DNA from: Nocardia ninae NBRC 108245
GTDB lineage: Bacteria; Actinomycetota; Actinomycetes; Mycobacteriales; Mycobacteriaceae
Length of the DNA: 52,779 nt
Assembly (NCBI RefSeq): GCF_007990755.1
Contig: NZ_BJXA01000066.1
Location: 1 to 52,779, forward strand
Direction of reading: 5' to 3'
In this document: one piece after another, positions 1-52,779 of the stretch
Position numbering within the stretch: position 1 is the stretch's first letter
Layout of the letters: each line of letters starts with the position of its first letter
The notes under the pieces: generated by a model
Seen by the model: only the letters and a program-made list of their open reading frames with translations
Told to the model about the DNA's origin: nothing
Databases searched by the model: none
Translations under genes and position numbers: made by a program

Positions 1-6
1 GCTGGC

Positions 7-1287
7 ATGAGAGTGGCGATTCCGTTGACGGGCACCCGCGGCGACGTGCAACCCGCGGTGGCGCTCGGGCTGGAGCTGCGCAGGCGCGGCCACGACGTCC
101 TGGTCGGCGCGCCGCCGAACCTCGTCGACTTCGCCACCCGCACCGGCCTGGCCGCCGTCAGCTGCGGGCCGGACGTGCAGCAGCTCTACTCGTCCGACGA
201 GGGCCAGAAGGCGCTGGCCGCGGGCAGCAGCTTCCGGCTGATGCAGCTGGTCGGCAAGCAGATGGCCGACTACGCCGAGCAGATGAACCGCGAGGTGATC
301 GACGTGTGCGCGGGCGCGGACGTCATTGTGGCGACCATGCTGACCGAGGATCGGGCCGCGTCGGTCGCCGAGGCGATGCGGGTGCCGATGGTCTCACTGC
401 ACGGCTTTCCGTGCCGGAAGAACTCCGCGTATCCGTTCCCCGGCTCGCTGCCGCCGGCCTGGCACCCGCCCGCCGTGGTGAACCGCGCCACCTGGCTGCT
501 CGCGGAGAACCTGCGCCGCGTCGTCTTCATGCGCTACCTCAACCAGCTGCGCAAGGAACTCGGCCTGCCGCGCACCACCGCCGCACCTGCCGACATGCTG
601 GCGCGCGCGGGCGTGCCCGAGGTGCAGATCTACGACCGTGCCCTGGTGCCCGGCCTGGCCGAGGAGTGGGGCGAGCGCAGGCCGCTCGTCGGCTTCCTGC
701 CGCTGGAGCGGACCGCCAGGGAGGCGCTCGGCGAGCTGGCCGCCGATCACGGGGAGGTGATCGCCTGGATCGCGGAGGGCGATCCGCCGGTGTACTTCGG
801 TTTCGGCAGCATGCCCATCCGGGATACGCATGCCGTGCTCGCCATCGTCGAGGAGGTGTGCGAACGGCTGGGTATCCGCGGTTTGGTGAGTGCGGGCTGG
901 AGCGATCTGGCCGCCGCCGACGCCGAAACCGGGCAGCAGGTCAAGGTGGTCGGCCCGGTCGCGCACGACATCGTCTTCCCCGTGTGTGCCGCCGCCGTGC
1001 ACCACGGCGGCATCGGCACCACCTTCGAGAGCCTGCGGGCCGGGCTGCCGACGCTGGTCTGTTCGGTGTCGTTCGACCAGCCGATGTGGGGTGCGCAGGT
1101 CGAACGACTCGGTGTCGGTGCGCATCTGAGCTTCCGCAAGCTCGACCGGGAGCGGCTGGAAGCAGGAGTACGGACACTGCTGGATCAGGGAACCGCGCAA
1201 CGGGCGAAAAACCTTGCCGGAGAGCTGCAATCGCACGCGGACGCGACGCCGCGCACCGCCGACATCGTCGAGGCGACCGCCGGGTGA
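7..1287 (+). CDS. GT1-family (UGT/MGT-like) glycosyltransferase
   Basis: The 426-residue protein looks like a GT-B fold glycosyltransferase of family 1, the group that includes sterol and macrolide glycosyltransferases. The N-terminal domain opens with a GTRGDVQP loop at residues 9-16, typical of the acceptor domain. The C-terminal nucleotide-sugar domain has HHGGIGTTFESLRAGLP from about residue 332, matching the family signature. It should move a sugar from an NDP-sugar to a lipid or polyketide-like acceptor in the cytoplasm, but the acceptor cannot be read from sequence. The ABC-2 permease follows 25 bp later in the same direction, so glycosylation followed by export is possible. The ATG lies 7 bases from the window edge, so a start further upstream cannot be excluded. 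Confidence 0.85.
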   Translation: MRVAIPLTGTRGDVQPAVALGLELRRRGHDVLVGAPPNLVDFATRTGLAAVSCGPDVQQLYSSDEGQKALAAGSSFRLMQLVGKQMADYAEQMNREVIDVCAGADVIVATMLTEDRAASVAEAMRVPMVSLHGFPCRKNSAYPFPGSLPPAWHPPAVVNRATWLLAENLRRVVFMRYLNQLRKELGLPRTTAAPADMLARAGVPEVQIYDRALVPGLAEEWGERRPLVGFLPLERTAREALGELAADHGEVIAWIAEGDPPVYFGFGSMPIRDTHAVLAIVEEVCERLGIRGLVSAGWSDLAAADAETGQQVKVVGPVAHDIVFPVCAAAVHHGGIGTTFESLRAGLPTLVCSVSFDQPMWGAQVERLGVGAHLSFRKLDRERLEAGVRTLLDQGTAQRAKNLAGELQSHADATPRTADIVEATAG

Positions 1288-1312
1288 GCAGGCAGACCGC
1301 AGGCGGGGCGCT

Positions 1313-2080
1313 ATGAGTGGAGTGGCCCGCGCTTGCGGCGATTGCGCCGTCATGTTCCGGCGGGCGGTGCGGCATACGCTGCGTAGCCGAGACACGCTGC
1401 TGATCTCGCTGTTGTTGCCGGTACTGATCATGCTGCTGTTCGTGTACGTGTTCGGCGGCGCGATACAGGTGGACGGTCCCTACATCGACTATGTGATTCC
1501 CGGAATCATCCTGCTCTGCACCGGATTCGGCGCCTCGATCACCGCCACAGCGGTGGCGACCGATCTGCGCACCGGCGCGGTGGACCGATTCCGGACCTTG
1601 CCGATCTTTCGGCAGGCATTGCTGGCCGGGCATGTGGGGGAGGGGGTCGTGCGCAACATGCTCGCCGTCGCCGTGGTGCTGGTGGTCGGGGTGATCCTGG
1701 GCTTCCGTTCTAACGCAGGGTTTTTCGGGTGGATCGGCGCGCTCGCGGTGATCGTGCTCTTCGTGCACGCGATCACCTGGATCGCGGTGGCGCTGGGCCT
1801 GCTTGCGCAAAACCCCGAGGCCGCAGGCGGATTCACCTACGCCATCATGTTCATCCCCTACATCAGCAGTGCCTTCGTGCCGACCGCCACCATGCCGTCC
1901 TGGTTGCGCGGCTTCGCCGAGTATCAGCCCGCGACGCCGGTGATCGATACGCTCCGTGGCTTGCTCATCGGCGGCGAATGGCACAGCAGCGCGGCTCTTG
2001 CGGTGCTCTGGTCCGTCGGGCTCGCTGTGGTCGGCTATGCCTGCGCCGCAGGGCTTTTCGCTCGTCGGTCGCGGGTATGA
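1313..2080 (+). CDS. ABC-2 type transporter permease (DrrB-like)
   Basis: The 255-residue protein has about six hydrophobic segments in the ABC-2 layout. A short cytoplasmic N-terminus comes first, then a first helix near residue 25, an RTGAVDRFRTLPI loop, and a DrrB-like C-terminal half with GFTYAIMFIPYISSAFVPT. This is the membrane half of a small-molecule or lipid exporter. The frame is open further upstream, but the ATG at 1313 gives the family-typical N-terminus and a 25-bp gap from the glycosyltransferase. No ATP-binding subunit lies in the window. The partner is either left of base 1 or elsewhere, so this could be the distal gene of an ATPase-glycosyltransferase-permease operon. Confidence 0.85.
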   Translation: MSGVARACGDCAVMFRRAVRHTLRSRDTLLISLLLPVLIMLLFVYVFGGAIQVDGPYIDYVIPGIILLCTGFGASITATAVATDLRTGAVDRFRTLPIFRQALLAGHVGEGVVRNMLAVAVVLVVGVILGFRSNAGFFGWIGALAVIVLFVHAITWIAVALGLLAQNPEAAGGFTYAIMFIPYISSAFVPTATMPSWLRGFAEYQPATPVIDTLRGLLIGGEWHSSAALAVLWSVGLAVVGYACAAGLFARRSRV

Positions 2081-2087
2081 ATCCGTT

Positions 2088-2119
2088 TTGATGGTATGCC
2101 CGTACCATTTATATGGTAC
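2088..2119 (+). promoter_or_regulatory. Palindromic operator over a candidate promoter
   Basis: A perfect inverted repeat GTACCAT-ttat-ATGGTAC lies at 2102-2119. A third copy of the half-site, ATGGTA at 2091-2096, pairs with TACCAT at 2103-2108. A candidate -35 TTGATG (2088-2093) and -10 TATATG (2110-2115, 16-bp spacer) or TATGGT (2112-2117, 18-bp spacer) overlap the repeats. A protein bound here should block RNA polymerase at the hydrolase gene that starts at 2150. TetR-type regulators use such sites. The MerR gene beyond the hydrolase is another candidate binder. Confidence 0.6.
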
Positions 2120-2149
2120 GTTGATATCACCAACACGGGAGGGGAGATC

Positions 2150-3031
2150 ATGCCGAAGATCGGACGATTCACCAGCGACGAGGCGCAGGCCACCTACCTG
2201 CGAAGCTACGACGCCATGGCGGCACGGTGGCCGGTGTCATCGACAGAGCTCGATATCGAAACATCTTTCGGGACAACACGAGTGCGTAGGTCAGGCGCGG
2301 GGGAGGGCGTCCCGCTGCTGCTACTCCCGGGCATGTCGGGCAACAGCCTGGTGTGGGGCCCGTTCATCGAGGACCTGGCCCGCCACCGCATCGTGTACAC
2401 CACCGATGTCATGGGATGGGCGGGCCGCTGTGTGCAGACCACGCCGATGCGCGACGAGACCGATATCGCCCGCTGGGCCGGCGAGGTGATCGCCGGACTC
2501 GGTGCGGATCGCGTCCACCTCGCGGGCTACTCGCTCGGCGCGTGGCTGGCCGCCGTTATCGCCGCTGAGCATTCCGATCGGCTGGCCAGTCTGAGCCTGC
2601 TGGAGCCGACCCCGGCCATCTTCGGCAGGCCGCCCTGGCGGGTGCTGCGGAAGTTCATCGCTGCGGGCTTCCGCCCGACCCGGGAGAAGATGCAGAAGCT
2701 CAACGATTGGCTCCAGCCGCGTATCCAGTTCACCGAGGAGGAATGGGGAATGATTCTGGCGGGCGTGAAGTTCCGGATGGCACTACCGTGGCCCCGCCCG
2801 CTCACCGACGACCGGCTGGCCGCGATCACCGCACCGGTGCTCGCCCTCTACGGCGCCGAGTCGGTCATTCACGATCCCGAGGTGGCGGCAGGTAACGTCC
2901 GACGGCATTTCCCCGCGGCCGATATCGAGACCTACCCCGGCGTCGGGCACGACATGCTGTGGGCGATCCCGGATCGGGTGATCTCGCGTTTCCTGGATTT
3001 CGCCGGAAAGCACGACTCGGTCCAGGTCTGA
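2150..3031 (+). CDS. Alpha/beta hydrolase
   Basis: The 293-residue protein has an alpha/beta-hydrolase fold. The nucleophile elbow GYSLGAW places the catalytic serine near residue 128, a YGAESVIHDP strand end supplies a likely acidic residue, and PGVGHDM supplies the histidine. Its substrate is unknown; such enzymes act on esters, lactones or C-C bonds. The frame opens earlier at 2096, but a GGGAGGGGAG ribosome-binding site directly before the ATG at 2150 and the absence of homology-like sequence upstream favour 2150. The gene sits behind the palindromic promoter at 2088-2119 and converges with the MerR gene, with only 4 bp between their ends. Confidence 0.85.
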   Translation: MPKIGRFTSDEAQATYLRSYDAMAARWPVSSTELDIETSFGTTRVRRSGAGEGVPLLLLPGMSGNSLVWGPFIEDLARHRIVYTTDVMGWAGRCVQTTPMRDETDIARWAGEVIAGLGADRVHLAGYSLGAWLAAVIAAEHSDRLASLSLLEPTPAIFGRPPWRVLRKFIAAGFRPTREKMQKLNDWLQPRIQFTEEEWGMILAGVKFRMALPWPRPLTDDRLAAITAPVLALYGAESVIHDPEVAAGNVRRHFPAADIETYPGVGHDMLWAIPDRVISRFLDFAGKHDSVQV

Positions 3032-3035
3032 GCCG

Positions 3036-3806
3036 TCAGGACGGAGTGTCCGGCCGCGAATCCGTCTTGGCGCGTTCGCGTTCGGCGGCGGTGGCGAGGT
3101 AGTCGCCGAGCTCCCGCCGCAGCGTGACGTCGAGCGAGCGGGCCAGCGTGGAGTGCACCGAAGTGACGGCCAGCTCGCGCATCTTGCTCAACATCGTTGT
3201 GGTGTCGGCGATTTCGCCGCTGGTCTCGGGGAGCCAGCCCGCGCCGTGCTCATCGATGATGTGCTGCTTGGCGGCGGTGATCATGATGTGGGTGATGTCG
3301 TCGATCCGGGCGGCGACCTCGGCGTAGATCTCGATGAGGGTGCGCAGTTCCAGGCCGTACTCGTGCAGCTCGGCGAACGAGGTGAGCAGCTGCGTCTCGG
3401 TGAACACCACGGTGTCACCTTCGAGCCGGACCAGTTTCATCTCGCGCAGCCGGTCGACGAGCTCGTCGGCCTCCGCGCCGAGGATGGTGCCGATCAGCTC
3501 GCGCGGCACCTCGAAGGCTTCGTCCTTCGACCACGACGCGGTGACCGCGTGCTGCAAGCCGAGCACCTCGGTGAGGTCCTTGCCGGTCTCCCAGCTGGTG
3601 ATGAAGTCGCCGATGTGCGCGGTGGTGAAGCCGCGTTGCAGCAGCGCGTCGATCAGCCGCAGTCGCTCGAGGTGCGAATTGTCGTAGATGCTGGCCCGGC
3701 CGTCCTTGCCGACGGGCGGGGGCAGCAGGCCACGCTCCTGGTAGGCGCGCACATTGCGGGTGGTGGTGCCCGCGGCGCGCGCGAGGTCATCGATGCGGTA
3801 CTCCAT
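3036..3806 (-). CDS. MerR-family transcriptional regulator
   Basis: The 256-residue protein begins with a MerR winged helix-turn-helix: YRIDDLARAAGTTTRNVRAY at residues 3-22, followed by GLLPPP and the IYDNSHLERLRLI wing. A long C-terminal helical region of about 170 residues, longer than in metal-sensing MerR proteins, probably senses a small organic ligand. The frame stays open to 3908, but AGGAGGTGGA lies immediately upstream of the ATG at 3806, which decides the start. It is the last gene of the minus-strand operon whose first gene starts at 8284, so it may control that operon through the palindrome at 8304-8329. It could instead act on the site at 2088-2119. Confidence 0.85.
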   Translation of the reverse strand: MEYRIDDLARAAGTTTRNVRAYQERGLLPPPVGKDGRASIYDNSHLERLRLIDALLQRGFTTAHIGDFITSWETGKDLTEVLGLQHAVTASWSKDEAFEVPRELIGTILGAEADELVDRLREMKLVRLEGDTVVFTETQLLTSFAELHEYGLELRTLIEIYAEVAARIDDITHIMITAAKQHIIDEHGAGWLPETSGEIADTTTMLSKMRELAVTSVHSTLARSLDVTLRRELGDYLATAAERERAKTDSRPDTPS

Positions 3807-3908
3807 CGATTCCACCTCCTCGCCCACCTGCGCGCCGGAATGCCGGCGACCGAACAGCCCGGTCATTGATCGACCGAGTCTATCGCCAAGGCCGCCGGCA
3901 CCGGTCAT

Positions 3909-5414
3909 CTAGGAAACCGCCGCGATCCGGGGCTTGCGGGCGTTGCGGTCCGCGGCGACGACCGTGTAGTCGGCGAGGTCGACGGTCCGCAGCTGATTAA
4001 CGTACTGGGTGGCGAAGCCCGGATACATGGTCGCGTTGAAACCGTCCTCGGTGAGGTACCAGCTGCGGCAGCCCGAGTTCCAGGTGGTGCCGGTCAGCCT
4101 GCGCTGCATGCCCGCGTTGTAGCGGTCCTGCCGGTCCTTGCGGACGTCGAGCACGCGCAGATCCTGCTCCAGGATGGTGCCGATGGCACTGACCAGGTAG
4201 TCGATCTGGGCCTCCATGTACACCAGCGCCGAGTTGTGGCCTGGCCCCGAATTCGGTCCGAAGGTGAAGAACAGGTTCGGATACCCGGACACGGCGACAC
4301 TCTTGTAGGCGTACGCGCCGCGCGACCATTCGTCGGCCAGCACCCGGCCGTCCCGGCCGACGACCGGGATCGGGGTGCCGGTCTTGGATACGTCGAAGCC
4401 GGTGGCGAAGACGATGCAGTCGGCCTGGTGCTCGATGCCTTCCGCGGTGCGGATGCCGTTTTCGGACAGCCGCGCGATGGGCCAGGTGATCAGCTTGCAG
4501 TTGTCCCGTTGCAGCGCGGGGTAGTAGTCGTCGGTCATCAGCAGGCGCTTGCAGCCCGCCCGGAAGTCCGGGGTGAGCTGGCGGCGCAGCCAGGGATCCT
4601 TGACCTGCCTGCGTAATTGGGCCCGCCCGACCAGTTCGACGACCCTGGTCAGCGGCGTGTTCCAGACGACGCCGAGCGCGACCGACTCGTGGCCGTAGAA
4701 CCAGGCCTGCCGGGCGAGCTGCTCCGCGGCGGGCACCCGGCGGTAGAGCTCCTTGGTGACCGCGTTGGTGCGCCGGTTGACCCGGGGCAGCACCCAGCCC
4801 GGGGTGCGCTGAAAGACCTTGACCGAAGCGGCTTTATCGACCAGCTCCGGAATGATCTGCACCGCGCTGGCACCGGTGCCGACCACCGCGACCTTCTTGC
4901 CGGTGAAGTCGTAGTCGTGATCCCAACGGGCACTGTGGATCTTGTGCCCGGCGTAGTCCTCGATGCCGCGAATGTTCGGAAAGCTCACATTGGCAAGCGG
5001 TCCCGAGGCGAGCACCACGGCGCGGGCCCGGACGGCCTCGCTGCGGCCGTCGATGGTGATCTCCCACAGCCCGGCCGGCTCGTCGAAGGCGATGCCGGAC
5101 ACGTTGTGGCCGAACCGGAAATGCGGTCCGAGGCCGAACTCGGCCGCCATCGTCTCGATATAGCCGAGGATTTCGTTGCTGCCCGAGTAGGTGTGCGACC
5201 AGTCCGGGTTCGGCGCGAAGCTGTAGGAGTACAGCCGCGACGGAATGTCGCACGCCGCACCGGGATAGGTGTTGTCGCGCCAGGTACCGCCGATCGCGTC
5301 GCCGCGCTCGAAGATGGCGAAACTGTCGATCCCCTGCTGTTTCAGGCGAATCGCGCTGCCGATACCGGCGAACCCGCCGCCGATGATGGCGACGTCCAAA
5401 GTCTTGCTGCTCAT
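3909..5414 (-). CDS. FAD/NADPH-dependent Baeyer-Villiger-type monooxygenase (MymA-like)
   Basis: The 501-residue flavoprotein monooxygenase has an N-terminal FAD-binding GGGFAGIG motif at residues 13-20, then GGTWRDNTYPGAACD, the Baeyer-Villiger fingerprint YAGHKIHSARWD, and a second Rossmann motif GTGASAVQI for NADPH. Such enzymes insert oxygen next to a ketone or oxidise heteroatoms. With an SDR, a diiron protein and an HSL hydrolase upstream, a route that oxidises an alcohol to a ketone, forms an ester and hydrolyses it is plausible. The arrangement recalls the M. tuberculosis mymA-lipR-sadH genes. An alternative GTG at 5423 overlaps the upstream stop as GTGA; the ATG at 5414 is preceded by GAGG at short spacing. 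The MerR open frame begins right after its stop codon. Confidence 0.88.
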   Translation of the reverse strand: MSSKTLDVAIIGGGFAGIGSAIRLKQQGIDSFAIFERGDAIGGTWRDNTYPGAACDIPSRLYSYSFAPNPDWSHTYSGSNEILGYIETMAAEFGLGPHFRFGHNVSGIAFDEPAGLWEITIDGRSEAVRARAVVLASGPLANVSFPNIRGIEDYAGHKIHSARWDHDYDFTGKKVAVVGTGASAVQIIPELVDKAASVKVFQRTPGWVLPRVNRRTNAVTKELYRRVPAAEQLARQAWFYGHESVALGVVWNTPLTRVVELVGRAQLRRQVKDPWLRRQLTPDFRAGCKRLLMTDDYYPALQRDNCKLITWPIARLSENGIRTAEGIEHQADCIVFATGFDVSKTGTPIPVVGRDGRVLADEWSRGAYAYKSVAVSGYPNLFFTFGPNSGPGHNSALVYMEAQIDYLVSAIGTILEQDLRVLDVRKDRQDRYNAGMQRRLTGTTWNSGCRSWYLTEDGFNATMYPGFATQYVNQLRTVDLADYTVVAADRNARKPRIAAVS

Positions 5415-5419
5415 CTGCC

Positions 5420-6346
5420 TCACGCCGCCGGCTCGTAGGTGACTTCCTTGACCCAGGTGGGGTCCCTGCGCAGCAGCGCCTTCGGCACCCTGGCGGTGAT
5501 CTTCACCAGTGCGTCGGCGAACAGGTGGTACGGGTGGCCGCGGTCGATCACCCAGCCGCCCTGCATCTTCACCAGCTGATACATCGGCAGCCTGCGCGCG
5601 AATTCGCTGCGCTCACCGACATTGGCATAGCGCTTGAGCGCCGAGTACAGCTTCTCCTCGTCGACGCCCATCTCGACGATGTTGTCGCGCATCTTGTTCA
5701 GCAGCGGCACATAGCTCAGCACACCGATGATCAGCGACGGCTTCAGCCAGCCGCCGACGAGGTCGGTGGCGAGTTTGCGGATATGTGCGTGACCGAGCAG
5801 ATCCATCACCGCGAAATCGACGGCCAGATGCCGGGATTCGTCGTTGTTGATCTTCTTGAAGACGTCCTGGCAGACCGGGTCGTGGATCTCGTCCATGATG
5901 AACTTGACCAGCGCGCCGTCCAGCGCGACCTCGAGCATCGGAATCACGGTGCCCAGGAACGACAGCGACATGCCGTCGGCGTACTTGTCCAGGAAGTCGA
6001 TCACCAGCTTGACGTTCACATTCGGCTGCGGGATCTCGTCACCGTCGAGCATGCCCCAGCGCCGCATCAGCGCCAGCTCGGCATTGGCGTGGCGCTGCTC
6101 CTCGGCGTGGAAGTAACGGTAGATCTCGCGCAGCGTCTCGGTGGGCGCCTTCTTCGCCATGGCGGCGAAGCCGCGCGCGCCGACGTTCTCGATCCACATC
6201 AGGTCGGCCATGAACGGCTTGAGCTTGGCGTGCAGCTCGGGCGAGATCGTCTCGGCACCCGGTGCGTCCCAGTCGATATCGGCCAGCGCCCACTGCCGGT
6301 CCTTGATCTTGGCGAGCATGTCGTCGAAGTCCATCGTGATGGCCAT
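5420..6346 (-). CDS. Ferritin-like diiron protein (putative oxygenase)
   Basis: The 308-residue helical protein carries ferritin-like diiron ligands: HAEEQRHAN in the first half and NNDESRHLAV in the second, each an E-x-x-H motif, with further conserved acids in the helices between. This pattern fits a diiron hydroxylase or desaturase-like enzyme rather than an iron store. The open frame extends upstream to 6517, but that part is only the out-of-frame shadow of the SDR gene. AGGAG stands before the ATG at 6346, and the SDR stop lies 2 bp upstream, giving tight translational coupling. The redox partner is not encoded here. The substrate is unknown; the context suggests a hydrophobic ketone or fatty derivative. 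Confidence 0.75.
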   Translation of the reverse strand: MAITMDFDDMLAKIKDRQWALADIDWDAPGAETISPELHAKLKPFMADLMWIENVGARGFAAMAKKAPTETLREIYRYFHAEEQRHANAELALMRRWGMLDGDEIPQPNVNVKLVIDFLDKYADGMSLSFLGTVIPMLEVALDGALVKFIMDEIHDPVCQDVFKKINNDESRHLAVDFAVMDLLGHAHIRKLATDLVGGWLKPSLIIGVLSYVPLLNKMRDNIVEMGVDEEKLYSALKRYANVGERSEFARRLPMYQLVKMQGGWVIDRGHPYHLFADALVKITARVPKALLRRDPTWVKEVTYEPAA

Positions 6347-6347
6347 G

Positions 6348-7253
6348 TCAGACTCCTGTCTTGTCGGTGACCGAGGTGCGGTCGGTGGCGGGGGAGTTGT
6401 CCTGGGGCAGAACCCGATCCAGGAGGCCGAGGACATAGGTGTACTGGGCGGGGAAGTAGCGCTTGAGCCGCCAGACGACGTGGGCGTCCAGCTGGGGCAG
6501 CACATACAACTGCCCACGATCGTGGGCGTCGAGGGTGTTGCGGGCGACGTGTTCTGGCGTGAAGCCGGTCCAGCGCATCAGGGTGTCGGCCAGCCGGGCC
6601 GACTGCTGGGTGATCCGGCCGTCCTTGGCCACATTGGTTTTCACGAAGGTGGGGCACAGCACGGTGACCGCGACGCCGGTGCCGCTCAGCTCGGCCGCCA
6701 TCGTCTCCGACAGCGACATCACCCCGGCCTTGGATACGTTGTAGACCGACATCGACGGTGCGGCGGCGAACCCGGCCGCCGAGGCGACATTGATGATGCC
6801 GCCGCGCCGGGCGGCACGCAGCTGCGGCGTGAAGACCTCACACCCGTGCACCACACCCCACAGATTGATGCCGAGCGCCCACTCCCAGTCCTCGAAGCCG
6901 ACCTGGCCGACCCGCTTGCCGCCGATCCCGACGCCCGCGTTGTTGATGACCAGGCTGACCGGGCGCTCGAACAGCGATTCGGCAAAGCGCGCAAGGTTTT
7001 CCACGTCCTCGCGGTGTGCCACATCGCAGCGGAACGCGTGCGCGGTGCCGCGATGCTTGCCTTCGATCAGCGCGACGGTCTCGTCGGCGCGCGCCTCATC
7101 GATGTCGGCGCAGATCACCTGCCCGCCGCGCTCGGCGATCTCCAGTGCGAAGGCCCGGCCGATGCCGCTGCCCGCCCCGGTCACCACCGCTCGCGCGCCG
7201 TAGCTGCGCCGTGGCCGATTACCCAGTGGCAGCAGCTTTTCCAGTCCGAACAT
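6348..7253 (-). CDS. Short-chain dehydrogenase/reductase (SadH-like)
   Basis: The 301-residue classical SDR has the cofactor motif TGAGSGIG at residues 25-32, the NNAGVG structural motif, and the catalytic set ending in Y-x-x-x-K (YNVSK). The acidic residue after the second strand (CADID) suggests NAD(H). It would interconvert a secondary alcohol and a ketone, feeding the neighbouring Baeyer-Villiger-type enzyme. The ATG at 7253 lies 2 bp after the stop of the HSL hydrolase, with AAGGTGAG upstream, so the genes are co-translated. Open sequence continues in frame for nearly 1 kb upstream, but this is the third-position shadow of the hydrolase and not a fusion. Confidence 0.9.
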   Translation of the reverse strand: MFGLEKLLPLGNRPRRSYGARAVVTGAGSGIGRAFALEIAERGGQVICADIDEARADETVALIEGKHRGTAHAFRCDVAHREDVENLARFAESLFERPVSLVINNAGVGIGGKRVGQVGFEDWEWALGINLWGVVHGCEVFTPQLRAARRGGIINVASAAGFAAAPSMSVYNVSKAGVMSLSETMAAELSGTGVAVTVLCPTFVKTNVAKDGRITQQSARLADTLMRWTGFTPEHVARNTLDAHDRGQLYVLPQLDAHVVWRLKRYFPAQYTYVLGLLDRVLPQDNSPATDRTSVTDKTGV

Positions 7254-7255
7254 CG

Positions 7256-8284
7256 TCAGCTCACCTTCTCGGAGACAGTGCGGGCGGCCAGTGCGGTCCG
7301 CAGGAAGTCGGCTGCGCGGGCCAGGGCCTGATCGGCCTCGGGCACCAGCGTCGGCAGCGCCTGGAAGACGTGCACCTGGCCCGGCCACACCTCCAGCTCG
7401 CAGCTGCCGCCAGCGGCGCGCACCATCGCGCAGAGCGCTCGCGCATCGGCACTGAGCATTTCGGTGCCGCCGACCTGAATCAGCATGGGCGGCAGCGACA
7501 TGCCCTCCGGCACGGTCAGCCGCAGTCGCGGGGTGTCGTCGGGCAGGCCCCGCGTATAGGCGCGTGGCATCCGGCTCGCCGCCTTGGCGGAGATGAGCGG
7601 ATCCCGTTGGCGCCGTTCTTGTTCGGCGGCCAGCTGCAGGGTGAGGTCGAACAGTGGGGAGAACATCACCACGGCCGCGGGCTGCGGAATGCGGCGGCGT
7701 TCGTTCTCGATGAGCAGGTCGAGCGCGAGATGCCCGCCCGCCGAATCCCCGGCGATCACCAGGTCGTCGGCGGTGTAGCCGCGGTCGAGCAGCCAGCGGT
7801 AACCCGCCTCGACATCGTCGGCCGCGGCCGGGAAGCGGTGCTCCGGCGCGAGCCGGTAGTCGGTCAGGAAGACCGGGAGACCCGTCTTGCGGGACAGCTG
7901 CGCGGCCAGTCCGCGGTGCGTGCGGGCGGAGCAGATGACGTAACCGCTGCCGTGGATGTAGTAGACGGCGCGCTTGCCGAAGGAGACGCCGGGCGCGCGG
8001 ACCCATTCGCCGCGCACCGCCCCGGACCGCACCGGGGTGACGGCGGTGCCGCGGGGCACCGGGCCGCCGACTGCCATGAAGGTGGCGACGAGCTTGCGGG
8101 CGAACCAGACTCCCGGGGCGTTCATCGGCACCGCGTTGTTCAGCGGGCGCAACCCGAACTGGGTGGCCGCCGCGGCCAGGGTGGCCCGCGTGGAGGGTGC
8201 GGTGGGTACGCCTGTACTTACCCACCCCGCCGGCTCCGCCGGCTGCCGACCTCGGGAGATCGAGGTCCTCGTTGACCTTGTCAT
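7256..8284 (-). CDS. HSL-family alpha/beta hydrolase (LipR-like esterase)
   Basis: The 342-residue enzyme belongs to the hormone-sensitive-lipase family. It has an oxyanion-hole HGSG (usually HGGG), the nucleophile motif GDSAGG, and a late histidine in the GQVHVFQ segment. It should hydrolyse short or medium acyl esters and may split the ester made by the operon's monooxygenase. It is the first gene of the operon that runs down to 3036. The ATG at 8284 has no ribosome-binding site, but a TTGACA/GATTCT promoter predicts that transcription begins at or next to this ATG, so a leaderless mRNA is likely. A longer open frame to 8380 lies upstream of that promoter and is disfavoured. Confidence 0.85.
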   Translation of the reverse strand: MTRSTRTSISRGRQPAEPAGWVSTGVPTAPSTRATLAAAATQFGLRPLNNAVPMNAPGVWFARKLVATFMAVGGPVPRGTAVTPVRSGAVRGEWVRAPGVSFGKRAVYYIHGSGYVICSARTHRGLAAQLSRKTGLPVFLTDYRLAPEHRFPAAADDVEAGYRWLLDRGYTADDLVIAGDSAGGHLALDLLIENERRRIPQPAAVVMFSPLFDLTLQLAAEQERRQRDPLISAKAASRMPRAYTRGLPDDTPRLRLTVPEGMSLPPMLIQVGGTEMLSADARALCAMVRAAGGSCELEVWPGQVHVFQALPTLVPEADQALARAADFLRTALAARTVSEKVS

Positions 8285-8290
8285 GTGTTC

Positions 8291-8329
8291 AGAATCATCG
8301 ATGAATGTGCCAGTTGTCAATGGCACATT
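8291..8329 (-). promoter_or_regulatory. Promoter with embedded near-palindromic operator
   Basis: On the minus strand a consensus -35 TTGACA (8320-8315) and a weak -10 GATTCT (8296-8291, 18-bp spacing) precede the hydrolase ATG at 8284. The -35 box lies inside a near-perfect palindrome: arms AATGTGCCA (8304-8312) and TGGCACATT (8321-8329), with an inner TTG-t-CAA. A dimeric repressor bound here would cover the -35 element. The operon-encoded MerR protein or an unlinked TetR/GntR-type regulator could be the ligand. Confidence 0.6.
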
Positions 8330-8365
8330 TGTTGCAGGCTGATCGCGATAGGGTCTGACCTGCGA

Positions 8366-8409
8366 CGACGACCGCGGCATCAGCTGGTGTGCTGGTGCCG
8401 CGGTCGTCG
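8366..8409 (-). terminator. Strong hairpin, likely terminator of the 8438-8857 gene
   Basis: A perfect 14-bp stem CGACGACCGCGGCA / TGCCGCGGTCGTCG with a 16-nt loop lies just beyond the stop of the minus-strand membrane-protein gene. There is no T tract, as is common for actinobacterial terminators. Confidence 0.6.
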
Positions 8410-8437
8410 GGGGCGGGGCTGTTCAGTTGTCGGATAC

Positions 8438-8857
8438 TCACTGCGCTTTGCGCAGGCCCAGGTACTGCAGGGCGGCGAAACCGCCGACGGTGGCGGCCTG
8501 CATGACCGTCCAGATCGAGCCGACCAGATTCAGGTCGAGGGCGCCTGCGATGAGGGCGGCGAGGCTGACCACGGTCCACGCGGCGTTGCCTGCGATCACC
8601 ACGCGGGTTGCCGCGGGGCTGATCGTCTGCCGGGTACCGACGATCGCCACCGCCACGCCGTACAGCGTCAGGAAGATCCCGATCGGAATGCCGAGCTCGG
8701 TGTTCAGGCCGAGCAGCGACTCCAGCGGTCCGGCGAGGGCGAGGTAGGCCAGGCCGTTGACGCCGGTGACCACGGCATCCAGGCGGAGCGAGAGGCGGAG
8801 CAGCTGCGGGCCGGGGGCCATGACGGAGGACAGGTAGGACGGGGCGGTGGCGTTCAT
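8438..8857 (-). CDS. Small integral membrane protein, unknown function
   Basis: The 139-residue protein has about four hydrophobic helices: near residues 25-45 (LDAVVTGVNGLAYLALAG), 55-75 (GIPIGIFLTLYGVAVAIV), 85-105 (VVIAGNAAWTVVSLAALI) and 113-133. I do not recognise a family with confidence. GAAGGAAA precedes the ATG at 8857. It follows the SnoaL-like gene with a 48-bp gap and is probably co-transcribed with it. A long perfect hairpin stands after its stop. Nothing in the sequence points to a substrate or enzymatic role. Confidence 0.75.
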   Translation of the reverse strand: MNATAPSYLSSVMAPGPQLLRLSLRLDAVVTGVNGLAYLALAGPLESLLGLNTELGIPIGIFLTLYGVAVAIVGTRQTISPAATRVVIAGNAAWTVVSLAALIAGALDLNLVGSIWTVMQAATVGGFAALQYLGLRKAQ

Positions 8858-8905
8858 GACTGTGGTTTCCTTCGGTGAATCAGTATGTGGTGGAGCGGGT
8901 TTCGA

Positions 8906-9262
8906 TCAGGCGGCGGCGGGGACCTTGTCGAGGAAGCCGTACACGTTGGCGATGCGGCCGTCGGTGACCACGGCGACGTCGAAGCCGACAACCACCGCGG
9001 GGGCGTCGGCGGGGCCGAGCTCCCAGGTGAAGCGGACCTGGTCGTGGTGGGCGTCCACCGGGCCGGCCAGCCGGAAGGTCCAACCGGGGAATTGCGCTTG
9101 CGCCGCGGCGATCCCGGCGTCGATGGCGTCGTGCCCGGCCACCGCCATCAGCGGGTCGGTGTAGCCGGCGGTCTCGGTGAACACCCGGGCGACGGCGGCC
9201 TTGCGGGCGGCGGCGTCGGTGGTGTTCCAGGCTTCCAGGTACTGGGCGACGATGGTGTCCAT
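8906..9262 (-). CDS. SnoaL/NTF2-like small protein
   Basis: The 118-residue protein has the size and pattern of the NTF2-like cone fold: an N-terminal helix (VAQYLEAWNTTDAAARK), a YTDPLM segment, and late strands such as VRFTWELG and VVGFDVAVVTDGRI. Members are isomerases, cyclases or ligand-binding proteins. The family also includes domains with no known catalysis, and no activity can be assigned here. A GAAGGAG ribosome-binding site supports the ATG at 9262. The neighbouring membrane protein gene lies downstream in the same direction, so the two may form a small operon transcribed from the 9263-9404 interval. Confidence 0.8.
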   Translation of the reverse strand: MDTIVAQYLEAWNTTDAAARKAAVARVFTETAGYTDPLMAVAGHDAIDAGIAAAQAQFPGWTFRLAGPVDAHHDQVRFTWELGPADAPAVVVGFDVAVVTDGRIANVYGFLDKVPAAA

Positions 9263-9372
9263 GATGAGCTCCTTCGGGGCTGTGATCTGCGGTTTCGCTG
9301 TCGTTCTTGCTGACAGGAACTACGTTATGGCCGCAGGGGGGTGCCCCGAATCAGTCATCTATAAGTACTTTT

Positions 9373-9397
9373 CGCCGCCGTATACGTATAGGCGGCG
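9373..9397. terminator. Hairpin with nested palindrome after the 2-hydroxyacid dehydrogenase gene
   Basis: Arms CGCCGCC and GGCGGCG flank g-TATACGTATA, itself a perfect 10-bp palindrome. It lies 8 bp past the dehydrogenase stop and upstream of the SnoaL-like gene, so it could end the first transcript or be a regulator site for the second. There is no T tract in the minus-strand direction. Confidence 0.45.
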
Positions 9398-9404
9398 CGT
9401 GGGA

Positions 9405-10355
9405 TCAGTAGCCGCGGTCCGGATCGATCGGGGCCAGAAGATCTTTGCCCGCGACGAAGCGCTGCACGTTCGCGCCGACATGGTCGGCGAAGGCGGCCAG
9501 TCGCAACTGCGGCGGGTTCGAATCATGCGGCGTCACAATGGCATTCGGCAGCACCCAGAGCGGGTGCCCGTCCGGCAGCGGTTCCGGCTCGGTGACGTCG
9601 AGACCTGCGCCGGCGATCGCGCCGGAGGCGAGCGCGGTGACCAAGGCGTCGGTGTCGACGAGGCTGCCGCGGGCGATATTGATGACCCAGGAGGACGGCT
9701 TCAGCCTGGCGAGCACGTCCGCGTCGATGAGATGGTGCGTCGCGGGGGTGGCGGGAGCCGCGACGACGACGTGATCGGTGCGGGGCCACACGCGGGAGAG
9801 GTGGTCGGTGGAGATCGTCTCTATCGTGTCGGGGATGCCGGGGCCGGTGACCGGGCGGCCGGACCGGTTTACCGCGATCACCTGCGCGCCCAGCGGAGTG
9901 AGCATGGGGATCAGTGCGCGGCCGATACCGCCTGCGCCGACAATGGTGACCGTCTTGCCGCGCAGCGAACCGATGTGCGGTATGAAATCCTGCTGCCGCC
10001 AGCTGGCCGCGCGTAGATGCTCGGGCAGATAACGCACCCCGGCCAGCAGCAGCATCAGCGCGTGCTCGGCCACGCTCGCCGCGAAAGCGCCTGCGGCGGA
10101 GGTGAATTGCACCTTCGGGTGGGCGGCGATGATGCCCGCGTTGAACCATTCCTCGACGCCGGCGGCGGGGAGTTGCACCCACTCGATCGTGCTCGGCAAC
10201 TCGTCCGGGAACTGTCCGGGCGTGCCCGCCCAGATCAAGCCCTGCGCCTCGCCGAGGTCGGTTATCGTCGCGCCGCCGTCCACCACCGCCTTCGCCAGCA
10301 ATGCGGGCGGCGGGTCGGCCGGTCCGATCGCTATCGCTACTGCCGGTCGGTTCAT
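9405..10355 (-). CDS. D-isomer-specific 2-hydroxyacid dehydrogenase family protein
   Basis: The 316-residue protein matches the D-2-hydroxyacid dehydrogenase layout. The substrate domain is split around a Rossmann domain with VGAGGIGRALIP, a conserved-arginine region in NIARGSLVDTDAL, an acidic residue in DVTEPEPLP, and the catalytic-histidine segment TPHDSNPP, where the usual H-x-x-G order is altered. It would reduce a 2-keto acid with NAD(P)H. The substrate cannot be deduced. GAAGGAGGT lies before the ATG at 10355. The gene stands alone, with a 221-bp non-coding stretch upstream and a hairpin downstream. Confidence 0.85.
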   Translation of the reverse strand: MNRPAVAIAIGPADPPPALLAKAVVDGGATITDLGEAQGLIWAGTPGQFPDELPSTIEWVQLPAAGVEEWFNAGIIAAHPKVQFTSAAGAFAASVAEHALMLLLAGVRYLPEHLRAASWRQQDFIPHIGSLRGKTVTIVGAGGIGRALIPMLTPLGAQVIAVNRSGRPVTGPGIPDTIETISTDHLSRVWPRTDHVVVAAPATPATHHLIDADVLARLKPSSWVINIARGSLVDTDALVTALASGAIAGAGLDVTEPEPLPDGHPLWVLPNAIVTPHDSNPPQLRLAAFADHVGANVQRFVAGKDLLAPIDPDRGY

Positions 10356-10524
10356 GGAGGACCTCCTTCGGAGCAGTACAGCGGGTTCGCACGGCAGCTA
10401 TGGCAGCGCCTCCGCGACGTTATCACCGTCGTCGAGCCTGCTTGCCGCGCCGCAGCGCAGGGGCCCCGTGAGTGTTCTCCGCCCCACTTGCCGCGTGCGC
10501 AGTTGCCTTCTGCCGGTGACTTCG

Positions 10525-10541
10525 CTGCCATCCGGTGGCAG
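10525..10541 (-). terminator. Small hairpin after the LigD-type polymerase gene
   Basis: CTGCCA-tccgg-TGGCAG forms a perfect 6-bp stem about 36 bp past the polymerase stop. The rest of 10356-10576 shows no reading frame or repeat I can support. Confidence 0.35.
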
Positions 10542-10576
10542 GGGACCATGCGCGCGGCCGGTCAGATCGGTTGTGG

Positions 10577-11551
10577 CTAGTCCGCGTCGAGGTCGGTTTC
10601 CGCGTCCAGATCGGCGTCCACCTTGTCGCGATCGGCCCACTCCAGCAGCTGGTCGATCTCGAAGACGGCGTCGTCGATGCCCGCGTGCAGGTCGCCGAGT
10701 TCGGCGAAGCGGGCGGGGACGGTTTTCATGGTGAAGTCGCGCGGGTCGATGTCGGGGATCTCGTCCCAGCGGATCGGGGTGGAAACGGTGCCGGTCGGCA
10801 CGCCGCGCACCGAGTAAGCGGCGGCGATGGTGTGGTCGCGGGCGTTCTGGTTGTAGTCGACGAACAGCAGCTCGGGATCGCGGTCCTTGCGCCACCAGGT
10901 GGTGGTCACGTCGTCGGGTGCGCGGCGTTCCACCTCGCGGGCGAAGGCCAGCGCGGCGCGCCGCACGTCCTTGAAACCCCAGTTCGGTGCGATCCGGACA
11001 TAGATGTGTAAACCGTTGCCGCCGGAGGTCTTCGGCCAGCCGACCGCGCCGAGCTCGTCGAGCACCTCCTGCGCGACACCGGCCACCCGCTGCACCCGCG
11101 ACCACGGACAGTCCGGCATCGGATCCAGGTCGATGCGCCACTCGTCGGGGCACTCGGTGTCGGCGGCGCGGGAGTTCCACGGATGGAACTCGACGGTCGA
11201 CATCTGCACGGCCCAGATGACATCGGCCAGCTCGTGCACGCACAGCTCGTCGGCGTGCCTGCCGTAGCGGGGGAAGAAGACGCGCACCGTGGGAATCCAG
11301 TCCGGCGCGCCCGCGGGCAGCCGCTTCTGGTGCACCTTGTCCCCGGCCAGTCCCTTCGGGAAGCGGTGCAGCATGCACGGCCGGTCGCGCAGCGCGCGGA
11401 CGATGCCGTCGCCGACGCTCAGGTAGTACTGCACCAGGTCGAGCTTGGTCGCGCCGGTGTCCGGGAAGTACACCCGGTCCGGGTTGGAAATGCGGATCGT
11501 GCGGTCGCCGACATCGAGTTCGATGGCCGGCGACGCAGACTTGCTGGCCAC
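10577..11551 (-). CDS. Stand-alone LigD-type DNA polymerase/primase (PolD)
   Basis: The 324-residue protein matches the polymerase domain of LigD without ligase or nuclease domains, like the mycobacterial PolD proteins. Visible features are the N-terminal ISNPDRVYFP segment, the metal-binding IDLDP motif, SGGNGLHIYVR, and the RDPELLFVDYNQNARDHTIAAAYSVR block that is highly conserved in the family. It is expected to add ribo- or deoxynucleotides during gap filling or end repair. The GTG at 11551 starts the family-like region; an upstream GTG at 11608 would add 19 residues. The C-terminus is acidic (DADLDAETDLDAD). No Ku gene lies nearby. Confidence 0.88.
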   Translation of the reverse strand: MASKSASPAIELDVGDRTIRISNPDRVYFPDTGATKLDLVQYYLSVGDGIVRALRDRPCMLHRFPKGLAGDKVHQKRLPAGAPDWIPTVRVFFPRYGRHADELCVHELADVIWAVQMSTVEFHPWNSRAADTECPDEWRIDLDPMPDCPWSRVQRVAGVAQEVLDELGAVGWPKTSGGNGLHIYVRIAPNWGFKDVRRAALAFAREVERRAPDDVTTTWWRKDRDPELLFVDYNQNARDHTIAAAYSVRGVPTGTVSTPIRWDEIPDIDPRDFTMKTVPARFAELGDLHAGIDDAVFEIDQLLEWADRDKVDADLDAETDLDAD

Positions 11552-11636
11552 GCGTCCGACGATAGCCGAAGCGGCACCGGCAACGGGGGTGGAAAACGGG
11601 CCGCACACTGTGCAGCATCGTGGTATGCATGAGAGT

Positions 11637-11696
11637 ATGAGCGGAGCGTGGCATGAAGATCATGCGGCGGCGAGTGCTGACGAGGCGGCGGCATGA
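11637..11696 (+). other. 19-codon mini-ORF overlapping the antitoxin start (ATGA)
   Basis: ATG at 11637 opens MSGAWHEDHAAASADEAAA, and its TGA (11694-11696) overlaps the antitoxin ATG at 11693. Its 3' half resembles the segment before holA (GCGAG.G..G.CGAGG.G). It overlaps the palindrome at 11651-11665. It could be a leader peptide or only a repeat remnant. Confidence 0.4.
11651..11665 (+). promoter_or_regulatory. Palindrome upstream of the MazEF-like pair
   Basis: GCATGA-aga-TCATGC is a perfect 6-bp inverted repeat 27 bp before the antitoxin ATG, within the divergent interval shared with the polymerase gene. RHH-type antitoxins usually bind such sites in their own promoter. Its use as an autoregulatory operator is inferred. 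Confidence 0.4.
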
Positions 11697-11941
11697 CCAA
11701 AGCGACACGGGTGACCGTGACCCTGGATCCGCAGGTGGCCGAATGGGCGAAGCAGGCCGCCGACCAGCAGAATCGCAGTCTCTCCTCGGTGATCAACGCC
11801 TCGCTGCGCACCGCGCTGGTGCACGACAGCCTGGCCAAGCTGGCCGTCGACGAGGCCGCCGAACAAGCCGCCGCCTACGACGACCTGACCATCGCCGAGG
11901 CGGCCGAAACCGACGCCCGCCGCAACCGCGGCGCGGCATGA
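11693..11941 (+). CDS. Type II antitoxin, ribbon-helix-helix MazE-like
   Basis: The 82-residue protein begins with TKATRVTVTLDPQVAEWAKQ, a ribbon-helix-helix N-terminus in which the VTVTLD strand contacts DNA. An acidic C-terminal tail (AAYDDLTIAEAAETDA) is of the kind that wraps and neutralises MazF toxins. It overlaps the toxin gene by 4 bp (ATGA), the usual antitoxin-first arrangement. It would bind the toxin in the cytoplasm and repress its own promoter, possibly at the 11651-11665 palindrome. Resemblance to mycobacterial MazE antitoxins is by pattern only. Confidence 0.8.
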   Translation: MTKATRVTVTLDPQVAEWAKQAADQQNRSLSSVINASLRTALVHDSLAKLAVDEAAEQAAAYDDLTIAEAAETDARRNRGAA

Positions 11942-12246
11942 GGCGCGGCGAAGTCTGGCGTTACTCCCCGGCACTGCGCGACGGCACCCCGCTGCCCCGA
12001 CGCATGTCGGTGGTGCTGGTCTCCGACTCGGCCGTGATCACTTCCCCGTACCGCTGGCTGCACGTCATCCCGCTGCGCGACGCCGACCCCGGCCACGTCC
12101 TGGCCACCCACACCGAACACGGCTGGGCCGACACCCTCGAACTGCACCGCGCCTACCGCCCGTGGCTCACCGAACAACTCGGCGAACTCACCGTCTCCGA
12201 GTCCGAATCCCTCGACGCCCGCCTGCGCGCCACCCTCAGCCTCTGA
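11938..12246 (+). CDS. MazF/PemK-family endoribonuclease toxin
   Basis: The 102-residue protein starts with MRRGEVWRYSPA, the N-terminal strand and loop of MazF toxins. PRRMSVVLVSDS follows, matching the R-P-x-V-V-x-S region, and HVIPLRD forms a central strand. MazF proteins are ribosome-independent endoribonucleases that cut mRNA, rRNA or tRNA at short sequences; the cleavage site is not predictable here. The start overlaps the antitoxin stop (ATGA), which supports this start over the longer open frame from 11653. No other mobile-element signs are nearby. Confidence 0.82.
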   Translation: MRRGEVWRYSPALRDGTPLPRRMSVVLVSDSAVITSPYRWLHVIPLRDADPGHVLATHTEHGWADTLELHRAYRPWLTEQLGELTVSESESLDARLRATLSL

Positions 12247-12310
12247 TCTGCGGCTTCGCTGCGCGTGAACAACGACGGCGGCTGCCGATTCGGCGAGCAC
12301 ACTGGACCCT

Positions 12311-12514
12311 ATGATGCGAAAACTGCTCCGGGCCATTCGAAGACTGTTGGGCGGCAAGGTAGCCGGAGGTGGTCCGCCCCGCGGCGGTAGCGGCGGTGGT
12401 ACGGCGGGCGTCCGCGAGCCCCGCCGACCGGTGCCGCCGGACAATCAACTGGGCGGTACCCGGCCGATCGAACCCGACCCGAAGACGATCACCCTGCCTG
12501 ACGCTCGGCAGTGA
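12311..12514 (+). CDS. Small basic Gly/Pro-rich hypothetical protein
   Basis: The 67-codon frame begins MMRKLLRAIRRLLGG, a basic amphipathic helix. A Gly-rich low-complexity stretch and a Pro-rich tail ending PKTITLPDARQ follow. I recognise no family. The positively charged helix could bind a membrane or nucleic acid, but this is speculative. It lies between the toxin gene and the convergent helicase gene, ending 10 bp from the helicase stop. Ribosome-binding sequence upstream is weak, and the second ATG at 12314 is equally possible. It may be a real short gene or a chance frame. Confidence 0.45.
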   Translation: MMRKLLRAIRRLLGGKVAGGGPPRGGSGGGTAGVREPRRPVPPDNQLGGTRPIEPDPKTITLPDARQ

Positions 12515-12524
12515 CTCCAGCCGG

Positions 12525-14657
12525 CTAGGTGACCGACGCGAGGGCGAACGGAAGGACGGCGTCCGCACCCGCCTTGCGCAGCGCGTGCGCGGCGAGGGTG
12601 AGGGTCCATCCGGTGTCGGACAGCGCGTCCACCAACAGGATCGGGCCCGCCACGTCGGTGAGGTCGGGGACCTCCCAGGAGTCGAACAGGCCCGCGACGC
12701 GGTGGGCGGAGTTGGCGGCGGACACCGGTGGGCGGTCCGGGCGGGTCGGCAGCGTGCCGAGGTCGTGCATGCGGCCCACCTCGGCGAGGCCCGCGGCGAG
12801 GGTGGCGGTCAGCACGGGGTAGCGCGGGGATTCGAGGGCCATCACCGCGGTCGGGCGAACGGCCCAATCCCAGTCGCGCAGTACGGCGATACAGGCCTCG
12901 AAGACCTTCTCGGGGATGGGATCGTCGGGCCCGTCGAGCAGGGTGCGCAGGCGCTGACCCCAGCCGAGATCGGTGAGCCTGCCGAGCACACGCCCCGTCT
13001 CGGCCCCGCCGGTGATCTTGCCGGACAACGGAACACCGAGCTTCGCCATGCCGGTGGGCCACTGCTTGCGCGGGCTCAGATCCAGACCCGGCCGGTCGAG
13101 CCGGGCTCGGGTGGCGGCAACCGCGTCGGCGTCCACCGTGACGTCGGGCCGGGTGCCGGTGCAGTTGTCGCAGCGCCCGCAGCCGGGCGAATCCGTTTGT
13201 CCCGCAGGCAATCCGGGGTCGTCGAGCTGGCGACGCAGGAACTCCATCCGGCAGGCGGTGGTCGACTGGTAATCGATCATGGCCTGCTGCTCGACCTCGC
13301 GCGCCTCGGACAGTCGCTCGTAGCGTTCGGTGTCGTAGGTCCACGGCTGACCGGTGGAGATCCAGCCGCCGCGCACCCGGCGCACCGCACCGTCCACGTC
13401 GAGCACCTTGAGCACCATCTCCAGCCGGGACCGGTTCAGCTCGACCAGCGGCTCCAGTGCGGCCGTGGACAACGCCCGATCCGTGTCGAGCGCGTCGAGC
13501 ACCGAGCGCACGATGTGCTCGCGCGGGAACGCAACGGAGGCAAAGTAACTCCAGATCCGCGCGTCCTCGGGTCCGGGCAGCAGCACCACCTCGGCCCGCT
13601 CGGTGGCGCGGCCCGCGCGACCGACCTGCTGGTAGTAGGCGATGGGGGAGGACGGCGCGCCGACGTGCACGACGAAGCCGAGATCGGGCTTGTCGAAACC
13701 CATCCCGAGCGCCGAGGTGGCGATGAGCGCCTTCACCTCGTTGTTCAGCAGCGCCGCTTCCAGCGCCTCGCGTTCGGCGGGATCGGTCTGGCCGGTGTAG
13801 GCGGCGACGGTGTGGCCGTGCGAGTTCAGCACGTCGGCCAGATCGTGCGCGGCGGCGACGGTGAGCGTGTAGACGATGCCGGAGCCGGTCAGGCTGCGCA
13901 GATGCCCGCTGAGCCACGCGGTGCGTTCCACCGCGTCGTCGAAGCGCACCACCGACAGGTGCAGCGACTCGCGGTCCAGCGTGCCGCGCAACACCAGGGT
14001 GTCGGTGCCGATCTGGGTGGCGACGTCGGTGACCACCCGATCGTTCGCGGTCGCGGTGGTGGCCAGCACCGGTACGTCCGAGCCGAGATCGGCGATGAGT
14101 GTACGAATCCGCCGGTAGTCGGGCCGGAAGTCGTGGCCCCAGTCCGAGACGCAGTGCGCCTCGTCGATCACCACGAGGCCGGCGTCGGCGGCGAGTTTCG
14201 GCAGCACCTGGTCGCGGAAGTCCGGATTGTTCAGTCGTTCCGGGCTGACCAGCAGTACGTCCACCTCACCCGAGGCGACCTGTGTGTGGATCTCGTCCCA
14301 TTCGGTGACATTGCCCGAATTGATGGTCGCGGCAACCACACCCGCCCGTTGCGCGGCGGCGACCTGGTTGCGCATCAGCGCCAGCAACGGCGACACGATG
14401 ACGGTCGGCCCGCGCCCCGCCCCGCGCAACAGCTTCGCGGCGATGAAGTACACCGCCGACTTACCCCAGCCGGTGCGCTGCACCACCAGTGCGCGGCGCC
14501 GCTGCACCACCAGCGCCTCGATCGCCGTCCATTGGTCCTCCCGCAGCCGAGCGGCAGGTCCGGCGAGTTCGCGCAGCAAATGTTCCGCGCGCTCGCGAAG
14601 GTCGGGTGCGGTGAGGTCGATCGCCGGGACATCGGTCGCCGTGGTCATGGGCTCCAT
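12525..14657 (-). CDS. rqlH: RecQ-like DNA helicase of the RqlH type with C-terminal phosphoribosyltransferase-like domain
   Basis: The 710-residue protein has RecQ helicase motifs in order: a Q-motif region (LREDQWTAI), the Walker A variant TGWGKS, DEAH (VVIDEAHCVSDWG), TATAN, and a helicase C domain ending in QQVGRAGR. A four-cysteine zinc cluster follows (TACRM...GCGRCDNC). The last 150 residues form a separate domain with ILLVDALSDTGWTLTLAA, resembling the PRPP loop of ComF-like phosphoribosyltransferases. This layout fits the mycobacterial RqlH clade, described as a 3'-5' translocase and helicase without the RecQ HRDC domain. The start at 14657 (MEPMTTA) or 14648 (MTTA) is uncertain. The region further upstream lacks homology-like sequence. 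Confidence 0.85.
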   Translation of the reverse strand: MEPMTTATDVPAIDLTAPDLRERAEHLLRELAGPAARLREDQWTAIEALVVQRRRALVVQRTGWGKSAVYFIAAKLLRGAGRGPTVIVSPLLALMRNQVAAAQRAGVVAATINSGNVTEWDEIHTQVASGEVDVLLVSPERLNNPDFRDQVLPKLAADAGLVVIDEAHCVSDWGHDFRPDYRRIRTLIADLGSDVPVLATTATANDRVVTDVATQIGTDTLVLRGTLDRESLHLSVVRFDDAVERTAWLSGHLRSLTGSGIVYTLTVAAAHDLADVLNSHGHTVAAYTGQTDPAEREALEAALLNNEVKALIATSALGMGFDKPDLGFVVHVGAPSSPIAYYQQVGRAGRATERAEVVLLPGPEDARIWSYFASVAFPREHIVRSVLDALDTDRALSTAALEPLVELNRSRLEMVLKVLDVDGAVRRVRGGWISTGQPWTYDTERYERLSEAREVEQQAMIDYQSTTACRMEFLRRQLDDPGLPAGQTDSPGCGRCDNCTGTRPDVTVDADAVAATRARLDRPGLDLSPRKQWPTGMAKLGVPLSGKITGGAETGRVLGRLTDLGWGQRLRTLLDGPDDPIPEKVFEACIAVLRDWDWAVRPTAVMALESPRYPVLTATLAAGLAEVGRMHDLGTLPTRPDRPPVSAANSAHRVAGLFDSWEVPDLTDVAGPILLVDALSDTGWTLTLAAHALRKAGADAVLPFALASVT

Positions 14658-14726
14658 CGTGCCCGACGGTACCGACACGAACCGTGCTCGTCGCGCGCGC
14701 CCGCCCCGACCGTGCATGTCGCGGTC

Positions 14727-14750
14727 GATACCGATCGGACTCTCGGTATC
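14727..14750. promoter_or_regulatory. Inverted repeat in the rqlH / diguanylate cyclase divergent interval
   Basis: GATACCGA-tcggactc-TCGGTATC is a perfect 8-bp inverted repeat with an 8-bp spacer, preceded by another (CGACCG at 14707-14712 / CGGTCG at 14722-14727). A TACACT box at about 14766 could be a -10 for the plus-strand gene. This is a possible operator for either divergent gene. Confidence 0.4.
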
Positions 14751-14880
14751 CGCCGTGATGTGGCTTACACTGCCTGGATCGCTGCTATGTCGGCCGAAAT
14801 CCCCGGCCACGGCGGCGTTCACCACAAGTGAGTGCGGTTCGAACGATACGAGGCTGCTGTCGACGCCGAGGACGAGTCGA

Positions 14881-14943
14881 ATGAGCGAGACAACCGTGGC
14901 ACGGCCCTCGGCGAAGCCGAGCGCAAGCGAGGCGCGGCCATGA
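14881..14943 (+). other. 20-codon mini-ORF overlapping the diguanylate cyclase start (ATGA)
   Basis: ATG AGC GAG at 14881 opens a 20-residue frame (MSETTVARP...EARP). Its TGA at 14941-14943 overlaps the ATG at 14940. It is one of five such frames in the window, all ending over the downstream start codon. Confidence 0.5.
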
Positions 14944-16058
14944 GCAGTTATCTGCGACTACTGCGCGACTGGTGGCGCGACGGCGTCGACTACCGCTGGG
15001 TGGTGAACGCGCTCGCCGACCGCTCGGCGCTCGGCGTGGTGAAATTCGCGATCGGACTGTGCGGGCTGGCGACGCCGCTCATCAGCGTGCTGGTCGTGAC
15101 GTCGTCGGCGGGCCCGCAGAGCATGTTCGGCCGCACGGTGCTGTGGTGCATCGTGGCGTTGGCGGCGGTGTGGGTGGTGCGCTGGTGGTGGTTGCCGTGG
15201 CCGAACCGAGTCGAATCGCTGACGTTGTGCTTGATCGGCGACGTGTGCATCACGGTGGTCTGCGTGCTGAGCCCCGGCTATGTCGTCCGGTCGGTCGGCA
15301 TGATGCTGCTGTTGATCGTCGGCATCTACGTCAGCGCGTTCCACAGCCCGCAGGTGCTCGCCGCGCACACGGCCTGGTCGCTGGCTTCCGCGGTGGTGCT
15401 GTCGATTCCGCTGTTCGGGGTCGGCGACGCCGCGTCCGCGGTGATCATGATCCTCGGCATGGTCGCGGCCACGGTCGTGCCGCCGGGTTTGCAGTTCTGC
15501 TACTGGATGTTGCGCACCGACATGCTCTCCGACCCCTTGACCACCTTGCTGAGCAGGCGCGGGTTCGAGTATCACTCCGCGATGGTGGTCGGTGGCGCAG
15601 GCCCGGTTCCGGTCTGCGTCATGATGGTCGACCTCGACCGCTTCAAAGCCGTCAACGACACCTTCGGGCACGCCGCGGGCGACGAGGTGCTGGTGTGCAC
15701 CGCCGACCGGTTGCAGCACGCGGCCCCGGCGCGCAGCATCGTTTCCCGGCTCGGCGGTGAGGAATTCGCGGTCGTCGCACGCCTGCCCGCCCCGAACGCG
15801 GTCGACGCCGCCGAGCGGTTGCGCGCCGCCGTCGCCGAACCCGTCGGGTCGATCTCGGTCACCGCGAGCATCGGCATCGCCGTCGCCGACGCGGGTGCCG
15901 ACGGCTACAGCCGCAGCCGCCAGCTGGTACAGGATCTGATCCGCTGCGCCGACAGCGCGATGTACCAGGCGAAACAGCGTGGCGGCAATACCGTCGTGGT
16001 CGAGCACATCACGGCGTTGCAGGGCATCGACAACCACGACTCGACACGGCAGGTGTGA
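14940..16058 (+). CDS. Membrane-anchored diguanylate cyclase (GGDEF domain)
   Basis: The 372-residue protein has about six hydrophobic segments between residues 30 and 195, then a GGDEF domain. The active-site signature is GGEEF at residues 272-276, preceded by VDLDRFKAVNDTFGHAAGDEVL, which carries metal and GTP contacts. It should make c-di-GMP from two GTP at the inner face of the membrane. The inhibitory RxxD I-site expected just before GGEEF is absent (PARSIVSRL instead), so product inhibition may be lost. The frame is open upstream, but the ATG at 14940 has a mini-ORF stop overlapping it and starts the WW-rich membrane-proximal part. No phosphodiesterase lies nearby. Confidence 0.88.
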   Translation: MSSYLRLLRDWWRDGVDYRWVVNALADRSALGVVKFAIGLCGLATPLISVLVVTSSAGPQSMFGRTVLWCIVALAAVWVVRWWWLPWPNRVESLTLCLIGDVCITVVCVLSPGYVVRSVGMMLLLIVGIYVSAFHSPQVLAAHTAWSLASAVVLSIPLFGVGDAASAVIMILGMVAATVVPPGLQFCYWMLRTDMLSDPLTTLLSRRGFEYHSAMVVGGAGPVPVCVMMVDLDRFKAVNDTFGHAAGDEVLVCTADRLQHAAPARSIVSRLGGEEFAVVARLPAPNAVDAAERLRAAVAEPVGSISVTASIGIAVADAGADGYSRSRQLVQDLIRCADSAMYQAKQRGGNTVVVEHITALQGIDNHDSTRQV

Positions 16059-16076
16059 GGGCCGCTGTCGCGACTT

Positions 16077-17018
16077 TCAGACTTGCGAGTCGGGCCGGGA
16101 GGTGTCCGCGGCGAGGGTGATCAGACGTGCGCGCACCAGATCAGCACGCTCCTCGGTGATGAAGTGCCCGCAGTTCGTCACCCGTTCCAGGGTGTAGTCG
16201 TCGGCCTGCGCGGTTTCCGCGGCGGCGAGCGAATGGTGAACGGCACTGTCGTCGACGCCGAACAGCGCCCGAATCGGCACGGTGGCGCGGCGGGTCTCGC
16301 CGTTGCGGCCCGCGCGGGGCAGTTCGCGGAGCAGGAACGTGCGGTAGGTATCGGTCGCGGCGCGGGCCACCACCGGATCGCGGAACCGATCGGCATAGGC
16401 GCGCACCACTTCCGGACCGAACTCCGCGTGGTTCTCCACACCTTTGGCGAACATCAGGTGGAGAAACCGGGTGCGCTGATGGAGCAATGTGCCGAACGCG
16501 GCGACCGGCGGTTGATAGAGCATGAACCGCCACAGATGTGGCAGTACGGTGCGCGGCGTCTGCCAAGGATGCGCCATATTCAGCACCAGATATCCGTCGA
16601 AGCGCTCGGGTTCCCGCAGCACCATGAGGTAACCGATGTAGCCGCCCCAATCGTGGCCGACGAGCAAGACCCGGTCGAGCCCGAGTTCGTCCAGCAGCGC
16701 AAGGACATCGGAGGCCACCTCGTCCTTGACCCACCGATGCGGCGCCGGGCCGGACCAGCCGTAACCGGGAAGATCAACGGCGATGATCCGCAACCCTTCC
16801 GGCGGATCGGCCAGCAGATGACGGTAGGCGTAGTGATGTTGCGGCCAGCCGTGCAGCGCGAGCACCGGCCGACCGTCCGCGGGTCCGGCCTCGGTCACAT
16901 GGAAGCGGATGCCACGCGCGGTGACGAAGTGGCGACGGACGCCCGGAATCGCGGGCGGATCAACCATTTCGGTCGCTGCCGGAGTTGCTGAGCCGGAATT
17001 CCGCTGCCGCTGACGCAT
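16077..17018 (-). CDS. Alpha/beta hydrolase, epoxide-hydrolase-like
   Basis: The 313-residue protein has the epoxide hydrolase / haloalkane dehalogenase pattern: an HGWPQ oxyanion loop, PGYGWSG, and the nucleophile elbow GHDWGG, where aspartate replaces serine. The acid (GVDDSAVH) and late histidine (TNCGHFI) complete the triad. It would open epoxides or cleave related substrates by water attack; no substrate is evident. The cap-domain length is normal. An internal ATG at 16967 (MVDPPAIPG) is an alternative start, because residues before it look unstructured. The gene converges with the diguanylate cyclase, 18 bp apart. Confidence 0.85.
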   Translation of the reverse strand: MRQRQRNSGSATPAATEMVDPPAIPGVRRHFVTARGIRFHVTEAGPADGRPVLALHGWPQHHYAYRHLLADPPEGLRIIAVDLPGYGWSGPAPHRWVKDEVASDVLALLDELGLDRVLLVGHDWGGYIGYLMVLREPERFDGYLVLNMAHPWQTPRTVLPHLWRFMLYQPPVAAFGTLLHQRTRFLHLMFAKGVENHAEFGPEVVRAYADRFRDPVVARAATDTYRTFLLRELPRAGRNGETRRATVPIRALFGVDDSAVHHSLAAAETAQADDYTLERVTNCGHFITEERADLVRARLITLAADTSRPDSQV

Positions 17019-17149
17019 ACTCGATGGTAACCAGCCGCGTCCCGATCAACCGCTGGGCAGGAGCGGCATTCGCCGCGAAATGACCATGAACGACGGACAA
17101 TAAGTGCGGAAGGGACTCCCGGTACCGGGATCCGCGCAGGAGGCCAATC

Positions 17150-17632
17150 ATGTCGAGCCAATATCAGTCGCCGGCGGGCTGGTCGCCGCCGGGGGCCCAG
17201 TTCCAGAGTCGCAGCGGCGTCGGCCGCACGGTGATCGGCACGTTGATCGCGCTGGTGATCACGCCGATCGGGATCGGGCTATCCGCACACGGCGCGCTGG
17301 ACACCAGGCAGTGGGTGATCCTCGGCACCTCGGCAGACCGCTGGGGTTCGAACTTCCAGATCATCGGCGGCGCGGTGCTGCTGTTCCTGGTCGCGGCGCT
17401 GGCCGCGTTCTCCCCGGTGGGCACGGCCATCGCGGGCCTGGTGTGGGGCCTGATCCCCGGGATCCTGCACATCCTGTTTCCGGAAGACACCTACCGGCAG
17501 ATCGAGAACCTGCCCGAGCTGTCCGACGATTTCCATCTCGCACTACACAATTGGGTCCTGAACGGCTTCGCGCTACTCACCGGCATGTTCCTGGTCGGTG
17601 CGGCCTTCGCGGCCGTGCTACGACGCAAGTGA
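17150..17632 (+). CDS. Four-helix membrane protein, unknown function
   Basis: The 160-residue protein has a Gln/Ser/Pro-rich N-terminal tail of about 25 residues. Roughly four transmembrane segments follow: near residues 27-45, 65-85, 88-108 and 133-155. I cannot name the family. GCAGGAGGCC precedes the ATG at 17150 and firmly sets the start. The gene stands between two minus-strand units and ends just before a long perfect hairpin that probably terminates it. The length and helix pattern suggest an actinobacterial envelope protein, but no motif supports a function. Confidence 0.75.
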   Translation: MSSQYQSPAGWSPPGAQFQSRSGVGRTVIGTLIALVITPIGIGLSAHGALDTRQWVILGTSADRWGSNFQIIGGAVLLFLVAALAAFSPVGTAIAGLVWGLIPGILHILFPEDTYRQIENLPELSDDFHLALHNWVLNGFALLTGMFLVGAAFAAVLRRK

Positions 17633-17638
17633 ATCGGC

Positions 17639-17666
17639 GCCGCGCCCACCAGCCGGTGGGCGCGGC
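17639..17666. terminator. Bidirectional terminator hairpin between convergent genes
   Basis: A perfect 12-bp stem GCCGCGCCCACC / GGTGGGCGCGGC with an AGCC loop fills the 40-bp gap between the convergent membrane-protein gene and rtcB. There is no T tract. Confidence 0.7.
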
Positions 17667-17672
17667 CCGAGT

Positions 17673-18896
17673 TCAGCCCTTGACGCAGAGCACCTGCCGC
17701 AGCGTCGCGACGACGTCGACCAGGTCGCGCTGCGCGGCGATGACCTCGTCGATGTCCTTGTAGGCGGCCGGGATCTCGTCGACCACGCCCGCGTCCTTGC
17801 GCGACTCGACGCCCTCGGTCTGGGCGACCAGATCGGCGACGGTGAACTGCTTCTTCGCCGCATTGCGGCTCATCCGCCGTCCCGCGCCGTGCGAGGCCGA
17901 CTGGAACGAGGCCGGATTTCCCTTGCCGCGCACCACGTATGAGCGGGTACCCATCGAACCGGGGATCAGCGCGAGCTCGCCCGCGCCCGCCCGGACCGCA
18001 CCCTTGCGGGTGACCAGCATCGGCATGCCGTCGATGAGCTCCTCGGCCACGTAGTTGTGGTGGCAAGAGATCGGCTGCTCGAAACGCACCGGACGCCCGG
18101 CGAATTCGTCGCGCACCGCGCGGCACACCAGGGCGAGCATCACCGCGCGGTTACGTGCGGCATACTCCTGCGCCCAGGTGAGGTCGCGCCGGTAGGCCGC
18201 CATTTCCGGTGTCCCGGAGAGGAATACGGCCAGATCGCGGTCGGGCAGATCGACGTTGTGCGGCAGCGTCCGCGCCACGGCCATGTGCCGCTCGGCGAGT
18301 TCCTTGCCGATATTGCGGCTGCCCGAATGCAGCAGGATCCATACCGCGTCGTCCTGGTCGAAGCAGACCTCGATGAAGTGGTTACCGCCGCCCAGGGTGC
18401 CCATCTGCTTGTGCGCCTTGCCTTCTCGCGCCTGCACTCCGTCGTCGAGCGAGGAGAACGCGCGCCAGAAGCTGTCCCAGCCCGCCCGCAGCGTGGCGGT
18501 GCTCGCGCCCAGCGCGGACACCTCACCACCGAGCTTGGTCACGTTGACCGCGCTGTCGTGCGCGGTGAAGCCGACCGGGACGGCGGCCTCGATCCGGGAG
18601 CGCAGCGAACGCAGATCGTCCGGGAGGTCCGCGGCGGTGAGGTCGGTCTTGACACTCTCCATGCCGCAGCCGATATCCACCCCGACCGCGGCCGGGGCCA
18701 CCGCGTCCTTCATCGCGATCACCGAGCCGACCGTTGCCCCCTTGCCGAGGTGCACGTCCGGCATCACGCGGACGCCGTGGACCCATTGCAGCGCGGCGAT
18801 ATTCCGCAGCTGCTGCAGCGCGGCCTGCTCGACCGCGTGCTCTTCGGCCCACATGAGCGTCTGCGCGCGGGTGCCGCGCAGCTCGACGGGAAACAT
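17673..18896 (-). CDS. rtcB: RtcB 3'-phosphate RNA ligase
   Basis: The 407-residue protein carries the RtcB signature residues: VGVDIGCGM (metal-binding Asp and Cys), GTLGGGNHFIEV, LHSGSRNIG, a SCHHNYV metal site, and HGAGRRMSR, whose histidine is guanylylated. RtcB joins RNA 2',3'-cyclic phosphate or 3'-phosphate ends to 5'-OH ends with GTP and Mn2+, for RNA repair or re-ligation after endonuclease cleavage. The frame extends to 18989, but AAAGGA stands before the ATG at 18896, where the family N-terminus begins. There is no archease, RtcA or RtcR gene beside it. It lies 99 bp downstream of the FluG-like pair on the same strand. Confidence 0.95.
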   Translation of the reverse strand: MFPVELRGTRAQTLMWAEEHAVEQAALQQLRNIAALQWVHGVRVMPDVHLGKGATVGSVIAMKDAVAPAAVGVDIGCGMESVKTDLTAADLPDDLRSLRSRIEAAVPVGFTAHDSAVNVTKLGGEVSALGASTATLRAGWDSFWRAFSSLDDGVQAREGKAHKQMGTLGGGNHFIEVCFDQDDAVWILLHSGSRNIGKELAERHMAVARTLPHNVDLPDRDLAVFLSGTPEMAAYRRDLTWAQEYAARNRAVMLALVCRAVRDEFAGRPVRFEQPISCHHNYVAEELIDGMPMLVTRKGAVRAGAGELALIPGSMGTRSYVVRGKGNPASFQSASHGAGRRMSRNAAKKQFTVADLVAQTEGVESRKDAGVVDEIPAAYKDIDEVIAAQRDLVDVVATLRQVLCVKG

Positions 18897-18995
18897 TGTT
18901 CGATCCTTTCGTTGGTTCGTGATCAACGGTAAAGATCGACGCGGCAAGGCGCACTCGAATAAATACCCGCCGCGGGCGAGTAATTCCACTCGGTG

Positions 18996-20066
18996 TCACC
19001 GAGCGGGGGTGCTCGGATAAGCATCCTCGGCGTTGATATGGGCGATGCCCGCGGCCAGGCGTTCGGCGTCGGCGGTGGTGATCAGGTCCTCGGCGAGCCA
19101 CTCGTCGAGCAGTCTGCCCAGGCCACGGCGCCACCAGAACGCGCCGAGAAAATGCAGTTCGGGCAGGCCGTAACCGTCCGAGGAGTAGCACAGCGAGCGA
19201 AAGGGGGCGAGTTCGAGCGTTTCGGCCAGCACGGCCTGGGCGCGGTGCCCCACGTAGGGCACGGTGAGCCCGATATCCATCCGGACATGCCCGAAGGCGT
19301 GCGCCAGGTAGGCGGCATTGCGATGGAATGGCCAGCAGTGCAACAGCATCACGGTGAGGCCGGTGTTCGCGGTTTTGCGAAGAAAGTCGGTGAGCAGCAA
19401 TGGATCCGCGCGGTGCAGCCGCAGGTCGGTGTCGCCGAAACCGGTATGGAATTGCAGGGGCAGGCCGAATTCGGCGCCGATGCGCGCGCCGAGCCCGACC
19501 AGCCAGCCGAGCAGGTCCGGCTCGGTGAGGCGGTGCTCGGGGAACACGGTCTTCGGTGGTCGATCGCGCAGCGGAAAATCCAACCCGCATCGGTAGGCGA
19601 CGATGGACTTGAGTCCGACGGCCTGACGGGCACGATCGCGCAGCCGGGCCTCGATCTCGTCGAACACCGCCCGTCCCGCGCCCACCTCGGCGATGACCTG
19701 CTCGGCGACCTGTTCGAGCCGCACCACCTCGCGCACCTCGCCCTCGGTGAGCGGGCTGAATTCCGCTGTGCCGCCGCCGAACCCGGTGTCGATGAACCAG
19801 CTGGTGGTGCCGGTGGCGGCGAGCAGCCGGACGGCGACCTCGCGCCAGCCGAGCTCGGCGCGATGCGCCAGGTAGGCGTCGGCGCCGACGTGCGGCGGTA
19901 AATCCAGCGCCGGTGCGCACCATCGGCGCACCGCCAGCCCGACCGCGGAATCGAAGCTGCCGGTGGCGCCTTCGCCGAGCAGCTGCTCGAACCCGGCTCG
20001 GTCCACATCGTGGGGAACCACGCCGTGGCAGTGGTGGTCGGTCAGGGTGAGGCCGTCGGTCAGCAC
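18996..20066 (-). CDS. Amidohydrolase-2 family protein (FluG N-terminal-like)
   Basis: The 356-residue protein is a TIM-barrel amidohydrolase. HHCHG near residue 11 is an H-x-H metal site, LQFHTGFGD and LLHCWPF carry later histidines, and YSSDGYGLPE holds the catalytic aspartate. It starts with GTG at 20066, one base after the stop of the glutamine-synthetase-like gene, so the two are translationally coupled. In filamentous fungi both activities are fused in one protein, FluG, in the same functional pairing. A hydrolase that acts on a gamma-glutamylated or related amide made by its partner is a reasonable inference; the substrate is unknown. Confidence 0.85.
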   Translation of the reverse strand: MLTDGLTLTDHHCHGVVPHDVDRAGFEQLLGEGATGSFDSAVGLAVRRWCAPALDLPPHVGADAYLAHRAELGWREVAVRLLAATGTTSWFIDTGFGGGTAEFSPLTEGEVREVVRLEQVAEQVIAEVGAGRAVFDEIEARLRDRARQAVGLKSIVAYRCGLDFPLRDRPPKTVFPEHRLTEPDLLGWLVGLGARIGAEFGLPLQFHTGFGDTDLRLHRADPLLLTDFLRKTANTGLTVMLLHCWPFHRNAAYLAHAFGHVRMDIGLTVPYVGHRAQAVLAETLELAPFRSLCYSSDGYGLPELHFLGAFWWRRGLGRLLDEWLAEDLITTADAERLAAGIAHINAEDAYPSTPAR

Positions 20067-20067
20067 G

Positions 20068-21444
20068 TCAGAACCGCCAACGGGTCAGCGCGACAAGCTC
20101 TTCCGGGCTGCTGTCGCGGTAGCGCTCGGCCTCGGCGCGGCGCACGGTGAGCAGTGCGTCGTGCAGTTCGGGGCCCATCGCCTCGGCCAGCACCCTGGAG
20201 TCCGCCAGCCGGACGGCGGCCTCGGCGGGGCCGGTCGGCAGCCTACGGACACCGGAGATCATCAGCTGTTCGGCGTCGAAGGTGACCGGGTCGCCGTTGA
20301 TTTCGGCGGGCAGTCGTAATTCCTCCGCGATACCGGCCAGTCCGGCGGCGATGACCGAACCGACGATCAGATACGGATTCCCGGTCGCATCAAAGCATTT
20401 GACCTCGGCATTGGCCGCCCACTCCTCGGTACCGCACACGCCGGTGATGAAACGCAGCGCCGCTTCACGGGTTTCGCGGCCCCAGCACTGCCAGGTACCC
20501 GCCCATCGCGACGGCACCAGTCGTAGAAAACTCGCCGGATTACCCGCGCCCACCGCGACCAGCGCGGGTAGTTCACGCAGTACTCCGGCGAGGAACGCCT
20601 CGCCCGTCCGGCGCATTCCGTACGGACCGTCGCCGGTGGCGAACAGCGGGCCGTCCGCGTCCTGCGCGGAAAAGTGCAGGTGCGCACCGGATCCGGTGCC
20701 GTCCGGATCGAGGCAGGGCGCGAGCAGCGCCCGCCAACCGTGCTTGAGGCTCACCTGGCGGATGGTGTGGCGCACCAGCACCGCGTCGTCGGCCGCGCCG
20801 ACCGGGTCGGCGGGTTGGACGGACAGCTCCAACTGTCCTGGTGCGTATTCCGGATGGAATTGGTCGACGAGGATCCCTTGCCGATCCAATATCGCGACCA
20901 GTTCCCGTGCGTAGTCGGCCACCTGTCCGAGCCGCAGCATGCTGTAGGCGGGGCCGTGCACGGCGGGGATGAAGTCTGGGGGGTCGTCGGTGCCTACAGA
21001 CCATTCGGTCTCGAATGCCATGGACAGCCGAATCCCGGCCCGGCGTGCGGCCTCGTCCTGGCGGGCTGCGAACCCGCGCTGGCAGGCGACGAAAGGGGTC
21101 CCGTCCTGGGTGTACTTGTTGGTCGGAGCCCAGGCCCAGCCCGGTTGGCAGGCGAGCTCGGTCAACGCCGACAGGTCCGGGATCAGCCGTAGATCGCCGT
21201 CGGGCCCGCCCAGGTATTTGCCGACCGCCATCAGGTCGTCGAAGGCGAAGGTCTCGAAGCAAGGCGACACCCCGACCCCGTACCGCGCCGCCTGCCCCAG
21301 CCGCCGCATCGGCACCGTCTTCACCCGGGTGATCCCCGCATTGTCGACAAAGGTCAATGCGACGATCTCCGCGTCCAGCCTGTCGATCACCGCTTCGTTG
21401 TCGCCGTCGAACGGGATGCGCTCCGGCATGGTGGACATGAACAT
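20068..21444 (-). CDS. Glutamine-synthetase-like ligase (FluG C-terminal-like)
   Basis: The 458-residue protein has the glutamine synthetase beta-grasp and catalytic domains. Metal and glutamate-binding blocks are visible: AFETEW, EYAPGQLELS, GSGAHLHFS, the RLVPSRWAGTW phosphate region and EVKCFDATGNPYL. The adenylylation-type regulatory loop of housekeeping GlnA is not recognisable, and spacing differs, so this is a GS-like gamma-glutamyl ligase rather than the main nitrogen enzyme. It is coupled to the amidohydrolase downstream. Starts at 21447 (TTG), 21444, 21438 and 21429 are all in frame, with no clear ribosome-binding site. Ribokinase ends 49 bp upstream on the same strand. Confidence 0.85.
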   Translation of the reverse strand: MFMSTMPERIPFDGDNEAVIDRLDAEIVALTFVDNAGITRVKTVPMRRLGQAARYGVGVSPCFETFAFDDLMAVGKYLGGPDGDLRLIPDLSALTELACQPGWAWAPTNKYTQDGTPFVACQRGFAARQDEAARRAGIRLSMAFETEWSVGTDDPPDFIPAVHGPAYSMLRLGQVADYARELVAILDRQGILVDQFHPEYAPGQLELSVQPADPVGAADDAVLVRHTIRQVSLKHGWRALLAPCLDPDGTGSGAHLHFSAQDADGPLFATGDGPYGMRRTGEAFLAGVLRELPALVAVGAGNPASFLRLVPSRWAGTWQCWGRETREAALRFITGVCGTEEWAANAEVKCFDATGNPYLIVGSVIAAGLAGIAEELRLPAEINGDPVTFDAEQLMISGVRRLPTGPAEAAVRLADSRVLAEAMGPELHDALLTVRRAEAERYRDSSPEELVALTRWRF

Positions 21445-21492
21445 CAACGATAGTCGGCAGACTGCCCGTCGGCGTTGCCTTTTCCCGCGGTG

Positions 21493-22371
21493 CTACTTCG
21501 TGGTGAGGGCGGCTGAGATTTCTTCTTCGCTGGGGATCGAGGTGCTCGCGCCGAGCTTGGTGGTAGCCAACGCGCCTGCCGTTCCTGCCCAGGTCAGCGC
21601 CCATTCGGGGCCACGGTGCCAGGCGGCGGCCAGTGCACCGGTGAAGGTGTCGCCCGCGCCGGTGGTGTCGACGACCTCTACGCGGGGGCTCGGCTGGGAC
21701 AGTTGTTCGCCGTCCCGGCCGCGATAGACCGCGCCGTCGGCGCCACGGGTCACGACCACATGGGCGACCGGGTCGAGGTCGGCGCCGAGCTGTTCGGCTT
21801 CACCCGAATTCACCACCGCCACATCGACATTCGCCCACAGTTCGGCGGGAACATGTTGCACCGGCGACGGGTTGAGCAGCACGGTGGTGCCGTTCGCGCG
21901 GGCGTGCCGCGCGGCAGCGGCCACCGTATCGAGCGGAATCTCTAACTGGCACAGCAGAATATCGGCCGCGGCGATCACCGCGAGATCGGCCTCGGTGAGT
22001 TCGGTCATCCGGGTGTTCGCGCCGCCGACCACGATGATGCTGTTCTCGCCGCCACCGTCCACCACGATCGCAGCCACACCGCTCGGCCCGTCCACCGTCC
22101 GCAGCTGCTCGACACCCACCGACGAATCCGTCAGTGCACGACGCAGTTCGGCGGCGAACACGTCGTCACCGACCGCCCCGAGGAACTGCACGGCACCGCC
22201 CGCCCGCTGCGCGGCGATCGCCTGATTCGAGCCCTTCCCGCCGGGCACCATCGCGAATCCGGTGCCGAGCACCGTCTCGCCCGGCACCGGCCGTCGATCG
22301 GTGGTCGCCACCAGGTCCATATTGATACTGCCGAGCACCGCGATCGAGGGAGTGTCCGTCTTTTCGGCCAT
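21493..22371 (-). CDS. rbsK: Ribokinase (PfkB family)
   Basis: The 292-residue sugar kinase has the N-terminal PfkB motif GGKGSNQAIAAQRAGG and the C-terminal motif DTTGAGDTFTGALAAA with the catalytic aspartate. GSINMDL near residue 14 is a ribokinase substrate loop. It would phosphorylate ribose at O5 with ATP. No ribose transporter or RbsD gene is nearby, so salvage of ribose from nucleosides is as likely as uptake. The long upstream open frame is the antisense shadow of proA. The ATG at 22371 lies 69 bp from the proA ATG, so both promoters share a short divergent interval. Confidence 0.88.
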   Translation of the reverse strand: MAEKTDTPSIAVLGSINMDLVATTDRRPVPGETVLGTGFAMVPGGKGSNQAIAAQRAGGAVQFLGAVGDDVFAAELRRALTDSSVGVEQLRTVDGPSGVAAIVVDGGGENSIIVVGGANTRMTELTEADLAVIAAADILLCQLEIPLDTVAAAARHARANGTTVLLNPSPVQHVPAELWANVDVAVVNSGEAEQLGADLDPVAHVVVTRGADGAVYRGRDGEQLSQPSPRVEVVDTTGAGDTFTGALAAAWHRGPEWALTWAGTAGALATTKLGASTSIPSEEEISAALTTK

Positions 22372-22440
22372 GCCGGAACAGGGTAGTAGAGGCGCTACAG
22401 CGGTGGTTCCGGCCCGGCGGCGGGAAAGTACGCTGTACCC

Positions 22441-23706
22441 ATGACGGTAGGAACGACGACCGAGCCGGATGTCCGCGAGGTGGTGCACGAGGCCGCACGC
22501 AAGGCTCGGGTCGCGTCGCGTGTGCTGGCCCAGCTGACCACCGCACAGAAGAACGACGCATTGCACGCGGCGGCCGACGCGCTGCTCGCCGCGGCCGACC
22601 AGGTGCTCGACGCCAACGCCGAGGACGTGCAAGCGGCGCAGTCGGCGAACGTCGAGGAATCGCTGATCGACCGGCTGCGGCTCACCAAAGCCAGGATCGA
22701 CGGCATCGCCTCCGGCCTGCGCCAAGTGGCCGGCCTGCCCGACCCGATCGGCGAGATCGTGCGCGGCTCGGTGCTGCCGAACGGGCTGGAGGTCCGTCAG
22801 GTCCGGGTGCCGCTCGGCGTGATCGGCATGGTCTACGAGGCCAGGCCGAATGTCACCGTCGACGCGTTCGGGCTGACGCTGAAGTCCGGCAATGCCGCGC
22901 TGCTGCGCGGTTCGTCCTCGGCCGCGCACTCCAATGCCGCGCTGGTCGCGGTGTTGCGCGAATCTCTTGTCGCACACGATCTTCCGGCCGATGCGGTGCA
23001 GTTGCTGCCCAGCGCGGACCGGTCCAGCGTCACACACCTGATCCAGGCCCGCGGTCTGGTCGACGTGGTGATCCCGCGCGGCGGCGCCGGTTTGATCAGC
23101 GCCGTGGTCCGCGATGCCACCGTGCCGACCATCGAGACCGGCACCGGCAACTGCCACGTCTACGTACACGCCGCCGCCGACCTCGAGATGGCCGAGCAGA
23201 TCCTGCTCAACGCGAAGACCCGCCGCCCCAGCGTCTGCAATGCCGCCGAGACGGTGCTCATCGACGACGCGATCGCAACCACCGCGGTGCCCAAGCTGAT
23301 CGAGGCGCTCGAACGGCACGGCGTCACCGTGCACGGCGACCTGCCCGGCCTGGTGCCCGCGAACAGCAAGGACTGGGGCGAGGAGTACCTCACCCTTGAT
23401 ATCGCGCTCAAGGTGGTCGACGGCCTGGACGCGGCCATCGAGCACATCAACACCTGGGGCACCGGGCACACCGAGGCCATCGTCACCGGTGAGCTGGCCG
23501 CGGCCCGCGAATTCTCCAGCCGGGTCGACGCCGCCGCCGTGATGGTGAATGCTTCGACCGCGTTCACCGATGGCGAGCAATTCGGCTTCGGTGCCGAGAT
23601 CGGCATCTCCACCCAGAAGCTGCACGCCCGCGGCCCCATGGCGCTACCGGAGCTGACCTCCACGAAGTGGATCGTGTGGGGCGACGGCCAGATCCGGCCT
23701 GTTTAG
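22441..23706 (+). CDS. proA: Gamma-glutamyl phosphate reductase
   Basis: The 421-residue protein is ProA, second enzyme of proline synthesis, which reduces gamma-glutamyl phosphate to glutamate-5-semialdehyde with NADPH. The aldehyde-dehydrogenase-like catalytic cysteine is in [11 protein letters not shown] (Cys266). Other family blocks are [32 protein letters not shown] and TGHTEAIVT. Length is normal for the family. The M. tuberculosis homologue also lies next to the MoxR/VWA genes. A short GGGGG/CCCCC stem (23713-23729) lies between its stop and the MoxR ribosome-binding site. Confidence 0.95.
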
Positions 23707-23744
23707 GTAACAGGGGGCGACCAACCCCCGAGGAAGGACTGCAC

Positions 23745-24629
23745 GTGGCCCCCATTTCCGAGACGACCCAGGAGCCGATCTTCAGCTCGGTCGACGATGT
23801 GATCGACCAGCTGGCGACCACGGGCTATCTCGCCGACAAGGCCACGGCCACCTCGGTGTTCCTGGCCGACCGGCTCGGCAAGCCGCTGCTCATCGAGGGT
23901 CCGGCCGGTGTCGGCAAGACCGAGCTGGCGCGGGCGGTCGCGCAGACCTCCGGCGCCGAGCTGGTGCGTCTGCAGTGCTACGAAGGTGTCGACGAGGCGC
24001 GCGCGCTCTACGAGTGGAACCATGCCAAGCAGATCCTGCGGATCCAGGCGTCCAGTGAAAACGACTGGGAAGAAACGAAAGCCGACGTTTTCACCGAGGA
24101 GTTCCTGCTGTCGCGGCCGCTGCTCACCGCGATCCGGCGCAGCGATCCGACGGTGCTGCTGATCGACGAGACCGACAAGGCCGACGTCGAGATCGAGGGC
24201 CTGCTGCTCGAGGTGCTCAGCGATTTCGCGGTCACCGTGCCGGAACTGGGCACCATCGTCGCGAGCCGCAAGCCGTTCGTGGTGCTGACCTCCAACGCGA
24301 CCCGCGAGCTGTCCGAGGCACTCAAGCGTCGCTGCCTGTACCTGCACCTCGACTTCCCGGACGAGGAGCTGGAGCGCCGCATCCTGGCCAGCCGGGTGCC
24401 GGAACTGTCCGCCGCGGTCGCCGCCCAGCTGGTGCGGATCGTGCACGTGTTGCGCGGCATGCAGCTCAAGAAGCTGCCCTCGGTCGCCGAGTCGATCGAC
24501 TGGGGCCGCACGCTGCTCGCCCTCGGCATGCATGATCTGGACGACTCGGCGGTGCGGGCGACGCTCGGCGTCGTGCTGAAGCATCAGAGCGATCACCAGC
24601 GCGCGCTGGCCGAGCTGAAGCTGGCCTGA
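23745..24629 (+). CDS. MoxR-type AAA+ ATPase
   Basis: The 294-residue protein is a MoxR-family AAA+ ATPase. It has Walker A GPAGVGKT at residues 52-59, Walker B LLIDET near 138-143, the sensor-1 block VVLTSNATRELSEALKRRC and a helical lid. MoxR ATPases work with VWA proteins to assemble or activate enzymes, often inserting metals or cofactors. A GAGGAAGGA site before the GTG at 23745 sets the start; upstream frame continuation overlaps proA. The VWA gene follows after 4 bp, so the two act as a module. Position and partner match Rv2426c/Rv2425c as I recall them. Confidence 0.9.
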   Translation: MAPISETTQEPIFSSVDDVIDQLATTGYLADKATATSVFLADRLGKPLLIEGPAGVGKTELARAVAQTSGAELVRLQCYEGVDEARALYEWNHAKQILRIQASSENDWEETKADVFTEEFLLSRPLLTAIRRSDPTVLLIDETDKADVEIEGLLLEVLSDFAVTVPELGTIVASRKPFVVLTSNATRELSEALKRRCLYLHLDFPDEELERRILASRVPELSAAVAAQLVRIVHVLRGMQLKKLPSVAESIDWGRTLLALGMHDLDDSAVRATLGVVLKHQSDHQRALAELKLA

Positions 24630-24633
24630 GGCG

Positions 24634-26061
24634 ATGCCCGCGCGTTCGCAGCCCGCGCCCGACGCGGACCTGACCGCGCCACACGGGTTGTCCGGTCACC
24701 TCGTCGGGTTCGTCGAAGCGCTGCGCGAACGCGGCATTCCGGTGGGCCCCTCGGAAACTGTGGACGCGGGCCGGGTGGTCACGGTGCTCGACCTGCTCGA
24801 CCGGGAGGTGCTGCGCGAGGGGCTCGCGTGCTCGTTGCTGCGCCGGACCACCCACCGCGCGACCTTCGACCGACTGTTCGACCTGTGGTTCCCGATCGCG
24901 ATCGGGGAGCGCAGCGGTGCCCGCGACGAGGTCGAGATTCCCCGGACCCCGACCGGTGAAGTCGACATCGCCGCGCTGCGGGAACTGCTCGCCGAGCTGT
25001 TGAGCCAGGAATCGGCCGATGCGCAACTCGAGGCGCTGGCCGCCCAGTTGGTCGAGCAGCTCGGGCAGTACACGTCCGCGAGTGGCGCGTCGTTCTCGGC
25101 GTATCAGGCATTGAAAGACGTTCAGCCGCAGACCTTGCTGGCCAAGATCCTGGCCGGCCTCGCGGTCGGACCGGATACCAGCGCGTTCGACACCGAGATC
25201 GCCCGGCGGGCCGCGCGCGGCCGGATCGACGCGTTCCGGGCGTCGGTCGAGGCGGAGACGCGGCGGCGGGTGGCCGAGCGGATCGGGCGGGAGCGGGTCG
25301 CCAGCTACGGTGTCCCGCGCCAGTCCGAGGACGTGGACTTCCTGCGCGCCTCGGAATCCGAGCTGATCGAGATGCGGCGCAGCACCCAGCGCCTCGCCCG
25401 CATCCTCGCTTCGCGACTCGCGGTGCGGCGCAGGCATTCCCGCCGCGGCGAGATAGATATGCGCAAAACGCTGCGTAAGTCGATGTCGACCGGCGGCGTG
25501 CCCATCGATCTGGTGAACCGCAAACCACGGCCCGGTCGTCCGGAGCTGGTCCTGCTGTGCGACGTGTCCGGCTCGGTGGCCGGGTTCAGCAACTTCACCC
25601 TGTTGCTGGTCAGTGCGCTGCGCGAACAGTTCTCGCGGGTAAGGATTTTCGCGTTCGTCGACCAGACCGACGAGGTCACCCAGTTCTTCGATCCGCGCAC
25701 GCAGCTGGACAAGGCGATGAACCGGATCTTCACCGAGGCCAAGGTCGTCGGGATGGACGGGCACTCCGACTACGGCAACGCGCTGGCCGGCTTCGCCAGA
25801 GACTTTCCGGATGCTGTCACCGCCCGCAGCTCGCTGCTGATCCTCGGCGACGCGCGCACCAATTACCGTGACCCCGAACTGGAAACACTGCGGGGGCTGG
25901 TGCGCACCGCCAAGCACGCGCACTGGCTCAATCCGGAGATGCGCACCAACTGGGGTTCGGGCGATTCCGCCGCCGACAAATACCAACAGGTGATCGAGAT
26001 GCACGAATGCCGCTCGGCCAGCCAGCTGACGGCCGTGGTGTCGATGTTGCTACCGGTGTAG
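24634..26061 (+). CDS. VWA domain protein (CoxE-like), MoxR partner
   Basis: The 475-residue protein has a helical N-terminal half and a C-terminal von Willebrand A domain. The MIDAS motif is complete at the start of the domain (LLCDVSGSVAGFS, residues 310-314 for D-x-S-x-S), followed by a threonine-containing loop and GMDGHSDYGNAL. CoxE-type VWA proteins pair with MoxR ATPases as substrate adaptors. It starts 4 bp after the ATPase stop, and the YjbR-like gene starts 8 bp after its own stop. Arg-rich segments between residues 190 and 290 are typical of this group. The client enzyme is not encoded next to it. Confidence 0.88.
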   Translation: MPARSQPAPDADLTAPHGLSGHLVGFVEALRERGIPVGPSETVDAGRVVTVLDLLDREVLREGLACSLLRRTTHRATFDRLFDLWFPIAIGERSGARDEVEIPRTPTGEVDIAALRELLAELLSQESADAQLEALAAQLVEQLGQYTSASGASFSAYQALKDVQPQTLLAKILAGLAVGPDTSAFDTEIARRAARGRIDAFRASVEAETRRRVAERIGRERVASYGVPRQSEDVDFLRASESELIEMRRSTQRLARILASRLAVRRRHSRRGEIDMRKTLRKSMSTGGVPIDLVNRKPRPGRPELVLLCDVSGSVAGFSNFTLLLVSALREQFSRVRIFAFVDQTDEVTQFFDPRTQLDKAMNRIFTEAKVVGMDGHSDYGNALAGFARDFPDAVTARSSLLILGDARTNYRDPELETLRGLVRTAKHAHWLNPEMRTNWGSGDSAADKYQQVIEMHECRSASQLTAVVSMLLPV

Positions 26062-26069
26062 GAGCCGAC

Positions 26070-26411
26070 ATGGATGGTGCGCAACTGCTCGAGTACTGCC
26101 TGGCGAAACCCGGCGCGTGGCAGGACGAGCCGTGGGAAGGCGACGTGGTCGCCAAGGTCGGGGACAAGATCTTCGCGTTCCTAGGGGACACCTCGGTGGG
26201 GCTGAAGTGTGGCCGCAGCCGGGAGGAGGCCGACGAGCTGACCCGGGTGTATCCGAATGACGTGGCGGCTTCGGCGTATATCGGGCGCTACGGCTGGAAT
26301 GTGGTCACGCTCGGTGGTGCGGTGCCGGGTGATGAGTTGCGGGAGCTGGTCGATCAGTCCTACGACGCGATCGTGCGCAAGCTGCCGAAGTCCAAGCGGC
26401 CGACCGGCTGA
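26070..26411 (+). CDS. MmcQ/YjbR-like protein
   Basis: The 113-residue protein resembles the MmcQ/YjbR (CyaY-like fold) family. LLEYCLAKPGAWQDEPWEGD at the N-terminus, VVAKVGDKIFAFLG, and SAYIGRYGWNVVTLGG near the end with LRELVDQSYDAIVRKLPK are the usual blocks. Members have a double-wing DNA-binding-like fold, but their biochemical role is unclear. GGAGCC sits before the ATG at 26070, 8 bp after the VWA stop, so it belongs to the MoxR-VWA operon. The downstream HSP90-family gene is 79 bp away, behind a structured leader. Confidence 0.8.
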   Translation: MDGAQLLEYCLAKPGAWQDEPWEGDVVAKVGDKIFAFLGDTSVGLKCGRSREEADELTRVYPNDVAASAYIGRYGWNVVTLGGAVPGDELRELVDQSYDAIVRKLPKSKRPTG

Positions 26412-26445
26412 AGTTCTTATAGGCCCGTCAGGCGAGACCATCAGC

Positions 26446-26514
26446 GTTCGTTAAGCGAACCATTGGGCGCTGCGGCGAGGATTGCCCACCATGGTGGAGA
26501 GAGCGCCCAATGGT
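26446..26514 (+). promoter_or_regulatory. Structured leader enclosing the HSP90-family start codon
   Basis: A perfect 13-bp inverted repeat, ACCATTGGGCGCT (26459-26471) and AGCGCCCAATGGT (26502-26514), encloses a 30-nt loop. The loop holds GAGGA (26477-26481), the ATG (26491-26493) and the palindrome CCACCATGGTGG (26486-26497), which contains the ATG. A further hairpin GTTCG-ttaag-CGAAC (26446-26460) abuts it. In mRNA this would hide the translation start. It could also be a DNA operator. Confidence 0.6.
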
Positions 26515-28341
26515 GTGGCGGCGGTGGAGGACAGCTATACGTTCCAGGTGGATCTGCGGGGGATCGTCGACTTACTGTCTCACCACCTGTACTCCAGTCC
26601 CCGGGTGTATCTGCGGGAACTGTTGCAGAACGCCGTCGATGCCGTCACCGCGCGGGCCCGGCGAGACCGGTTGGCGCCCACCGCGATTCGGATCTGCATC
26701 GACGAGACCGGCCTGCGGATCGCCGATCCCGGGATCGGGCTGACCGAGGCGGACGTGCACCGCTTCCTGGCGACCATCGGCCGATCGTCGAAGCGGGACG
26801 ACATCGAGGGCGCGCGGCGCGAATTCCTCGGGCAGTTCGGCATCGGCCTGCTGGCCTGCTTCACCGTCGCCGAGACGATCCGGGTGGTCACTCGCTCCGC
26901 CGACGATCCCGCCGCGGCGCCGGTCGAGTGGCTGGCCGCCGCGGACGGCACCTACTCGGTGCGGTTGCTGGAACCGGCGGAATATCCCGAGCCAGGCACC
27001 ACGGTGCATCTGACGCCCCGGGTCGGCGCGGAGTCGTGGTTCGGCCCGCGCCGGGTGATCGAACTCGCCCGTGAGTACGGGTCGTTGCTGCCGTATGCGG
27101 TGACGGTCGAGTCCGATGGCGTCATCGTGCCGGTCACCGATGGACCGGCGGTGTGGCATCGCGAATATTCGTCCGTCGTCGAGCGCCGCGACGCATTGCT
27201 CGAATTCGGTGAACGCGTCCTCGGCTTCGCACCGCTCGACGTCATCGACTTGGACGCGGAACTGGCCGGCGTGAGCGGCGTCGCGTATGTGCTTGCGCAG
27301 CCGGGCAATCCGGCCGAGAGCAGCGCGCACCGGGTGTACCTGAAGGGCATGCTGCTCGGCGACGCGGTGCGCGGCGTACTGCCGGACTGGGCGTTCTTCG
27401 TGCGCTGCGTGATCGACACCGACTCGTTGCGGCCCACGGCCTCCCGGGAGGGGCTCTACGAGGACGAACGGCTCGCCATCATCCGCGAGGTGCTCGGCGA
27501 TCGAGTGCGCGACTGGCTCACCGAGATCGCGGCCGAACAGCCGCAGCGGCTGGCGGCGTTCCTCGCGGTGCATGCGCTCGGGGTCAAGGCGATGGCTCGG
27601 CATTGGCCGGAGTTGTTCCGGATCATGCTGCCGCACTTGAATTTCGAGACCACCGACGGACCGCTTCCGCTGACCGAGTTCGCGCGCAACCACCCGGTCG
27701 TCCGGGTGACCGCGTCCGTGGAAGAGTTCCGCCAGGTGGCCTCGACCGCTGCCGCGCAGGGGATCGGGATCGTCAACGGCGGCTACGCCTATGACCGCGA
27801 GCTGGTGGCGTTGCTGCCACGGCTGCTGCCCGGCGTCGAGGTGATCGACCTCGATACCGACGCCATCACGGCCGCGCTCGACCCGATCGATCCGGCCGAG
27901 GAACTGGCGTTGACGCCGGTGCTGTCCATTGCCCGCGCGGTGCTGGATCCGCTGTCGTGCGACGTGATAGTTCGTGCCTTCCATCCTGTTTCGGTGCCCG
28001 CGCTGTATCTGGACGACCGCGGCGCGCGCAATGAACGCACCAGGGCCGAGACGGCGCTGGGCGCGGACGAGCTGTGGAGCGAGATCCTCGGCGCGCTGGA
28101 CGCCGCGGCGCCGCGCGCCCAGCTGGTGCTGAACCATCACAGCCCGGTCGTGCGCAGGCTGGCCCGGATCGGCGATCCCGCTTTCCTGAAGACGGCGGTG
28201 GAATCGCTGTACGGGCAGGCCCTGCTGATGACCCACCGCCCGCTGCGGGCGGCCGACACGGCGCTGCTCAATCGCGCCTTCGGCGAGTTCCTCAGCTGGG
28301 CGACGCAACGTGCCGCGGGCACCGGCGAAGAGACGGAGTGA
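26491..28341 (+). CDS. HSP90-family (HtpG-like) GHKL ATPase
   Basis: The 616-residue protein, close to HtpG in length, has the HSP90 N-terminal ATPase motifs. These are YLRELLQNAVDA with the catalytic Glu43 and Mg-binding Asn47, DPGIGLT (Asp79), GRSSK, and FLGQFGIGLLACF (from Gly114). The middle-domain arginine segment is TASREGLY (Arg319), matching the NVSRE of HtpG. The C-terminal third is divergent, with no recognisable client or MEEVD motif. It should act as an ATP-driven chaperone. A TPR protein is encoded 3 bp downstream, which recalls eukaryotic Hsp90 cochaperones. A TTG at 26482 is an alternative start, but ATG at 26491 with GAGGA at 9-nt spacing is preferred. Confidence 0.88.
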   Translation: MVERAPNGVAAVEDSYTFQVDLRGIVDLLSHHLYSSPRVYLRELLQNAVDAVTARARRDRLAPTAIRICIDETGLRIADPGIGLTEADVHRFLATIGRSSKRDDIEGARREFLGQFGIGLLACFTVAETIRVVTRSADDPAAAPVEWLAAADGTYSVRLLEPAEYPEPGTTVHLTPRVGAESWFGPRRVIELAREYGSLLPYAVTVESDGVIVPVTDGPAVWHREYSSVVERRDALLEFGERVLGFAPLDVIDLDAELAGVSGVAYVLAQPGNPAESSAHRVYLKGMLLGDAVRGVLPDWAFFVRCVIDTDSLRPTASREGLYEDERLAIIREVLGDRVRDWLTEIAAEQPQRLAAFLAVHALGVKAMARHWPELFRIMLPHLNFETTDGPLPLTEFARNHPVVRVTASVEEFRQVASTAAAQGIGIVNGGYAYDRELVALLPRLLPGVEVIDLDTDAITAALDPIDPAEELALTPVLSIARAVLDPLSCDVIVRAFHPVSVPALYLDDRGARNERTRAETALGADELWSEILGALDAAAPRAQLVLNHHSPVVRRLARIGDPAFLKTAVESLYGQALLMTHRPLRAADTALLNRAFGEFLSWATQRAAGTGEETE

Positions 28342-28344
28342 CAA

Positions 28345-30579
28345 GTGGATACCGCCGAGATCAATGAGGCGCTCGCGCAGGTCTACTCGTTGCCGCACGG
28401 CCGACTACGCGTCGAGCGGCTGGAAATGCTTGCGGCGGCGGCGAAGTCGGCCACCGACCGGCATCTCGAAGGACGGGTGTTGCTCGAGCTCGCCGAGTCC
28501 TACACCTATGCGGGCGAGCGTGACCTGGCACCGGTCGCCTACGGCAGGCTGCTGCGGATCTACGACGAGTTCCCCGCCGAGCTCGGCTCGCTGACGCATT
28601 CGGTGCACTGGTACCTCAAGTGGATGACCTGGGGGCTGATCGACAATCCCGCGGTGCCGCCGACGACGGTCTACCGGTGGTTCGACGAGCTCGAAAACCG
28701 TTACCGCCAGCGCGGTTACAGCCTGCGCCCGGTGCTCGCGCTGCGCGCCGAATTGGCCAGGAAGCTGGGCGACGCCGAGCACGGTGCGCTGTTGCACGAG
28801 GAAGCGATGGCGGCGCCGCGCGACGGCATGTCGGACTGCGATGCGTGCGAGCGCAACGAATGGGGCACCGGCCGTGCGGCTTTGGGTGACGATGCTGGTG
28901 CGCTCGCGCACTGGCAGCCGGTCATCGACGGTGATCGGGTCTGCGCGGAGGAGCCGCACCGAGTATTGGCGCAGGCGCTGCTGCCACTGCTGCGCACCGG
29001 ACGGGTCGCTGAAGCACGTGGCGCGCATTTGACCGGGTATCCGCTGGTCCGGCACAACGACAGCCTCCGGCCATCAGTTGCGTTGCACATCGAGTTCTGT
29101 GCGTTGACCGGCAATGAAGGACGCGGGCTGGAGATCCTGGCCGAACATGCCCGCTGGCTCACCGATCCCGGCGCGGACGCCGGTGCTCGGCTCGCGTTCA
29201 TCACCGGGGTCTGCGTGCTGCTGCGCCGGCTCGACACGCTCGGCCTCGGCTATCTGCCGATCGCGGGTGGGACGGTGAATTCACTACTGGCGGAGCTGGA
29301 TACGGAGATTGCGGGGTTGTGTGCGCGGTACGACATCCGTAACGGGAATGCTGCGGTGAGTACCCGCGTCACCGCTCGGTTGGCGAGACAGCCATTGCTG
29401 GAACGGCTTCCGCTCGGATTGCGCAGTCGGTTGCCGGGGGTGTCGGCAGGTTGTGATGCTGCCGATGGTGCCGCCGCGACGTTCGGTGCCACGAGCGGGC
29501 AGGCGTCGACCGGCGGGGGCGCGCCGGCAGGCGGCGGCATCGAGGGCGGTTCGGGTCCGGATAGCGCCGTGCGGACGGGCGATGGCACTGCGACGATCGG
29601 TGTCGGTTCTATGAGCGTTGCAGGCTCGGCGGGCGGCGTCGGTTCGGCCTCGGGTTCCGTGCTTGCCGACAGTGCTGCCACTGGTGTGAGCCGAACGGCG
29701 GTCCCGTCGTCCGGTGAGTGGGCTGCGGACGTCACCGCCGAAGCGGACAGGCGAAGCGAAGCGCGGCGGTTGGCGGAGCTCGGTGCCGCCCGGCTGGCCG
29801 ACGCCCCGGAACAGGCCGAAGCTCGACTGCGTGAGGCGTTGACGATCGGGTCCGGTGTGCTGCCCGCGGAACACCTGGCGCGAGTCAGCTCGCAATTGGT
29901 CATCGCGATCGCCGGACAACCGGATCGCGAACTCGACCTGGCGGACGCGGCGGTGCGCGCGGCCGCTCGGTGGGAGGGGTTGTCCGAGCCGGATCTGCTG
30001 CACCACACCGTGATCGCCGCGCGAGCTTTCCATCGCGGTCGGCGGCACGGCGAGGCCGTCGCGCTCTTCGAGGAAGCGCTGGCGGCGAACGGGGTTCCTT
30101 ATCCACCCGCCGAACTGGCCACGGTTCGCGCCCAGTTCGGCGAATCGCTGAACGCATTGCACCGATACGACGACGCCGCCCGGCAGTTCGCCCTCGGCGC
30201 TCAGCTGGTGGAGCACGATCCCGAACGTCGCGCACTGCACGCCCAACTCGCCATGTCGGCGGCGGCCGCGCTGGACTACTCCGATCACGACGCGGCGGCG
30301 GTGGCCGCGTATCAGCGGGCGGCCGAACTGTTCGGCGAGCTCGGGGACGTAGTATCGCGAGCCCGGTGCGTCCGATCGGCGGCTTGGTTGCAGCTGTGGG
30401 GGTCCACGGCGGGGCCGGGCCGGCCGTGGTTCGCCGCGATGCAGGCACTGATCGCCGAGCTGGCCGAACTGGACGGCGGCTCGTCGAGCAACGAGGTCGC
30501 CGAGGAACTCGCCAGGGCCCGCCGGGAGCTGACGGAAATGCTGGACGCCGAGGACCGGGACTGGGTGGCCGGGGAGTAG
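28345..30579 (+). CDS. Large TPR-repeat protein paired with the HSP90-family ATPase
   Basis: The 744-residue protein consists of helical repeats of TPR character: for example [28 protein letters not shown] near residue 45 and, in the C-terminal half, repeats around [14 protein letters not shown] and [19 protein letters not shown]. Between about residues 365 and 455 lies a Gly/Ala/Ser-rich linker (GASSG-type, many GG pairs) without charge, so two repeat domains are joined flexibly. There is a C-x-x-C pair (CDACERNEW). GTG at 28345 starts 3 bp after the HSP90 stop with GGAG upstream, so co-translation is expected. A scaffold or cochaperone role is inferred from repeats and context. Confidence 0.82.
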
Positions 30580-30585
30580 CTTGCC

Positions 30586-30604
30586 GCTCCCGGCCGCGGG
30601 GAGC
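30586..30604 (+). terminator. GC-rich hairpin between the TPR gene and nadD
   Basis: GCTCCC-ggccgcg-GGGAGC begins 6 bp after the TPR stop and ends 23 bp before nadD. It may attenuate or end transcription from the MoxR-HSP90 unit. There is no T tract. Confidence 0.35.
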
Positions 30605-30626
30605 AGACCGGTTAAGCTCGGCACTC

Positions 30627-31268
30627 ATGCAAGAGACAGGTCGGCGCGGCCGCAAACTGGGCGTGATGGGCGGCACCTTCGACCCCATCCACCACGGTCA
30701 CCTGGTCGCCGCCAGCGAGGTCGCGAATCGGTTCGAGCTCGACGAAGTGATCTTCGTCCCCACCGGTCAGCCCTGGCAGAAGGCGGATAAACAGGTCAGT
30801 CCGGCGGAGGACCGCTACCTGATGACGGTGATCGCGACCGCCTCGAACCCCCGATTCTCGGTCAGTCGCGCGGACATCGACCGGGGCAAGGTCACCTACA
30901 CCGTCGACACACTGCGGGAGATGCGCAGCCAGCATCCCGACGCCGAGCTGTACTTCATCACCGGAGCGGATGCGCTGGCCAACATCCTGACATGGCAGGA
31001 TTGGGCCGAACTGTTCGAACTGGCGAGGTTTGTCGGGGTGAGCCGTCCGGGGTACGAGCTGAATACCGATCATCTCGAGGAACATCTGCGTGATCTTCCG
31101 GCCGATGCGGTGACCATGGTCGAAATCCCGGCGCTGGCGATCTCGTCGAGCGAATGCCGTCGCCGCGCCGCCGAGAATCGGCCGGTGTGGTACCTCGTCC
31201 CCGATGGCGTGGTGCAGTACATATCCAAGCGGCACCTCTATGTGCCCGCAGGAGCGGAAGGTAGCTGA
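30627..31268 (+). CDS. nadD: Nicotinate-nucleotide adenylyltransferase
   Basis: The 213-residue protein is NadD, which adenylates nicotinate mononucleotide to deamido-NAD in NAD synthesis. The nucleotidyltransferase motif [11 protein letters not shown] is at residues 15-25, with [10 protein letters not shown] and the C-terminal ISSSECRRR (the ISSTxxR signature). The ATG at 30627 gives a family-typical N-terminus; the frame is open for over 600 bp upstream as a shadow of the TPR gene. A mini-ORF begins directly after its stop and links it to rsfS. The nadD-rsfS order is standard in bacteria. Confidence 0.95.
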
Positions 31269-31298
31269 GTGAGCGAGCGTAGCGGGGAGCAAGCATGA
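31269..31298 (+). other. 9-codon mini-ORF bridging nadD and rsfS
   Basis: GTG AGC GAG CGT AGC GGG GAG CAA GCA TGA (VSERSGEQA) starts immediately after the nadD stop. Its stop overlaps the rsfS ATG (ATGA at 31295-31298). It is part of the MIRU-like set described in the findings. Confidence 0.55.
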
Positions 31299-31711
31299 GT
31301 GCGTCTGTGGAGTCGGTGGAGATCGCGCAGATCGCGGCCCTGGCGGCGGACGAGAAGCTGGCACTCGACGTGGTGGTGCTCGATGTGTCCGAGCAGTTGG
31401 TGATCACCGACTGTTTCGTCATCGCGTCCGCGCCGAACGAGCGCCAGGTGAACGCCATCGTCGACAACATCGAGGACAAGCTGCGCGACGCCGGGCACAA
31501 GCCGGTGCGGCGCGAGGGGACCCGCGAGGGGCGCTGGGCGCTGCTCGACTATGTCGACGTCGTGGTGCACGTCCAGCACAACGAGGAGCGCAATTTCTAT
31601 GCGCTGGAACGGTTGTGGAAGGACTGCCCCGTGGTGCCGGTGGACGGACTCGGCACACCCGAGGCGCGGGCCGCGGCGGTGAACGGTGCCGCGGAGAGCG
31701 ATGCCGAGTGA
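31295..31711 (+). CDS. rsfS: Ribosomal silencing factor RsfS
   Basis: The 138-residue protein is the RsfS/Iojap factor that binds ribosomal protein L14 and blocks subunit joining when nutrients are low. Family blocks include LALDVVVLDVSEQLVITDCFVIASA, NERQVNAIVDNIEDKLRDAG, and GRWALLDYVDVVVHVQHNEERNFYALERLW. The C-terminal tail is slightly extended. Its start overlaps a mini-ORF stop, and its stop overlaps the start of the next mini-ORF (GTGA at 31708), so nadD, rsfS and gpgP form a continuous translationally linked chain. Confidence 0.95.
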   Translation: MSASVESVEIAQIAALAADEKLALDVVVLDVSEQLVITDCFVIASAPNERQVNAIVDNIEDKLRDAGHKPVRREGTREGRWALLDYVDVVVHVQHNEERNFYALERLWKDCPVVPVDGLGTPEARAAAVNGAAESDAE

Positions 31712-31764
31712 GCGAGCGAGTCGTCGGTAAGTCAGCGTCCAGCGTCAGAAAGGCGCGACCGTGA
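31708..31764 (+). other. 18-codon mini-ORF overlapping both rsfS stop and gpgP start
   Basis: GTG at 31708 overlaps the rsfS TGA (GTGA). The frame reads [18 protein letters not shown] and ends with a TGA at 31762-31764 that overlaps the gpgP GTG (GTGA). It fills the whole spacer, as mycobacterial MIRU frames do. Confidence 0.55.
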
Positions 31765-32420
31765 GTAAGTACGCCGGCGTGCGCACCCTGATCCTGCTGC
31801 GCCACGGGCAGACCGAATGGAATGCCGCCGACCGGATGCAGGGTCAGATCGACACCGATCTCACCGAACTCGGCCGTCGTCAGGCCAAAGAGGCCGCGCG
31901 CGAACTGGTTTCGCGCAATGCGATCGCCATCATCTCCTCGGATCTGCGCCGCGCCTTCGAGACCGCCTCCGCACTCGCCGATCACACCTCGCTCGACGTG
32001 GTGCCCGACCCGCGACTGCGGGAAACCGATCTCGGCGACTGGGAGGGGCTCACCCACCTCGAGGTCGACGCCGACTACCCCGGCGCGCGCAAGGCCTGGC
32101 GGCTCGACGCCACCTTCCGGCCGCCGAACGGGGAGAGCAAACTCGAGGTCGGCGCGCGGTCGCTGCCGGTGGTGCGGGAACTGCTCGTCGAACGGCAGGA
32201 CTGGCCCGGCCGGACTATCATCCTGGTGGCGCACGGCGGGCTGATCGCCGGCCTCACGGCCGCGCTGCTCGATCTGCCGCCAGCGAACTGGCCCGTCCTC
32301 GGCGGACTGGCCAACACCAGCTGGGTGCAGCTCAGCAGTCACGGTCCGAGCATCGACCAGCCCGGCTGGCGCCTTGACGTGTGGAACGCATCGGCGAAGG
32401 TGGCCCCGGATGTCCTCTGA
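31761..32420 (+). CDS. gpgP: Histidine phosphatase, glucosyl-3-phosphoglycerate phosphatase
   Basis: The 219-residue protein is a histidine phosphatase with the RHG core [14 protein letters not shown] (phospho-acceptor His15) and later [10 protein letters not shown] with the second histidine. Its position after rsfS and before the SGNH protein matches Rv2419c, the phosphatase that removes phosphate from glucosyl-3-phosphoglycerate in methylglucose lipopolysaccharide synthesis. General phosphoglycerate-mutase annotation is the older alternative. GTG at 31761 overlaps the mini-ORF stop. The octT gene begins inside its last codons, an 11-bp overlap. Confidence 0.85.
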
Positions 32421-33738
32421 AGACCCGATTCGGCAGGTGCCGGACGAACTGTTCCGTAAGGCGTCGGCCAAACCGGAACGGTCGATCCCGGACGCGCTGT
32501 TCGGCCCGCCCCCGGTACCCCCGGCGGTGGAGCCCGAAGCCGCTGAGTCGGGCACGGATGAGGGTGAGGCGCCGGGGGAACCCGAGGGTTCCGCACCCGC
32601 CAGCTCGGTTGATCCGCCGCCGCCGGAGCGGGTAGCTGGCGTTGTTTCGCCCGCTGCAGCAGTCGCCTCGGCTGACTCGGGCGTGGCTACTCCGAAATCT
32701 GCCACTTTCGACGCGGTGTCGGAGGGCGAGTCGGGCGCGGCGACTACGGTTCCCGCAACAGTCGACCCCGTGCCGGAGGGCGAGTCGGTCCTCGCTGCTG
32801 CCGACGCCGTTGCCTCGGCTCTGGTTGCCGAGCCGGACACCTCTCGTGAACCACTCAGCGCCGCAGTCGGTTCGGCGACTCCCCGTGTGGGAGCGTCCGC
32901 TGCGGCGGTCGCCGCCACTTCGGCCGACTCGGGTTCGGCAACTACGGAATCCGCCACCGTCGATCCCGTGCCGGAGGGCGAGTCGGTCGCCGCTGCTGCC
33001 GACGCCGTTGCCTCGGCAGACGTGGCGGCGACCGAGCGGCCGGTGCTGCTGGTGATCGCGGATTCGTTGTCCTACTTCGGGCCCAAGGGTGGGCTGCCCG
33101 CGGATCATCCGCGGATCTGGCCGAATCTGGTTGGGGCCGAGCTGGATTGGGATGTCGAGGTGGTCGGGCGGATCGGCTGGACCTGCCGGGATGCTTACTG
33201 GGCGTTGATCGGTGATCCTCGGGTGTGGGCGGCCGTGCCGCGCGCGGGTGCCGTGGTGTTCGCGGTCGGCGGCATGGACTCGCTGCCCTCGCCGCTGCCG
33301 ACCGCGCTTCGTGAACTGATCCGCTACGTGCGGCCGCCGGCCCTGCGCCGCCGCGTCCGGGCCACCTACACCTGGTTGCAGCCCAAGTTGTCGAAACTCG
33401 GTCGCCCCGTGGCGCTTCCGCCGAAAGTAAGCGTCGACTACCTGGAGCAGTCGCGGGAAGCGTTGGCGCACTTGCGACCCGACCTGCCGTTCGTCGCGGT
33501 ACTGCCGTCGGTGCACAACTGCGAGGCCTATGGTCGCGTGCATTCCGGGCGGGAGCCCGCCGTCAAGGCGCTACGGGCATGGTCGGCGCGGACCTCGGTG
33601 CCGCTGGTCGATCTCGGTGAAGCGGTGCGCGACAACATCTTCTCCGGCGACGCGAACCCGGACGGCATCCACTGGGGCTGGGCCGGGCACACGGCCGTGG
33701 CCAACGCGATGGTGAAGACCTTGCAGGAGGTTCGGTAG
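32410..33738 (+). CDS. octT: SGNH acyltransferase OctT with repetitive disordered N-terminal extension
   Basis: The 442-residue protein has a C-terminal SGNH-hydrolase-fold domain from about residue 210. Block I is IADSLSYFG (Ser219), block III region VGGMDSL is near 287, and the catalytic GIHWGWAGH is near 419. Synteny with Rv2418c suggests the octanoyltransferase that acylates diglucosylglycerate, the precursor of methylglucose lipopolysaccharides. The first 205 residues are Ala/Ser/Glu/Pro-rich and disorder-like, with duplicated [12 protein letters not shown]-type units. This extension is not expected in the mycobacterial enzyme, which I recall as about half this size. The ATG at 32410 overlaps gpgP. 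A start nearer the domain seems less likely, given strong coupling. Confidence 0.8.
32761..33018 (+). repeat. Direct 60-bp repeats inside octT
   Basis: The segments 32761-32820 and 32959-33018 are nearly identical (four mismatches by eye), 198 bp (66 codons) apart, encoding [19 protein letters not shown] shorter degenerate third unit (DAVSEGESG) lies near 32715. They are in frame, so copy-number change would alter length without a frameshift. Confidence 0.8.
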
Positions 33739-33741
33739 TCC

Positions 33742-34584
33742 GTGGCCGTCGTGGTCGTGACAGATTCGTCCGCCAGCCTCCCTGCCGAACTCGCCGCCGA
33801 GCTCGCTATCGCCGTCGTACCACTGCATGTGCTGATCGGTGACCGCGCGATCCGCGAGGGCGTCGACCCCATCGACATCGATTACAGCTCCGACACCGTG
33901 ACCACCTCGGCGGCGTCGCCCGGTGAACTGCGCGCCGTCTACGAACAGGCCTGGGAGCTCAGCGGCGGCGATGGTGTTGTCGCGGTGCATATTTCGCGCC
34001 AGCTCTCCGGAACGTGGGAGGCGGGGCGGCAGGCGGTTCGCGACATGGACGCGGCTGACCGGGTGCGGCTCGTCGATTCGCTCGGCGCGGGCCTGGCCAC
34101 TGGGCTGCCGGTGCTGGCCGCCGCGCGCCGGGCGCAGGGTGGGGCGTCGCTGGATGTCGTGTACGACACGGCCGTTGCGGCTTCGAGTCGTGCGCGGACA
34201 TTTATTCTGGTGAACCGCACCGAACAGTTGCGTCGGGGTGGTCGATTGAGTTCTGCCGCCGCGTTTTTCGGCAGCGAGCTGGTTACCAAGCCGCTGTTGC
34301 AGATTGTCGAGGGGCGGCTGGAACTCCGGGAGAAGGTCCGCACTCGGTCCAAGGCGTTCGCGAAACTTGTTGCGGCAGCGGTCGATGCGGCGGGCGAGGA
34401 CGGTGCCGCCGTGGCCGTGCAGCACCTCGGCGCCGAAGACGCGGCACAGACCGTCGCCACCCAGCTCCGAGACCTCGTCCCCGGCATCCGCGAACTAATC
34501 ATCGCCGAATTCGGCCCCGCCCTGGGTATCCACCTCGGCATCGGCGCGGTAGGCGTCCTAGTCCTCCCCGGCGGCTGCACCTAG
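33742..34584 (+). CDS. DegV family fatty-acid-binding protein
   Basis: The 280-residue DegV protein has the N-terminal VVVTDSSASLP motif, the VTTSAASPGELRAVYE segment, HISRQLSGTWEAG, and the C-terminal GPALGIHLGIGAVGVL block. DegV proteins bind one fatty acid. In Gram-positive bacteria the FakB members present it to the kinase FakA. No FakA gene is nearby, so a fatty-acid carrier or storage role is all that can be said. GTG at 33742 follows the octT stop after 3 bp with GGAGG upstream. The location matches Rv2417c. Confidence 0.9.
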   Translation: MAVVVVTDSSASLPAELAAELAIAVVPLHVLIGDRAIREGVDPIDIDYSSDTVTTSAASPGELRAVYEQAWELSGGDGVVAVHISRQLSGTWEAGRQAVRDMDAADRVRLVDSLGAGLATGLPVLAAARRAQGGASLDVVYDTAVAASSRARTFILVNRTEQLRRGGRLSSAAAFFGSELVTKPLLQIVEGRLELREKVRTRSKAFAKLVAAAVDAAGEDGAAVAVQHLGAEDAAQTVATQLRDLVPGIRELIIAEFGPALGIHLGIGAVGVLVLPGGCT

Positions 34585-34599
34585 CGATCGTTGCGCCGA

Positions 34600-34650
34600 A
34601 CGGGACATAGGGGTGCCGACACGCCGGGTAGGGCTGCCGTCATGTCCCGT
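34600..34650 (+). terminator. Widely spaced inverted repeat after degV
   Basis: ACGGGACAT (34600-34608) and ATGTCCCGT (34642-34650) are perfect 9-bp arms separated by 33 bp, lying 16 bp past the degV stop. This may be a terminator stem for the nadD-degV unit. The rest of 34585-34770 shows no gene. Confidence 0.4.
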
Positions 34651-34770
34651 CCGGCAACCGGCGGATCGGGGAGTGGTACATGGCTGCGGCGAACTGCGAG
34701 AAGAGGCTCTGTGGTGTGCCGGTCACGGGGCTTGCAGGTCGGCGTGCTGGGAAACCTGGCCCGGCTGGGG

Positions 34771-35553
34771 TCAGCGTGCTGCGGTGGCGGATTGACTCAG
34801 GGTGTGGGCGCCAGCGCGGACGGCTGGCCAGTCCGTGTCGGGTCTGCGATCGAGGGCTTGGGAGAGCCATCGCGCTCGGTCGCGTTGTTCGTAGGCCAAC
34901 TGGGCTGAGTCGATCTCGATACCTGGTGGCGGGCCGGAGCTTTCGAATTCGCGCAGGCGCGTTGACATCGCGGCGAGCAGGGCGCGATCGAATTCGATGA
35001 CGGCCGTGCGGAATTCGTCGGTCGGGACGCTGACACGGCCGGTCGACGGTCCGGTGAACTCGATTTCCCCCTCCGGATCCGCCGGGTAATGCCAGGCGAC
35101 GGTGACGGTGTCGGCGCTGCCGTCGACGGTTCGCCACCAGCGCAGGTGCGGGCCGAACCACAGGTAACCGGTGTCGAGAGTGTGATCGCCGTACCAGGTG
35201 GACGCGGCGTCGACCTCCGGGGTGTCCGCCCAGGACCAGTCCGTGGCTTCGGCGGCGATGAAGTCGACCAGGTCGTTCGGCACCGGCTCCAGTGCGTTCG
35301 GGAGCAGCGCGAGTACGTCCTCCCACAGGCGGGCCACGTAGTACTCGACGTAGCAGTCGTGCGGAGCCTTGTGCCGTCCGGATTGGGTGCGCAGTAACTC
35401 GGTCGTGCGGTCGGAGAAGCGGAGTAGATGGTGGTCGCCCAGGTCGATGTAGTACCAGCCTTCAGTGAGCGCGAACCAGGGCAGAGTCCGGGACCGATCT
35501 CCCCACGGCCCGACTCGGTCCCACGGCGCCAGGCCGAAACGGAATCGGATCAC
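34771..35553 (-). CDS. DUF5984-like conserved protein
   Basis: The 260-residue soluble protein begins MIRFRFGLAPWDRVGPWG, continues WFALTEGWYYIDLGDHHLLRF, and contains CYVEYYVARLWEDVLALLPNALEPVP and a Trp-rich DTGYLWFGPHLRWWR block. I associate this pattern with the DUF5984 family, whose function is unknown; the assignment is from memory. It has no signal peptide or membrane segment. It is the only minus-strand gene between degV and comEA, the position of eis in M. tuberculosis, so it is a lineage-specific replacement or insertion. It is divergent from comEA, with 144 bp between their starts. Confidence 0.75.
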   Translation of the reverse strand: MIRFRFGLAPWDRVGPWGDRSRTLPWFALTEGWYYIDLGDHHLLRFSDRTTELLRTQSGRHKAPHDCYVEYYVARLWEDVLALLPNALEPVPNDLVDFIAAEATDWSWADTPEVDAASTWYGDHTLDTGYLWFGPHLRWWRTVDGSADTVTVAWHYPADPEGEIEFTGPSTGRVSVPTDEFRTAVIEFDRALLAAMSTRLREFESSGPPPGIEIDSAQLAYEQRDRARWLSQALDRRPDTDWPAVRAGAHTLSQSATAAR

Positions 35554-35697
35554 GGGCCAAGTTTTGCACCTAGGCCACGCCCGACCGAGCTGCGTGCCGT
35601 CGGCGAGTTGTGCACACCCCGGCAGTTGTCAACAGGACGGACGAATTCCCTGGTCGGCCACGATCCTTCGGTGCCACCCGGAACTACCGTCGCCCCC

Positions 35698-36768
35698 ATG
35701 CCACGACAGGACGAACGCGAACGGATCCGGCGCCGGATGAGCGCACTGACCTGCCGCGTCGGCGCCAGCCGGACGGGAATCGCAGGCGCCGCCGAGGCCG
35801 CGCAACCCCTCGGCGGTCGCCGCGCGCAGTTGGCGAGCGCGCTGCCCGCGGCGCCCCGGATGTCGGGTGGACTCGGCGAATCGGCGCACGACCGATCGAG
35901 AAACGGTAGCGCGAGTCCTGGACGGTGGGATCTGGCAGAGCTGCCGTCCGATGACGATGCGGACGATGGTGAGGTGCGTTCGCCGGGGTGGCTGGCGGAG
36001 CCCGTCACCACCGGGTGGCGGGATCGGCTTGTGCCGGAGCGCTTTCGGGGCATGCGGCTGGATCCGGGACGCCGGGGGATGTGCATGCTGCTGCTGGTCG
36101 GGGTGGTGGCGATGGCGATAGCCGCCGTGGTGATATTTCGCGAGCGGCCCGTGGCGCGGCCGGTGCCACCGGTGCCCGCGGTGCGAACGACCACGGATCC
36201 CGCCGTCGCGCGATTGTCGGGTGCGGTGCCGAGGAGTCCGGCCGCCACGCCCGGTGCCGCACCGGCGCCCGCCGAACCAGGGGCGGCAGGCATCGAATTG
36301 GTAGTCAGTGTCGTCGGTTTGGTGCAGCGCACCGGCCTGGTGCGGCTGCCCGCCGGTTCCCGGGTCGCCGATGCCCTCGCGGCAGCCGGTGGTGCACAAG
36401 ACGGCGCCGACCTCGCCGGACTCAACCTGGCGCAGCGACTGCTCGACGGCGACCAGGTACTCGTCGGCCCACCCGGCCCGAACCCCGGCCCGCCGCAACT
36501 CGGCAGCGCGACCATCAACTCGGGTGCCCGCCCTTCGGCCGCACCATCCGGATCCGCACAGCCGTCCACACCGTCGGGCCGGGTAGACCTCAACACCGCG
36601 ACAGAATCCGAACTCGACGCCCTTCCCGGCATCGGCCCGGTCACCGCCAAAGCCATCGTCACCTGGCGCACCACCCATGGACGCTTCACCGACGTCGCCC
36701 AGCTCGGCCAGGTCGACGGCATCGGTCCCGCGCGTCTGTCCCGGCTGCGCGAGCTGGTGAAGGTATGA
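35698..36768 (+). CDS. comEA: ComEA-like helix-hairpin-helix DNA-binding protein
   Basis: The 356-residue protein has a cytoplasmic, partly disordered N-terminus and one transmembrane helix at about residues 128-147. A Pro/Ala-rich periplasmic linker, an SLBB-type domain (IELVVSVVGLVQRTGLVRLP...), and C-terminal HhH motifs follow (VDLNTATESELDALPGIGPVTAKAIV). ComEA binds incoming double-stranded DNA outside the membrane and hands it to ComEC. ATG at 35698 is chosen because the sequence before it lies within the shadow of the divergent gene. The stop overlaps the comEC ATG (ATGA). In this genus, transformation competence has no clear pilus partner in the window. Confidence 0.88.
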   Translation: MPRQDERERIRRRMSALTCRVGASRTGIAGAAEAAQPLGGRRAQLASALPAAPRMSGGLGESAHDRSRNGSASPGRWDLAELPSDDDADDGEVRSPGWLAEPVTTGWRDRLVPERFRGMRLDPGRRGMCMLLLVGVVAMAIAAVVIFRERPVARPVPPVPAVRTTTDPAVARLSGAVPRSPAATPGAAPAPAEPGAAGIELVVSVVGLVQRTGLVRLPAGSRVADALAAAGGAQDGADLAGLNLAQRLLDGDQVLVGPPGPNPGPPQLGSATINSGARPSAAPSGSAQPSTPSGRVDLNTATESELDALPGIGPVTAKAIVTWRTTHGRFTDVAQLGQVDGIGPARLSRLRELVKV

Positions 36769-39290
36769 GCGCGGTGGGCTGGAGTCAGCGGCAAGCGCCC
36801 GGCGGACGCGGGCAGGACGCAGAACGGGATGACGCCGATGGCGAGGCGCAGGTACTCGATGCTCGGTTGTTGCCCGCGGCGTTGTGTTGTTGGGCGGCAA
36901 CGATTGTGGCGGTGACAGCCGGGTGGGTGGCCGGGCTGTGGCTCGCGGTGGCGTTGGTCGCGCTGGCGATCGGGCTGTGGGTGCTGCTGCTGTCGGCGAT
37001 GGCGCATCCGGGGGAGCGGCACCGGGGCGTTGCGGTGGTGGCGTTGGCCGCGGTGCTGCTGGCGGGCGGGTTCGCGGTGGCCGCGGCGTGGCGGGAACAT
37101 CGGGTGGCCACGCATCCATTGCGGGCCGTGGCGGGGATGTCGCTGCGGGTTGTCGTGACGCCCAGCGACGATCCGAAGCCGGTGCGCGGCAGTTTGTTCG
37201 GGGGCAGCCGGTGGGTTGTGCGGGCAAGTCTGGACGAGTACCGGCTCGGCGCGACGACGGTGCGAGCCGGTGGGGCGGTGGTGGTGCTGGCGTCCGGCGA
37301 AGTATGGGCGGAATTGCTGCCCGGACAGGCGGTCGAGTTCCAGGCGCGAGTCGACCGACCACGGGGTCGTGATCTCACGGTGGCCACGCTGCTGGCCCAG
37401 GGACCACCGCAGGTTGTCGGCGCCTTGCCGTGGTGGCAACGCGTAGCCCATTCGATCCGTACGGATTTCGCGACCGCGACAGCTCGGGCGTTGCCTGCGG
37501 AACCGGCCGGGTTGCTACCCGCACTCGTCGATGGAGACACCTCTGCACTGCCCGACGAGCTTCGTGAAGAGTTCGATGTCGCAGGTCTGGGTCACCTATG
37601 CGTGGTCAGCGGGGCCAACTTCACCATTCTGCTCGGCGCCGTGCTGCTGGTAGTGCGGGTGCTTACCCTCGGTCCGCGCACCGGTGCGCTGGTCGCGGGC
37701 GCGGCACTGGTGCTGTTCGTGATCATCGCGCGGCCTGATCCGAGTGTGCTGCGCGCCGGTGCAATGGGCGCGATCACCCTGCTGGCCTTGGTGACCGGGC
37801 GTCGAAAGCAGGCGCTGCCTGCGCTGTGCGCAGCGGTCATCGGACTGCTTGCCGTGTGGCCGGCGCTCGCGGTTTCGGTCGGCTTCGCCTTGTCGGTGTG
37901 CGCGACCGCCGGATTGATTCTGCTGGCACCGAGTTGGGCCGACTGGCTGCGTGCGCGGGGTTGGCGGCGTGTGCCTGCCGAGATCGTCGCGGTGGCGGCG
38001 GGTGCTTTCGTCGTCACCACGCCGCTCATGGTCGCGCTGGACGGGCAGCTCAGTCTGGTCGCGATTCTCGCGAATGTGCTGGTAGCGCCCGTGATCGCGC
38101 CGATAACGATCATTGGGGCGCTCGGCGCTGTGCTGTCCTGCGTCTGGTCGCCGCTCGCCGAAGTCGTATTGCCTTGTGTCGCACCACCGATGTGGTGGCT
38201 GTTGTTCGTCGCCGAACGCGCGGCCGATGTGCCCGGCGCGTCCGTCGGGGTACCAGACGGAGTGTTCGGCGGAATCGTCGCCCTCATAGTTGTCGCCACG
38301 GTCATCATCGCGTTGCGATTCGCCGCCGTCCGCAGGGTGGTCCTGACCGTGGCGTTCGGCATAGCGGTGGTGTTGATCCCGGTGCGAATCTGGCATCCCG
38401 GCTGGCCACCGTCGGGCTGGGTGCTGGCCGCCTGCGATGTCGGTCAAGGTGATGGGCTCGCGCTGTCGGTCGGCGAGGGCACCGCGGTGGTCATCGATGT
38501 CGGGCCGGAGCCGCGGCCGATCCGAAACTGCTTGGACCGTTTGCACATATCGCGGATCGCGCTACTCGTGCTGACGCATCCACACGCCGACCACATCGGC
38601 GGTATCAACGGCGCGGTGGACGGACGTGCCGTGGCCGCCGTGGCGGTGGGGGCGCATGAGCTCGGTGCGGTGCAACCGGATACCCGCGGTGCGTCGACCA
38701 CCGGAGATGCCCGGACGGCGTCGGCTGATCGCCAGCCGTCGTCGAGCAAAGCGGCGCAGCGGAGAGGACACGGCGAAGGGCTTGCACACGTAGTCGGTGT
38801 TGCCAAGGACGCGGAGATCCCGGTCATGGAATTGTCGGCCGGACAGCTGTTTCGTTTCGGCACAGTCGAAATAGAGGTCCTCGCCCCTGCGGTGGATGGA
38901 CTACGACCGACCCCCGGCGCCGAAGCCGAGGAAGCCAACGACCGCTCGGTCGTCCTAGCGGCGACCACCCCAGCGGGACGAATCCTGCTCACCGGAGACA
39001 TCGAAGCCCCCGCACAACGTGCACTACTGCAAACCGGCATCTCACTACAAGCAGACATCTTGAAGCTCCCACACCACGGATCCAGAACCACCACAAAAGA
39101 ATTCCTCGCCGCAGTACGACCGCGGCTGACCGTGATCAGCGTCGGCACCGAGAACACTTTCGGACATCCGAACCCCGGCATCCTCACGGAGCTATCCGCC
39201 CTCGGCACAAATGTGGTGCGTACAGACCAGCGAGGAGACGTGCTGATCCTGGGCGGCGGGCCGGAGCTTCGGATGGTGACCTCGCGGTGA
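36765..39290 (+). CDS. comEC: ComEC/Rec2 DNA-uptake channel
   Basis: The 841-residue protein has N-terminal membrane helices, a soluble OB-like insertion, the competence domain (LPDELREEFDVAGLGHLCVVSGANFTILL), a second set of helices, and a C-terminal metallo-beta-lactamase domain. That domain carries AACDVGQGDG and THPHADHIGGI (from residue 604) and later LKLPHHGS. ComEC imports single-stranded DNA, and the lactamase-like domain may degrade the other strand. A low-complexity insert around PDTRGASTTGDARTASADRQ interrupts the lactamase domain. Start is set by ATGA overlap with comEA. Confidence 0.92.
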   Translation: MSAVGWSQRQAPGGRGQDAERDDADGEAQVLDARLLPAALCCWAATIVAVTAGWVAGLWLAVALVALAIGLWVLLLSAMAHPGERHRGVAVVALAAVLLAGGFAVAAAWREHRVATHPLRAVAGMSLRVVVTPSDDPKPVRGSLFGGSRWVVRASLDEYRLGATTVRAGGAVVVLASGEVWAELLPGQAVEFQARVDRPRGRDLTVATLLAQGPPQVVGALPWWQRVAHSIRTDFATATARALPAEPAGLLPALVDGDTSALPDELREEFDVAGLGHLCVVSGANFTILLGAVLLVVRVLTLGPRTGALVAGAALVLFVIIARPDPSVLRAGAMGAITLLALVTGRRKQALPALCAAVIGLLAVWPALAVSVGFALSVCATAGLILLAPSWADWLRARGWRRVPAEIVAVAAGAFVVTTPLMVALDGQLSLVAILANVLVAPVIAPITIIGALGAVLSCVWSPLAEVVLPCVAPPMWWLLFVAERAADVPGASVGVPDGVFGGIVALIVVATVIIALRFAAVRRVVLTVAFGIAVVLIPVRIWHPGWPPSGWVLAACDVGQGDGLALSVGEGTAVVIDVGPEPRPIRNCLDRLHISRIALLVLTHPHADHIGGINGAVDGRAVAAVAVGAHELGAVQPDTRGASTTGDARTASADRQPSSSKAAQRRGHGEGLAHVVGVAKDAEIPVMELSAGQLFRFGTVEIEVLAPAVDGLRPTPGAEAEEANDRSVVLAATTPAGRILLTGDIEAPAQRALLQTGISLQADILKLPHHGSRTTTKEFLAAVRPRLTVISVGTENTFGHPNPGILTELSALGTNVVRTDQRGDVLILGGGPELRMVTSR

Positions 39291-39352
39291 GCTTCCTGTG
39301 CGGCAAGGCAAATTGGCACACGTCAGGTGCGGGCATCAATAGATTAGGAAGC

Positions 39353-39616
39353 GTGACAGAACCCGTGAACATACGGCTACCTGCCGATCTGCTCGCGGCA
39401 GCGGAGCTGGCCGCCGAGGACGACGGCATCACCTTGATGGTGTTCGTCACCCGGGCGATCGAGGAGAAACTGCTGCGCAGCGAGTTCGATCGGCACGCTC
39501 GGATGGTGGACGCGGCCGCCGCGGCGGCTCCCGGTCATCTTCTTCAGAAGTCCCGCGCGATTTGCGACGGCCTCGCCACATGGAAAGCAGCGCAGCGCTT
39601 CGACGGGTCGCCGTGA
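39353..39616 (+). CDS. Small RHH-like DNA-binding protein (possible orphan antitoxin)
   Basis: The 87-residue protein begins TEPVNIRLPADLLAAAELAAEDDGITLMVFVTRAIEEKLL, a ribbon-helix-helix-like strand and two helices, followed by a charged helical tail. It resembles ParD- or CopG-type regulators. No toxin gene follows; holA is next. The frame is open from 39287, where a GTG overlaps the comEC stop. AGGA before the GTG at 39353 and the clear RHH start favour the shorter form. It may be an autonomous regulator or a remnant of a toxin-antitoxin pair. Confidence 0.65.
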   Translation: MTEPVNIRLPADLLAAAELAAEDDGITLMVFVTRAIEEKLLRSEFDRHARMVDAAAAAAPGHLLQKSRAICDGLATWKAAQRFDGSP

Positions 39617-39675
39617 CGTGAACACGCGGAACCTGCGGGGTGGGGGTGTCGGTGGGGGACCGTAGGATCGCTGCC

Positions 39676-39768
39676 GTGACCGAGCGCAGCGAGCGTCAGC
39701 GAGAGGACCATCGAACCGGCGCGCGTATGCGTGTGGCGGAGGCGAGCGTCGGCGAGGTGATGTCATGA
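39676..39768 (+). other. 30-codon mini-ORF ending over the holA start (ATGA)
   Basis: GTG at 39676 opens [20 protein letters not shown] and continues to MS-stop. The TGA at 39766-39768 overlaps the holA ATG at 39765. It is the longest of the five MIRU-like mini-ORFs and is rich in GAGCG repeats. Confidence 0.55.
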
Positions 39769-40733
39769 CCGAGCGTCCTGCGCTGCACCTCATGCTGGGG
39801 GACGAGGAACTGCTGGTCGAGCGGGCGGTGGCGGAGGTGACCGCGCAGGTGCGTGCGCTCGCGCCGGATGCCGATGCGGTGCCGGTCGATCGGATGCGGG
39901 CGGGTGACGCCAGCACGGCGGAACTGGCGGAGCTGTTGAGTCCGTCGCTGTTCGCCGAGGATCGCGTGATCATCCTGGAGTCGGCGGCCGAGGCGGGCAA
40001 AGACGCGGTCGCGGTGATCACCGCCGCCGCCGGTGATCCGCCCGAGGGCGTGGTGCTGGTGGTGCTGCATTCGGGTGGCGGACGGGCCAAGGCCTTGGTG
40101 CCCGCGCTGCAGAAAGCCGGTGCGGTGGTGCACGACTGCGCCAAGGTGACCAAGGCGGCCGAACGCGTGGAGTTCGTGCGCGGCGAATTCCGCAACGCCG
40201 GAGTACGCGTCGCGGGCGACGTGGTGCAGGCGATGCTGGAGTCCGTCGGATCCGAACTGCGCGAGCTCGCCGCGGCCTGTTCGCAGCTGGTCTCCGACAC
40301 CGGCGGCAAGATCGATGTCGCTGCCGTGCATCGCTATTACTCGGGCAAGGCGGAGGTCTCCGGTTTCGACGTGGCCGAGCTCGCCGTCGCCGGTGACCGC
40401 CCCGGCGCGATGGAGGCGCTGCGCTGGGCCAACGACCGCGGCGTCCCCCATGTCCTGCTCGCCGACGCCCTCGCCGACTCCGTGCACACCATCGCCCGCG
40501 TCGGCTCCGCAGGCCGCGGCGACCCGTTCAAACTCGCCCAGCAACTGGGCATGCCGCCCTGGAAAGTCAAGAAGGCCCAGGCGCAGGCCCGCAACTGGAC
40601 CCCCACCACCATCGGCTCCGCCCTCCAGGTGGTCGCAGCCCTGAACGCCGACGTCAAGGGTGGGGCCGCCGACGCCAACTACGCCCTCGAACACGCACTC
40701 ACCCAAATCCTCGACCTCCACGCGGCGGGCTGA
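39765..40733 (+). CDS. holA: DNA polymerase III delta subunit
   Basis: The 322-residue protein is the clamp-loader delta subunit. It has an N-terminal [14 protein letters not shown], a central [56 protein letters not shown], and a C-terminal collar with [18 protein letters not shown]. It opens the beta sliding clamp as part of the replisome. The ATG overlaps the mini-ORF stop. Length is normal for the family. Location after comEC matches Rv2413c. A small GGCGG/CCGCC stem spans its stop codon. Confidence 0.93.
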
Positions 40734-40815
40734 GCCGCCATCTCGGCCTCGGTCGGATGGCAGTCGGGTGGGGGAGTCCGACGGGCAGGGCAGTCGAGAA
40801 AATCGGGATGCCGGA

Positions 40816-40928
40816 TGTGTGCTGTGGCACATGTGGGCGAGAACTCAATCAGTTGGATTGAGAGAGCTGCCGAGCAAGAAACGGCAGCTGTTCGGGTGCG
40901 GCTGTGCCGTCAGATCGCAACGTCAGAT
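40816..40928 (+). promoter_or_regulatory. Cluster of stem-loops in the 324-bp leader of the LCP gene
   Basis: The gap 40734-41057 has no gene. It holds four successive hairpins: TGTGC-tgtg-GCACA (40818-40831), CTCAATC-agttg-GATTGAG (40844-40862), AGCTGCCG-agcaagaaa-CGGCAGCT (40865-40889) and CGGC-tgt-GCCG (40899-40909). A direct repeat CGTCAGAT (40908-40915 and 40921-40928) follows. This may be a regulatory leader or a terminator of holA. Confidence 0.5.
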
Positions 40929-41057
40929 GAGGTTTGTCCGGTCTCGGATCGGCACCACCGACGCACCCGCTAGTTCGCCTGCGACGTTCTGGCCAGCGGT
41001 TTCGCGAAGAATCGAGCCAATTGTCGGCTAATCGTTCATGTCAAACTGGAATCGGTT

Positions 41058-42347
41058 ATGGACGAACGAACAGCACCGATCTTTCCGGTCGATGATTCCC
41101 GGCGGGGCCGCCTACGGCGCGGTCGGCCGCAGAGTGGTGTGCATCGTCGTCCGGAGCGTCGAGTGGGTCGAACCGCGCTGAAGGTGCTGGCCGGAGGTGT
41201 GTCGATGGCGGTGCTCGCGGGCACCGCAGTCGGATGGGCGACCGAGGGCCGGTTCGATCGCGGATTCACAAGGTCGGCGGCATTGGGTGTGGATGCACCG
41301 AGGTCGCTGGCCGGTGATACCAACGTGCTGCTGATCGGCCTGGACACCCGCAAGGATCAGGCCGGGAACGACCTGCCGAAGGAAATCCTGGATCAGTTGC
41401 ACGCCGGAGACGGCGAAGAGGGCGGATACAACGCGAACACGCTGATTCTGGTGCACATCCCGGCAAATATGAAAAAGATTGTCGCCGTGTCGATTCCGCG
41501 TGACGACTACGTCAAGGTCTCCGGCATTCCCGGCTACACCAACGTGAAGATCAAGGAAGCCTACGGTCTGAAGAAGGCGGCCGTGCAGGATGAACTGATC
41601 AGTCAGGGCGTGACCGACAGCAAGGCACTGGAGCGCGCGGGACGCGAGGCGGGGCGGGCCTCGATCGTGCAGGCGGTGCGCGACCTGACCGGCGTCCCGA
41701 TCGATCGATTCGGCGAGGTCACCCTGGCGGGTTTCTACGATTTGGCCAAGGCATTGGGCGGAGTCGACGTCTGTCTCAACAAGCCGGTGAACGACAGCTA
41801 CTACTCCGGCGCCGATTTCCCTGCGGGCAGGCAGCGGCTCGACCCCGCGCAATCGCTGGCGTTCGTCCGGCAGCGGCACGGCTTGGAGAACGGTGATCTC
41901 GATCGGACCCACCGCCAGCAGGCCTTCCTCACCTCGGTGGCCCTCGATCTGCGCAAGGCGGGCACGTTCACCGATGTCGGCAAGTTGTCTGCGCTGATGG
42001 ACGTCGCGCACCGCAATATCGTGCTGTCCGACGGCTGGAACATCACCGACTTCCTGCGCACCCTCGGCTCGTCCGAGAGCCCGGCCGTCGAATTCCGTAC
42101 CTTGCCGGTGCTGCGCTACGACACCATCGATGGTCAGGACGTCAACATCATCGACCCGGCGGCGATCCGCCGCGAGGTCCGCGCCGCGTTCGGCGATCCG
42201 GACCCCACCGTCGCGTTGTTCAAATCGAGCCGACCGCCGACGCTGCCGACCACCGACCCACTTGCCGGAACAGCAACGCCCACACCGGATGTCGGAGCGC
42301 CGGTCGCTACCACCATCACCGGCAACACCATCCCCTGCGTCAACTGA
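41058..42347 (+). CDS. LytR-CpsA-Psr (LCP) family cell-wall glycopolymer ligase
   Basis: The 429-residue protein has a basic cytoplasmic N-terminus, a transmembrane helix at about residues 40-60, and an extracellular LCP domain. NVLLIGLDTR opens the domain, followed by SIPRDDYVKV, the conserved arginines binding polyprenyl phosphate in this block, and LDPAQSLAFVRQRHGLENGDLDRTHRQQ. LCP enzymes attach arabinogalactan or teichoic-type polymers to peptidoglycan. The C-terminal 45 residues are Thr/Pro-rich, ending in a lone cysteine near the terminus (CVN). An LCP gene is not expected here from the mycobacterial order, so it is a lineage-specific insertion after holA. Confidence 0.92.
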   Translation: MDERTAPIFPVDDSRRGRLRRGRPQSGVHRRPERRVGRTALKVLAGGVSMAVLAGTAVGWATEGRFDRGFTRSAALGVDAPRSLAGDTNVLLIGLDTRKDQAGNDLPKEILDQLHAGDGEEGGYNANTLILVHIPANMKKIVAVSIPRDDYVKVSGIPGYTNVKIKEAYGLKKAAVQDELISQGVTDSKALERAGREAGRASIVQAVRDLTGVPIDRFGEVTLAGFYDLAKALGGVDVCLNKPVNDSYYSGADFPAGRQRLDPAQSLAFVRQRHGLENGDLDRTHRQQAFLTSVALDLRKAGTFTDVGKLSALMDVAHRNIVLSDGWNITDFLRTLGSSESPAVEFRTLPVLRYDTIDGQDVNIIDPAAIRREVRAAFGDPDPTVALFKSSRPPTLPTTDPLAGTATPTPDVGAPVATTITGNTIPCVN

Positions 42348-42597
42348 GTGTCCCGCACCGGCTTGCCCGAAGCCATCCGCTTCGACCGGGATCGCGATTT
42401 CGACTCCGTTGGCGGTCGAGCATCGCTTCGGTCGGTGTCATCCATGCTGGATTTGCGCCCATTGACCCGAAATGTCCTGCCTGGCAACCTGATACCCGGT
42501 GGCCTCCGATGCGGCAACCGGCGACACCCGGGGCGCGGCGACACTAGTTCCCCTACGTCGCAACACTGATCCGCTGCGCCGCAACAGCACCGACCTG

Positions 42598-43230
42598 TCA
42601 CATAGCGGCAGTAACTCGGTCGACTCCCGGCCCGGTCAATGCCGCGAGCCCAGCCTTCCGCCCCGTCGCGACAAGCAGCAGATCACTGATCGGCCCCCGG
42701 ATTTCCTCGGGTCCGTCACCGCCCGCCCATTCCACGTCCGTGGCAACCAGCCGAATCCCACGCAACCGCTTGTGCGAACCGTAGAAAATATTGTTCCGCA
42801 CATGTTCGAGCGCCGCGCACGCCTGCTCGATGGGCACCTCCCGCACCCGGCCGAGCGGTCGCGCAACGTCCTGTCCGTGAATCATCATGTCCACCAACGG
42901 ATCTATCGGACTCGCCCCGGGCGCCCGGTGCGTCGATCCGGCCGACTCACGCACTTGCGCGATCAACTCGGCGGGCGTGAACCGGGCTGCGCGATCGCGA
43001 GCCAGCTTGTCGGTCATCCGGTCCCAATCGCCACGGGCCTTGATGACCCCCACCAGCGTTTCCCGCAGGCTGACCTTGCTGGACAGCGAGACGTGGGCCA
43101 GCACCTGATGCACAGTCCAGCCGGCACACAGTGACTCCACCTGCCATTCGTGCTCGTCGAGGCCGTCGAAGAAGTCGGCCAGCGAGAGCCTTTCGGCCGT
43201 TACCCACGCCTGGATCTGATCTCGGTCCAC
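42598..43230 (-). CDS. Maleylpyruvate-isomerase/MDMPI-family mycothiol-linked protein
   Basis: The 210-residue protein fits the DinB-like four-helix fold of mycothiol-dependent maleylpyruvate isomerases. WQVESLCAGWTVHQVLAHV carries the first metal histidine and LVDMMIHGQDVARPLG the later H-x-x-D pair. Such proteins use mycothiol, or act as mycothiol-dependent transferases in detoxification. The exact reaction is unknown, and most members are uncharacterised. GGAGGAAC stands before the GTG at 43230. The 250-bp region between it and the LCP gene has no supported gene. Confidence 0.85.
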   Translation of the reverse strand: MDRDQIQAWVTAERLSLADFFDGLDEHEWQVESLCAGWTVHQVLAHVSLSSKVSLRETLVGVIKARGDWDRMTDKLARDRAARFTPAELIAQVRESAGSTHRAPGASPIDPLVDMMIHGQDVARPLGRVREVPIEQACAALEHVRNNIFYGSHKRLRGIRLVATDVEWAGGDGPEEIRGPISDLLLVATGRKAGLAALTGPGVDRVTAAM

Positions 43231-43311
43231 TGTGTTCCTCCGGGTTCGGTGTCGTCACCGGTACTGACGACCCGAACCACAGAATTTCATCGCAATGCCG
43301 GAAAGTGAGCG

Positions 43312-43563
43312 TTATGCCTGCTGCGGCGGCTGGACCAGAGCGGCCGTGACTTTGCGGACGAGCGGCAGCACGAGCAGCAGCGTCGGAAAGGCGATGGGCC
43401 AGGACACCGCCCAGGACCGCAACCAGACGCCGACCGCGAGACCGTCGCTCATCAGCGTGCTGATCAGGGACACGATGCAGGTCATCAGAATGGACAGCAG
43501 CATCGGCAGAATCACCGCGGAATACCGGGCGGGCAGCTTGCCAAAAGTGTTGCGAGAGTTCAT
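43312..43563 (-). CDS. DUF2798-like small membrane protein
   Basis: The 83-residue protein has two transmembrane helices, near residues 14-36 (AVILPMLLSILMTCIVSLIS) and 50-70 (SWPIAFPTLLLVLPLVRKV). The LPARYSAVILP start and the FPTLLLVLPLVRKV end match the pattern I associate with DUF2798. Function is unknown. The upstream region has widely spaced inverted copies of CCGTAAGYGTTC, which suggests regulation. It lies between the MDMPI-family gene and the aldo/keto reductase, all on the minus strand but with 80-165 bp gaps. Confidence 0.75.
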   Translation of the reverse strand: MNSRNTFGKLPARYSAVILPMLLSILMTCIVSLISTLMSDGLAVGVWLRSWAVSWPIAFPTLLLVLPLVRKVTAALVQPPQQA

Positions 43564-43571
43564 CGGTCGCT

Positions 43572-43645
43572 CCGTAAGTGTTCGTCAGGCAACGGCACCG
43601 CCGGATCAGCGGGGCCGGTGCGTTGGTTGACGTGAACGCTTACGG
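43572..43645 (-). promoter_or_regulatory. Paired inverted sites upstream of the DUF2798 gene
   Basis: CCGTAAGTGTTC (43572-43583) and GAACGCTTACGG (43634-43645) are inverted copies with one mismatch, centres 62 bp apart (near six helical turns). GCACCG/CGGTGC arms lie between them. Two-site binding with looping is possible. Confidence 0.4.
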
Positions 43646-43680
43646 CGACAGGAAGTCGCGGCGCCGAGCATAGGACAGCC

Positions 43681-43719
43681 GCACGCGGCGGCGCAAGCCG
43701 TGCCCGCACCGCCGCGTGC
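43681..43719 (-). terminator. Terminator hairpin after the aldo/keto reductase gene
   Basis: A perfect 11-bp stem GCACGCGGCGG / CCGCCGCGTGC with a 17-nt loop lies 9 bp past the reductase stop. There is no T tract. Confidence 0.6.
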
Positions 43720-43728
43720 ACCGATTGC

Positions 43729-44799
43729 TCAGGCGCGGGCTTCGATCTTCAGGTCGCCGGAGACGACGCCGCGGGTCATCGGCCGCGCCAGCATGTCGTG
43801 CGGGAAACCGAGTTCGATGGCGCTGGCCCGCTCGAGCCGAGCCAACTGCGCGGGGTCGAATTCGACATCGAGCGCGCCGAGGTTGTCCTCGAGTTGGGCG
43901 GCGGTGCGGGCGCCGATGATGGGCGAGGTCACACCGGGATTGCGCAGCGTCCAGGCCAGCGCGACCTGCGCGGGCGTCTTGCCCAGCTCGGTGGCGACAT
44001 CCTTGACCACGTCCGCGTTGGACAGCGACCGCTCGGTGAGCGCGCCCTGCGCGGCCGCGACGTTCTTGCGAGTGCCCTCGACCGAGCCCTCGCTTCGGTG
44101 ATCCAGGTCTTCGCGGGTGTATTTGCCGGTGAGCACGCCGCTGCCGAGCGGTGACCACGGAATCACGCCCAGTCCCAGCTCGCGAGCCATCGGGATGAGG
44201 TCGCGTTCGACGGTGCGCTCGATCAGGCTGTATTCGATCTGCAACGCGATCAGCGGTGACCAGCCACGCAGGTCGGCGATGGTCTGCATGCGGGCCACCT
44301 GCCAGGCCGGCGCATCGGAGATACCGACGTAGAGCACCTTGCCCGAACGCACGAGATCGTCCATGCCACGCAGGATTTCGTCGACGGGAGTCATGAAGTC
44401 CCAAGCGTGCAAGTAGAGCAGATCGATGTAGTCGGTGTTCAGCTTGCGCAGGCTCGCCTCGACCGAGGCGAACATCGACTTGCGGTGGTTCCCACCGGAA
44501 TTGGGGTCACCCGGTCGGCGCAGCATGGTGTATTTCGTTGCCAGCACCAGGCTTTCGCGATTGTCCGCGGTGAATTCGCCGAGGAGTTGCTCGGAGGTGC
44601 CGTTGGTGTACTGGCTCGCCGTGTCGATGAAGTTTCCGCCGCGGTCGAGATAGGTGTCGAAGATCTTGCGGGCCTCGTCCTTATCGGCGCCCCAACCCCA
44701 GTCGGCGCCGAAGGTCATCGTGCCGAGGGACAGCGGAGACACCCGAAGACCGGAGCGGCCGAGCAGCCGGTAGGTGTCGAGGGTACGGACTCCGGACAT
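43729..44799 (-). CDS. Aldo/keto reductase
   Basis: The 356-residue protein is a TIM-barrel aldo/keto reductase. The catalytic tetrad is visible: Asp and Tyr in DTASQYTNG, Lys in LATKY, and His in LLYLHAWD. IPWSPLGSGVLTGKY and the C-terminal IIGARTAAQLEDNL contact NADPH. It reduces aldehydes or ketones, with the substrate unknown. The N-terminus YRLLGRSGLRVSPLSLGTM is standard. It is divergent from an XRE/MmyB-type regulator across a 121-bp interval with repeated sites, so that regulator probably controls it, as is common for this gene pair. Confidence 0.92.
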   Translation of the reverse strand: MSGVRTLDTYRLLGRSGLRVSPLSLGTMTFGADWGWGADKDEARKIFDTYLDRGGNFIDTASQYTNGTSEQLLGEFTADNRESLVLATKYTMLRRPGDPNSGGNHRKSMFASVEASLRKLNTDYIDLLYLHAWDFMTPVDEILRGMDDLVRSGKVLYVGISDAPAWQVARMQTIADLRGWSPLIALQIEYSLIERTVERDLIPMARELGLGVIPWSPLGSGVLTGKYTREDLDHRSEGSVEGTRKNVAAAQGALTERSLSNADVVKDVATELGKTPAQVALAWTLRNPGVTSPIIGARTAAQLEDNLGALDVEFDPAQLARLERASAIELGFPHDMLARPMTRGVVSGDLKIEARA

Positions 44800-44834
44800 G
44801 TCCAGCTCCTTGTCGTTGGTGCTGCGTTGGTGAG

Positions 44835-44900
44835 GAAACCCAGTCTTCAGCGGTGCGACAGGAGGGGTAAGGGAAGGTTTTTCCTGGGAAAGCCAGTCCT
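44835..44900. promoter_or_regulatory. Direct repeats in the AKR / XRE-regulator divergent promoter
   Basis: GAAACCCAGTCTT (44835-44847) and GAAAGCCAGTCCT (44888-44900) match at 11 of 13 positions and are 53 bp apart, about five helical turns. A further GGAAGG-ttttt-CCTGGG pair lies between them. Likely binding sites for the regulator at 44924. Confidence 0.45.
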
Positions 44901-44923
44901 AGGCAGCCGTAATATCGACGGTG

Positions 44924-45865
44924 ATGACCGGAATGGTGAACGCGACAGACGGCGCGAACTCGGGGGCCGGCGGCGGCCGCAGGGCGGCGAGCGCCACCGA
45001 TCCCACCCAGGAATTGGCGGCCTTCCTGCGCGACCGGCGCGAGCGCCTGACGCCCGCTGACCTCGGGTTACCGCCGCGCAGGCAGGCGCGGCGCACGCCG
45101 GGGCTGCGGCGCGAGGAGGTCGCGGAGCTGGCGGGGGTCAGCACCGACTACATCGTCCGGCTGGAGCAGGGACGCGGCCTGCGTCCGTCCGCCGACGTGC
45201 TGGAGGCCTTGTCGCGGGCGCTGCGGCTGACCGCCGACGAACGCGCCTACCTGTTCGATCTGGCCCGGCAGCGGCAGCCGAATGCTGGGAAACCGGCCAC
45301 CGTACCCGCGCCCGCGTTGGCCATGCTGGTGCATGATCTGTCGCCGCTACCGGCGATGCTCATCAACCACCGCTACGACATCCTGGCCTGGAATCGGGAG
45401 ATGTCGCGGCTGATCATCGACTTCGACACGGTGCCGCCGCGCCAGCGCAACTCCATGTGGCTGTGCCTGATGGAGCCGAGCATGCGCGATTTCTACGTGG
45501 AGCGGGAGCGCATCATCCGCGAGGGTGTCGCGGATCTGCGTGCGGCCTGGGCGGCCCATCCGGACGATCAGGTGCTCGGCGAGCTGATCGCGGAGTTCAC
45601 CGCACGCAGCGCCGAGTTCGAGGAGGGTTGGGCCAGGCACGACGTGCGGGTGCAGGGCCGCGGCGCGAAACCGCTGCGGCACCCGGTCGTCGGGCGGCTG
45701 GTGGTCAATTACGAGGTGTTGATGCCGGTGCAGGATCCGGACCAGCGCATCATCATCTATCGGGCGGCCGACGCGGATTCGCAGACGGCGCTGGACCGGC
45801 TGATGGCCGATCCGGCGCCGTTGGTCGATCGGACGGCCTCGGCGGAGCTCACTCCACCGAGCTGA
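44924..45865 (+). CDS. XRE-family regulator with MmyB-like ligand domain
   Basis: The 313-residue protein has an N-terminal helix-turn-helix with the MmyB-type signature LRREEVAELAGVSTDYIVRLEQGR, preceded by RRQARRTPG. A C-terminal PAS-like domain begins PLPAMLINHRYDILAWNREM and ends in YRAADADS. In this family the second domain is thought to bind a small molecule or fatty acid. It is divergent from the aldo/keto reductase. GTG at 44921 is an alternative start one codon upstream. Its last 17 bp overlap the tail of the convergent gene at 45849. Confidence 0.9.
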   Translation: MTGMVNATDGANSGAGGGRRAASATDPTQELAAFLRDRRERLTPADLGLPPRRQARRTPGLRREEVAELAGVSTDYIVRLEQGRGLRPSADVLEALSRALRLTADERAYLFDLARQRQPNAGKPATVPAPALAMLVHDLSPLPAMLINHRYDILAWNREMSRLIIDFDTVPPRQRNSMWLCLMEPSMRDFYVERERIIREGVADLRAAWAAHPDDQVLGELIAEFTARSAEFEEGWARHDVRVQGRGAKPLRHPVVGRLVVNYEVLMPVQDPDQRIIIYRAADADSQTALDRLMADPAPLVDRTASAELTPPS

Positions 45866-46100
45866 GCACTAGCTCCTCGTCCTCTTCCTCCGACTCCTCG
45901 TATCGGCCCTCCCAGTCGTCGTACACGGGTACTTCGTCGTCTCGCGTGACAACCCACTCCAACGAGTACGAGCCCTCCTCGTCGATGGGAACCATCACGT
46001 TCTCGATCTTCACCCCGATGCCCAGGACCTCGGCGGCCCGGATCACGTCGGGCAGATCCTCGCCACGGACCACAGTCTGATTGGCGTAAACGGTAACCAT
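45849..46100 (-). CDS. Small acidic conserved protein, unknown function
   Basis: The 83-residue protein reads MVTVYANQTVVRGEDLPDVI, then VLGIGVKIENVMVPIDEEGSY and an unusually acidic tail rich in Glu (EESEEEDEELV). I do not recognise it. The tidy alternation of hydrophobic and charged residues and normal third-position G/C use suggest a real gene. It converges with the XRE regulator, overlapping by 17 bp. The ribosome-binding sequence before the ATG at 46100 is weak. The frame remains open upstream to 46238, but that part runs through the rpsT terminator and is not expected to be translated. Confidence 0.55.
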   Translation of the reverse strand: MVTVYANQTVVRGEDLPDVIRAAEVLGIGVKIENVMVPIDEEGSYSLEWVVTRDDEVPVYDDWEGRYEESEEEDEELVLSSVE

Positions 46101-46190
46101 GCGCCGAATGGTAGCTGGAACCTCCGACAGGCTGTGGGCCGATCCAGAATCCTCGCGGACGAACAGGCGCTGACCGGGGTATGTGTACGA

Positions 46191-46225
46191 CAAAAGCCGC
46201 CGTGGTCGTCGAGGCCACGGCGGCT
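46191..46225 (-). terminator. Rho-independent terminator of rpsT
   Basis: On the minus strand a perfect 11-bp stem AGCCGCCGTGG-loop-CCACGGCGGCT is followed by TTTTG. It lies 39 bp past the rpsT stop. It is the clearest intrinsic terminator in the window. Confidence 0.85.
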
Positions 46226-46263
46226 GCGTCAGAAGCATGCGGTACCGGATCGGTACCGGGGAA

Positions 46264-46524
46264 TCAGATCTTGTTCAGAGCCAGCGCGAGGGCCGACTTC
46301 TTGTTGGCGGCCTGGTTGGCGTGGATGACGCCCTTCGAGGCAGCCTTGTCGAGCTTGCGGCTCGCGGTCTGGAGCTGCGCGGCGGCCTTCTCTTTGTCGC
46401 CGGCCGCGGCAGCTTCCCGGAAGCTGCGGATCGCGGTGCGCAGCGAGGACTTCACCGACTGGTTACGCTTGCGCGCTTCCTCGTTGGTACGGATCCGCTT
46501 CAACTGGGACTTGATGTTGGCCAC
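46264..46524 (-). CDS. rpsT: 30S ribosomal protein S20
   Basis: The 86-residue protein is ribosomal protein S20, which binds 16S rRNA early in 30S assembly. It begins [20 protein letters not shown] and ends [20 protein letters not shown], both diagnostic. It starts with GTG at 46524 with GAGGAAAC upstream; the open frame further upstream is not coding. The gene is monocistronic and ends at a rho-independent hairpin. S20 commonly autoregulates in bacteria, but no specific element could be recognised in its leader. Confidence 0.97.
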
Positions 46525-46814
46525 GCCTGTTTCCTCGTGTTCCTGTCGCTGAGTGGTCTGTGCTGGAAAAGTTCCTGCGCGTGCGTCGCACCCTCGATAA
46601 ACGGGTAACGCAACGCCGAAGGTCGAGAATACCAGCCGCCGCTCGGGGCACGAAATCAGCACCGTCGTCCAGCGCTACGCCGACGCGTTCGACCTCGCCG
46701 CCCGTGCCGCGGCGGCCGACGGGGCTCAGCGATCCCGAGGTCGTTGTAGAGAGCACACCTCTGGCGTAGCGTCCCCGGTACAACCCGTTGATCTTGAACG
46801 GCACTGTTTTCTGA

Positions 46815-46843
46815 GCGACACCACGGCTGGCAATAGCTATACG
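46815..46843 (+). promoter_or_regulatory. Candidate promoter of the aquaporin gene
   Basis: GCGACA (46815-46820) and TATACG (46838-46843), 17 bp apart, each match the sigma-A consensus at four of six positions. GGAAGG (46854-46859) is the ribosome-binding site. The remaining part of the 342-bp interval 46525-46866 shows no supported feature. Confidence 0.4.
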
Positions 46844-46866
46844 TCTGGAACGCGGAAGGTGGACAG

Positions 46867-47655
46867 ATGTCTCCAACGGCTCAAGAAGTTGTGGAAGAAG
46901 TCGCCGAGTACGGGCCGATTCCCGACAGCAAGAAGTGGGGAGCGGAGGCGCTCGGCACGTTCGTCCTGGTCATGGGCGGTGTCGGGACGGCGGTGCTCGC
47001 GGGGGATCGGGTCGGGGCGCTGGGTGTGGCGTTGGCCTTCGGACTCTCACTGTTGTTTCTTGTTTATGCGATCGGGCCGATCTCCGGCTGCCACGTGAAT
47101 CCCGCCGTGACGGTCGGTCATCTGCTGCTCGGCAGAATCAGCGTGGTCACCGCGGTCGGTTATTGGATCGCGCAATTGATCGGTGGATTCCTGGCCGGAC
47201 TCGTGCTGTTCGCGCTGGCGAAGAATCTGCCGTCCTACGACCGCGACGTCAATGGACTCGGCGCGAACGGCTGGGGGGCGCACAGCCCTTCGGCGCAGAA
47301 GGGGCCACTCGGTGAGGTCGTGCTGCAGAACGGCTACGGGCTGGCCGCGATGATCATCATCGAGGTGATGTTGACCGCGCTGCTGGTGTTCGTGGTGCTC
47401 GCCTCGACCGATCAGCTCTCCGATGTGCCGCTGGCCGGCCTGTCGATCGGTGTCACGCTGGCCGTCATCCACCTGATCTCGATCCCGGTGGACAACACCT
47501 CGGTCAACCCGGCGCGCAGCCTCGCCGTCGCCCCCTACCAGGACGGTGCGATGGGGCAGGTCTGGGCTTTCGTGGTGTTCCCGCTGATCGGCGGTGCACT
47601 CGGCGCGCTCGTGTACGGCCTGCTGTTCGGTCGCTCGCGCAACGTGCTGTCCTGA
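46867..47655 (+). CDS. aqpZ: MIP-family aquaporin (AqpZ-like)
   Basis: The 262-residue protein has six transmembrane helices and two half-helices with the channel motifs HVNPAVT and SVNPARS. The residues between (VIHLISIPVDNTSVNPAR) include the His and Arg of the water-selective filter, which favours a water channel over a glycerol facilitator. It should carry water across the inner membrane during osmotic shifts. The N-terminus has a short acidic extension (QEVVEEVAEYG). A perfect 12-bp hairpin follows the stop. A channel gene here is not part of the mycobacterial order I recall. Confidence 0.9.
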   Translation: MSPTAQEVVEEVAEYGPIPDSKKWGAEALGTFVLVMGGVGTAVLAGDRVGALGVALAFGLSLLFLVYAIGPISGCHVNPAVTVGHLLLGRISVVTAVGYWIAQLIGGFLAGLVLFALAKNLPSYDRDVNGLGANGWGAHSPSAQKGPLGEVVLQNGYGLAAMIIIEVMLTALLVFVVLASTDQLSDVPLAGLSIGVTLAVIHLISIPVDNTSVNPARSLAVAPYQDGAMGQVWAFVVFPLIGGALGALVYGLLFGRSRNVLS

Positions 47656-47665
47656 GTTGATCCGA

Positions 47666-47699
47666 GAGCCCATCGGCGCCGAGGGGTGCCGATGGGCTC
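47666..47699 (+). terminator. Terminator hairpin after the aquaporin gene
   Basis: A perfect 12-bp stem GAGCCCATCGGC / GCCGATGGGCTC with a 10-nt loop lies 10 bp past the stop. There is no T tract. Confidence 0.7.
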
Positions 47700-47758
47700 G
47701 CGGCTATTCCGTGGTTCGGGGAACGGCGTTGCAGGTCAAGACGATTGCCGTAATCGAT

Positions 47759-48310
47759 TCAGTGCCAGGCGTATTCGGCGCACAACCGGTGGGCGACGAG
47801 GTCGAACGACTTGCGGGGCAGGATGGCGCCCTCGCGCCGGATACCCGCCTCGGGCACGTCGAGCACCCGATCCAGCCGAACCCAGCTCGGCCTGCCCTCC
47901 GGATCCCAACTGCCGCTGCCGATTCCGACCCAGTTCGGGTCGCGCGCCCGGTCCGCCTTCGACGACAGCATCAACCCGAGCAGGGTCCTGCGGTCGCGCC
48001 CGACCACCAGCACCGGCCGGTCCTTGCCATTGCTCGGATCCTCCTCGAACGGCACCCAGGTCCACACGATCTCACCCGGGTCAGCCCGCCCGTCCAACTG
48101 CGGCGAGTACACGATCTGCCGGGCCCGCTCGGCCGTCGGCACCGGAGTGGACGCGGTCGGGCGCACCTTCACCGGAGGCGTGCGCCGCTGACTCAACGAC
48201 CCCACCAGCCGCTCCACCAACCGCGGCCCCTGCTGCCTGACGAGCTTGGGACCCTGCTCCTTAGCGATAAGTCCGAGCTGCTTGCCGAGGGAGTTCCAAC
48301 TTCGGGCCAT
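47759..48310 (-). CDS. PemK/MazF-like protein (Rv2405-type)
   Basis: The 183-residue protein has a basic, Arg/Pro-rich N-terminal region of about 70 residues, then a PemK/MazF-like beta-barrel. GEIVWTWVPFEEDPSNGKDRPVLVVGRD resembles the toxin core, and NWVGIGSGSWDPEGRPSWVRLDR follows. Its place beside lepA matches Rv2405. No antitoxin lies next to it, so it is either a solitary RNase-fold protein or not a toxin. A TATATT box ends 6 bp before the ATG at 48310, and no ribosome-binding site is visible, so leaderless expression is likely. Confidence 0.82.
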   Translation of the reverse strand: MARSWNSLGKQLGLIAKEQGPKLVRQQGPRLVERLVGSLSQRRTPPVKVRPTASTPVPTAERARQIVYSPQLDGRADPGEIVWTWVPFEEDPSNGKDRPVLVVGRDRRTLLGLMLSSKADRARDPNWVGIGSGSWDPEGRPSWVRLDRVLDVPEAGIRREGAILPRKSFDLVAHRLCAEYAWH

Positions 48311-48316
48311 ATTCGC

Positions 48317-48345
48317 AATATAACGGCGCACCGCCGTCTTCTCAC
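48317..48345 (-). promoter_or_regulatory. Candidate leaderless promoter of the PemK-like gene
   Basis: On the minus strand TATATT (48322-48317) with a weak -35 GTGAGA (48345-48340) predicts transcription starting at about the ATG (48310). The rest of the 311-bp interval up to lepA (48311-48621) shows no gene. Confidence 0.4.
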
Positions 48346-48621
48346 GCGCGCCGCGACAGTCCTCGATGCGCCGATTCCGGCGCACAATGCCGGACCGAAC
48401 GACCAGTCCCAGCCAGGACCTTCGCGACCAGGGACGAACCGGCTACCAAGAGGATTCGGGTTCATAGCAAAACGACACCAGGTGTGTGAGCGCCCACTGT
48501 TTCCGGCCGGGGATCACCCTCGGTGGCACCCCGATCCAGCGCTTCAGCACACCGATGGCGGAAGCTTCGTACTGCTCATGGGACGATAGAGGACAGTTTG
48601 CCGATACCCATGAGGAGTGGA

Positions 48622-50469
48622 GTGCCCGCCAGCTTCGCCGACACGACGTTCACCGATCCGTCTCGGATCCGGAACTTTTGCATCATCGCGCACATCGATC
48701 ACGGGAAGTCGACGCTGGCCGATCGGATGCTGCAACTGACCGGTGTGGTCGAGGAGCGGCAGATGCGCGCCCAATATCTGGACCGGATGGATATCGAGCG
48801 TGAGCGCGGCATCACCATCAAGGCGCAGAACGTGCGGCTGCCGTGGCAGGTGGACGGCACGGATTACGTGCTGCACCTGATCGATACGCCGGGCCACGTC
48901 GACTTCACCTACGAGGTGTCGCGCGCACTGGAGGCCTGCGAGGGCGCGGTGCTGCTGGTCGACGCGGCGCAAGGGATCGAGGCGCAGACGCTGGCGAACC
49001 TGTACCTGGCGCTGGACAAGGATCTGACGATCATCCCGGTGCTCAACAAGATCGACCTGCCCGCCGCCGACCCCGACCGCTACGCGGCCGAGATCGCGCA
49101 CATCATCGGCTGCGACGCCGATGACGTGCTGCGGGTCTCGGGCAAGACCGGTGTCGGCGTGACCGAACTGCTCGACGAGGTCATCAAGACGGTGCCCGCG
49201 CCGGTCGGCGACCCGGACGCGCCCGCTCGCGCGATGATCTTCGACTCGGTCTACGACACCTACCGTGGCGTCGTCACTTATGTCCGCGTGGTGGACGGCA
49301 AGCTCACCCCGCGCGAGAAGATCAAGATGATGTCCACCGGCGCCACGCACGAGATGCTGGAGATCGGCATCGTGTCGCCGGAGCCCAAGCCGACCCAGGG
49401 CCTGGGTGTCGGCGAGGTGGGCTACTTGATCACCGGCGTGAAGGACGTGCGCCAGTCGAAGGTCGGCGACACGGTGACCGCCATGCGCAACGGTGCGACC
49501 GAGCCGCTCACCGGTTACCGCGAGCCGCGCCCGATGGTGTACTCCGGTCTCTACCCGGTCGACGGCTCCGACTACCCGGACCTGCGCGACGCCTTGGAGA
49601 AGCTGCAGCTCAATGACGCCGCCCTGACCTACGAGCCGGAAACCTCGGTGGCGCTGGGCTTCGGCTTCCGCTGCGGGTTCCTCGGCCTGCTGCACATGGA
49701 GATCACCCGGGAGCGGCTGCAACGCGAGTTCGACCTCGACCTGATCTCCACCGCGCCCAACGTGGTCTACACCGTAGAGATGGAGGACGGCACCAAGCAT
49801 GTCGTCACCAATCCCTCGTACTGGCCGGAGGGCAAGGTCCGCCACGTCTTCGAGCCGGTGGTGAAGTGCACCGTCATCTCGCCGAGTGAGTTCATCGGCT
49901 CGATCATGGAGCTGTGCCAGGCGCGCCGCGGCGAGCTCGGTGGCATGGACTACCTGTCCGAGACCCGCGTCGAGCTGCGCTACACCATGCCGATGGCGGA
50001 GATCATCTTCGACTTCTTCGACTCGCTGAAGTCGCGCACCCGCGGCTACGCCAGCCTCGACTACGAAGAGTCGGGCGTGCAGGACGCGGCGCTGGTCAAG
50101 GTCGACATCCTGCTCCAGGGTGAGGCAGTGGACGCGTTCAGCGCGATCGTGCACAAGGACGCCGCGCAGGCCTACGGCAACAAGATGACCAGCAAGCTGC
50201 GCGAACTCATCCCGCGCCAGCAGTTCGAGGTGCCCATCCAGGCCGCCATCGGCTCGCGCATCATCGCCCGCGAAAACATCCGCGCCATCCGCAAAGACGT
50301 GCTCGCCAAGTGCTACGGCGGCGACATCAGCCGCAAGCGCAAACTGCTGGAGAAGCAGAAGGAAGGCAAGAAGCGGATGAAGACGATCGGCCGCGTCGAC
50401 GTCCCGCAGGAAGCCTTCGTGGCTGCGCTCTCCTCCGACGCCGCGTCGGACAAGCCGAAGGGGAAGTAG
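48622..50469 (+). CDS. lepA: Elongation factor 4 (LepA)
   Basis: The 615-residue GTPase is LepA/EF4. G1 is [13 protein letters not shown] (residues 23-35), then [22 protein letters not shown] and a G5 loop. Translation-factor domains II and III follow, then the LepA-specific C-terminal domain with [32 protein letters not shown]. It acts on stalled or mispositioned ribosomes under stress. GAGGAGTGGA before the GTG at 48622 supports this start; an ATG at 48610 is possible. Location matches Rv2404c, with the PemK-like gene divergent. Confidence 0.96.
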
Positions 50470-50502
50470 GGCCCGCCCGCTCCGGGACCGGATCGACCGA
50501 AC

Positions 50503-51861
50503 TCAGCCTGCGGGCTGCACGGCGATCCGGACCTGGAGGCGTACGCCACCTGCCGGGCTCTTGGCGAGTTCGGCTGTGCCGGAGTGTAATTCGGCTTGTT
50601 GCTGTACCAGCGCGAGACCCAGCCCCGAGCCGGGGGAACCCGGTCCTTTGACGAAACGGTCGAACGCCTTGGGGCACAAGGTGTCCGGGATGCCGGTTCC
50701 GTCGTCGTCGATGAGGATCTCCACCCTGTCTGCGGCGGGGCGGACGGTGATGGTGACGGTGTCGGCGTGACCGTGCTGGACGGCGTTGGCTACGGCGTTG
50801 GTGACGATGAGCATGAGGCCGCCGGGGAGGCCGGTTACCGTGACGGGCTCGCATTCGACGAGTTCGATGCGGACACCGGGGTGTCGGCGTTGCGCGTCTT
50901 GGGTTGCGCGGTCGAGGGTTTCGCAGAGGTCGAAGGGTTCGAAGATGTCGGGCTCGGTGAGTTCGCCGACGGCGAGCCGTTCGAGATCGGTGAGGGTGTT
51001 TTCGATCTGTTGTTCGGCGAAGAGCACCTCGTTGAGGATGGTGCCGCGCTGGTCGGCGGGAATCTCCTTGGTGGCCAGCACTTGTAGGTCGGTCCGCAAG
51101 GCGGTGAGCGGCGTGCGCAATTCGTGGGCGCAGACGGCGGCGAAATCGCGGGCGCTGGTGAGGGCGTGGTTGGTGGCGCGGTGGGCGGCCTCGAGCCGGG
51201 CGAGCATGCGGGTGATGGCGTCGGAGAGCTCCTCGGTCTCCTTGGCGCCGCGGCCGGACAGCGGTGGGAGCTCCTCGAGGGTGTCGATGCCGTGCGTCGC
51301 GGTGGCCAGTGTGCGCAGCGGTCGCGCGGCATAACCGGCCAGCAACCAGCCGAGCAGGGCGGCGACGACAGCGCCGGCCACCCCGATGCCGAGGCCGATG
51401 AGCTGGCTGCGGTGGATGGCCGAGGCGACCACGTCGCGGTTCGGATCGAGCGATACCAGCACACCGGGCAGGCCGTCGACCCGGGTCACCGCTGCGTCGC
51501 TGGGTACGCCGGGCACCGAGTATTCGGGGACATCGACGACCGAAGGGGCGCGGGCGTCCACCGAGGGTTGCGTTTCCGTGTACGGCGACGCGACAGACGG
51601 TGGGGGCAAAGGGGTTTCCGCATAGGGAGGTGTGCCGGGTGCCTGCGATCCCGGATACGGCGGCGGAAGCGGCTCCGCCGGAGCACCTTTGAACGGCGGC
51701 GCAACCCTTACCGCCATCGACGAAACGGTCTCGTCCAACTGCCGCTCGCCGGTCGCGTTGAGCAACGCGGCGAACGTGATGGTCAGGGTGAGGGCGACGA
51801 GCGCGGCGACGACCGCGGACACCAGCGCCACCCGGGTACGCAGCGACGGTGACCGCTTCAC
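50503..51861 (-). CDS. prrB: Sensor histidine kinase (PrrB-like)
   Basis: The 452-residue kinase has an N-terminal transmembrane helix at about residues 10-32 and an extracytoplasmic region of about 120 residues with a Pro-rich stretch ([14 protein letters not shown]). A second helix near 155, a HAMP domain ([18 protein letters not shown]), the H-box [12 protein letters not shown] (His246), and an ATPase domain follow (N-box [11 protein letters not shown]-box [17 protein letters not shown]). It would phosphorylate PrrA. The GTG at 51861 overlaps the response-regulator stop (GTGA). The Pro-rich sensor insert looks longer than in the mycobacterial PrrB I recall. The stimulus is unknown. Confidence 0.88.
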
Positions 51862-52550
51862 GGCTGCTCCCGTAGTACGAAGCCGACCCCGCGCACGGTG
51901 TGCACCACCCGTGGCGCGCCCGGCGCCTCGAGCTTGCGCCGCAGATACGAGACGAACACATCGACCACATTGGTGTCGGTGGCGAAGTCGTAACCCCATA
52001 CGGCGGAAAGGATCTGCTCGCGACCGAGCACGATGCCCGGATGCTCGGCAAGCAAGGCGAGTACCTCGAACTCTCGTTTGGTCAGGTCGACCGGGGTGCC
52101 CGCGGCCAGCACCCGGTGCCCGGCCAGGTCGATCTGCACCTGACCGATCCGCACCTGGGTGCCGGGACGTTCGGCGGGGGTCACCCGGCGGCGCAGCAAA
52201 GCCCGCAGCCGGGCGACCAGCTCGCCTAGGTCGAAGGGTTTGGTGAGGTAATCGTCGGCGCCGCGTTCGAGGCAGGCGATGCGGTCGGTCACCGCGCTGC
52301 GCGCGCTGAGCACGCAGATCGGGATGTCGTTGCCCATCGCGCGCAACGCGGTGACCACGCCTTCACCGTCCAAGGTCGGCATGTTCACGTCCAACACCAT
52401 GGCGTCGGGGGCCGCGGTACGCACCATCGACAGCGCCTCGGCGCCGTCGCTCGCGGTCACCACCTCGAAATCGGAGAGTTCCAACCCGCGTCGTAGCGAG
52501 GCGAGCACGCGAACCTCGTCGTCCACGACCAAGATCCGGTGTCCGGTCAT
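51858..52550 (-). CDS. prrA: OmpR-family response regulator (PrrA-like)
   Basis: The 230-residue regulator has a receiver domain with acidic pocket VVDDE, phospho-acceptor Asp54 (MVLDVNMP) and the lysine in YLTKPF. A winged-helix DNA-binding domain follows ([41 protein letters not shown]). It closely resembles mycobacterial PrrA by eye, including DGAEAL and DLTKREF segments. PrrA is essential or near-essential in mycobacteria and controls respiration and cell-envelope genes. It is encoded first, overlapping prrB by 4 bp. Only 19 bp separate it from the partial gene upstream, so the promoter may lie beyond that gene. Confidence 0.93.
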
Positions 52551-52569
52551 GGATCAACATTAGTCCCGG

Positions 52570-52779
52570 TCAGCGCACGCTGGCGACGACGCACCCCGGC
52601 TCACCCGGAGCGGCGGGCAGGGTTTCGGCCGGTGCGCCGGGTACGTCGTCGGCCGGGATCGCGGGCATGGGCGCGATCGGGACGGCGGGGACGGCACCGG
52701 GCGGCAGTTCGCGTTCGATGGTGACCCACGGGCCGTCCGGTCCTTCGCCCCGGGTGATCACCACCGGCTCGCTGGGATC
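52570..52779 (-). CDS. Partial CDS, C-terminus of an Ala/Pro-rich protein
   Basis: An open frame enters from the right edge and ends at 52570. The visible 69 residues read VVITRGEGPDGPWVTIEREL and then a Pro/Ala-rich tail (PAVPIAPMPAIPADD...) ending GCVVASVR. The 5' end lies outside the window. I do not recognise the protein; a secreted or membrane-linked protein with a proline-rich tail is possible. It lies directly upstream of prrA on the same strand, so it may be the first gene of the two-component operon. Confidence 0.5.
   Translation of the reverse strand, partial: DPSEPVVITRGEGPDGPWVTIERELPPGAVPAVPIAPMPAIPADDVPGAPAETLPAAPGEPGCVVASVR

Follow-up and report, generated by a model that had tools for sequence, protein, structure and literature searches.

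Five consecutive genes of Nocardia ninae NBRC 108245, all on the + strand and separated by gaps of 4, 8, 79 and 3 bp, bring together a MoxR-type ATPase, a VWA protein, a YjbR-like protein, an HSP90 family protein and a TPR-type protein. They lie in the 52,779-nucleotide stretch of contig NZ_BJXA01000066.1 analysed here (the window), and a codon-usage gene caller reproduced the arrangement originally predicted. Do these genes form one working unit, or do separate systems share the locus? The region is laid out as follows, the flanking genes being those which we take, from family features of their translations, to be proA and nadD.

22441..23706, + strand: presumed proA (gamma-glutamyl phosphate reductase), from its translation; usual left neighbour
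23745..24629, + strand: MoxR-type AAA+ ATPase, CoxD-like (codon-usage gene caller; AAA models)
24634..26061, + strand: VWA protein of CoxE type, presumed partner of MoxR (VWA_CoxE, 173 bits)
26070..26411, + strand: small YjbR-like protein, optional at the locus (PF04237, 66 bits)
26445..26468, + strand: promoter-like element, conserved, placed 42 nt before the ATG of HSP90 (core match 26449-26466)
26491..28341, + strand: HSP90 family protein of NF010683/PRK14083 type, by its scores not HtpG (782 bits vs cut-off 455)
28345..30579, + strand: TPR partner of HSP90, 744 aa (a relative lies 3' of HSP90 in nearly all named relatives)
28345..29469, + strand: N-terminal domain of the partner, residues 1-375, the part common to HSP90 partners
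29470..29661, + strand: linker, residues 376-439, Gly/Ser/Ala-rich in translation, joining both domains
29662..30576, + strand: C-terminal TPR domain, residues 440-744 (the family profile matches TPR structures here)
30627..31268, + strand: presumed nadD, from its translation; usual right neighbour

A TTG at 26482 is a possible alternative start for the HSP90 gene. The setting is well kept, with proA 5' of MoxR in 36 of 40 Nocardia loci and in one further genome of the same family (L189), and nadD downstream in 38 of 40.

The VWA protein, whose gene adjoins that of the MoxR ATPase, contains a VWA_CoxE domain (173 bits vs a cut-off of 26.4; residues 253-467), and by these models the two are a CoxD/CoxE-type MoxR-VWA pair. 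Neither reached the curated cut-offs for membership of the MadB and MadC equivalogs: MoxR scored 302 bits against the MadB-like ATPase model (cut-off 475) and the VWA protein 173 bits against MadC (cut-off 600). MoxR was present in all 98 sampled Nocardia genomes, and a relative of the VWA protein (E<=1e-40) in 74 of 121 genomes of the order. The pair resembles CoxD-CoxE and NorQ-NorD in that a MoxR ATPase adjoins a CoxE-type VWA protein, but it sits between proA and nadD with no recognisable client gene alongside. NorQD is required for iron insertion into NO reductase, according to one report (PMC9976466). The YjbR-like gene is an optional resident of the locus, variably gained and lost: relatives (E<=1e-25) were found in 43 of 98 Nocardia genomes, and the gene is absent from 11 of 18 dissected loci that retain both HSP90 and the TPR protein.

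The HSP90 protein matched the NCBIfam model NF010683 (HSP90 family protein) over residues 17-612 with 782 bits (cut-off 455), and reached only 163.5 bits against the HtpG model NF003555 (cut-off 371), scores that place it in NF010683 and not in HtpG. Its residues E46, N50, D82, G84, G86 and G117 and the middle-domain arginine R322 were invariant across 19 aligned relatives, which bears out the original prediction that the ATPase motifs are kept; that these are the ATPase residues we assume from the roles generally ascribed to them and an alignment with human HSP90 beta. The divergence predicted for the C-terminal third was likewise confirmed. Proteins of this type share their N-terminal and middle domains with HtpG but differ in that third, which on its own gave a probability of 9% against 12 HtpG sequences and of 90% against a looser set containing one divergent relative; the full-length profile aligned with HtpG over 555 columns, C-terminal region included. 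Although the protein is a member of NF010683/PRK14083 over nearly its full length, the description of that model, as shown, includes neither a TPR neighbour nor the cysteine set of the partner.

What the original prediction called a giant TPR protein is TPR-type by homology, TPR_12 being matched by 18 of 30 relatives, although its own 744-aa sequence matched no Pfam TPR model. Its N-terminal domain conserves C165, C168 and C200 together with D330-x-R332-N333, and its profile had no PDB relative at E<0.04. All three cysteines are present in 132 of 134 N-domains; L184 lacks them, and so does the first of the two partners encoded in L048. The CxxC...C set probably binds zinc or serves as a redox switch.

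It is rare to find the NF010683-type HSP90 gene without a TPR partner of its own beside it. A relative of the partner lay 3' of HSP90 in 79 of 80 named relatives, the matches being 6-261 nt apart, and the single exception was a contig end. A profile of the partner's N-terminal domain (TPR-N), five of whose members come from the 20 positives below but L047-L049 do not, matched within 18 kb stretches around 19 of 20 NF010683-type HSP90 genes, whereas in stretches of 8.5-9 kb it was absent from 20 HtpG genes of the same order (0/20), all of them scoring as HtpG (738-800 bits, cut-off 371). The pairing extends to Bacillota, covered by two named genera: two TPR-N relatives (E 4e-49 and 2e-48) come after the Listeria HSP90 (799 bits), and one (E 1e-58) after that of Paenibacillus (715 bits). 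A faecal scaffold (L194) also contained a TPR-N match (E 9e-63); next to the HSP90 relatives of Pseudomonas and Xanthomonas, the proteins next in order did not match TPR-N. Of 107 pairs, 78 have overlapping genes (median overlap 4 nt), and pair distances of HSP90 and partner are correlated (r 0.93 over 25 thinned pairs, a value that none of 2000 permutations reached), which shared ancestry partly explains. We know of no published description of the pair, and there was none among the literature matches listed, drawn from a coverage that excludes most subscription journals and all bioRxiv preprints. The pair was found in many Streptomyces.

Upstream of the HSP90 gene, the promoter-like element was present in all 18 HSP90-bearing Nocardia loci tested, the same loci having trained its matrix, and in none of 92 loci of other lineages. 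Its core has no second exact match in the genome of N. ninae NBRC 108245. A sigma-70 scan of the region returned no promoter, where 0.5 were expected, and the element does not resemble, by eye, the known heat-shock operators CIRCE, HAIR and ClgR boxes. We infer that it is the pair's own promoter; it could instead be an operator, and read-through from MoxR-VWA would be compatible with it.

Within Nocardia, repeated loss of the HSP90-TPR pair has left behind HSP90 fragments or TPR proteins on their own, and in other cases no trace. HSP90 remnants are recognisable in three loci (L132, L133 and L138), and some genomes without HSP90 have kept the C-terminal TPR domain alone. Eight of 98 genomes hold a TPR N-domain without HSP90 (seven intact, one broken), and no other NF010683-type HSP90 was found in those eight at E<=1e-60; the partner can thus act or linger without HSP90. 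Its dN/dS is 0.18-0.36 in the absence of HSP90 vs 0.07-0.19 in its presence, so that it is still constrained, but less. We also considered, and rejected, a fusion (Rosetta-stone) scenario, in which the lone C-terminal TPR genes represent a resident gene to which an HSP90-TPR pair became joined on its arrival. The C-domain is already part of the partners in Acrocarpospora, Planotetraspora, Microbispora, Actinocorallia and Actinospica (L056-L059, L061); in the tree (12 of 13 C-only loci), isolated C-domains branch within the full-length ones (L151 with L132, L153 with L133); and several leftover genes are preceded by a remnant of HSP90 or by its promoter-like element.

The original prediction grouped the five genes in one unit; in such a unit MoxR-VWA would remodel a client that HSP90-TPR folds or holds, with the TPR protein as scaffold. 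Nocardia offers some encouragement for such a unit, since 25 of 27 window-type HSP90s are no more than 6 kb from MoxR (the remaining two are on contigs numbered next to that of MoxR, probably breaks), the slot between VWA and nadD is kept, and TPR pieces there outlive HSP90. The neighbourhood survey that had been proposed nonetheless found MoxR-VWA in the flanks of the HSP90-TPR pair in only six of 80 named relatives, all six Nocardia; because the two are unlinked in the remaining 74, an outcome that the original prediction had itself named as refuting it, the five-gene unit is not supported. A second Nocardia HSP90 type, 51-54% identical, is unlinked in nine of nine cases, only 27 of 98 Nocardia genomes have the window-type HSP90, the other 71 having MoxR without it, and HSP90 has its own upstream element, all of which leaves joint action of the five improbable even within Nocardia. 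The related suggestion that Mycobacterium tuberculosis kept only MoxR-VWA is better reversed: none of the 12 genomes surveyed from the family outside Nocardia has the TPR protein, and the HSP90-TPR pair is better read as an addition in Nocardia than as a loss in Mycobacterium.

We therefore favour, with reasonable though incomplete confidence, two neighbouring modules: a resident CoxD/CoxE-type MoxR-VWA pair between proA and nadD, with YjbR as an optional member, and a two-gene operon with its own putative promoter, encoding an HSP90 of NF010683 type together with its dedicated TPR-type partner, which would dock on it. The HSP90 dimer would clamp clients in a cycle driven by ATP, and the partner, whose gene overlaps or adjoins that of HSP90, would dock through its conserved N-terminal helical-repeat domain with no need of a MEEVD tail; the variable C-terminal TPR part may pick the clients, and the CxxC...C set in the docking domain is probably a zinc site or redox switch. 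Promoter function, physical contact, metal or redox role and clients are all put forward here on sequence grounds. It is unlikely, though somewhat less so than a five-gene unit, that HSP90 and the TPR protein are merely co-expressed, the latter being an independent adaptor or regulator that makes no contact with HSP90. Such independence would fit the N-domains kept without HSP90 in Nocardia, and the TPR-N proteins found without HSP90 in a different family, where TPR-N is both fused to a YbjN-like domain and adjacent to one; against it stand the pairing in two phyla, the frequent gene overlap and the lack of TPR-N at HtpG loci. An anti-phage or other conflict system, suggested by the patchy distribution and repeated loss in Nocardia and by a study that places MoxR-vWA pairs at the core of predicted conflict systems (PMC7159879), seems the most improbable reading. 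PADLOC gave only weak GHKL or AAA cross-matches, and 59 of 92 unlinked loci, mostly Streptomyces, share the same divergent left neighbour, as for a core gene. In the ternary systems of that study effector domains are C-terminal to vWA, whereas here the VWA domain occupies residues 253-467 of a 475-aa protein, leaving no room for one. A defence role was rejected on the weak cross-matches and the syntenic-looking context outside Nocardia.

In the usual view, bacterial HSP90 works in direct partnership with DnaK, and it was eukaryotes that added TPR co-chaperones. A 2020 paper (PMC7688965) agrees with this view and states that bacteria have no Hop ortholog. The HSP90-TPR pair was originally held to mirror eukaryotic chaperone-cochaperone logic; the pairing proved stronger than claimed, but the analogy is loose. 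Like eukaryotic HSP90 with Hop, PP5 and FKBPs, it joins an HSP90 ATPase to a TPR-type partner; unlike it, none of the 107 HSP90s of pairs ends in a MEEVD-like tail, and the partner's N-domain has cysteines of its own and no PDB relative at E<0.04 by profile. Given the missing tail and the three near-invariant cysteines, docking and regulation are probably unlike those of eukaryotic co-chaperones.

It may be, and we offer this tentatively as somewhat short of an even chance, that NF010683-type HSP90s are a second bacterial branch working as a two-part machine with a dedicated TPR-type co-chaperone, at least as old as the split between Actinomycetota and Bacillota or spread between them, with MEEVD-free docking and zinc or redox sensing through CxxC...C. 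A dedicated TPR partner is unexpected, since bacterial HSP90 is thought to act without such partners; if the proposal is true, the HSP90-TPR partnership would not be a purely eukaryotic invention. The branch would offer a route to ask how TPR partnership arose and what the partner does without MEEVD, with the three conserved cysteines as a concrete, testable handle, while the Nocardia locus, as a natural loss series, shows which part can be dispensed with first.

The five genes lie where the original prediction placed them, with gaps of 4, 8, 79 and 3 bp matched by gene calls. The first three encode an AAA+ ATPase of the MoxR type, a VWA protein of the CoxE type and a YjbR-like protein; the fourth encodes an HSP90 that scores 782 bits with NCBIfam family NF010683 (cut-off 455), and the fifth a protein of 744 aa. 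The proposed retention of ATPase residues in the HSP90 also held, as its sequence contains those expected of a working GHKL ATPase. No Pfam model matched the 744-aa protein, which we nonetheless assign to the TPR type by homology because TPR_12 is found in 18 of 30 relatives and the C-terminal part of the family profile aligns with TPR structures. A Gly/Ser/Ala-rich linker (29470-29661) separates its two domains, and the protein has 808 aa in a near relative (locus L139), which suggests that its length changes fast. Upstream of the locus lies an RtcB-type RNA ligase gene (17673-18896, reverse strand; PF01139, 417 bits).

The five genes had been read as one system; they are two modules. Among 80 named HSP90 relatives, the best 80 of 579 (8 kb of flank requested, some loci shorter), the TPR partner follows HSP90 in 79, with the matches 6-261 nt apart, and in the sole exception (L060) the sequence stops within the HSP90 gene. 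Co-occurrence of this pair with MoxR-VWA is confined to six of these 80 loci, precisely those of six Nocardia species (78-82% HSP90 identity), on the basis of which the window and the other genomes of its genus are treated as Nocardia. An order-wide sample of 20 more loci added one case of MoxR-VWA beside the pair, again in the window's genus. All 98 sampled Nocardia genomes have a MoxR match and 33 an NF010683-type HSP90 (E<=1e-60): 27 carry the window type (78-100% identity) and nine a second type (51-54%), three genomes being counted under both. The window type lies within 6 kb of MoxR in 25 of 27 genomes, and on contigs numbered beside that of MoxR in the other two, while none of the nine second-type copies is linked to MoxR. 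The window's genome holds both types as well as HtpG, the general bacterial HSP90. We found no link between MoxR-VWA and HSP90 other than position. Enzyme remodelling and help in metal insertion are reported for two other MoxR-VWA pairs, NorQ-NorD (PMC9976466) and CoxD-CoxE (PMC3471820, PMC4240915). Elsewhere in the window's genome (G000:C6, 152764-155352) lies another MoxR-VWA pair, with identities of 63% and 47%.

HSP90-TPR pairing, by comparison, is the robust association at the locus. A profile of the partner's N-domain (TPR-N) matched 19 of 20 NF010683-type loci but none of 20 HtpG loci from the same order, flanks included; all 20 of these controls reached 738-800 bits against the HtpG cut-off of 371, but no more than 167-201 bits against the NF010683 cut-off of 455. 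With shorter flanks, an initial comparison yielded 30 of 31 against 0 of 29, one of the 31 loci being entered twice (L002, L206) and four matches being weak (L017-L019, L021). The miss (L020/L050) instead has a TPR gene of 297 aa that overlaps the end of HSP90. By our own gene calls, 78 of 107 pairs consist of overlapping genes, with a median overlap of 4 nt. HSP90 and TPR distances are correlated (r 0.98 over all pairs; 0.93 over 25 thinned pairs, a value reached in 0 of 2000 permutations), partly owing to shared ancestry, but each of the two Nocardia HSP90 types keeps its own partner lineage. An arylamine N-acetyltransferase gene lies, possibly by chance, beside both the second copy in the window's genome (L031, 9888-10742) and the pair on a Streptomyces globosus plasmid (L191, 3759-4634).

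Only 10 of 296 genomes in a phylum sample passed the NF010683 cut-off, seven of them from one genus, and the family is therefore patchy. Outside Actinomycetota, HSP90 is followed in Listeria by two TPR-N relatives in tandem (L193, 4315-8774), divergent from the ferritin gene fri, and in Paenibacillus by one; a TPR-N match about 1 kb beyond the adjoining one suggests tandem copies in L048 and L049 too. The pair also occurs on a faecal scaffold filed as phage, an unverified record. Plasmid records hold a more distant HSP90 (293 and 277 bits in Pseudomonas and Xanthomonas, under the NF010683 cut-off), directly followed by proteins of 764 and 774 aa without a TPR-N match, of which the Xanthomonas one gives weak TPR matches; these are maybe an independent pairing.
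Xanthomonas L196, 6007-10230: distant HSP90-like gene and downstream gene
Pseudomonas L197, 5881-10122: distant HSP90-like gene and downstream gene

Within Nocardia the space between VWA and nadD varies in content and shows repeated loss. We dissected 46 loci, 40 chosen to span every state seen and six others including the window; the space has VWA before it and nadD after it, and the stretches covered include proA in 36 of the 40 chosen loci and nadD in 38. HSP90 with full TPR was found in 18. Another eight, which represent every genome of this kind in the set of 98, have the TPR N- and C-domains but lack HSP90; 13 retain only the C-domain, and seven have none of these. The counts include two near-duplicate pairs (L053/L147, window/L139) and, given the selection, are not frequencies. 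YjbR is missing from 11 of the 18 complete loci. The HSP90 state changes at least seven times on a tree of four flanking proteins, and in three of the eight HSP90-less loci HSP90 coding fragments immediately precede the TPR gene:
L132, 4315-4509: HSP90 coding fragment
L133 (oriented), 4049-4195: HSP90 coding fragment
L138, 4065-4486: HSP90 coding fragment
Lone C-domains cluster with full-length TPR proteins, and both an N and a C part are already present in five partners, from Acrocarpospora, Planotetraspora, Microbispora, Actinocorallia and Actinospica, where the two matches are separated by some 180-280 residues. The lone pieces therefore look like leftovers of decay rather than the origin of a fusion.

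The N-domain is well conserved. C165, C168 and C200 occur together in 132 of the 134 N-domains (131 of 133 when only distinct ones are counted), all three Bacillota ones among them; the exceptions are L184, with no HSP90 alongside, and L048, where the first of its two partner genes lacks the full set. Across 19 spread-out sequences G142, C165, C168, C200, P204, A224, D330, R332 and N333 are invariant, and the three cysteines could bind zinc or act as a redox switch. They are intact in seven of the eight HSP90-less Nocardia loci, L138 having lost that stretch. N-domain dN/dS was 0.18-0.36 in seven pairs with HSP90-less genomes against 0.07-0.19 in seven pairs with HSP90, so that without HSP90 the domain is still constrained, though less tightly. 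In 11 loci from genomes of another family (L174-L182, L185, L186) TPR-N proteins without HSP90 carry a YbjN-like domain, confirmed by Pfam in L176, and follow a small YbjN-like gene, with an FtsK gene next in L174 and L176; there the domain is paired in another way.

A conserved element, YGTTAAGNNRAYC (with one letter changed in L052) and in most cases TTGG right after it, precedes HSP90 in all 18 HSP90-bearing Nocardia loci. By our gene calls it lies 40-42 nt from the start in 15; L055 and L144 have an upstream ATG at that spacing, and in L149 the distance is 32 nt. These 18 loci served to train the weight matrix, so that their scores follow by construction, and held-out loci weigh more. One HSP90-less clade has, in 4/4 loci, a weak element (1.2 to 4.8) at a distance of exactly 40 nt upstream of the TPR start, supported by position rather than score because the best of 200,000 random words reached 4.0. 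In five of 13 C-only loci it lies 40-42 nt before the C-domain gene (1.6 to 19.8), the best match in the other eight being at other distances; empty loci scored below 0 in six of seven (L165, 8.6). The strict motif stands before 19 of 20 HSP90 genes of the window type but before none of 92 from other lineages. The full pattern matches the window's 9.7-Mb genome once exactly; with one mismatch it gave two matches against four for a reversed control, which speaks against a motif shared across a regulon. We infer that it may be the own promoter or operator of an HSP90-TPR operon, whose message is possibly leaderless.

NF010683 has a name and models, and we found no assigned function in the literature; the pair itself was not described among the literature matches listed, which covered few subscription journals and no bioRxiv preprints. 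Bacteria lack a Hop ortholog, according to PMC7688965, and, unlike eukaryotic HSP90 with its TPR co-chaperones, none of the 107 HSP90s here ends in a MEEVD-like C-terminus. That the Nocardia TPR protein outlives HSP90 suggests that it is also of some use by itself or is slow to decay. From the near-constant pairing, the gene overlap and the extra conserved domain, we propose that the HSP90, with its GHKL ATPase residues, and its partner probably form a stable complex. In it the N-domain would dock on HSP90, perhaps on the C-terminal third, which is divergent, and clients would be taken by the TPR part, which is variable.
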